This document shows, in pieces, positions 1 through 34,311 of a stretch of 34,311 nucleotides of DNA; the stretch's first letter is position 1, and each line of letters opens with the position of its first letter. Under the pieces are notes generated by a model, which saw only the letters and a program-made list of their open reading frames with translations, was not told the origin of the DNA and did not search any database. The DNA is taken from IMG/VR virus record IMGVR_UViG_3300030329_005476, positions 1-34,311 of that record; one strand, written 5' to 3'. Origin of the DNA: a virus. A program made the translations under genes and the position numbers.

Positions 1-1
1 C

Positions 2-205
2 GAAGACTTACCTGAGCCAGATGCATTAAATAGTGAGCAAAGAGCTGAGTTGTTAGAGATTGTTGGTAAGGTTGGAGATAAGACCTTAGAAAAAGATATA
101 GCTGGTAAAATAGATATATTAAAAATCAACAACAATAACTTTGAGGCTTGTAAAGTAAAGATAATAGAGATGATAAATAACAATAACAGTAAGGAGAAAA
201 AATAA
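2..205 (+). CDS. C-terminal end of a cut-off gene, possibly a recombination/annealing protein
   Basis: An open frame runs in from the left edge and encodes 67 residues ending at a TAA whose last base is the first base of the next ATG (TAATG). The piece is charged and helical, with an EQRAELLEIVGKVGD segment followed by KIDILKINNNNFEACKVKII. This Q-x-x-x-L then loop then helix style resembles C-terminal tails of several phage DNA-binding or annealing proteins. The one-base overlap with a single-stranded DNA binding protein suggests a recombination or replication partner, but no catalytic part is in the window. The frame and stop are seen directly; the function is only an inference. Confidence 0.6.
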   Translation, partial: EDLPEPDALNSEQRAELLEIVGKVGDKTLEKDIAGKIDILKINNNNFEACKVKIIEMINNNNSKEKK

Positions 206-852
206 TGGCTAATATAGATGATAGCTTATTCGATAAAGCAGTAAATGAGACAAGTTTTGCTATACCAGATACAGGAGTGAGTAAAACGCCAAAATCAGGC
301 AGTAAAGCTCCTTTGGTATCAGGAGATTACCTTGGTCATATCGTACAAGTAAATAGCAAGGTTGTTGATGTGTTGAAGGGTAAATATAAAGCAAGAGTAT
401 ATGATTACTTTGTTGAAGTTGCCCCAGAAAATAAAATCAACAAATACACATACACTAGATATGATGATGATAAGGTTGTGGATACAGACGGAAGCGCTTA
501 TGTAGGTTATAAATTCAAAGGTTCAATTTTCAAATACTTAGAGCCAGGCAATGATGATAAGTTTGAAAGTAGGAGCGAATTTAATAAATACTACATGTGG
601 TTTTGTGAGGCGTGTGGAATAGAGTGCCCTACAATCACAACTAAGATTGACGGTGAGGAGATGGAAGTTAAAAGCCTCCCAGAGATTAACATGGAGAGCC
701 TTGTTGGAACACCAGTTCAAGCAGTTATTGGAAAAGGTAAAACCTGGACTGATAGCGATGGCAAAGAAAGAACTCCATGGGTTGTTAAGTTTGTAAGGAA
801 CTGGAAAGATGGACAAAAAAAGGAGATGACTGATGATGACATACCGTTCTAA
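205..852 (+). CDS. ssb: Single-stranded DNA binding protein with acidic DDDIPF tail
   Basis: A 215-residue protein that probably coats single-stranded DNA during phage replication and recombination. The main evidence is its C-terminus: an acidic, flexible end finishing TDDDIPF, the signature of bacterial SSB tails that dock partner proteins. The body (about residues 35-200) alternates short beta-like segments, consistent with an OB-type fold, but I see no close match to bacterial SSB. The ATG follows AAGGAG at 191-196 and overlaps the preceding stop by one base. It sits upstream of helicase and resolvase genes, which fits. The last 20 bases are shared with the next small gene. A phage-type SSB (gp2.5-like or DUF669-like) is the best call. 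Confidence 0.7.
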   Translation: MANIDDSLFDKAVNETSFAIPDTGVSKTPKSGSKAPLVSGDYLGHIVQVNSKVVDVLKGKYKARVYDYFVEVAPENKINKYTYTRYDDDKVVDTDGSAYVGYKFKGSIFKYLEPGNDDKFESRSEFNKYYMWFCEACGIECPTITTKIDGEEMEVKSLPEINMESLVGTPVQAVIGKGKTWTDSDGKERTPWVVKFVRNWKDGQKKEMTDDDIPF

Positions 853-970
853 GATTAGTGGATTTAAATCGGTCATGATGAGAGGTGCGTATCTTTTTGG
901 TATGAAGCCAAAGAAGATTGCACGTAAATTTAATGTGTCATTGGCAAGTGTATATAGACATATTAAATAA
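833..970 (+). CDS. 45-residue helix-turn-helix peptide overlapping the SSB gene
   Basis: A short frame starts at tandem ATGs (833 and 836) placed 7 nt after AGGAG (821-825), inside the last codons of the SSB gene, and ends at TAA 968-970. The second half reads KPKKIARKFNVSLASVYRHI, a compact helix-turn-helix of the resolvase C-terminal/HTH_7 kind: basic first helix, N-V-S turn, and a recognition helix with S-x-x-x-V-Y-R. The first half is basic and short. It probably binds DNA as a mini-repressor or accessory factor, perhaps as an oligomer. The site or target is unknown. The ribosome site and the motif together make it convincing despite its length. Confidence 0.72.
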   Translation: MMTYRSKISGFKSVMMRGAYLFGMKPKKIARKFNVSLASVYRHIK

Positions 971-973
971 TAA

Positions 974-1084
974 TTTGAGAGGCTCTGATATTCGTGAGGA
1001 GTCAGGAGGGTCTTTGGCTTTTTTACGGGGTGCTTTCATCCCTATTCCTTTCGGTCAGGTTAACCCTTGTTAAAGCCTCTCAAA
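974..1084 (+). ncRNA. Candidate structured RNA closed by a perfect 11-bp stem
   Basis: TTTGAGAGGCT (974-984) pairs perfectly with AGCCTCTCAAA (1074-1084). Inside are three further helices. 985-993 pairs with 998-1005 around a GTGA (GNRA) tetraloop with one bulged A at 990. GAGGGT (1006-1011) pairs with ACCCTT (1063-1068). GGGGTG (1027-1032) pairs with CATCCC (1037-1042) over a CTTT loop. Several pairs are G-T wobbles that work only in a plus-strand transcript. The element fills the one gap in an otherwise overlapping gene run. I do not recognise a known family. It could be a small regulatory RNA, a leader for the following genes, or an RNase-protected spacer. Confidence 0.55.
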
Positions 1085-1189
1085 AAATTAACACCTGAAG
1101 AAAGGCTTAGGAGATATGTTCAACTTAAGTATGGGAATTTAAATGCTAAGAAGAAGAACAAAAATAAAATCGTCGAAAAGAAAACTTAA
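1067..1189 (+). CDS. Possible 40-residue basic peptide, TTG start
   Basis: A frame opening at TTG 1067 encodes a 40-residue basic helical peptide containing LTPEERLRRYVQLKYGNLNA and a lysine/asparagine-rich end. The composition looks protein-like rather than random. The upstream CAGG at 1056-1059 is only a weak ribosome site, and the start lies inside the 3' part of the candidate RNA, so pairing of the RNA could hide it. It overlaps the next small gene by 47 nt in another frame, which lowers confidence. I do not recognise a family. Confidence 0.35.
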   Translation: MLKPLKKLTPEERLRRYVQLKYGNLNAKKKNKNKIVEKKT

Positions 1190-1316
1190 GCCTTTCAGAA
1201 GGTTTGACGAAACGAGCATGGAGAGTGGATTGTCATCTTATGAAAAATTTATACTTTTTATGCTTTTTTGTAAGCTTTTGATAATAATAGCGTATGGAAT
1301 AAGGGCCATAATATAA
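1143..1316 (+). CDS. 57-residue small membrane protein
   Basis: An ATG 6 nt after GGGAA (1133-1137) opens a 57-codon frame ending at TAA 1314-1316. The N-terminal 20 residues are very basic (MLRRRTKIKSSKRKLKPFRR), then a short polar stretch, then one hydrophobic helix of about 20 residues (FILFMLFCKLLIIIA) close to the C-terminus. This predicts a single-pass inner-membrane protein with a cytoplasmic, positively charged tail. It directly precedes a gene for a secreted MORN-like protein, so the pair may act at the cell envelope early in infection, for example in superinfection exclusion; that role is inference. No family is recognised. Confidence 0.55.
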   Translation: MLRRRTKIKSSKRKLKPFRRFDETSMESGLSSYEKFILFMLFCKLLIIIAYGIRAII

Positions 1317-1325
1317 GGAGAAGTA

Positions 1326-1583
1326 ATGAAAAAGATAATTGCAATATGTTTAATAGCAACGGTGGGTTTTGGAAATGTTAAAATGTTTTCGGTTACGCAT
1401 GGAGATACAACAAAATATCAGTCTTTCCATGAAAACGGAAAATTAAAATTAGAGGGAATTAAAGTAAAGAAGTATAGAGACGGATTGTGGAAACATTATG
1501 ATAAAAGTGGTCGAATGATTAAAGCAGAGATGTATGATAAAGGGTTTATAACTGACACTCTTAATATGTCTGAGGCTAAGTAA
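1326..1583 (+). CDS. Small exported protein with MORN-type repeats
   Basis: This 85-residue protein starts at an ATG after AAGGAG (1315-1320). Residues 1-17 (MKKIIAICLIATVGFGN) form a signal-peptide-like segment: two lysines then a hydrophobic core. Residues about 30-75 hold two MORN_2-style repeats, recognisable by FHENGKLKLEG and the following RDGLWKHYDKSGRMIKAE. Such repeats occur in bacterial exported proteins and are thought to be beta-hairpin structural modules. As a phage early protein it may act in the periplasm or envelope of the host. The stop codon overlaps the next start (TAATG). Signal peptide and repeats are seen; the envelope role is inferred. Confidence 0.75.
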   Translation: MKKIIAICLIATVGFGNVKMFSVTHGDTTKYQSFHENGKLKLEGIKVKKYRDGLWKHYDKSGRMIKAEMYDKGFITDTLNMSEAK

Positions 1584-1747
1584 TGCATTGGGATAGACCC
1601 TTAATATTTAAAGAATTGACAGAGGTTTATATAGTTAACCATAAAAAGTTCTGGACGAAAAGAGAGGCAGAGATATATGTTGCAGAGCTAGAAATGAGAG
1701 AAGTTGCAAGGAGGTCAGCAAATGCCAAACAAGGCAGCGAAATCTAG
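1583..1747 (+). CDS. 54-residue hypothetical protein, coupled to the MORN gene
   Basis: The ATG at 1583 shares a base with the stop of the MORN-repeat gene (TAATG), and GAGG lies 9-12 bases upstream. The product begins MHWDRPLIFKELTEVYI and continues with an amphipathic, charged helix (KKFWTKREAEIYVAELEMRE). The short aromatic start followed by a helix suggests a small soluble protein or subunit. It overlaps the next gene by 26 nt. No family is recognised. Translational coupling and protein-like composition support it as a real gene. Confidence 0.6.
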   Translation: MHWDRPLIFKELTEVYIVNHKKFWTKREAEIYVAELEMREVARRSANAKQGSEI

Positions 1748-1844
1748 AAAACAAGAAAGAAAAAGAAAAAGAGAAGCTATTAAAAAATGGAAAAGGAAAA
1801 GAGCTATTGAGAAGAGAAATGGGAAGAATGAAGGGCTACGTTAG
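1722..1844 (+). CDS. 40-residue arginine/lysine-rich peptide
   Basis: This very basic peptide (MPNKAAKSRKQERKRKREAI then more of the same) starts at an ATG 7 nt downstream of AAGGAGG (1708-1714), one of the strongest ribosome sites in the window. About half the residues are K or R, and the rest would form one helix. It is likely to bind nucleic acid or an acidic partner. Short basic peptides beginning MPNKA occur in many phage early regions, without known function. It overlaps the genes on both sides. Confidence 0.6.
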   Translation: MPNKAAKSRKQERKRKREAIKKWKRKRAIEKRNGKNEGLR

Positions 1845-1998
1845 TAGCTGGTTAGATTCAATAGGGTTTGACCTTGGCTATGGTTGGGATAATTATCCTG
1901 ATATAGAGGATATGGATAAAATAGAATTTGAGGGTATTCCTGCGTGGAAATACTATGGATTCAAAACAGAAAAAGAATATTATAAGGAGAAAATATAA
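1819..1998 (+). CDS. 59-residue hypothetical protein rich in aromatic residues
   Basis: The protein carries a compact segment, SIGFDLGYGWDNYPDIEDMD, then FEGIPAWKYYGFKTEKEYY. The high aromatic and acidic content looks like a small folded domain rather than random translation. Candidate starts are ATG 1819, ATG 1828 and a TTG at 1807; 1819 is chosen because it has a purine-rich GAGAAGAG run just upstream, but no site is ideal. The stop overlaps the next ATG by one base (TAATG). Function unknown. Confidence 0.6.
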   Translation: MGRMKGYVSSWLDSIGFDLGYGWDNYPDIEDMDKIEFEGIPAWKYYGFKTEKEYYKEKI

Positions 1999-2240
1999 TG
2001 GGAAGAGCGATAGAAGTAGATAAGAGGTTAGATAAGATAGAAAATCAGGTTAATGAGCTGTTTTTAATACTTGAAGAGCTTAGTAAGGTAAATACAACAC
2101 AGGAGCATATAGACATACATGAAGAAACCAAAGAAAAGAAAACCGACAATGAAGGAAGTGGAGACAGCAATATCAAATCTAGTAATGGAAAGTCAAAGAA
2201 GTCAAATAGAAATAATAAGAACTCAAAGAGTTCTAAATGA
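1998..2240 (+). CDS. 80-residue coiled-coil protein with polar low-complexity tail
   Basis: It starts with ATG 1998, fused to the previous stop (TAATG) and preceded by AAGGAGAAAA at 1984-1993. Residues 1-32 (MGRAIEVDKRLDKIENQVNE and on) have heptad-spaced leucine/isoleucine/valine, predicting a short coiled coil for oligomerisation. From residue 45 on, the sequence is S/K/N/G-rich and probably disordered. That tail overlaps the next gene by 122 nt in another frame, so its odd composition may simply reflect overprinting. Function unknown. Confidence 0.6.
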   Translation: MGRAIEVDKRLDKIENQVNELFLILEELSKVNTTQEHIDIHEETKEKKTDNEGSGDSNIKSSNGKSKKSNRNNKNSKSSK

Positions 2241-2346
2241 TTTTATAGATTATAAAAAAGAAACAGAACCATTCACAAAATATGTGGAGGAGAAATATGG
2301 AAAACAAGATAAAAAAGATAGTAAGAGAAATACTAGTAAAAAATAA
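2119..2346 (+). CDS. 75-residue coiled-coil hypothetical protein
   Basis: The product has a basic start (MKKPKKRKPTMKEVETAISN) followed by a helical stretch with regularly spaced I, L and V to about residue 48, then a charged tail. Small phage proteins with the same opening (a P-T-M/I-K-E-V-E run into a helix) are familiar from marine and T4-like phages, function unknown. AGGAG at 2101-2105 is 13 nt before the ATG, rather far; ATG 2149 is an alternative start. It overlaps the 3' ends of both neighbours, so this stretch is read in two frames at each end. Confidence 0.6.
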   Translation: MKKPKKRKPTMKEVETAISNLVMESQRSQIEIIRTQRVLNDFIDYKKETEPFTKYVEEKYGKQDKKDSKRNTSKK

Positions 2347-2551
2347 CTGGGGCATTTATTTTAAAGGGAAGCCTTTATTAGAGATGCCAGTAAATGGTGA
2401 GGCCAGCATTTACAGGTTAAATGATGTGAGAATAAGTGAGCTAGAGGGGGCAATATCGGAAGAGTTCAATAGGATTATTGAGGAAATAAATAACCAAGGA
2501 GAAACCGAATGCCAGCAGAAGGAGATGAACAGAAGTTCAGACGAAATGTAG
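2297..2551 (+). CDS. 84-residue hypothetical protein
   Basis: ATG 2297 is preferred over the in-frame ATG at 2282 because GGAGGAG (2286-2292) lies just 4 nt upstream of it. The product begins MENKIKKIVREILVKNNWGI, contains a short strand-rich part (GEASIYRLNDVRISELEGAI) and ends in a charged helix. It looks like a small soluble alpha/beta protein. The end overlaps the next gene by 43 nt. No family is recognised. Confidence 0.6.
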   Translation: MENKIKKIVREILVKNNWGIYFKGKPLLEMPVNGEASIYRLNDVRISELEGAISEEFNRIIEEINNQGETECQQKEMNRSSDEM

Positions 2552-2769
2552 TTGGAGGCTCTGAGCTTAATTATGTTCAAAAAATGATACATTTTTATAG
2601 CTCGTTGCTTGATGACTTAAGCAGGAAGATTGGTGAAGAGACGGAATATGGAGTTCCTGGCTCATTAACCATGATAGAAAAAAGACTCTCTGAGTTTGAA
2701 GAAAAAGAGAAAAAGTTAATTGAAAACTATAGAAAGTTTGCTAGAAAAGTTGAAGGCGTTAAGATTTAA
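2509..2769 (+). CDS. 86-residue helical protein
   Basis: ATG 2509 follows AAGGAG (2496-2501) with normal spacing, while still inside the previous gene. From residue 20 the protein is almost wholly helical, with two likely antiparallel helices separated by YGVPGSLTM; the second (RLSEFEEKEKKLIENYRKFA) is a strongly charged coiled coil. It is the last gene of the tiny-gene cluster before the helicase, separated from it by 31 nt. Function unknown; a helicase or SSB accessory is conceivable only from position. Confidence 0.6.
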   Translation: MPAEGDEQKFRRNVVGGSELNYVQKMIHFYSSLLDDLSRKIGEETEYGVPGSLTMIEKRLSEFEEKEKKLIENYRKFARKVEGVKI

Positions 2770-2800
2770 CTAAAGCAAATAATAACAGAAAGGAGTAAAT

Positions 2801-4159
2801 ATGAAACCAATAGTGCCATGCGACACTAATTTAGAAAATGGTGTCCTAGGGGCATTGATTCAATTTCCAGAGGTATATCCTAAAATAAGGGACTATATCG
2901 TAACAGATGATGTTTTTTATCAAGAGAAAGCAAAAATGCTGTGGAATAAAATTAAGTCAATGCTCTACAAAAAAGAGTTTATAGATTTGACAACGGTTGC
3001 ATCTAATTTAAAAGATGATGAGATAGCCGCAGGATTGACTCATGTTTATGTGGTTGATTGTACTTTAGCCGCAGGAGCATCTGGTTCTACAGAAGCCTAT
3101 GTCAAAAAGCTTTACGAAAAGTATCTAATGAGAAAGGTTATTGACGAAACAAGCAAGATACAGACTGAAGCTATAAATAGTGGTGAAAATGCTTATGATT
3201 GTATTGTAAGTGCGCACACCTTATTTTCTGAACTAATCCAATTAAATCCAGCAAGAGAAAAAGAAACCATTGATTCGTTGCTAGTTGATGCTGTAAAAGA
3301 TATTCAAAATAAAGACATCAACCTTATTAAGACTGGGTATGATTCTATTGACAAGTTTGCTGGAGGATTAACCAGGGGAGAGATTACAATCATTGGAGGT
3401 AGGCCTGGACATGGAAAAACCACAATGATGGTAAACATAGTTGCTAGCCTTATCAATAATGGCTATAAAGTGGCTCTATTTAATCGAGAATTGCCCAATA
3501 TAGAGGTTATTAAGAAACTTATATGCCTAGAGTCGCAAAAGCTCTCTTATTCGCTTATAAGGCAAGGAATTCATAGTGAGGATTCTTTAAAGCAATTGGA
3601 GATAGTTAGGGAGGTTATCAAAGAAAAGTACAATGAAGATAAGTTTTTAATGTTTGACAACATAAGAGACTTTGCAAAAACATCTTCTGAAGTTAAAAGG
3701 TTTAAGCCAGATGTTATTCTAGATGATTATATTCAGCTTGTTTCTCCAGACTCAAAGATTTCAGAAAGAAGATTACAGCTTGAGAAGCTTGTCAATGATT
3801 ATAAATGGCTTGCTAAACAAATGAGGTGTTCAATAATATTGGCCTCACAGCTTAATAGGGCAATTGAAGGTAGGCATAAGGTGGGTAGACCACAATTATC
3901 AGACCTTGCAGAGAGTGGAGCTATTGAGCAGGTTGCAGAGAATGTTTTCTTTGTATACTATGACTACAAGATTAATGGAGAAGACGGAAAAGGAAAGAAT
4001 ATCATAACATTTGTTGCTAAGAAGGTTAGGTATGGGGAGAGTGGTGAGTCTGATATGGGCTACAATGGTGATAAGTGCAAGATATTTGACACATATGATG
4101 AATTTATTAATTCAATAAAAAGGAAGGAGATGATGGATGAAAAAGAACTCCCATTTTAA
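2801..4159 (+). CDS. dnaB: DnaB-type replicative DNA helicase with SSB-like C-terminal tail
   Basis: A 452-residue ring helicase that unwinds DNA 5' to 3' at the phage fork. Residues 8-130 form the DnaB N-terminal helical domain (starts LENGVLGALIQFPEVYPKIR). Residues about 170-440 are the RecA-like motor: Walker A GGRPGHGKTT (199-208), Walker B VILDDY (305-310), ASQLNR (348-353), the LSDLAESGAIEQVAENV motif (366-382) and the KKVR finger region (407-410). The ATG follows AAAGGAG with 5-nt spacing. The last residues, MMDEKELPF, look like an SSB tail. The 3' end overlaps the resolvase gene by 23 nt. Length is normal for the family. No primase or polymerase is in the window. Confidence 0.93.
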   Translation: MKPIVPCDTNLENGVLGALIQFPEVYPKIRDYIVTDDVFYQEKAKMLWNKIKSMLYKKEFIDLTTVASNLKDDEIAAGLTHVYVVDCTLAAGASGSTEAYVKKLYEKYLMRKVIDETSKIQTEAINSGENAYDCIVSAHTLFSELIQLNPAREKETIDSLLVDAVKDIQNKDINLIKTGYDSIDKFAGGLTRGEITIIGGRPGHGKTTMMVNIVASLINNGYKVALFNRELPNIEVIKKLICLESQKLSYSLIRQGIHSEDSLKQLEIVREVIKEKYNEDKFLMFDNIRDFAKTSSEVKRFKPDVILDDYIQLVSPDSKISERRLQLEKLVNDYKWLAKQMRCSIILASQLNRAIEGRHKVGRPQLSDLAESGAIEQVAENVFFVYYDYKINGEDGKGKNIITFVAKKVRYGESGESDMGYNGDKCKIFDTYDEFINSIKRKEMMDEKELPF

Positions 4160-4613
4160 ATATATAGGAATTGACCCAGGAAAATCTGGAGGCATCACAA
4201 TGATGCATGGAAAAGATGTAAAGACTTATAAATGTCCCCAAAGGACGGAAGACATGGCGATACTGTTCTCTCTGCTCGTTGGGGACACCTCCTCCTATGA
4301 CATTAAAGTGTTAATGGAGAGGGTGTGGGCAAGGCCAAATAATGCAGTTAGGTCTGCGTTTGCTTATGGTGTTAATTATGGTCAATGGATGGCTATTGTT
4401 GCATGTCATGAGATACCTTTACAAACTTGCCTTCCAAATGAGTGGATTAAGTATTTTGGATGCAGTAAAGACCTTGAATATCAAGAGAGAAAAAGATGGC
4501 TTAAAGAGAAAGCTAAGTCTTTATATCCAAAGCTTAATGTAACCTTAATGACATCAGATTCAATATTGATTGCTGATTATGCTAGGAAAGAGCATTTTAA
4601 AGATGAAAAATGA
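4137..4613 (+). CDS. RuvC-like Holliday-junction resolvase
   Basis: A 158-residue RNase H-fold nuclease that probably cuts branched DNA before packaging or during recombination. The family motifs are visible: IGIDPGKSGG with the first acidic residue D13, VLMERVWARP with E61, and the C-terminal TSDSILIADYARKE giving D141 and D147. Typical relatives have D-G-x-A-D near the end; here D-S-I-L-I-A-D keeps acidic positions but in a slightly changed setting. The start at 4137 follows AAGGAAGGAG inside the helicase gene. Length is typical for phage RuvC-like resolvases. Confidence 0.85.
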   Translation: MKKNSHFKYIGIDPGKSGGITMMHGKDVKTYKCPQRTEDMAILFSLLVGDTSSYDIKVLMERVWARPNNAVRSAFAYGVNYGQWMAIVACHEIPLQTCLPNEWIKYFGCSKDLEYQERKRWLKEKAKSLYPKLNVTLMTSDSILIADYARKEHFKDEK

Positions 4614-4803
4614 GCTAGAGTGTAGTGTTTGTGATGCCCCTATGGAAGATGACGAGGGGATTGTTGGAGAGTTTGGGATTCTTCCAGTAGCATTTTGTTG
4701 CTGGTGCTATTCATCTGCCACAGATATGGTAATTAAGATGAATGGTTTTGATGATATAGAAATGTTAAAGGAAAGAATTGCTTACCTTAAAGAAAATGAT
4801 TGA
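4603..4803 (+). CDS. 66-residue zinc-binding protein (two CxxC knuckles)
   Basis: The ATG at 4603 overlaps the resolvase stop by 11 nt, with AGGAAAG at 4584-4590. C7 and C10 (ECSVCD) and C32 and C35 (FCCWCY) give two CxxC knuckles about 22 residues apart, the layout of a small zinc ribbon; C33 is an extra cysteine. The C-terminal third is a charged helix. It may bind DNA or a replication protein. The upstream in-frame TTG at 4570 gives a longer form, which is less likely because it lies wholly inside the resolvase gene. Confidence 0.7.
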   Translation: MKNELECSVCDAPMEDDEGIVGEFGILPVAFCCWCYSSATDMVIKMNGFDDIEMLKERIAYLKEND

Positions 4804-5233
4804 GGTCTTAGGGCCTGTAGAAATATATAAAGGAGAAAGATGGATGCCAGTAACTGAAGAAGTACAGCTAAAGTTTGACCATGATTTAGAGTTTGGAAGA
4901 CTTGGAGAAGATTTTGTTAAAGCCTTTCAAAGCAAGAACACAAAAGTAGAGGTTAAAACAGAAAGAGATATATGGAAAACCACAGGAAATATAGCCATTG
5001 AAATACGATGCAGGGGAAAATTATCAGGTATATCTGCAACTGAAGCAGAGACATGGATTCACCTGCTTAGTTACAATAACGTCATTGAAGGAGGTTTTAT
5101 TTTTAAGACACAGTTGCTAAGGGATAAGATAAAAAAGCTCCATAAGGACGGTAATTTAAAGCTTATAATGGGGGGTGATGATAAGATGTCTCAAATGGCG
5201 CTATTACCAATCAAGGAATTGTTTATAGATTAA
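4796..5233 (+). CDS. PD-(D/E)XK nuclease-like protein
   Basis: A 145-residue protein of a type common in phages. FDHDLEFGRLGEDF (residues 27-40) is followed by KVEVKTERD, which supplies E52-x-K54 of a PD-(D/E)XK active site, then TGNIAIEIRCRGKLSGIS and ATEAETWIHL. These pieces match the usual order in small phage restriction-endonuclease-like proteins. Start is uncertain: ATG 4796 overlaps the previous stop (ATGATTGA) but has a weak ribosome site; ATG 4844 has AAAGGAG at good spacing and still keeps the core; TTG 4778 is also possible. The stop overlaps the convergent giant gene. Probable role: DNA processing, repair or recycling of host DNA. Confidence 0.7.
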   Translation: MIEVLGPVEIYKGERWMPVTEEVQLKFDHDLEFGRLGEDFVKAFQSKNTKVEVKTERDIWKTTGNIAIEIRCRGKLSGISATEAETWIHLLSYNNVIEGGFIFKTQLLRDKIKKLHKDGNLKLIMGGDDKMSQMALLPIKELFID

Positions 5234-8200
5234 GCGAAGAATATACTGATTTTTGCTTCCATATTGTTTTGTTGCCAATAAGTTTTTTAAGTCGTCTAAT
5301 TGAGTGTTGGTAGTTTTTTTCAGACTTTAATGCTTCTTTATATTCTTTGTTCCCAAGATTTTCTTTAATCCAGTTTAAGAACATCTTCTTTTTTGACATA
5401 TTTTTGCCTGTGCTTTCATCACTTATTTTTAAAGGATTCATTGAGGTTAGTGAGCCTTTTATAGCTGCAACCGCTTTTTTGTGTCTCCATTTAGGTGATG
5501 AGTTTATTTCTTCAAGCTCTGTCACAATGAAGTTGTAGGCTGCAAAATAATTATTTATAATTTCCTTATCATTCCCAAAATATAAAGCATTTTTTAAATC
5601 TCTATAATAGTATGTCCTTTCTGTATAAGCATCAACGCCAGGCTTTTTAAATGATGGATAGTCATCTGAAAATTGTTTTCTCCAATTGTTGACTTTTTTC
5701 ATTAACCTATATTCGTCAGTATTTTTATAAACAAGCTGGTCCCACTGGCTGTAAGCCACATTCGTTTTTAATGCCCAATTATTGATTGCACTTCCAAGGT
5801 CGTCTCTTCCAGAAATAAATTCATTAAAATACCTCAATCCCTCTCTTGCATTTCTTGCTATTACAGGTTGTGCAAGCGACTGAAACATTCCTTCATCATA
5901 AGGACTAAATAAAAATCCTGCTAATCCGAGGAATTCTGAGCGATATAAATACATTGTCATTTTATCTAACCCTGTTCCAGCTGATTCTGGTGGCTCTTTA
6001 TCAAACAATGCTTTATAAAAACCATATAATGCGAACCCTGACAATGAGTGCATTGCTAAAGCTCTTCCTAATGGTGCAAAATTCTTATGAGTCTTTATAG
6101 GCTTGTAGTAATTAATATATGAGTCCCATGTTGTTGAATAGGCCATTCTTTGGAATAATGTTAATGGTCTTCCAGTCCTTCCAGATGCCCAAAGGGGTAA
6201 TAGTGCAACCGAAGTTCCACCCTGAGCTGATACATGCGAAAAATGTCCTGCTTGCCTTATCAAGTATTCATATCTCCCTTCGTTCTTTGATGACTTGAAC
6301 GATAAGTTTTTAACTTCTTTTGACGTTAAAAATGCAATATCATCATCAGAAAACTTCCAAACATCTTTCATTAATCTTTTTGCATTTCTTAAACTGCTTT
6401 CCCCAAAAAGCCCCTTATTACCATGAAGTATATTTAATTGATTTTGAAAAAAAAGTTTTCCAGCTTCGTGAGATATAACTCTGTTAAAGTTTTCTGACTG
6501 GGTCATAAAATTCCACTTAAATAGTTTTTCCATTGAAACCCACCCAAGCTTTGCTTGCCCTAGCTCAAGGTGTTTTGCACCATATTCCAGTATCCCTTTT
6601 TCTCTAGCCTCACTCCAGACACTTTTATCAAAAAGCTTAATAATCCCTTTTCCTGTATTTATAAATCCAAAAGAAGCTATTGCTCTAGGAATCCCAATCA
6701 TCATGTTCTTAAGACCTGAGGTTGGAGATGATAGTCCTGAGGCAGCAGAGAAATGAGATAATTTTGCAAGGCCTGAATGCATCTCTGAAAGAAGAGGGTC
6801 TTCTCCTTTAAATCCAATTGTTCTTTGTATCGACTTTAAGGCATAGGCTCCAAGGTCTCTGCTTTGCATCATGGTCTCTACTTTATTAATACCTGATTCA
6901 GATAATTTATATTTGCCTCCAAGGCCAGTATATTCAGGGAAAAATCTCACTGTTGCAAGATACTTGCTCATAGTCATAACATATGGTTCAATAGTAGAAG
7001 ATATATCAGTCTCGTAAACCCTTATAGTCTTATCTTTTCCTGTTTTCATATCAGTAATTGTGATAAACTCATCTATTAGCGGGCCTCTTTCCATAAGGTG
7101 TTTGTTTTTTACTTTATGATGCTTGTGTGTAATCATCTTAAGAACATCTTCAGCAACACTATTTCTAAAGTCAACATCCTCAATAAGTCTTTCTCTTTCT
7201 TTAGCTAGTTCGGCCCCCTCCTTACCAGTCTGTTCAGCCTTTTTCTTTGCAGCTTGTTTAATATTTTTATCTATTAATCCTTCTAAATTTTCTGCATTTT
7301 TTCCAGAAACAAAATATTCAAGAGCATCTTTTGTAATTCTTCTTGAAAAATATCCTTCAACAAATTTTTCATGAAATTCTTTTTCAAACTGACGATATTC
7401 AGCTCTATTAGTAACATTCTTAACTTCTTTTTTTAATCCTTTCCAATAAAAATTCATAAGCTGAGCATGAATCTTTTTAGCTCTACCTTCTTTGGTTTTA
7501 ATTAATTCGTCTTTAGTGTTGTGCTTTATTTCTTTGCCATTTACATCTTTAAGTCTTCCGTAAAAATTCAACTCTTCTTGAGTCATTCCTTTTATAGCTT
7601 TTTTATTCTTATTACCACTATCTTTTATCATTTTCTCTACTCTCTCAGAATCAAACATCCATACAAAAGATTTTTGTTTTTTTGTTAATAAGCTTTTGAT
7701 ATTAGATATAGAAACATCCCCATAACCTTTATATATATTATTTGCAACAACATCAAACTTTAAAAGCCTTTCTGCAATAGCCTTACCAGCATTGCCTCCA
7801 TATTTTTGAAGAACATAATATGTTGGGAGAACAGCTCTTTGAAGTCCAAAAGGAATTTTAAATCCTGATAAAACTTGAGCGTGGGTTTGACTTGAAGTTA
7901 TTTGCTTGGTAGCGCTGCCCTCTGACATTACTGCCAATGCAAATTCTGCTTTGCCAGATTTTGTTAATTTATTGTAATTAGCATCATATCGAGTTTGTTT
8001 CAAGCTTTGAGTTATTGAACGTGCATCTTCCTTTGTTAACTGATAATAGGTTACAAGCTCATCAAGGAAAGTTGTTTTTCCTTTACTTGCCTTAGATTTT
8101 TCATAAGCCTTATTAGTTCCCTCTAACCAGTCAACCCATCCATTAACAGCTCCATCCGTCCAATCTTTTTCCTTACCTTTTCCTTTCTTGGATATATCAT

Positions 8201-11200
8201 TAAGCTCTCTTCCAATGTCAAGAATTTCTCTTCCAACAGATGATTCAAGTTTTTTATCTAAATCTTTAGCTCTTTTAAGGTTTGGTGGTTTTTGCTTAGT
8301 GTCTTTTTGATAATGAGTCTCCATTCGACTTATATGATTTGCGATTTTTCTTCCTGTTGGAATGTTGCCCTTAACAACTCTTCTGCTTAAAAGATACGCA
8401 ACATCTTCCTTGCCTGCCATTCCAAATATATCTTTAAGCCTTGCATTGAACGCTTTTACCCAGCTTTTTGCCTTACTTATTAAACTTTTATTTGTAAGCT
8501 GATTTGTGGCTAATTCTCCAATTCTTTGAACAAGTGCTTCCTCGCTTCCAAACATTTTTTCACCTCTCTTAATAAGAGATTTGTCTATCTTGCTTCCAAA
8601 TGCTCTAAGCACATCAACAACATAGTGCGATACTTCGTGAGGAATTGTGTCAGGCTTAACCTTTCCTTCAGCTATTTTAATTGTATGTCCTTCAATTTGA
8701 CCAAGAACTTTTTCACCGCCTTTCTTTTTTAGCTTTTGATTAAGTATTATTTCAAGGTCTCCGTAAGCTTTTTTCCTTCTTGATGAGCCTTCAAGTATAA
8801 GTTCCTTCATTGATTGCTGCTCTTCAAGCCCAATCTCCATTTTCTCTTTAACTTTTCCAGTGTCAACTTGAGTTTTTCTTTTACCAACTGGTTTTTTAGG
8901 ACCTACGCTCCTGTCTAATAAAACAATATCTTTTAAAGGTACACCATTCTTTTCGCCTTTAAAGTAAATAAGCGTTTCTTCACCCTTTTGCTCTATTTTA
9001 CTAATTTCTTTAAATGGCTTAAGTTTAACTTTACCACCACCTTTTCCAGGATTATAAAATCTTGCTGCTTTTTCCCCTACCTTAGGCATTCTTTTTTCTT
9101 TTACCATGCCCTTACCCAAAAAAGGTGAGCCCTTAAGCTTATATAATACTCTAATTTCTGGAGCATCTTTTTTAGTTTTTGGAATTTCCTTTTTAACTGG
9201 CACTGAAGCCTCATAATCTTTTCGGTGTTCTTTCTGACCCCTTAAATCAGCCTGTTCTCTTTTTCCTTGTCTTTCTCCTTCAAATTCCCTTCTCATTAAT
9301 GACATGGGTTGAACACCTTTGGTTGCGGATTCTCCATCAGGAAGCTTTACCCTTTTCTTAAAAGGAACATATTCTCCTGTAGCTCTGTCGTAAACTTGAG
9401 GCTGAATATTTTCAGGAATATCTTTATAAATTTCTCTAAAAAGTCTATTTCCCTGGGTGGTTCCCTTGGCAGAGCCAAACTCAAATAATTTATCTCCTGT
9501 CTTTAGCCCTTTTCTTTTCATTAACTCTTTTATTTTTGCAACAGTTTCTGAAGAAAGCGTAATGTTTCTATATTCTTTTCCAGGAGCTCCTAGAGTAAGT
9601 TCTCCAGTATATAAAAGTTTTTTTGTTATCTTTATTCCAAATGGAGTTTCGCCAGGCCTCATGCGTGCCCCATCCATTACCTCAACAATAACATGAGCTT
9701 CATAAGAAGAGACCTTTTTCCCATCAATCTCATAAACTTTATCGCTTTTTTCAAGGATTTTGGACATCCCTCCTTCACCTACAATAGAATCCCTTCCTCC
9801 AGGAATTGTTATTGTTTTTCTTCCAATAACATGTCTTGTTCCTGCTTTAAGAAGGGGATTAAACCCAAGCACATCTGAAAGCCTGTTGTTTCCTCCATGT
9901 GTTTCATGTACCCCAAAAATATCAGCAAGGCTTTGGTATATTTTCTCGTATTTAGACTTAGCTTTATGTGAAGCTTCTTTATTCCCCCCAAAATGTTTAT
10001 CAACAGATGTTGCCTTGATGAGCTTTCCTGTTGATTTTGATACAATTTCAAAGCCAAGCTTGCTGTTTAAGTAGTCACGAATATGTATTTCAAATTCTTC
10101 TTTTGTAAGGTTTTTAACATTTTTTACACCCTTCTTATCCTCTATAAATTTAAATAAATCTACAGCCTCTTGAAGTGCTTGGGGCCCAATATCTTTTCTT
10201 TTTTGGTTTACAATGGCATCACCAATAATTTTTGAGTTTTCTGAGCTTAAATTAGCTTTATTAATAATATTTGCTCTATTTTCTTCGGTTTTCTTTCTTT
10301 TTTCTCCAAGATTCAAGCCTGATTCATCGGTTTTGTCAAGAAATTTTTCAACTCTTTTATCTGTATCTATAATTTCATAGTCTACCCCTTTTTCGCCTGA
10401 GGCCACATCTCTTTCATGTTTTTTCTTTGCCCTATCAGATTCAAATATAAAGCCAATAACATCTTCTCTATTGGTTATTTTTCCATCAACTTCCTTAATC
10501 CCTGCTACCTCATACTTTTTTGCTTTAGCCCTTATATCTGCGTCAGACCAAGTTTCTTTTGCTTGTTCTCTAGTGGCTCCCCCAACAGTTTTTTCTTGAG
10601 TTGTTGTTTGGTTTCTAAATTCTCCAAATTTTTCTTTTATCTTCTTTTCAACTTTCTGCATCTCAACAATATTTTCATTAATTTCTTTTTGAAGCTCTGG
10701 GTCTTTTGTATTCTTTTCAAGCTTTTTAAGGGTTTGAATTCTTTCAATTAAACCATTGTTAAGATTAACAACCGATTCAGCTAGCGCCTGCGAAGAAGGG
10801 TAGCCTTCACGTTCAGCTATTTCTGCAAGCTCTTTATCCGATTTTAAGTTGCCATCCTTGTCAAACATTTTTTCTTTATTTTTATGAAAATCTTTGAGTA
10901 TATCGTGCTCTGCCTTAGGAGCAGATTCATTTCTGATTGAGCTTTCTTCTGACTTACCAACTTCTTTATCCACCTCTCTTGATTCAATTCCTTCATCTCT
11001 TAAGGATTCTTGAGTTTCTTTTAATGCTTCGTTGGTTTTCTTTTCTTTCCAATCACTATAATCTTTTGTGGCTTTAGCGTAAGTCTCATTCCATTTTTCC
11101 ATTCCTTTCTTGGTTAAAATTCCTTGAGTCTTTAATGCACCGAATAGCCCTACATTTCGAGCAAATGTATGAAGTATTTCCTTTCCTTGTATATCTTCTC

Positions 11201-12197
11201 CAGCATGAACTCTTTCAGCAAGCTCAACACCACTAAATAAAGAGCCCTCTGCAACAACTTGACCAGGAAGTCCAACAACACCTCTTGATACCAAGTAATC
11301 TTTTAACCCTAAATCATCAAACTTTTTACCACCAGCCTTATTAAACATAGATGCCTGAATAGCTCCCATACCACCACCAATAGCTCCAGTAGCAGCACCT
11401 AACATGCCTCCATGAAACGCTCCCCAAGCAGCACCTTCCATAAAATTCTTGCCTTCAATCTCATAATTCATTCCTGTAATGGCAGCCTCATATAAAGAAA
11501 GAACAGGTGCTTGTTGAATACCGCCATATAAAGCTTTATGACCTTTTGACAAGACATCCATAACTGCTTTGTCGCCCAAAGGCATATAAGAGTTTTGAGC
11601 TTTTTTAACAAGCTCTCCAACAGGCTTTCCTTTAATTCCTACCTCAGCTGCTTTTTCTGCTACAGTTTTTCCAATCTTTCTTTGGCTTGACCTTATGGCA
11701 ACTTCTGTTGCAGCTTTTTGCTGAGCTCCTTGAAAAAGTCCTTTTTTAAGAGCAGCATTAGCAACTTTACCACCAATAAATCCACCTGCTCCCATTGTAA
11801 GGACATCTAAAGGCATTAAAAACGAAACCACACTAGCCCCAATATCTTGTAAAATACTAAAGTCAGATTCATCTACATCATATCTTGATTCGCCTGTGAG
11901 TAATTTTTCTGCTGTTCCTGTTAAAGACCTATTATAAGCAGCCTTCATGAAATCATATGAATTGTCATCAATCCACCAGTCTGCTAGGTTTGCAAAAAAC
12001 CCAAGGTCTTCAGTCTTTTTTTGTGTTTGTTGAGGCATTTGGTAGGCTTCTTCTTGCCATATTGCGCCTGTAGGAATTGCTTCGCCTTTCTTGTCTAGTT
12101 CCCAATAAAGAACATCATCAGGCATATACCTATAGTATTCTGGCCCTTCTTGTCTTGCTTTTTGTAAATATTTTTTTGTCTGTTGACTTATTGCCAT
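5223..12197 (-). CDS. Giant (2324 aa) internal/ejection protein with recombinase-like and zinc-peptidase domains
   Basis: The last gene of the late operon, probably packed in the head and injected with the DNA. Visible parts: a glycine-rich hydrophobic segment at 115-150 and another at 252-280, suited to membrane insertion; a charged helical region at 360-640; a tyrosine-recombinase-like region at about 650-1000 (core-binding helices, then MRPGE with R847 and E850, K874, R969, Y995); a zinc-peptidase motif HEVSH (H1187, E1188, H1191) with E1219/E1220 as possible third ligand; then about 1000 residues of mostly helical sequence with hydrophobic patches. Mixed enzyme domains in one long chain recall phage polyvalent proteins. 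No Shine-Dalgarno site precedes its ATG, 4 nt after the previous stop. No lysozyme motif was found. Confidence 0.75.
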   Translation of the reverse strand: MAISQQTKKYLQKARQEGPEYYRYMPDDVLYWELDKKGEAIPTGAIWQEEAYQMPQQTQKKTEDLGFFANLADWWIDDNSYDFMKAAYNRSLTGTAEKLLTGESRYDVDESDFSILQDIGASVVSFLMPLDVLTMGAGGFIGGKVANAALKKGLFQGAQQKAATEVAIRSSQRKIGKTVAEKAAEVGIKGKPVGELVKKAQNSYMPLGDKAVMDVLSKGHKALYGGIQQAPVLSLYEAAITGMNYEIEGKNFMEGAAWGAFHGGMLGAATGAIGGGMGAIQASMFNKAGGKKFDDLGLKDYLVSRGVVGLPGQVVAEGSLFSGVELAERVHAGEDIQGKEILHTFARNVGLFGALKTQGILTKKGMEKWNETYAKATKDYSDWKEKKTNEALKETQESLRDEGIESREVDKEVGKSEESSIRNESAPKAEHDILKDFHKNKEKMFDKDGNLKSDKELAEIAEREGYPSSQALAESVVNLNNGLIERIQTLKKLEKNTKDPELQKEINENIVEMQKVEKKIKEKFGEFRNQTTTQEKTVGGATREQAKETWSDADIRAKAKKYEVAGIKEVDGKITNREDVIGFIFESDRAKKKHERDVASGEKGVDYEIIDTDKRVEKFLDKTDESGLNLGEKRKKTEENRANIINKANLSSENSKIIGDAIVNQKRKDIGPQALQEAVDLFKFIEDKKGVKNVKNLTKEEFEIHIRDYLNSKLGFEIVSKSTGKLIKATSVDKHFGGNKEASHKAKSKYEKIYQSLADIFGVHETHGGNNRLSDVLGFNPLLKAGTRHVIGRKTITIPGGRDSIVGEGGMSKILEKSDKVYEIDGKKVSSYEAHVIVEVMDGARMRPGETPFGIKITKKLLYTGELTLGAPGKEYRNITLSSETVAKIKELMKRKGLKTGDKLFEFGSAKGTTQGNRLFREIYKDIPENIQPQVYDRATGEYVPFKKRVKLPDGESATKGVQPMSLMRREFEGERQGKREQADLRGQKEHRKDYEASVPVKKEIPKTKKDAPEIRVLYKLKGSPFLGKGMVKEKRMPKVGEKAARFYNPGKGGGKVKLKPFKEISKIEQKGEETLIYFKGEKNGVPLKDIVLLDRSVGPKKPVGKRKTQVDTGKVKEKMEIGLEEQQSMKELILEGSSRRKKAYGDLEIILNQKLKKKGGEKVLGQIEGHTIKIAEGKVKPDTIPHEVSHYVVDVLRAFGSKIDKSLIKRGEKMFGSEEALVQRIGELATNQLTNKSLISKAKSWVKAFNARLKDIFGMAGKEDVAYLLSRRVVKGNIPTGRKIANHISRMETHYQKDTKQKPPNLKRAKDLDKKLESSVGREILDIGRELNDISKKGKGKEKDWTDGAVNGWVDWLEGTNKAYEKSKASKGKTTFLDELVTYYQLTKEDARSITQSLKQTRYDANYNKLTKSGKAEFALAVMSEGSATKQITSSQTHAQVLSGFKIPFGLQRAVLPTYYVLQKYGGNAGKAIAERLLKFDVVANNIYKGYGDVSISNIKSLLTKKQKSFVWMFDSERVEKMIKDSGNKNKKAIKGMTQEELNFYGRLKDVNGKEIKHNTKDELIKTKEGRAKKIHAQLMNFYWKGLKKEVKNVTNRAEYRQFEKEFHEKFVEGYFSRRITKDALEYFVSGKNAENLEGLIDKNIKQAAKKKAEQTGKEGAELAKERERLIEDVDFRNSVAEDVLKMITHKHHKVKNKHLMERGPLIDEFITITDMKTGKDKTIRVYETDISSTIEPYVMTMSKYLATVRFFPEYTGLGGKYKLSESGINKVETMMQSRDLGAYALKSIQRTIGFKGEDPLLSEMHSGLAKLSHFSAASGLSSPTSGLKNMMIGIPRAIASFGFINTGKGIIKLFDKSVWSEAREKGILEYGAKHLELGQAKLGWVSMEKLFKWNFMTQSENFNRVISHEAGKLFFQNQLNILHGNKGLFGESSLRNAKRLMKDVWKFSDDDIAFLTSKEVKNLSFKSSKNEGRYEYLIRQAGHFSHVSAQGGTSVALLPLWASGRTGRPLTLFQRMAYSTTWDSYINYYKPIKTHKNFAPLGRALAMHSLSGFALYGFYKALFDKEPPESAGTGLDKMTMYLYRSEFLGLAGFLFSPYDEGMFQSLAQPVIARNAREGLRYFNEFISGRDDLGSAINNWALKTNVAYSQWDQLVYKNTDEYRLMKKVNNWRKQFSDDYPSFKKPGVDAYTERTYYYRDLKNALYFGNDKEIINNYFAAYNFIVTELEEINSSPKWRHKKAVAAIKGSLTSMNPLKISDESTGKNMSKKKMFLNWIKENLGNKEYKEALKSEKNYQHSIRRLKKLIGNKTIWKQKSVYSSLNL

Positions 12198-12201
12198 TTA
12201 T

Positions 12202-14214
12202 TTAATATGTTGCAACATCTTGCACTTTTTGTATAGCCGAAGCTTGGTTGTCCAATACCGATTTCATAAGACTTTCATAAAATTCTAAAGCAGATAAAAG
12301 ATGATGCTCTGTCTTAAAGTTGCCTGTAGCATAATGTTTAGCCATATTTCCTTCTCGGTAACTTCCACCTAGATTATTCCATCCAAGCCACTTTTCACCA
12401 TACTGTTTTTCTTTAGCTCTAAGAATTTTCCATGCATCAGTTCCCTCCAGACCTATATCTTTAAGTTGAGACATCTCAAATTTAACTTTATTATATTTTT
12501 CAGTATCTTCATCATAAACCTTTTTCATTTCTAAAAGCTCTTTATAGGAAATCCCTTTAATAGGTGCTTCTGGGTCAAGCTTTTCATTCGTATTGAAAAT
12601 TTTATTTCTAAGGTTAACTACTGTAAATTTGTCTGCTCCTCTTTGAGAATTCACATAATCATCACCCTTTGAATGATGCCATTTATAAATATTGTCCCAA
12701 TCTGTTTTCTTAAATGGCCCTGGATAACTTCTTGTAATTTGTGTTTTCCATATATCTGTAGGCATTAAATTTTCTTTTTGAAGATTTTCGGCAGACAGGT
12801 CTGGCCACAAGTCCTTTACTCCAAGTTTTCCGCTTGAAGCATCTATAATATTAAAATATTGCTCTCCACCATATTCTACCTTATCTATAACTTCTTTAAT
12901 TTGATTATAGTGACTTGTCATTTGTTTTAAAGGTTTCTTTAAATGGCTTTTACCTTCTGGGAAATCTTCAATATTTTTTTCATAGTTCCCCTTTGAAGTA
13001 TCTGCTTTAATTAAATCAGATTGAGAAAAATCGATTCCAGTTTCCTCTTCTGTTTCTGTTTCTGTACCAGTGATAATTTGGTCCTTAAGGTCAACCGAAT
13101 AATCAGGGACAGTTATGCCAAGACCTTCAAGTATATCTATCTCATGTTTATCTTTGTAAGCAGTATTGTATCTATTGGCTTCTCCAAGATAGAAAAACTT
13201 TTGAGCCTGAAGGGATTTTGTATATTCTCTTGCTTCCGCAACCTTATTTTCAAGGTCCTGTCCTGTACGACCTTGCCTTACATAATAATTTCTTATATCT
13301 GCCTCAGAGCCAACTTTAAATGTCTCTCTTTCTGTGCCAAGGTCTTCATCTCCTTCCAATGTATAAAGCCCTAACCTAAGAATGGTATCAAAATGCTTGT
13401 ATTGTTCTCCTAGCTTATATATTTGGTCTCTATTCTTCCCATCCATCCACTCAATTTCTTTAAGATTTCTATTATTCCATTGTTGAATTTTTAATGGATT
13501 TGGAGTTTTTAAATTTTGTTGTAAAAATTTTTGTTCATTTGGAGATATTCTTCCATCATCGAGAGCTGATACGGAAGAAAGTAATACATTTTCAAGTTCA
13601 AGATATTTTTTTGCAAGATATGGATTATTTCTATTGATTCTTTCGCCATGCCTGCCCATGAAGTCTCTCATATTGGTTCCATAGCTTTGATAAACACCTA
13701 TAAGCTCTTGCTCTTTCTCTGCTCTTGTTTTTTCTCCCCAATTAGCTTTCGCATAAGCATCTTTATCGGCTTGGGTTTCTAACGACCCATGCTGTGCAAG
13801 TTGCCCAACAAGGTCATATGCTTGATTAGGAAGAGCATCAATATTGCCAATCATAGTATCGTAATGATTTAAGTTTTCTGAGTGCTCCTTTAATTTCGTT
13901 TCAGTTATCCCAAACATATCCATAACATCTGCGCTCATTCTATTTAAATTATTTTTCTTATACTCAGTGATTTTATTTCTCATATTTGCAATAGATTCAG
14001 CACTATAATTAGACTCAAAGCCTTCTGTGAGAGCTGATAAAAACGAAGTTTGGGTGGAATCTCTATAGCTCTTGTTTCTACGAACCCCTGAAGCAATTTC
14101 TCCTCCAATGCCCAGAACTTGCATAAGATTCTTCATTGATGATGATTCCTTAAACCCACTTTTCTTAGGTCGTCTGAATTGAGATTCGTACTGATTTCCA
14201 AAATTATTTGACAT
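12202..14214 (-). CDS. 670-residue probable internal virion protein
   Basis: Unrecognised family. The protein opens MSNNFGNQYESQFRRPKKSG, an N-terminus related to those of the two genes upstream (MSNGFNNPY), then a short hydrophobic patch (LMQVLGIGGEIASG, about 30-43), long helical regions with many charged residues, and an acidic T/E-rich linker near residue 400 (TETETEEETG). Its place between the paralogous pair and the giant protein suggests a component of the ejected core. AGGAAA sits 8 nt before the ATG in a 34-bp block identical to that before the 304-aa gene. No catalytic motif is visible. Confidence 0.6.
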   Translation of the reverse strand: MSNNFGNQYESQFRRPKKSGFKESSSMKNLMQVLGIGGEIASGVRRNKSYRDSTQTSFLSALTEGFESNYSAESIANMRNKITEYKKNNLNRMSADVMDMFGITETKLKEHSENLNHYDTMIGNIDALPNQAYDLVGQLAQHGSLETQADKDAYAKANWGEKTRAEKEQELIGVYQSYGTNMRDFMGRHGERINRNNPYLAKKYLELENVLLSSVSALDDGRISPNEQKFLQQNLKTPNPLKIQQWNNRNLKEIEWMDGKNRDQIYKLGEQYKHFDTILRLGLYTLEGDEDLGTERETFKVGSEADIRNYYVRQGRTGQDLENKVAEAREYTKSLQAQKFFYLGEANRYNTAYKDKHEIDILEGLGITVPDYSVDLKDQIITGTETETEEETGIDFSQSDLIKADTSKGNYEKNIEDFPEGKSHLKKPLKQMTSHYNQIKEVIDKVEYGGEQYFNIIDASSGKLGVKDLWPDLSAENLQKENLMPTDIWKTQITRSYPGPFKKTDWDNIYKWHHSKGDDYVNSQRGADKFTVVNLRNKIFNTNEKLDPEAPIKGISYKELLEMKKVYDEDTEKYNKVKFEMSQLKDIGLEGTDAWKILRAKEKQYGEKWLGWNNLGGSYREGNMAKHYATGNFKTEHHLLSALEFYESLMKSVLDNQASAIQKVQDVATY

Positions 14215-14240
14215 TAATGTTTTCCTATATATTTATTATG
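14207..14240. repeat. Direct repeat, copy 1 (start region of the 670-aa gene)
   Basis: This 34-bp block is identical to 15143-15176. On the minus strand it covers the ribosome binding site (AGGAAA), spacer and first three codons of the downstream gene. It marks the edge of the tandem gene duplication. Confidence 0.9.
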
Positions 14241-15150
14241 GTTTTTTTCGCTCCTCAAGAAGTTCTTTGTATCCCATTATTTGAGATAAAATATCCTTGC
14301 CTGCGGAAGCCTTTTGTTTAAGTATAGATTCTAATATTTTACCAATTGATGAGCTAAATGCTTTATCCGCCATTCTTCTTTGTATCTGGGGAGCTGCTGA
14401 AGCCGCAAATCCTCCTGTCACATCCTTTGCAAGACTGTCAAGAAGATTGTAAGTAGCCCCTTCCTTAACGTCTTCTAGAATAGGTTCGTAATATGCATCT
14501 CCTTGACGTTCAATAACATCAAGGTTTAAAGCATTGACCTCGCTTGGGTCTATCCCTGCCCCTTCCTCAAAACCACCCATAACATTTAACGCATGTGCAA
14601 TGCTGTCTGGGTCAAAAAAATCAATAGCACCTGGACCCTTAATTCCTAAGTTAATACCAGCTATATCAGGTGTACTGGTTAAATAATAATTACTCCCATA
14701 ATAAGGGTCGACTGAATATCTATAAGTGTCAAGTTCCCCTGATTCTTCCAAGGCAGCACGAAGTGCGCCTTCATCTTCGGCTCCTTGATGAATAAATTCA
14801 CCTCTCCAATTAGGGTCAACTGCTCCGAAATCAAGAAAATAATCTCCAAAGACTCTATCAAGAGCATCTGACGCTATATGCCCTAATCCCGAATAGTCAT
14901 AAGTTTGAAATCCTTCTGGAGCCATGCCTGTTATATAATCTAAAGAATCAGGCCTAAAACCCGTTCCTGAGGTATACATATCTGCCACATTAACTTCATA
15001 TGGGTCATAACCATATGTATATTCCCACTTACCTTGTCCTGCAGAACCTCTTTTTACTCTAGATTTAATTCTTTGAGTATCTCCATGGAAGATAAGGTCG
15101 TCTAAACCTATCTCTGTTCTTGCGTATGGGTTGTTAAATCCGTTTGACAT
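14236..15150 (-). CDS. 304-residue virion protein, paralogue of the next gene upstream
   Basis: It is clearly a paralogue of the 312-residue protein at 15172-16110. Both start MSNGFNNPY, share RGSAGQGKWEYTYGYDPY near residue 40, share IDFFDPDSIA and EEGAGIDPSEV in the middle, and share SSIGKILES and SQIMGYKELLEE at the end, while residues about 95-165 differ. Acidic and rich in Y, D and G, it looks structural. The C-terminal third is helical. Its operon position points to the internal core or tail hub. The start lies in a block repeated before the 670-aa gene. Function not recognised. Confidence 0.65.
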   Translation of the reverse strand: MSNGFNNPYARTEIGLDDLIFHGDTQRIKSRVKRGSAGQGKWEYTYGYDPYEVNVADMYTSGTGFRPDSLDYITGMAPEGFQTYDYSGLGHIASDALDRVFGDYFLDFGAVDPNWRGEFIHQGAEDEGALRAALEESGELDTYRYSVDPYYGSNYYLTSTPDIAGINLGIKGPGAIDFFDPDSIAHALNVMGGFEEGAGIDPSEVNALNLDVIERQGDAYYEPILEDVKEGATYNLLDSLAKDVTGGFAASAAPQIQRRMADKAFSSSIGKILESILKQKASAGKDILSQIMGYKELLEERKKP

Positions 15151-15176
15151 TAATGTTTTCCTATATATTTATTATG
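15143..15176. repeat. Direct repeat, copy 2 (start region of the 304-aa gene)
   Basis: Identical over 34 bp to 14207-14240. It includes the first codons, ribosome site and upstream spacer of the 304-residue gene, ending at the stop region of the 312-residue gene. Confidence 0.9.
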
Positions 15177-16110
15177 AATGTTCTTCAAGAAGTTCTTTAT
15201 ATCCCATTATTTGAGAGGCAAGGTCTTTGCTTGCAGAAGCTTTTTGCTTGATTATAGATTCTAATATTTTACCAATTGATGACTTGTATTGTGATTTTGC
15301 CCTTCTTTTTTGTGCTTGAGGAATTGCTGTTGCTGCAAGTCCTCCTGTTAAATCTTTTGCAAGACTATCAAGAAGGGTATAGGCAGATGTTTCTCTAACG
15401 TCTTCTAAAACAGGCTCATAATATGCGTCTTCTTGGCGCTCAATAACATCAGGGTTTAAAGCAGTGACTTCAGACGGGTCTATGCCTGCACCCTCTTCAA
15501 AGCCACCAATCACATTTAATGCATTTGCGATACTATCTGGGTCAAAGAAATCAATTGAGCTTGGGCCTGCTATACCTAGAGTAGCAGTCGATAGCTGAGG
15601 TCCGCCTGTCTCAATCGCCACATCCTCCCAAGGTTTTGCTTGAGTTGTATATTGATAATCCGTAGGGTCATCTGAAACAGCTCCTACGTCTTTTAAAGCA
15701 GTAAGATAATCATCTGGGTTTACAAATATTCGCCCCCCTTCAACATGGTCTGCGTCATACCATCCCCAAGCGTCCCCATATCCGCTCTTAACATCACCAA
15801 CATCAAGAACATAATCTCCAAAGACTTTATCAAGAGCATCCAAGGCTATGTGCCCTAATCCTGAATAATCATAAGTTTGAATTCCTTCTGGAAGAAGTGA
15901 AGATATTCGAGCAATTTCATCGGCAGAAAGACCTCTTAAATCTTTTAAGGAAGCTGAATATGGGTCATAACCATATGTATATTCCCATTTGCCTTGCCCC
16001 GCAGAGCCTCTTTTCTTTTTACTTGTAATTCTTTGAACATCTCCACGAAGTATAAGGTCCTCTAAATCTATAGGGCCGCTCTTATATGGGTTATTAAATC
16101 CGTTTGACAT
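15172..16110 (-). CDS. 312-residue virion protein, paralogue of the gene downstream
   Basis: First member of a duplicated pair. The N-terminal 50 and C-terminal 110 residues align closely with the 304-residue protein at 14236-15150, but the middle (about residues 55-165) is different, as if the copies kept their assembly ends and diverged in an exposed part. TAGGAGAATATAAG gives a good ribosome site. The C-terminal part (SSIGKILESIIKQKASASKD) is an amphipathic helix. Probably structural and encapsidated; exact role unknown. Confidence 0.65.
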   Translation of the reverse strand: MSNGFNNPYKSGPIDLEDLILRGDVQRITSKKKRGSAGQGKWEYTYGYDPYSASLKDLRGLSADEIARISSLLPEGIQTYDYSGLGHIALDALDKVFGDYVLDVGDVKSGYGDAWGWYDADHVEGGRIFVNPDDYLTALKDVGAVSDDPTDYQYTTQAKPWEDVAIETGGPQLSTATLGIAGPSSIDFFDPDSIANALNVIGGFEEGAGIDPSEVTALNPDVIERQEDAYYEPVLEDVRETSAYTLLDSLAKDLTGGLAATAIPQAQKRRAKSQYKSSIGKILESIIKQKASASKDLASQIMGYKELLEEHS

Positions 16111-16122
16111 TCTTATATTCTC

Positions 16123-17208
16123 CTATGTGAGAGGATTTCTAAATCCAGGATTAACTAATTTAGGCGCTCGATACTCAGGGTCCATTGATGCCATGAATGG
16201 GCCATATCCAAGTTTTACAAGAAGCGATAGTAACTGACCTCCCTTAGTTCCTTGGAATTTTGCCAGTTCATCTCCTTGCATAAAAGGAATAAGTTTCTCA
16301 AGCATTGATTCCTGGACTAAGCCTGATGCTGGCTCAATAAAGGGCATGTTAATAGACCTGCTTTTTGCATCAACAACCTGTTCCATAGGTTGAGATAAGT
16401 CTCCTCCTGCCCAGCCAGCTGCCGCCGCTTGTTCTGCAAAGGATTGTCCAGTGCCAGGTCCAACAGGTAGCGCATCTTTTCCTAATTCATAAGGAGTAGC
16501 TATATACGATGCCCACTCCTCAAGAGGACCTTGCACAGGAAGTTTTTTCGGGTCAATAATACCTTGCTCAATTAATCTTTCTTGAACTGTCGCAGGAACT
16601 TCTCCCGATGCAACTTTAGCTACAGATTCAGCTTTACCTAGATTTGTTGGTAATGCTGCTGAAGTTAAGCCGCCCATCATTGTGCTTGCCCTTAGACTAT
16701 CGTCAAGATGCTCTTCAACCTCCTCTACAGCCTCATCAATAAAATCATATTCTTTTGTTCCTTCGTATTTTTCTTTAAGGGCATTAACCTCATCAAGAAG
16801 TCCTTCCTGCCTACTTTTTTCTTCACCATGTGCGGTAATTGCTCCAATAGCACCCTGCATTCCAGACTGAGCTGCCTTGCTCTTAAGAAGAAAATCTACT
16901 ATATTTTTCCCAGTTGCAGCTAATTCTGAGCCACCTGCGGCAGCTGCAAGTGGAGGGGCAAGTCCTGCCAATATTACATTAAGAAGTGCGCTTCCGCCCA
17001 TACCTTTAAGACCTGCCATAAGGGCTGCCTTACCCTTTCCTTTTCCTACTTTATTTTGAAGATTTTTAAGAATTTTGTTAATTTCCGCTACTTTTTCTTT
17101 TTTGCTTTCAATCTGTGAAAGATATGCCATAGCTTGGTCGAACTGTTGTTCAACTTGACTTTCTGGGTCGCCTGCATATCTCTCTGCTAATTCGTGAACT
17201 GATGCCAT
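16123..17208 (-). CDS. 361-residue probable internal virion protein with hydrophobic glycine/alanine segment
   Basis: Residues 15-55 form a coiled coil (ESKKEKVAEINKILKNLQNK), residues about 60-100 are glycine/alanine/leucine-rich (GSALLNVILAGLAPPLAAAA) and could insert into a membrane, 130-175 is a second charged helix, and the rest is proline/glycine-rich and less ordered. This profile, and its place at the head of the ejection-protein block, suggests a small core protein forming part of the DNA-injection channel (compare T7 gp14 in role, not in sequence). AGGAGAAG precedes the ATG. Family not recognised. Confidence 0.6.
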   Translation of the reverse strand: MASVHELAERYAGDPESQVEQQFDQAMAYLSQIESKKEKVAEINKILKNLQNKVGKGKGKAALMAGLKGMGGSALLNVILAGLAPPLAAAAGGSELAATGKNIVDFLLKSKAAQSGMQGAIGAITAHGEEKSRQEGLLDEVNALKEKYEGTKEYDFIDEAVEEVEEHLDDSLRASTMMGGLTSAALPTNLGKAESVAKVASGEVPATVQERLIEQGIIDPKKLPVQGPLEEWASYIATPYELGKDALPVGPGTGQSFAEQAAAAGWAGGDLSQPMEQVVDAKSRSINMPFIEPASGLVQESMLEKLIPFMQGDELAKFQGTKGGQLLSLLVKLGYGPFMASMDPEYRAPKLVNPGFRNPLT

Positions 17209-17267
17209 TTTTCTTCTCCTATCCTAACCAGTAATTTAATACTAATAATTTAATTTTCATAATCAGC

Positions 17268-18908
17268 TTATGAAGTAATATCCCACTTACACACTACAGT
17301 CATAAGTGTATCGTAAGATGTAGATGGAACTGTTACTTTAATTGCATACACCTTGCCTTTTGTCATAGTGTTAACCCCACTCGTCATTGATGAAAAGCTA
17401 ATATCTTGAGTTGTGTCGTCAGCTATATTAACAACAGTGTCTTTTGTTCCTGTAACACTTCCTGGGACCTCAGTTGCATCAGCTGCTTCATATATGTCTA
17501 ATTCTATTGTCCCATTTTGTGCAATCTCACTTCTAAATAATATTTTTTCTATACTTCCATTATAAGGTGCAACCATAGTAGCATACTCAGTAGAGTTGCT
17601 TAAAGTAGTCCTTTCAATAATATACCCAGGTAAAGGGATGTAATAAGATGTTCCTGAAGATGCCATAAAGTTACATATCTTGCTCTCATAATAATATTGA
17701 ACAGTTGTTGGTGTTGAGGCAGCTAAAGAGTTTCCATCTGTTATCTGTATATCATCACCATGTTCATTTGTAAAGTATAATTCATTAGGAGAACCTGTTT
17801 TAACCCATATCTGTCCATAACCAGACACATCAGAAACAGCTCCAGGCAATTCTTTTAAAAGTATAGAATTGTCTGATTTAAAGGCAGAACCAACAGGTGC
17901 AACTAAAGTCATATTACCATCAGGAGTTATTTGCAATTCTCCATCAGGGTCTAAAATTAAATGACCTACCGTAGCACCATCATCAACAGTAGCTAAAGTA
18001 GTTGCTCCTGATGCACCTATTGCAATATTGAAAAAATCAGCTTGGTCAGCATTATGATACATTCTAAGTCTATTTGAACTAATATTAGCTATAGTAGTTC
18101 CTGACCATTTAAAGTCAATTATCCCATCTTCAGAATCAATATTAATAGTTCCATCAACATCTAATGTTAAATCTGCAGCATGGGCCGCAGAATCATTAGT
18201 AGTTATCGTTGTAGCTCCATGAGCTTCTGTTTTAATAGATAAGTAATCATCTGTTGAAGCTCCACCATTTTCATATAAATAAAACCAAGAAGCAGAATGA
18301 TGAATTTGAAAGTCACCAAATAATGTGCCAGCATTTTTAAGTCCTATTTTATCGCTTGCGCTCGATAATACAGCATCAAGATAAATATCTCCATCAGCGT
18401 CTAAAGTTAAATGTGCTACCGCTGTATCAGCATCTATAGTAGTTATCGTAGTTGCTCCTTCAGCTCCAATACTTATATCAAAAAAGTCAGCCTCATTCGC
18501 ATCGTCAAATATTCTAAATCTTGTATTATCACAATCAAATACAAAATGCTTGGCAGTATCGTCATATATACTAACTTTTCCACCATCAGCATTTAATTCA
18601 ATATCATTTCCTGAATCAAGGGTAAGGCTGCCTAAAACGGAGTAAGTAGAAGAAAGTCGTCTGGACGCTCCTATGGCTTTTTGAATATTATTTATTTGAT
18701 TTTCAAGAGAATTAAATGAATCCCCTACCTTAACCCCTTGCCATTTCCCATTTGCCTTAATATATAGTTTTAATGCTTCGGGAGTAGTTCTAAATGTAAT
18801 ATCTCCTTCTTTACCATCTTTGTTAGAAGGAATTCCTTTTCCGATAGTGGGAACTGATGCCTTTCTTGAATCAAGGTTTCTTGTTGTGTGGGTACTTCTA
18901 ATACTCAT
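17268..18908 (-). CDS. Tail fibre/appendage protein (546 aa)
   Basis: The N-terminus (SIRSTHTTRNLDSRKASVPT and GKEGDITFRT) is a likely virion-attachment part, followed by a short coiled coil at 65-78 (SLENQINNIQKAI). Residues about 85-350 hold at least three copies of a beta repeat in which F-F-D/N-I-x-I-G-A-x-G-A-T-T is followed by a D-A/G-x-x-x-L-T/I-L-D-x-D-G phrase, typical of trimeric beta-helical shafts. After residue 420 comes a separate domain starting near YYYESKICNFMASSG that may bind the host receptor. The start overlaps the stop of the nozzle gene (TAATG). Host attachment is the likely role. Confidence 0.75.
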   Translation of the reverse strand: MSIRSTHTTRNLDSRKASVPTIGKGIPSNKDGKEGDITFRTTPEALKLYIKANGKWQGVKVGDSFNSLENQINNIQKAIGASRRLSSTYSVLGSLTLDSGNDIELNADGGKVSIYDDTAKHFVFDCDNTRFRIFDDANEADFFDISIGAEGATTITTIDADTAVAHLTLDADGDIYLDAVLSSASDKIGLKNAGTLFGDFQIHHSASWFYLYENGGASTDDYLSIKTEAHGATTITTNDSAAHAADLTLDVDGTINIDSEDGIIDFKWSGTTIANISSNRLRMYHNADQADFFNIAIGASGATTLATVDDGATVGHLILDPDGELQITPDGNMTLVAPVGSAFKSDNSILLKELPGAVSDVSGYGQIWVKTGSPNELYFTNEHGDDIQITDGNSLAASTPTTVQYYYESKICNFMASSGTSYYIPLPGYIIERTTLSNSTEYATMVAPYNGSIEKILFRSEIAQNGTIELDIYEAADATEVPGSVTGTKDTVVNIADDTTQDISFSSMTSGVNTMTKGKVYAIKVTVPSTSYDTLMTVVCKWDITS

Positions 18909-21900
18909 TACTTAACTCGTTTAGGTCTGAATATTATTGTAATGTCATTAATTTCAAAGTCTGGGGAAACTGCTCCTAAGATATATTTTGAGCTACTTGT
19001 TATCGAGTTCCCATATCCACGCTCTGTAAATGTGCTAACTGTAGCTGTTTGATTGCTTGTATTGTAGGAAGTTATCCTTCTAACATTATATCTTGCAGGG
19101 CCATCATAAATACTTAAAATATAATTACTATAATCTGTACTTTCCAAGTCTCCATGAAGTCTTGCTGTTGTTGTTCCCCCTGATACACAGGTAGTTGCTC
19201 CAGGAGAACTTGTTCCCACAGGGTTTGAAGAAAGAACAAGCTGAATACTTTTAATATTATTAATTGATGCCGATGGTTTTAATTCGGCCACCTGCCATTC
19301 TCCAGATGTATTTAAAAATCCTTTTCCTGCAGCTGTATCATAATAGGTTGAATTGCTAAATGTGGAGCTTGTTGTCCCACTTCCGTTTGTTCCATACAGC
19401 ATCTTAACGCCTGAGTGTCCTGTCGTTTTATATGTAACATATATTTTGTATATTTTTTTATCTACTGAGGGGCTTCCAAAATCAAAATCTTTGGATTTCC
19501 ACAAAGGATATGTATCTGTGCTTAAGGTTGGGTCTCCCTCTCCATCTGAATCATTGCTCCATTTATAAAAATTAACCTCTGTATTATCGGTAGCAGTGAC
19601 ATATGCAAACACCATATTTCTATGTATATTTATGAAATTACTATAATATTGTCCACCTGCATCTGAGGTCACAGTTGGAAAAAGATTTCCCCAAAAATAT
19701 GATTGATAGGCATTAAGTTCTAAATCATATAAAAGCCATATGCTATTACCACTACTCTTTATTTCTGGACTAAATATAAGTCTGTTACTTCTTTCGTCAT
19801 ATCCTATTAAAGAAGTAGCTCCTATAGTGAAACCATCGCTCTGAAGGTGGCGAGTCAAACATTCAACCCCTTTCCCATCAAAGAACCATAAACCTATATC
19901 ATTTATCCATGCAATACCGTTACTTGTTTTTACTACCTGGTGAGGCTTATTAACACCTGTATTAGGGTGCTCAGACTCAATAACGTCAAACTCTCCCGAT
20001 ATATTTAATATATATAATTTATCTTTTTTAAATTGAAGGAGTCTATCTCCAAATGATTCAAGTGCTGTAATTTCATCACCATCACCAACAGCAACATCAA
20101 GAAAATTAGTTTCAGGAAATATATCGAATCTATTGATAGGGCTTTTTATCATTCTATCAGGATAACTTCTGCCTCCTTGCCTTATGTTCCCTATATATAC
20201 TCTTCTTCCAGCAAGAGCAGATACGTTGAACTTGGCATCAATAATTGTCTCTGGGGAAAATCTATTTTCTGTTATATATGTATAAATTGGCTTCCCCTTA
20301 AGTTCTGTTTTTATGGTTGAACATTTTCCTGTACTGCTATAATCACTTGATTGTGCGAGGATTCGTTCATCTTCCGTATCTGCAAATATTTGATAAGTTC
20401 CTTTATCAAAATTAACACTTGAAAATAATAACCAATCAGGAGAAGAAGATTCATTTGTCACATCTTTCATATATATTTTAAATCCATTAATTCTTGGATT
20501 CCAAGTGCCATGATTGTTTCCATTTTTATATCTAAATTTTATTACACACTCAGGTATTGTTCTCTCTCCTGTCCAATCAACAGTAACATCTCGAGATAGT
20601 TCTTGAACTTTATAAATCTTAGAATTATCAGTAATGGCAAGTGCAGTTGTGCCATTATAACCCCTTCCTTTTGTGTTTGTGCCTCCAACCCCAACTCTCA
20701 AGTCATTACTGTTTTTGCTATCTACTCTTAATTGCTCATGATATTCGTGATAATAACTATCATAATTTGCACTATCTCCAGCAACATCAATCTGTATAAT
20801 GTCTCCAGCTGAAAAATCATCTCCTCTATCAACAGCAATGGTCGTGCCATCATCAGCTATTCCTGAGCCATTATCAACTAGGTTGGTCGTATTATTACTT
20901 GAATTTGTTTTAACCTCTAGCTTATGCCCCATAGTCATTAGTGACTCTTGTACTTCTTGCCCTGGTCCATCATATGTAAATGACATTGCAAAATTCCATT
21001 TTCTTTTTAAATCAGGAGGAATCAGCTCTTGGTCAGCTACGCTTGATGCCTTGCCAAGCAATTGACGAACTTGAGTTGTTCCAGAAATATTTCCAACCTT
21101 ATCATGAGACCCATGATAGAAGTAAACTTTGCTATTATCAGCGCTACTTCTCTTCCCCTCATATATTCCATTTATCTCTGGCAGTCCTGTTTGTCCTGTA
21201 ATTTCAATATATGCAGTATCTGCCCATTTATCATAGTCATCATCGCTACTATTCAAAAATGGCATGTCATCTTCACCTAAAGTGACCTCAATAGCTCCTG
21301 GGATTGATGTTGATGCTTCTTCTAAATCTACCCAGGAACCAGTTATATCAGCATAATATTGCTCTGCTGTGGCATCATGTTCATCAATGTAAAAAATAGC
21401 ATCATCATTATCAATCCTAAAAGTTGTTGAGGTTTCGACTGAGCTTACAGTCCAAGTATTATTATAAGTTGACATATTCTCGTTGTCTCCACTAAGGTCT
21501 ACCATTCCACTTATAACTATCTCGTCCCCCTCAGTAAATCCATGAGCACTGCTTGTATAAACTCTAGGGTTCGTAATAGGTATTCCTGTACCTGGGCATT
21601 CAATACGAGTTATTCCAACGCTAAGTCCTCCTGATGCAAATTCAAGCGCAACTTTTTCTCCCTCTCTTGGATGCCATCCTGATGATGGAGTCCCATCTGT
21701 TCCATAATTTATTTCATTCACAACCGTTAAAGATGGCTTTCCTTTGCTTTGTTCTGTCCAACTTACATTAGTTGGAGATGTTAAATATGAAGGATAACCC
21801 TTTCTCATATTGTTTGGAGGCTGTGGAGTCTGAATGTCTTCAGTCCATTCATTTACAGAAGTTGAGTTAGAACATTCAAATAATCTATCTTTTTTAATGT

Positions 21901-23020
21901 GTCCAAAATATTTAGGAACATTAGCGTAATAAATGATTGAATTATCTGAGTGAGTTGTTGCTTTTGTATTTGCAAAGCCTCTAATCACTACAATACTTGT
22001 TCCACTAGAAGAACCAGTAGTCACATACATAACCTCTTGGTCAATTTGTATAATAGAACCTTTAGCGATTGTTCCGCTTGTAGTTACAAGTTTTGCTTGG
22101 TCTTTTAATATTGCTCCATTAAGAGTATAGTTTGTGTTTTGAACATCAAAATTTGAATCACATACCCTTAATCCTCCATCAACATTATAATAATTAGGCT
22201 TAACTGTTGCTGTTCTGCTGCCAAGAGAAAACTTAGATGAATGCCAAGTAGTTGTATCTAAGTCATATATATCAATATCAGCAGCGTCATTTAAAATTAT
22301 TAAATCATTAAAGGCATCATCAGCTTCTTGAAAAGCTTTGAAGCAATATACATTATCAATTGTTCCTGCTCCTGCACAAGCTGATTGGTCTGCGGTAAAC
22401 CATAAATGACTTCTATCTGTTGGTGCAGTAAACTCAACCATATGAGTTCCAATATCATAATCTGCAGCAGATATATATGTCTCATCTGGAGAGCTTCCCG
22501 TAGCCTGATTAGCTCCTCCAATTGCAAGGTTTAGCGATGCTGCACCTACATCAAACCACAACTGATAGGTTACATCAGCATCTATTGCTCCCCCTCCAAG
22601 AGTATTGATTAATGAAGCATCTTCAGCATCAGAATATTGAAAAGCTGCTAATCCAGAACTTCCGCTATTAATATCCCAGCCATCATCATTTCCTCCTGCG
22701 TCTCTATCAGCCCAATTACTTGCAAAATCAGTTCCATTTTGAATAATATCTGTTCTTCCAAGATTATAGTCATGAGAAAATGCATGAAGTCCATATCCCT
22801 GCTCATAGCCTCCAGAAGATGCAGTAATGTCTGAGGTTGTATGACCATTTAAATTCGTCTTATCATACAATGATTTTCCATTTCCCTCAGTTATAAGTCT
22901 TCCAGGACTTCTAGTTGATAGGCGTGATAAAACATTTTGATTATCAGCAATATCTCTTGGGTCAAACTTATTATTTGACCCCCCATGAAACTCTAATATT
23001 TTAAACTCTTGTTTGGCCAC
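18908..23020 (-). CDS. Tail nozzle / tail tubular protein B-like protein (1370 aa) with inserted binding domain
   Basis: Residues 1-60 (EFHGGSNNKFDPRDIADNQN) look like the opening of podoviral nozzle proteins. The stretch at about 1040-1100, with LLQFKKDKLYILNISGEFDV and GIAWINDIGLWFFDGKGVE, is the beta-propeller phrase seen in T7 gp12-like proteins. Unlike T7 gp12 (about 800 aa), this one is much longer: residues about 95-235 resemble a carbohydrate-binding beta-sandwich (ending AGTIDNVYCFKAF), and further beta-rich inserts lie at 330-800. The start is GTG directly after the previous TAA, with no Shine-Dalgarno site, so coupling is likely. Probable distal tail tube with sugar-binding decoration. 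Confidence 0.72.
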   Translation of the reverse strand: MAKQEFKILEFHGGSNNKFDPRDIADNQNVLSRLSTRSPGRLITEGNGKSLYDKTNLNGHTTSDITASSGGYEQGYGLHAFSHDYNLGRTDIIQNGTDFASNWADRDAGGNDDGWDINSGSSGLAAFQYSDAEDASLINTLGGGAIDADVTYQLWFDVGAASLNLAIGGANQATGSSPDETYISAADYDIGTHMVEFTAPTDRSHLWFTADQSACAGAGTIDNVYCFKAFQEADDAFNDLIILNDAADIDIYDLDTTTWHSSKFSLGSRTATVKPNYYNVDGGLRVCDSNFDVQNTNYTLNGAILKDQAKLVTTSGTIAKGSIIQIDQEVMYVTTGSSSGTSIVVIRGFANTKATTHSDNSIIYYANVPKYFGHIKKDRLFECSNSTSVNEWTEDIQTPQPPNNMRKGYPSYLTSPTNVSWTEQSKGKPSLTVVNEINYGTDGTPSSGWHPREGEKVALEFASGGLSVGITRIECPGTGIPITNPRVYTSSAHGFTEGDEIVISGMVDLSGDNENMSTYNNTWTVSSVETSTTFRIDNDDAIFYIDEHDATAEQYYADITGSWVDLEEASTSIPGAIEVTLGEDDMPFLNSSDDDYDKWADTAYIEITGQTGLPEINGIYEGKRSSADNSKVYFYHGSHDKVGNISGTTQVRQLLGKASSVADQELIPPDLKRKWNFAMSFTYDGPGQEVQESLMTMGHKLEVKTNSSNNTTNLVDNGSGIADDGTTIAVDRGDDFSAGDIIQIDVAGDSANYDSYYHEYHEQLRVDSKNSNDLRVGVGGTNTKGRGYNGTTALAITDNSKIYKVQELSRDVTVDWTGERTIPECVIKFRYKNGNNHGTWNPRINGFKIYMKDVTNESSSPDWLLFSSVNFDKGTYQIFADTEDERILAQSSDYSSTGKCSTIKTELKGKPIYTYITENRFSPETIIDAKFNVSALAGRRVYIGNIRQGGRSYPDRMIKSPINRFDIFPETNFLDVAVGDGDEITALESFGDRLLQFKKDKLYILNISGEFDVIESEHPNTGVNKPHQVVKTSNGIAWINDIGLWFFDGKGVECLTRHLQSDGFTIGATSLIGYDERSNRLIFSPEIKSSGNSIWLLYDLELNAYQSYFWGNLFPTVTSDAGGQYYSNFINIHRNMVFAYVTATDNTEVNFYKWSNDSDGEGDPTLSTDTYPLWKSKDFDFGSPSVDKKIYKIYVTYKTTGHSGVKMLYGTNGSGTTSSTFSNSTYYDTAAGKGFLNTSGEWQVAELKPSASINNIKSIQLVLSSNPVGTSSPGATTCVSGGTTTARLHGDLESTDYSNYILSIYDGPARYNVRRITSYNTSNQTATVSTFTERGYGNSITSSSKYILGAVSPDFEINDITIIFRPKRVK

Positions 23021-23173
23021 TTATAATAATTTATCTTTACAAACTGCCCATACTTTATCGTCTAATTTATTTTTAGAAGATGATACTAAATAATCTCCAA
23101 CTTTAACGAAAACTTCTTTTAATATTTTTTCGCTAAATAAATTTTTAATAATTATTGATATTACTTTCTTCAT
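23021..23173 (-). CDS. 50-residue basic helical peptide
   Basis: ATG 23173 follows AAGGAG by 6 nt and overlaps the preceding TGA (ATGA). The peptide begins MKKVISIIIKNLFSEKILKE and ends NKLDDKVWAVCKDKLL; it is amphipathic and basic rather than a full membrane span. Similar short peptides with an N-K-L-D-D-K phrase occur beside lysis genes in marine phages, function unknown. Its stop touches the GTG of the nozzle gene with no gap. Confidence 0.6.
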   Translation of the reverse strand: MKKVISIIIKNLFSEKILKEVFVKVGDYLVSSSKNKLDDKVWAVCKDKLL

Positions 23174-23361
23174 TTTTTCTCCTTGTTTTTATCAATTAAT
23201 AGCATCTCGATTAATCTTCCTTGTTGAAATACTACTCTCTCTAGTTCATCAATTCTTTCATCTGCATCGTTAGGCTCCTCAACATACTTCATTACCTTGT
23301 ATAGATTAAACTGCTTTGCAAGCAAGCCTACTATTTTATTAATCACCATCTTCTGAAGCAT
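23170..23361 (-). CDS. 63-residue small protein, amphipathic with coiled-coil end
   Basis: The ATG at 23361 follows GGGAGG with 6-nt spacing and lies 23 nt inside the previous gene. Residues 1-26 (MLQKMVINKIVGLLAKQFNL) are amphipathic and moderately hydrophobic; residues 33-60 (DADERIDELERVVFQQGRLI) form a coiled coil. It could be a spanin-like or holin-accessory peptide, but it has no lipobox and no clear transmembrane helix. Family unknown. Confidence 0.58.
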   Translation of the reverse strand: MLQKMVINKIVGLLAKQFNLYKVMKYVEEPNDADERIDELERVVFQQGRLIEMLLIDKNKEKK

Positions 23362-23725
23362 TAGGAACCTCCCATTTACTTAAGTCTAACATTTGTAGCG
23401 GTCTTTCAATTACATGGTCTTTAAGCTTATCATTTTGGATTTGAACTTTGGTTCCACCTTTAACAAAAGGTTTTCCATTAGCCATTCCAATATCATAGCA
23501 AAAGAATGTACATTTCCAAAAACCACATCTTATTACTCTTGCAGGCCTTCCATCTAAGATTACAACATCGTCAGTATTTAAATCCTTGCCTGCGAAAATT
23601 TTTATGGATTCGACTACGGATTCAATAGTCGACTTAAATAATAAAAGAGCAACCCCAGATACAAATAACCATACCCAATTCCCAAAGAATCCCTCTGCTT
23701 GTCTCTGTAATTCCTCTTCGTTCAT
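23339..23725 (-). CDS. MscS-like mini membrane protein
   Basis: A 128-residue protein with one hydrophobic helix (residues 16-33, NWVWLFVSGVALLLFKST) and then a beta domain at 44-110. That domain resembles the cytoplasmic beta domain of MscS mechanosensitive channels: D-D-V-V-I-L-D-G, then ARVIRCGFWKCTFF, then GTKVQIQNDKLKDHVIERPL, where Q-N-D-K-L matches the family's P-N-x-x-L position. Full MscS has three membrane helices and about 286 residues. In this location it may form or regulate a pore during lysis, or help membrane passage. Start: ATG 2 nt after the upstream stop, weak GGAAAA site. The MscS call is from pattern, not a search. Confidence 0.55.
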   Translation of the reverse strand: MNEEELQRQAEGFFGNWVWLFVSGVALLLFKSTIESVVESIKIFAGKDLNTDDVVILDGRPARVIRCGFWKCTFFCYDIGMANGKPFVKGGTKVQIQNDKLKDHVIERPLQMLDLSKWEVPNASEDGD

Positions 23726-23727
23726 AT

Positions 23728-24507
23728 TTATTTTCCATCAATCAATTCACCCCATAATGAGGTTCTTCCATCTATTATCTGTATTACATGTACAGTAAAA
23801 TGTCCTTTTGTAAAAAAATCAACAATTGCAAATGCATGTGCCCAGTTAATTGGTCTTCCACCAAGCCATGTATTTTGCTCATCTCTCATATCCTTTAGGC
23901 ACCCAATGCTCCAAGCTGACTTTTGACCATCCATATGTGTTACTGAACTCTGCTGTATGTCGTGATGATGACCATACATTACATTCGTTCCAAGACGTAT
24001 CAGATGATTTCTTGTATGCTGAACTCCCGCAAAATGATGGCCATGATAAAAGTGTAGTTTCCCAATCTTGAGATACTTTCCTGCTTGGTAATACTTGTAA
24101 TTTCTTTCTTTCAGTTTTACGCATTCTTCAAACCTATAGTTAGTTAAGTATGGATTTTCATCAACAAAACGATTCATCCAATCATCATGATTTCCTTCAA
24201 TCATGTATTTTTCTTTACAATTAGCCTTATCTAAGGACTCATCAATTAAATCCATGCCCTTATTTACGTCTTTAACGTCTTTTTCTATAAAAGGTAACTG
24301 ATACTCTAGGGGTGGTCTTTTTTTCTTCTTCCATTGCCAATGAGAGCAACCATGCCACTCACCTACGTCACCTAAATCTATATAGACATCAGGCTTTACT
24401 ATTTCTATTGCTTTCTTAACTACATTTATTGCTTTTTTATCATGTAGTGGAAAGTGTTTGTCTGGCGTTACAAATACACGCTTTACAACGCCTTTATCAT
24501 TATTCAT
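23728..24507 (-). CDS. Calcineurin-like metallophosphoesterase
   Basis: A 259-residue two-metal phosphoesterase. Motifs in order: D16-x-H18 (TPDKHFP), G46-D47 (DLGDVGEWH), GNHD at 105-108, the histidine cluster YHGHH around 154-158, and MYGHHHD around 177-183. This is the full metal-binding set, so it should be active on a phosphodiester or phosphomonoester; the substrate cannot be told. It lies between a holin-like gene and the MscS-like gene. Possible roles include nucleotide or protein dephosphorylation, DNA processing, or interfering with host cyclic-nucleotide signalling. An AGG lies 6-8 nt before the ATG. Confidence 0.88.
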   Translation of the reverse strand: MNNDKGVVKRVFVTPDKHFPLHDKKAINVVKKAIEIVKPDVYIDLGDVGEWHGCSHWQWKKKKRPPLEYQLPFIEKDVKDVNKGMDLIDESLDKANCKEKYMIEGNHDDWMNRFVDENPYLTNYRFEECVKLKERNYKYYQAGKYLKIGKLHFYHGHHFAGVQHTRNHLIRLGTNVMYGHHHDIQQSSVTHMDGQKSAWSIGCLKDMRDEQNTWLGGRPINWAHAFAIVDFFTKGHFTVHVIQIIDGRTSLWGELIDGK

Positions 24508-24513
24508 AAAAAC

Positions 24514-24660
24514 CTATTTTTTTAGTTCATTATGTATTTTTAAAAACAAATATACAAGCGAAGCTAGCCCAACAGCTACCCTAACAGCTACAGGCAACCA
24601 TTCAATCCATGTTATACCCATACCCGTCAGCCCAACTCCCATAGTTTTTAAAATATCCAT
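24514..24660 (-). CDS. Holin-like 48-residue membrane protein
   Basis: The small product begins MDILKTMGVGLTGMGITWIE, then WLPVAVRVAVGLASLVYLFL, then a short charged end (KIHNELKK). One clear membrane helix lies at about 21-40 and a weaker hydrophobic glycine-rich part at 7-19, so one or two spans are possible. Size, charge pattern and position next to the other lysis-region genes fit a holin that permeabilises the inner membrane. Downstream is the metallophosphoesterase, 6 nt away. The ribosome site is poor. Confidence 0.55.
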   Translation of the reverse strand: MDILKTMGVGLTGMGITWIEWLPVAVRVAVGLASLVYLFLKIHNELKK

Positions 24661-24666
24661 TATTTT

Positions 24667-25104
24667 TTACTTTTTCTTAGTAGTGTATTTTCTTCCATCC
24701 CACGTAAAAGTTTTCTTTCCTGCCTTGCTAGCCTCAGCAAAAGCTGCTCTAAAACTCTTTGCTGCCCCAGATTTCTTTTTATATGTAGGGAAAGCTCCAC
24801 CTTCAGTCATAGTTACAGAAGTAGGTTTTTTACGAATCTTTCCAGTTGCCTCAATCTTTGAGGGCCTTACATTTTTAGGAACTTTTACATAATCCTGTCC
24901 TGCGCCTTCTTTTTTCTTTTCAAGATTAATTGCACGTTTATTGATTTTTTTAAGGTTTCTTTTTTCTTGCCTTTTAGCTCGCCTTTCAGCTATCCTTTCT
25001 TTACTAAAAAATCCACCTCTTTTCTTTTTAACTTCTCCACCCTTTCCGTATCTCTCAACTCTTCCGCCAGCATCATATACTGGAAAATCATAATCTCCTG
25101 CCAC
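24667..25104 (-). CDS. 145-residue lysine/arginine-rich protein
   Basis: GTG start, 8 nt after AAGGAG and overlapping the previous stop (TAGTG). The N-terminus has DAGGRVERYGKGGEVKKKRG, a glycine-basic phrase seen in short virion proteins. Residues 30-70 are a highly basic helix, and the C-terminus ends FRAAFAEASKAGKKTFTWDG then RKYTTKKK, a phrase repeatedly seen at the ends of small proteins in marine phages. It may bind DNA or be packaged. Function unknown. Confidence 0.6.
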   Translation of the reverse strand: MAGDYDFPVYDAGGRVERYGKGGEVKKKRGGFFSKERIAERRAKRQEKRNLKKINKRAINLEKKKEGAGQDYVKVPKNVRPSKIEATGKIRKKPTSVTMTEGGAFPTYKKKSGAAKSFRAAFAEASKAGKKTFTWDGRKYTTKKK

Positions 25105-25283
25105 TATTTCTTCTCCTTTTCTTGTAGACTATTTAAATCTTGTAATAATTCAATCTTACCAAGTATCTTAAGCATTTCTTGATTAATTGCGCCAAGCTCT
25201 TTTTCCATTTGAGACTTTTTAGAATTTAATGCATTATAAGACTTAACCTCATCTTTTAATCTATTGTCTATTTTTTCTGCCAT
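25104..25283 (-). CDS. 59-residue coiled-coil peptide
   Basis: ATG 25283 lies shortly after AGAGG, 12 nt from the end of the fibre gene, and the stop overlaps the next GTG (TAGTG). The whole peptide is one charged helix with heptads (KKSQMEKELGAINQEMLKIL), predicting a dimeric or trimeric coiled coil. It could be a fibre chaperone given its place just after the fibre gene, or a lysis accessory. No family recognised. Confidence 0.6.
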   Translation of the reverse strand: MAEKIDNRLKDEVKSYNALNSKKSQMEKELGAINQEMLKILGKIELLQDLNSLQEKEKK

Positions 25284-25295
25284 TATTACCTCTGT

Positions 25296-26816
25296 TTATT
25301 GCAATATTCCTATTGATATTAAATCATCAACTAATTGAGCTAAATTATCTCCAATTGCTGCAAGAGTCCCATTAGCATCTAAACTTCTTGGAGTGCCACT
25401 TTTATTGCTTACTGTCCAATCTGGGGCTGCTGCTGCTGTTTGCCCATTACACGCAAATTGACCTGTAACTGTCATATTTCCACTTGTATCTATTTTTAAT
25501 TTTGTTGCCCCTGCTAATGCTCCTCCAGTATCCATAACAAAGCTTCCTGAGTCAGAATAATCATAACCCATAATCCATTTTCCTGTTGCTCCATCTAAGA
25601 ACTTTATAGCCGAATCAGCATTCCCACCTGATGCAATATGTACACCAGTATCTCCAGAGCTTGTAATTTTACACGTTCCATTTGTAGAGGATGATGTACC
25701 TATAACAATTTGATTATCCGTTGTATTATTTATAAGCTCAGCATTTCCGAAAGTTATTTCATTTCCAGTAATTGTTAAGCCTCCCTTAATATAGCAGTTT
25801 CCACTAGCATCTATAGAAAAATCATTATCTGCTATTGTTCCATCAAAAGAAGCATCTGTATTTATTACAAACCTATCTGCAGAATCATCAATTCCCATTA
25901 TAGATTTTAATGTTGAGTGGCCAAACACTACACTTCTATCAGTTCCATCGGCATCAGCTCCAAGAGTAAAAGTTCCACTACTTGTTCCTGTGACCGTCAA
26001 ATCTCCAACTACCGTCACATCATCTGATGACAATGTAATGGCTGTAGCACTAGAAGATTTTATATCATTTCCAGTAACCGTTAAATCTCCTGCGATTGCA
26101 ACATTATCAGAGGTATCGAGAGTAATTGTAGAGCCTCCATCTGAAGCATATATTATATTATTTCCTAACTTAACTCCTGCTGAGGCAGTTACTAAACCAG
26201 TAAGAGTTGATGTACTTGAAACATCTAATGTTCCATTTAAATCTACTGTTGGGGCTGTTATATCTAAAGTTGTGCCTGCATTTATTTCCAGATGCCCATT
26301 TGATGTTGCTATAATATTTTCTCCACCAGCTGCATCGTGGAAAGATAACTTACTATCTCCTGCTAAAACTAATTCATCAGCACTCTCGTCCCATAACATA
26401 TATTGCCCAGATGTTGCTCCAAAGAATTTTACATCATAGCCTGTATCATCAACACCAACACTTATATTTCTGCTTGAATCAATAGTTATTGCATCTACTA
26501 TAGTATTGCTTCTTGTTGGACTTCCTGTGCCAACTGTTCTATTTCCAATCTTTAAATTTCCTGACGTGTCTGACTGTATTTGCCACACATCTCCAGCATC
26601 ATCTGCATTGTCTGCCCCTAAGAATAGGATAGCTTCTTGGCCCTCAATTCCTAATACTGATGTAAAACCGCCATTTGATGTGTCTGATGTTACTGTAAAT
26701 AAATTTTCAGAGCTTGAATTTGCAACAGATAAAGCATTCCCTGTAGCTAAACTAAGAGTCTTGCTTCCTGTTGATGTAGCTCCTGATAATACTTCGTCAA
26801 CCCAATTTGTTGCCAT
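25296..26816 (-). CDS. Tail fibre protein with repeated beta motifs (506 aa)
   Basis: The N-terminus (MATNWVDEVLSGATSTGSKT) leads into a repetitive shaft: phrases of the type G-D/N-L-T-V-T-G (for example AIAGDLTVTGND, VVGDLTVTGTSS, GGLTITGNEI) recur every 20-40 residues from about 190 to 470. These are characteristic of trimeric beta-helical fibres. The C-terminus is a short amphipathic helix (SLDANGTLAAIGDNLAQLVD), probably for trimer formation. AGGAG precedes the ATG. This is one of two fibre-like genes and may bind a different receptor or serve as a side fibre. Confidence 0.75.
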   Translation of the reverse strand: MATNWVDEVLSGATSTGSKTLSLATGNALSVANSSSENLFTVTSDTSNGGFTSVLGIEGQEAILFLGADNADDAGDVWQIQSDTSGNLKIGNRTVGTGSPTRSNTIVDAITIDSSRNISVGVDDTGYDVKFFGATSGQYMLWDESADELVLAGDSKLSFHDAAGGENIIATSNGHLEINAGTTLDITAPTVDLNGTLDVSSTSTLTGLVTASAGVKLGNNIIYASDGGSTITLDTSDNVAIAGDLTVTGNDIKSSSATAITLSSDDVTVVGDLTVTGTSSGTFTLGADADGTDRSVVFGHSTLKSIMGIDDSADRFVINTDASFDGTIADNDFSIDASGNCYIKGGLTITGNEITFGNAELINNTTDNQIVIGTSSSTNGTCKITSSGDTGVHIASGGNADSAIKFLDGATGKWIMGYDYSDSGSFVMDTGGALAGATKLKIDTSGNMTVTGQFACNGQTAAAAPDWTVSNKSGTPRSLDANGTLAAIGDNLAQLVDDLISIGILQ

Positions 26817-26825
26817 TTACTGCTC

Positions 26826-27224
26826 CTATAGTTTTGGCACAGATAGAAACCTTACTCCAGATTTTCTATGTGGCCACCTTTTAATTCCTCTTTGATACAT
26901 TTGCATATGATACTGGGCATTTTGAACATTTCCCATATTTTCGTACATTCTGCATTTTATATAATCTAAAACATATTTATGTAAACCTGAGTCAACTCCC
27001 AAATCTGATTTTAAATCTTCTGTTGCAGCTGATGCTGTTTCGTACTTAGAATGATATGTAATCCTTATTCCGTTACTTACAGTGCTTCCTTGATAGGAGT
27101 CGTATCTTTCTCTTGTTTTTTCTCCTGAAGAGGATGATGCTTGTTCGCATAAAATTGCCAACCTATCATCATCATTATACCATGAAAAATATGAATTTGG
27201 ATATGTTCTTTTATCTGTTGCCAT
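26826..27224 (-). CDS. 132-residue neck/tail completion-like protein
   Basis: Starts in a TAATG overlap with the upstream gene. It has an aromatic, charged N-terminal third (SYFSWYNDDDRLAILCE), a central strand-rich part, and a helical end (HKYVLDYIKCRMYENMGNVQ followed by NAQYHMQMYQRGIKRW), a pattern met in small connector proteins of podoviruses. Its place between the adaptor genes and the fibre supports a role at the head-tail interface. No precise family assigned. Confidence 0.55.
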   Translation of the reverse strand: MATDKRTYPNSYFSWYNDDDRLAILCEQASSSSGEKTRERYDSYQGSTVSNGIRITYHSKYETASAATEDLKSDLGVDSGLHKYVLDYIKCRMYENMGNVQNAQYHMQMYQRGIKRWPHRKSGVRFLSVPKL

Positions 27225-27529
27225 TAAGTTAAAGACTCCGCTGTTTCGTCTGTATCACCTCTTAATAGTTTGTGAGGGTCTGCTAGTTTTGGTATCATAA
27301 CATATCTGTCATTTGAATCTTTTATCTCAACTCTAACAATATCCATCATTTTACTATCTAATTCGTACCACCTTTGATATGTAACTAAATCTGTTTTTGA
27401 GACTCTTGTATAATGCTGAATTTCTCCACTCATCTCAGTTAAAGCATCATTAATCAATTGTAACATTAATTTTTCTGACTGTTGCCCAAAAAGTTGTTCT
27501 ACTTGTTCTATTATATTTTTAACTGTCAT
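27224..27529 (-). CDS. 101-residue head-tail connector-like protein
   Basis: TAATG overlap on both sides. The N-terminal half is helical (IIEQVEQLFGQQSEKLMLQL) and the C-terminal half strand-rich (YELDSKMMDIVRVEIKDSND). The style matches small adaptor subunits that follow portal and capsid genes; the opening is similar in kind to the helix of the preceding adaptor. The fold and role are inferred from position and size. Confidence 0.5.
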   Translation of the reverse strand: MTVKNIIEQVEQLFGQQSEKLMLQLINDALTEMSGEIQHYTRVSKTDLVTYQRWYELDSKMMDIVRVEIKDSNDRYVMIPKLADPHKLLRGDTDETAESLT

Positions 27530-28134
27530 TATCTAGCTCCTTGTTGAGGTTGAGCTTGCACAAGCCCTAGTGCTTGAATACCTTGAGCATAATCTTGTTT
27601 TAAATTTTGTATTATAGGTAAATATAATTCAGGGTCTTCTTCGTCTACAGATAAAGATTCAAGGGCTCTTATTGCTGCATATATAATAACAAGATATTCA
27701 GCTTCATTTGGAAAATTAGATATAACGCTTACAGCACTTGCATCTATTGATGGGTCTGCAATTAAATAATATATACCAGATGATGATGCTGGAAGAATAT
27801 TTAACTTACCACCTTCCACATAATATACGGGGTCAGTTGCGGTCGCAAAATGCATACTACTTGAGTCAGCTGCTTCATATTTATTTTTTGGGTCTATTTC
27901 TCTACATTTTACAGTTCCAGCATAAACACTTCCAATATGTTTTGAAGCTATAGTTTCTGCCTCAGAGCCTGCGGCAGCAGATGTAAAAGTATTCTTCCCA
28001 TAACACATATTCTTCAATTCCTGAGGAAACATATTTATAAGCTCTCTTATTCCATCATTACACCATTGGTCTAGCTCAGTCTCAGTTACACTTGTTCCAG
28101 CTAGTGCTTGTATTTGCGCACTTAATGTTGCCAT
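27529..28134 (-). CDS. Head-tail adaptor / tail tubular protein A-like (201 aa)
   Basis: The N-terminal half has TETELDQWCNDGIRELINMF followed by PQELKNM, the helical opening typical of adaptor proteins that sit under the portal; then a beta-rich middle (KLNILPASSSGIYYLIADPS); then SNFPNEAEYLVIIYAAIRAL, the C-terminal helix also typical of this family (T7 gp11-like, DUF6682-like). It should form a ring joining portal to nozzle. TAATG overlaps occur with both neighbours. Confidence 0.65.
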   Translation of the reverse strand: MATLSAQIQALAGTSVTETELDQWCNDGIRELINMFPQELKNMCYGKNTFTSAAAGSEAETIASKHIGSVYAGTVKCREIDPKNKYEAADSSSMHFATATDPVYYVEGGKLNILPASSSGIYYLIADPSIDASAVSVISNFPNEAEYLVIIYAAIRALESLSVDEEDPELYLPIIQNLKQDYAQGIQALGLVQAQPQQGAR

Positions 28135-28319
28135 TATCTAGCATTCCTATCAGCAATATCTTGGTCCATTGTTGTTTGACTAAATTCAACCTGCGTTTGA
28201 GAGCTCCAAGTTGTTCTCATATTAACATGGTCTTTTGTATTGTTATGCTTTAATGGTGCTTGATTAACCTCTACAACCTTACCTTTATCTTTATCATATA
28301 CGAATATCTTTCTTGGCAT
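28134..28319 (-). CDS. 61-residue small virion-region protein
   Basis: Begins MPRKIFVYDKDKGKVVEVNQ, a phrase repeated with variations in small proteins encoded near adaptor genes of many phages, followed by a polar tail. No function is known. No clear Shine-Dalgarno site precedes the ATG, which is 6 nt after the previous stop, so reinitiation is likely. The stop overlaps the next start. Confidence 0.6.
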   Translation of the reverse strand: MPRKIFVYDKDKGKVVEVNQAPLKHNNTKDHVNMRTTWSSQTQVEFSQTTMDQDIADRNAR

Positions 28320-28325
28320 TATTTA

Positions 28326-28991
28326 TTAAACTATTCCCTTTTTAAATTTTGCCAATCTATTTCTTAAAGCCATCAATTGTCTTGGACTCATTCTTCCCGC
28401 TCCTGAACCACCTCTTCCTGCTATAGGGGGCCTAGGGCTTACAGGGCTTGGTCCTGGATTTCCTAACGATGGAGACATTGGATTGCCTCTATGTGGACCA
28501 TAAGGAGGAGTTCCAGAATAATTTTGTACATTAAAGCCTTGAGGAGCATTTTGTCCAGGAGGTCTTGGCGCACTCCTTTGTAGTCCTTGTCCAGGACCTC
28601 CACGAAAACCATATCTAAATCTTGGATTTATTGGCTGATTTGGAACCATTCCACCATATTGATAGCTCCCAATAGGTCTATCATAATATTTTTGTCCAGC
28701 CCCTGTATCATCCATTCCAGGAGCAATCCCTTCACTAGAGCTCCCACCCATAGTTCCAGGATTTACTGGAGGCACCATTCCTTCGCCTGGGTTAGGTGCT
28801 GGAATTCCTCGCTTTAATAAAAACCTGTCATCCGCATCTACCTGTGGCATTATTCCTGGCACTGGAACTATTCCTCCTTTTCTATAATTTCCTTCAACTT
28901 GCATTGATTTGCCTGAATTTTTTGCATAATTTGCAGCCTCTTTCATACCTTGCTCAGTATAAGGAAACTTCATTTTTCCTACTTTTGGCAT
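28326..28991 (-). CDS. 221-residue glycine/proline-rich protein
   Basis: Residues 1-35 (MPKVGKMKFPYTEQGMKEAA and on) form a basic helical start seen in small phage virion proteins. The rest, to about residue 200, is low-complexity P/G/N/R-rich (for example RSAPRPPGQNAPQGF), likely disordered. The end (MSPRQLMALRNRLAKFKKGI) is a basic helix. Possibly a flexible linker or DNA/capsid-bound protein. Overlaps its neighbour by TAATG. Confidence 0.6.
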   Translation of the reverse strand: MPKVGKMKFPYTEQGMKEAANYAKNSGKSMQVEGNYRKGGIVPVPGIMPQVDADDRFLLKRGIPAPNPGEGMVPPVNPGTMGGSSSEGIAPGMDDTGAGQKYYDRPIGSYQYGGMVPNQPINPRFRYGFRGGPGQGLQRSAPRPPGQNAPQGFNVQNYSGTPPYGPHRGNPMSPSLGNPGPSPVSPRPPIAGRGGSGAGRMSPRQLMALRNRLAKFKKGIV

Positions 28992-29203
28992 TACTTTCCT
29001 CCTCTTTTTCTTGCATCAAATACTGGTGGTAATTTACCATGAGTATTGATATATTCCAAAACAGCCTGCGTCTTAGGATTGACTGCTTTCTTATTAATTA
29101 CATATTCTCCACCTTCAACTTCAATGATGACTCCACCATTTTCATGAGATGGTCCATTGATGTTCCCACCAACGACATATTTTTTACGTTTCTTCTTAGG
29201 CAT
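28991..29203 (-). CDS. 70-residue protein with GPSHxxGG...GGEYVINKKA motif
   Basis: This small protein contains GPSHENGGVIIEVEGGEYVI followed by NKKAV and a short helix (LEYINTHGKLPPVF). The G-P-S-H-x-x-G-G...E-V-E-G-G-E-Y-V-I-N-K phrase is well known within larger phage tail and tape-measure proteins; here it forms almost the whole gene. The basic start (MPKKKRKKYVVGG) and end may bind DNA. TAATG overlaps occur on both sides. Role unknown, likely virion-associated. Confidence 0.65.
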   Translation of the reverse strand: MPKKKRKKYVVGGNINGPSHENGGVIIEVEGGEYVINKKAVNPKTQAVLEYINTHGKLPPVFDARKRGGK

Positions 29204-29484
29204 TATCCGTAATACGCTATTACAGAACCAGAATCAAGTTCAATTGAATCAAATTTGCCATATATTGTAGTGCCTTCAGGTATTTTAAACGTAGCAGGAA
29301 CTGTTCCTGATAGATTTGTTGTGCATTCTGAAGTGTCTACAACTGAGGCTTCTAGGCCTGTGACCGCCACAAAAGGGCCTGTTATTTCATCTGTACCATC
29401 TATTATAACTGCACCATTTTGACCTAAGGCTGCATTTTGTGCCTCTACAACTGTAAAGTTGTGTAATGATTTTTTAAACGCCAT
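29203..29484 (-). CDS. 93-residue beta-rich structural protein
   Basis: Preceded by AGGGAGG with good spacing. The sequence is mostly beta (NGAVIIDGTDEITGPFVAVT; TTIYGKFDSIELDSGSVIAY), with few charged residues, like small decoration or fibre-base proteins. It is the first gene after the non-coding gap downstream of the capsid genes. No family recognised. Confidence 0.55.
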   Translation of the reverse strand: MAFKKSLHNFTVVEAQNAALGQNGAVIIDGTDEITGPFVAVTGLEASVVDTSECTTNLSGTVPATFKIPEGTTIYGKFDSIELDSGSVIAYYG

Positions 29485-29558
29485 ATTATCCTCCCTGCCC
29501 TAAGCACTGGCTGTGCGTGAATGGGCTTGTTATTGTTATATAAAATTCTTAGTAGATT

Positions 29559-29588
29559 TGGAGTGAGCCCTTTATACGACCCACTCCA
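29559..29588 (-). promoter_or_regulatory. Hairpin in the 145-nt gap downstream of the capsid genes
   Basis: TGGAGTGAG (29559-29567) and CCCACTCCA (29580-29588) form a stem with a 12-nt loop. In the minus-strand transcript all nine positions pair, one as G-U; on the plus strand one position fails. It lies in the only sizeable non-coding gap (29485-29629) of the late operon. There is no U-run right after it, so it is not a standard terminator. It may be an attenuator, a processing site, or an mRNA-stabilising end. Confidence 0.5.
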
Positions 29589-29629
29589 TAGTTCTACAAA
29601 ACTATTAAACCTTATTGCTTTGGTTATTA

Positions 29630-30091
29630 TTATCCAGCTGCAGTTGCAAATGGGCACTCTGATGCATCCATAACCAATCCATGAACATACCATCTTGCTC
29701 CATCTGTAAATATGTCAAACATATCTCCAGGACTTGCACTAGCGGTACATGCAATAAAGTCGTCATTGTTGACCGCTTGGTCACCTGCGTCTCCATCACC
29801 AATACCACCTATTAATCCAACCACATCATTTCCTGAGCCAAAGTCAATATTTACTTTTTGACCCATACCTTCGTCAGAACCATCAGTATCTTCTGTTAGA
29901 ACTATTTTACAATTCCAACCAGATTTAATATCTGATAGTGCTGGCAGGTCTATTTCAGTTGTAGCTGTAGGATTAACCATTATAACTGAGCCACTGTCAT
30001 CTGCTGTTAGTGTTGTATCAGCCAATACTTTTTTTATTTTTATATAAAAATCACTAACATTGCTATTTTGATTTAGATAATCACTTCTCAT
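29630..30091 (-). CDS. Capsid decoration-like protein (153 aa)
   Basis: Strong AGGAGG before the ATG, 1 nt after the capsid stop. The sequence has the small beta-barrel phrase TLTADDSGSVIMVNPTATTE then DLPALSDIKSGWNCKIVLTE, found in head-fibre, decoration and fibre-base proteins of many phages, and ends DGARWYVHGLVMD. Position directly after the major capsid gene supports a decoration or head-fibre role. Expected to be made in large amounts. Confidence 0.6.
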   Translation of the reverse strand: MRSDYLNQNSNVSDFYIKIKKVLADTTLTADDSGSVIMVNPTATTEIDLPALSDIKSGWNCKIVLTEDTDGSDEGMGQKVNIDFGSGNDVVGLIGGIGDGDAGDQAVNNDDFIACTASASPGDMFDIFTDGARWYVHGLVMDASECPFATAAG

Positions 30092-30092
30092 C

Positions 30093-31466
30093 TTACGCCT
30101 CCTCTAAGTTAATCAACGCATGTGTTTCAGGAAGAGATACTTCAAGACCTGCTTCTGTAAGAATCATATCCTTACGCAAATCTTCATCTGCTTGTTGCAC
30201 ATTTGTTGTAATTGAGGTGTCTCGATTAACGCCATTACCAACAAGAGGTCTGTAAGATACGTGGTCTAAATCAACCATGCACATAAAACCTGCTGCAAAA
30301 CCTCTAAATAAAGGTTCTTTAACAAGAGATACGTCACCATGAATGGTTTCGACCTTTGTAACTTTATGACCAAAAGCACCTTGACTAGCTGAGAAATTAT
30401 ATGAATTTCTTGATGCTCCTTGGTTTACAGTTGTAGTAGTTCCATCTAACATTGAACCGCCAACAAACCCTCCAACACCAACTTTATTAAAGTGTGATAT
30501 TACAGGCAATGAAGCTAATGCTAATTTAGATTGGCCTCCACCCCTTGCAGGGTCAAAGATTACTTCAAAATCAGAAAGCATATCATCATATGTCCACTGA
30601 GCTGCTGTATTAGATTTATAATAAGAATTATCTTCAGTGTATGACAATTGTGCCCCGCCACCTTCAACTGTTGAATTCTTTATTATTTGACCAACCACTC
30701 CATCAGTATACTGAATACCGCCTCTTGTAGCTTGCTGACCAAAAAGCATTGCTCTTTCAATGTCAACCTTATGTTCTCTTAATTTAAGATTCCATAATCG
30801 TGCCCATTCATCAGCATATCCACGATATACTGTGGCTCTTGCTGTATTGCTCATTTCGCAAGCTGTTTTAAAGATTTGAGTATACCCAGAACCATTTTCA
30901 AGGTCTTGAGACCATACGTCAGGCGAGCCTGAACCTTCTTCAAATGAAGTACCAATTACAGTACATTGAGCGTTGTCAACTATTGTAAATGTGCTTGCAC
31001 CCCCAGTATGGGAAATTGCAGTAACATTACATGTTGTTGATGAGCTTCCTTGAGAAACTGTGTTAATCCTAACATTTGCTGTTAAAGGTGTTGTTTGTGA
31101 TGTTCCTGCTGCAGATATACCGCAAGCAACAACCATTCCAGGAAGTAACCACGATACAGCAGCACCCCCTACAGTGTCAAACGTCAAATCCATGGTGCTT
31201 CCTTCAGCAACTAATGTTGCTCCACCCGTAGATAAAAAGCTTCTATCAGCTATTGATATTTTTGTTCTATCTTCTAAGTAACGGAATTGTGAATCTGATG
31301 TTGGCACTTTTGCAACTTTTGACAAGTAAACGAAAAATGGAGATTCTTCTGGTGACAGTTCTGCGACCCTATCGCTAAAGTCATACAGTCTTCTTGAAGG
31401 TATAGTACTATCAATGACTGCACCAGGAGTTCCAAATTTTACCTGTCCACTATTATAAGTAGCCAT
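30093..31466 (-). CDS. Major capsid protein (457 aa)
   Basis: An HK97-fold shell protein. The N-terminal arm has RLYDFSDRVAELSPEESPFF and SQFRYLEDRTKISIADRS, phrases typical of the SU10/DUF5309-like capsid family, and the core has FKTACEMSNTARATVYRGYA then WARLWNLKLREHKVDIERAM. Residues about 85-180 are beta-rich with many S/T/G and are probably an inserted domain. The C-terminal part (LVKEPLFRGFAAGFMCMVDL) fits the A/P domain end. AAGGAG lies 7 nt before the ATG. It follows scaffold and portal as usual; no protease gene is seen between them. Confidence 0.88.
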   Translation of the reverse strand: MATYNSGQVKFGTPGAVIDSTIPSRRLYDFSDRVAELSPEESPFFVYLSKVAKVPTSDSQFRYLEDRTKISIADRSFLSTGGATLVAEGSTMDLTFDTVGGAAVSWLLPGMVVACGISAAGTSQTTPLTANVRINTVSQGSSSTTCNVTAISHTGGASTFTIVDNAQCTVIGTSFEEGSGSPDVWSQDLENGSGYTQIFKTACEMSNTARATVYRGYADEWARLWNLKLREHKVDIERAMLFGQQATRGGIQYTDGVVGQIIKNSTVEGGGAQLSYTEDNSYYKSNTAAQWTYDDMLSDFEVIFDPARGGGQSKLALASLPVISHFNKVGVGGFVGGSMLDGTTTTVNQGASRNSYNFSASQGAFGHKVTKVETIHGDVSLVKEPLFRGFAAGFMCMVDLDHVSYRPLVGNGVNRDTSITTNVQQADEDLRKDMILTEAGLEVSLPETHALINLEEA

Positions 31467-31486
31467 TATTATTCTCCTTAGTTATT

Positions 31487-32227
31487 TTATTTTAAAACGT
31501 TAGTGCGGCTACCAGCACTTACAATTGAATCCCACATGCCATCCTTTTCGCTTTTAACTTGAGGTTGTTGACCTTGCAATATACCACCAGGTGTTGGGGC
31601 TTGTTGCGTTTGTCTAACATTGTCAAGTGGGCTTTCTGCTGTAACTGTGCCTTGGCCATCGTTCATCATAGCACGCCACATTTTAACAGCACCTTCCACG
31701 CCATACTCTCCAGGATTTTTTGATGCAAAATTCATAAAAGAATCAACTTCTTGAGGGGTTAAACCTTGTTGTAAAAGATTCGCCTTTAGTTGTTGAACTC
31801 CTTGATTTCTTACTACACCTGCCATCCTTTGATTTACAGCTTGTCCAATACTATCTTGTAGCTCTTGCTGTCTGAACTTATACGATTTAGATTTAGGGTC
31901 ATTATAGGCTTCCCATGGGTCAAATTCATCTTTCTCTAATTCAATACGTTGCGGGCCAACAGGTCGTCCATTATTTCCACCTTGAACCATTGCTGCAACT
32001 GTACTTGCAATATCTGGTCTTCCTTGGAGCAACTTCCCAATCGCTTCATATTTCTTTAGATTCTGATTTTCATTAGCGAGTTTATCCTTTTCAGATTGGA
32101 AATACTTGACCTGTTCTTCCAAGTTCTGCCCAGAACTCTCTGCTACTGTTTGTCCTTCATCTTGCCCTACATTATCAACGGGTTGACCTTCCTGAGGAAG
32201 ATTTCCGCCTTCATATGCGTCTGTCAT
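31487..32227 (-). CDS. Scaffolding protein (246 aa)
   Basis: Located between portal and capsid genes. It has a Q/G/E-rich disordered start, a coiled coil at about 35-60 (EEQVKYFQSEKDKLANENQN), a DEFDPWEAYNDPKSKSYKFR middle, further helices and a polar Q/P-rich tail. This is the usual build of podoviral scaffolds, which guide procapsid assembly and then leave. AGGAG precedes the ATG, 1 nt after the portal stop. Confidence 0.78.
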   Translation of the reverse strand: MTDAYEGGNLPQEGQPVDNVGQDEGQTVAESSGQNLEEQVKYFQSEKDKLANENQNLKKYEAIGKLLQGRPDIASTVAAMVQGGNNGRPVGPQRIELEKDEFDPWEAYNDPKSKSYKFRQQELQDSIGQAVNQRMAGVVRNQGVQQLKANLLQQGLTPQEVDSFMNFASKNPGEYGVEGAVKMWRAMMNDGQGTVTAESPLDNVRQTQQAPTPGGILQGQQPQVKSEKDGMWDSIVSAGSRTNVLK

Positions 32228-32228
32228 T

Positions 32229-34259
32229 TTACTTCTTCTCCTTTTGCGATTTCTCTTGTCGTAATTGAGCTTGACTACTTAAACGTAATTTCTCTGACTC
32301 GAGTTTGACCGCATCTTTTAACTTACCAATAGCAAGCTTATCGTCAGCCTTCCTTGAAGAAGACTCTTTACTAAGCTCTGCTTTGAATTTTTCTACTTCA
32401 GTACGCTTACGTGCTTGTATAGATTCTCTATGTGCTGTTTGTAAGTCACCTGAAACTTTCTTAATTTGTTGTTGTGCTTGTCCTAATGCTTGCTGTAATT
32501 GTTGTATTTGGTCTGTTCTAGACAATACACCCTCCTTATCAAATATATCTGTTTTCTTAAGTGCTTCCACTTTATCAATAAGACCTGATTGATATGCTTG
32601 CATATAAACTTCCCACTCACCCCATTTATTTGAAGGCATGGTTGAGTTTCCTATAACTCGTATATCAAACTGTCCAACAGATACATCATTTTCAATTTCC
32701 ATTAATTCTTTTGATTTATCATCATATAATCTTTTATTAACTGTATATTCATTTATATCATTATTAGGTTGAGATATTCTAAATGTTTTTTGAAAATTAT
32801 AATGAGACTTAGCTAAATTATAAACAACTTTTCCAATTCTTTTTAAAGAGCCCTCAACATCTCTTAATTTTGATTTAGAGCGTCTTTGCCCAAAATCTTC
32901 AAGCATCATTGTTGCCGAAGATGTTCTTGGAGCCACCTCTGCATTTCCTTGCATCATTTCAAATATTCCCATATTTAAATCAATATATTTTTCAATCATT
33001 GCAGGTAACTGCATAATAGAAGAAGATAATGCTTGTGGTGCTGGAAAATGCGGTTCCCCAAAGGATGCATCATATTCGAGGGTGGCATTCGGATTTGCCC
33101 AATCTCTTTCGAGTTCTTCAATATCTTGAACACTTCCTTGAGGTATAAGAAGCTTAAGTCCAGAGCTTGCCTGTGCATGTGAGGTAATTAATGATACAAC
33201 CTTATTAAGGAACCTTTGAAAATCTTTATTCTTTCTAACATCACTCATTGGATATGGAGTATTTGTCCATATATTTGGGACAGGAACAACAGGATATATA
33301 TCTGTATCTAAAACTGAATCATATAAAACTATTTGCCCCAAAGAACCTGTTTGTCTAATTCTTGTTTGTTGTACTTCCACAAAATCAATTAAACCTTTTT
33401 TAATTGCATTTAAGAATTGTTTATCTTGCTGCATTGCTTGAAATTGTTCTTGTGGAATAATTTTTTCTTGATTATTCCTTCTGTCTAAAAGTCTATAGTA
33501 TGGAACTTTTACCTTTGAATAATACTCAATTAATCTATATTTTTCACTTGAACCTTGATAGTCATAATCCTTAACAACATCAGGAGTAAATGAATCCATT
33601 GTTCTTTTATTTGAATTATCTGGCCAATCTTCTTCTGAAACAGTTTCGATTTGGTCAATTAATAATTTTTCACTTCCTTCTTCAGTTGGCTGTCCAAGCT
33701 GAGGGTATGCATCAAGAACTTGCATCTTGCTCATTATATTTGAAACCATTATTCCTGAAGCATCTCCAAAATATCTTTCTCTTGAGTTTGGGTCTACATA
33801 TACTTTAAATGGATTAAGATGCTTAAATTTAATTTCACCTCTTCCATAATCAGCCTCTTTGTCTATGTAGGCATAAAAATACCCAAGACCTGTAACCGTA
33901 TAATCATGAACTGCTTGCTTAAATTGCTCATCTCCATCAGATATATCCCAAATATATTCAAGTATTACTTTCCAAACATTTGCAAGCTTATTGTCAGAAT
34001 CTTCTCTGGCAACAGCTGAAAATTTTGGGGGCTTAGATGTTATGATTGCTTTAAATTGTTCAATGGCAGAATAAAGTCTATCCATTGGAACAGCTGACTG
34101 GTTTCGTGATGCTAACTCATCTGCTTCGTCTGAAGTAAAATGATTGCCTAAATAAAAGTCAATATCTTCTCTAGCAGCAACATCCCAATCCTCACGAGCA
34201 TTATGCCAACGGTCAAAAGTCTCTCTTATTTCTTTTGCTCTAAAATCTTCTTTAATCAC
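32229..34259 (-). CDS. Portal protein (676 aa)
   Basis: The dodecameric head-vertex protein through which DNA is packaged and leaves. N-terminal RETFDRWHNAREDWDVAARE, then DIDFYLGNHF, MDRLYSAIEQFKAIITSKPP, and LNPFKVYVDPNSRERYFGDA are typical of P22-like portals in podoviruses. Residues about 590-676 form a Q/K-rich coiled coil, the likely barrel. Start is GTG at 34259; upstream in-frame stops leave no ATG, and the GTG overlaps an upstream TGA as GTGA, so translation is probably coupled. Confidence 0.87.
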   Translation of the reverse strand: MIKEDFRAKEIRETFDRWHNAREDWDVAAREDIDFYLGNHFTSDEADELASRNQSAVPMDRLYSAIEQFKAIITSKPPKFSAVAREDSDNKLANVWKVILEYIWDISDGDEQFKQAVHDYTVTGLGYFYAYIDKEADYGRGEIKFKHLNPFKVYVDPNSRERYFGDASGIMVSNIMSKMQVLDAYPQLGQPTEEGSEKLLIDQIETVSEEDWPDNSNKRTMDSFTPDVVKDYDYQGSSEKYRLIEYYSKVKVPYYRLLDRRNNQEKIIPQEQFQAMQQDKQFLNAIKKGLIDFVEVQQTRIRQTGSLGQIVLYDSVLDTDIYPVVPVPNIWTNTPYPMSDVRKNKDFQRFLNKVVSLITSHAQASSGLKLLIPQGSVQDIEELERDWANPNATLEYDASFGEPHFPAPQALSSSIMQLPAMIEKYIDLNMGIFEMMQGNAEVAPRTSSATMMLEDFGQRRSKSKLRDVEGSLKRIGKVVYNLAKSHYNFQKTFRISQPNNDINEYTVNKRLYDDKSKELMEIENDVSVGQFDIRVIGNSTMPSNKWGEWEVYMQAYQSGLIDKVEALKKTDIFDKEGVLSRTDQIQQLQQALGQAQQQIKKVSGDLQTAHRESIQARKRTEVEKFKAELSKESSSRKADDKLAIGKLKDAVKLESEKLRLSSQAQLRQEKSQKEKK

Positions 34260-34311
34260 AGTAGATAATATACTAATAAATGGTTATAATTAACAAATCG
34301 ACTCATATCCT
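34256..34311 (-). CDS. C-terminal end of the gene upstream of the portal (partial)
   Basis: A minus-strand frame entering from the right edge reads DMSRFVNYNHLLVYYLL and stops at TGA, overlapping the portal GTG (GTGA). By position it could be the end of the large terminase or another packaging gene, but 17 residues cannot show this. The same stretch also contains a TTGTTA/TATATT promoter-like pair with 18-bp spacing. Confidence 0.4.
   Translation of the reverse strand, partial: DMSRFVNYNHLLVYYLL

Follow-up and report, generated by a model that had tools for sequence, protein, structure and literature searches.

The window analyzed here is the whole 34,311-nucleotide stretch of viral record IMGVR_UViG_3300030329_005476. 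Reading its ORFs gave one giant ORF of 2324 amino acids on the minus strand. The rest of the window looks like a short-tailed phage: its minus strand encodes a portal, a major head protein, and further late products, and next to the giant gene the plus strand encodes a DnaB-like helicase and a RuvC-like resolvase. A search of the window record with PF00589 found no integrase, even at an E value of 10, and neither lox-like inverted repeats nor terminal repeats exceeded chance when the window was scanned for them. The features of the giant gene are as follows.

5223..12197, minus strand: giant ORF, 2324 aa; putative internal virion or polyvalent-type protein
10950..12197, minus strand: conserved N-terminal module, aa 1-416, with Gly-rich hydrophobic stretches; present also in relatives that lack the recombinase domain
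9192..10274, minus strand: tyrosine-recombinase-like domain, aa 642-1002 (hhalign with a null, Foldseek against PDB and BFVD, profile against PDB XerA)
9903..10190, minus strand: core-binding (SAM-like) helices, aa ~670-765 (HMM-HMM alignment with the core-binding part of integrases)
9648..9671, minus strand: Arg-I box, R847 and E850; invariant in alignment A5, aligning with integrase GLRvsE
9576..9578, minus strand: candidate beta-hairpin Lys, K874; by eye, every domain-bearing relative has a Lys in the corresponding loop
9291..9293, minus strand: candidate second Arg, R969, of the HxxR box (His replaced by Ser); invariant in alignment A4, motif in all relatives
9213..9215, minus strand: candidate Tyr nucleophile, Y995, with the preceding GH box deleted or altered (alignments; register ambiguous)
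8913..9170, minus strand: small beta-rich linker, aa ~1010-1095 (sequence comparison by eye)
8223..8840, minus strand: HExxH zincin-like peptidase module, aa ~1120-1325 (motif and conservation)
8625-8639, minus strand: HEVSH of the peptidase-like module, aa 1187-1191 (motif)
5277..7946, minus strand: conserved C-terminal module, aa 1418-2307 (family members 33-42% identical here)

Neither of the two conserved terminal modules of the giant protein matched a known family. The genes directly upstream of the giant gene in the window (12202-14214, 670 aa) and in the relative L001 (L001:4929-7976, 1015 aa) gave no family above the cut-off; the end of the L001 product has a stretch that looks lysozyme-like by eye. 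Elsewhere in the window, a late ORF of 1370 aa (18908-23020) had weak PHROGs matches, all to families of unknown function, and a 201-aa ORF (27529-28134) matched a Gam-like host nuclease inhibitor family weakly and over a short segment (aa 18-47, E 2.8e-4).

A preliminary description made from the sequence had proposed a degenerate tyrosine-recombinase domain in this protein on the basis of seven motifs, and all were present as described. These are EAVDLFKFIEDKKG (aa 677-690), KYEKIYQSLADIFG (aa 749-762), VLGFNP (aa 776-781), YEAHVIVEVMDGARMRPGE (aa 832-850), GKEYRNITLS (aa 873-882), MSLMRRE (aa 965-971), and LRGQKEHRKDYEA (aa 985-997), with residues R847, E850, K874, R969, and Y995 at the positions given for them. 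The core-binding helices that it claimed line up with the core-binding region of integrases when the HMMs are compared.

Relatives of the giant protein

As a single sequence, the window domain found no integrase in Pfam, PHROGs, NCBIfam, PDB, or phage and plasmid records. Since the domain alone matched no family library, we gathered relatives of the giant protein. Using the whole giant protein or peptides from the window, L001 was the sole relative found in viral contigs. It has no recombinase domain: its alignment covers window aa 11-412 and 1418-2307, and everything between is absent. Degenerate patterns of conserved C-terminal sequence revealed further relatives, which were then extended to full length, bringing the set to about 20, all from viral contigs. 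Scans of genome contigs gave none. Searching phage records with the relatives returned integrases against the L007 domain and one unannotated record sharing the HExxH region, and nothing else. Two matches were rejected: an ORF of L077 that matched the domain was a chance match to a methylase-like protein, and a pattern match in L014 was a small unrelated HExxH protein.

Most relatives carry the domain at the same place, between the conserved N-terminal module and the HExxH peptidase-like module. Three (G001, G003, and G027) lack it. The N-terminal module is kept in L001 (aa 8-379, 30%) and in G027 (aa 9-397, 39%), and the beta-rich linker segment is also recognizable by eye in G027. For counting, near-duplicates were not treated as independent (G010 of G007, G011 of G012); with G017 pooled with G016 and G014 with G006, there were 13 distinct lineages.

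The HExxH motif follows the recombinase domain; of the 15 distinct proteins that carry the domain, 14 have the motif intact. The exception, G009 (L033), has a recombinase-like domain followed by another segment. None of the three proteins without the domain has the motif: G001 and G003 lack the module, and G027 (L080) reads KEISKH. This association comes from a small and phylogenetically dependent sample. Because the module had no match in Pfam, its assignment as peptidase-like rests on the motif.

Ancestry of the domain

In one relative, the domain is unmistakably that of a tyrosine recombinase. The domain of L007 (G004) matched Phage_integrase PF00589 above the Pfam cut-off (52.6 bits, E 6e-14) and has the complete motif set R..K..HxxR..H..Y, with the Arg, the Lys, HHFRH, and LSH...Y. 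PF00589 also matched L005 (E 7e-6) and L017 (E 1e-3), and the core-binding region of L020 was above the Pfam cut-offs for the SAM-like families PF13495 and PF02899. In the records where PF00589 matched, the match was always inside the giant ORF and no separate integrase was found.

We then built an integrase HMM from 22 sequences, namely, 21 bacterial integrases and lambda Int. It detected G017 (1e-14), G016 (7e-14), G004 (6e-9), and G005 (7e-7) well above their shuffled copies. Aligned with G002, G007, and G025, the window domain scored 46.6 (E 1.2e-5) against this profile, and the match covered the core-binding helices, the Arg-I box, and beta strands. The best of 200 column-shuffled controls scored 22.3, and none reached the real score. 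Two aberrant scores appeared in the shuffle null of group B6, but 60 new shuffles gave nothing of the kind (maximum, 17.0). Against PDB, the sole match of the window-led profile was XerA (E 0.003).

The AlphaFold model of the window domain was weak (pLDDT 58, pTM 0.39). The top 20 Foldseek matches of this low-confidence model in PDB were all tyrosine-recombinase folds (best E 5e-3, full-length TM ~0.2) and included the pseudo-recombinases YopR/MrpR and SroF. In the viral-structure library BFVD, the matches were mostly phage integrases. The fold comparison suggested by the preliminary description thus came out on the side of tyrosine recombinases, and the domain that it proposed is supported by the profile null, by Foldseek, and by the Pfam matches of the relatives. 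No single line is decisive, but together they are concordant and largely independent. At the level of sequence, the resemblance of the window domain to integrases exceeds chance once the relatives are included, and descent of the domain from tyrosine recombinases is well supported.

Active site, exchange, and rearrangement

Both R847 and E850 are among the 14 of 361 columns that are invariant in the four-sequence alignment A5, and the Arg-I box with an acidic residue at +3, here Glu, is present in the window. The HxxR box of the window reads S-L-M-R. Its GH box, with the second His/Trp, is gone, as it is in G002; in both, the GH-box His was lost together with about 9 residues. The loss of both histidines proposed earlier for the window copy is therefore borne out. 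Y995 takes the nucleophile position if the alignment is anchored on the right (IPKT...) and the position of the GH-box His if it is anchored on the left, and because the two alignments disagree, its role is uncertain. Of the catalytic candidates named in the preliminary description, the Arg-I box and its Glu stand, being present in all relatives that have the domain; R969 and the Lys are found again as motifs, although their alignment is somewhat ambiguous, and the register of Y995 is ambiguous. The conservation check suggested in that description thus also came out in favor of the domain.

By motif reading, all 13 distinct lineages of the family have Arg-I with Glu at +3, the hairpin Lys, the second Arg, and a Tyr toward the C terminus, whereas the HxxR His is kept in one (L007/G004) and the GH-box His in nine, counts that were made partly by eye. 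Where the HxxR His is lost, its position is taken by Glu, Asp, Lys, Arg, Ala, Tyr, or Ser. The preliminary description had also offered a structural leftover as an explanation. The relatives are far less degenerate, though: one is complete and in several the GH..Y box is undamaged, so that the family as a whole is more than a leftover. Since the window copy has lost the GH box as well, catalysis by it is doubtful.

Comparison of relatives module by module indicates that the domain is an exchangeable cassette. Between G002 (L043) and G004 (L032), identity is 61% in the N module, 26% in the domain, 75% in the peptidase, and 76% in the C module; between G006 (L036) and G008 (L042), the values are 64, 24, 78, and 70%, and here an ordinary domain is exchanged with a rearranged form. 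The shuffled background for the domain is ~26% identity. Sliding identity falls near aa 500 and returns just after the Tyr. The reverse pattern, in the same order, was seen for G006/G014 (60, 81, 76, and 63%) and G016/G017 (82, 96, 92, and 85%). For G016/G017, dS was 0.08 in the domain, against 0.65 in the N module and 0.56 in the C module, as expected after recent import. Domain dN/dS was 0.18-0.34 in three relative pairs. Taken together, these values and the identity patterns mean that the relatives hold the domain under purifying selection while exchanging it.

Four distinct relatives (L011, L016, L017, and L019) have a conserved stretch of ~115 aa after the GH..Y region, ending in (E/K)T(S/G)PRxxE(V/I) or a variant; in L016, the rearranged domain region is L016:5774-6919. 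As a profile, this stretch matches the integrase Arg-I box exclusively (0 of 200 shuffles). Upstream, the helix that normally precedes the Arg-I box is absent from the rearranged relatives, leaving a 17-column gap. The second Arg-I-like box after the Tyr is possibly the product of a circular permutation. L019 and L017, which still have GVRTGEI or GLRID in the canonical Arg-I place, could be intermediates. We put the permutation forward as a hypothesis because the model of the rearranged L016 domain is too weak (pLDDT 54, with no usable fold match). Among the open-access papers listed by a literature search, none described a permuted tyrosine recombinase in its title or abstract.

Possible roles of the domain

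We propose, as the leading and moderately probable account, that a giant phage protein of the polyvalent or internal virion type captured a tyrosine-recombinase domain, that this domain is maintained there as an exchangeable cassette and is released after entry, and that in the window phage it is a DNA-binding pseudo-recombinase. Gene order in the window and in L001, the size of the protein, and its likeness to polyvalent proteins suggest delivery, in which the protein would be packaged and would reach the cell together with the DNA. The neighboring HExxH module would then cut the giant protein and free the recombinase domain. Zincin-like peptidases of polyvalent proteins have been proposed to release neighboring domains autoproteolytically (PMC5512222), and the association of HExxH with the domain fits that proposal. 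Once free, the domain would bind specific DNA. The likeliest target is the incoming genome, either its ends or a site in it; a site in a competitor or the host is another candidate. Relatives with a fuller active site, of the L007 type, may cut and join DNA in a Cre-like manner, e.g., in circularization or dimer resolution. For the window copy, without its histidines and GH loop, the most likely role by analogy with the phage repressor MrpR is DNA binding without catalysis.

A different account makes the recombinase active family-wide, the window included, through R-K-R-Y chemistry with non-standard replacements for His, acting on the injected genome in Cre-like circularization or resolution. 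The persistence of the Arg-I, second Arg, Lys, and Tyr in all distinct lineages despite ~25% identity speaks for it, together with the complete set in L007 and the purifying selection in relatives. However, the deleted GH loop and lost histidines of the window and G002, the possible alignment of Y995 with the GH His, and the empty recombination-site scan of the window make such activity unlikely. We find it quite improbable that the domain is a decayed integrase serving as a spacer without a DNA function: G001, G003, and G027 do dispense with it and several members have lost catalytic residues, but dN/dS is well below 1 in three relative pairs, Arg-I/Glu is invariant, and the domain is repeatedly swapped for versions of the same fold rather than for unrelated filler. 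That a helical, Lys-rich sequence resembles an integrase by chance would suit the lack of any single-sequence match for the window domain. Given the shuffle null, the PDB profile, Foldseek in two libraries, and relatives above the Pfam cut-offs, this explanation is exceedingly improbable, being essentially refuted by the relatives.

The captured, DNA-binding cassette that we favor shares features with several known systems. Phages normally use this type of domain to cut and rejoin DNA. The domain has the two-part layout of Xer, Cre, and lambda Int (PF00589 plus SAM-like), i.e., core-binding helices and a catalytic domain, with the Arg-I box, Lys, and second Arg, and the GH..Y box in relatives. 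It differs in that it is embedded in a protein of ~2,000-2,400 aa, the HxxR His is replaced nearly everywhere, the window copy has no GH box, and the Arg-I box is possibly relocated in four relatives. MrpR/YopR and SroF, repressors of SPbeta-type phages, likewise have a phage tyrosine-recombinase fold with catalytic residues lost but are stand-alone repressors of temperate phages, outside giant proteins. In MrpR, the conserved Tyr matters for DNA binding even though recombinase activity is lost (PMC10516654). Polyvalent proteins, known from phages and conjugative elements (Iyer et al. 2017, PMC5512222), are also very large multidomain proteins with an HExxH zincin-like peptidase beside swappable effector or DNA domains; however, the text of that paper has neither "integrase" nor "recombinase," the N- and C-terminal modules here match no known family, and the peptidase here is motif-based. 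The ejection proteins of podoviruses (T7 gp14/15/16; PMC8954989) resemble the giant protein as a large protein ending the structural block, and T7 gp16 is described as entering the cell and as having cytoplasmic DNA-binding activity (PMC8954989). We found no sequence match to them, though, and that review has neither "recombinase" nor "integrase." In the open-access literature that we searched, no paper described an ejection or polyvalent protein with a tyrosine-recombinase domain.

A more speculative and unlikely picture is that of an injected giant polyprotein with a recombinase, built-in proteolytic release, repeated exchange of the cassette for versions of differing DNA specificity, and one branch permuted so that the Arg-I helix lies behind the Tyr helix. 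If true, a packaged recombinase would begin site-specific DNA handling ahead of any gene expression. The family offers a natural series in which L007 is a complete tyrosine recombinase, the window copy is a heavily reduced one, and a rearranged form is possibly a further step. If the giant protein is injected, ready-made phage delivery would extend to site-specific DNA recombination or binding, and the protection, joining, or marking of entering linear genomes, as well as the reason for the fast exchange of the recombinase region, would become testable.
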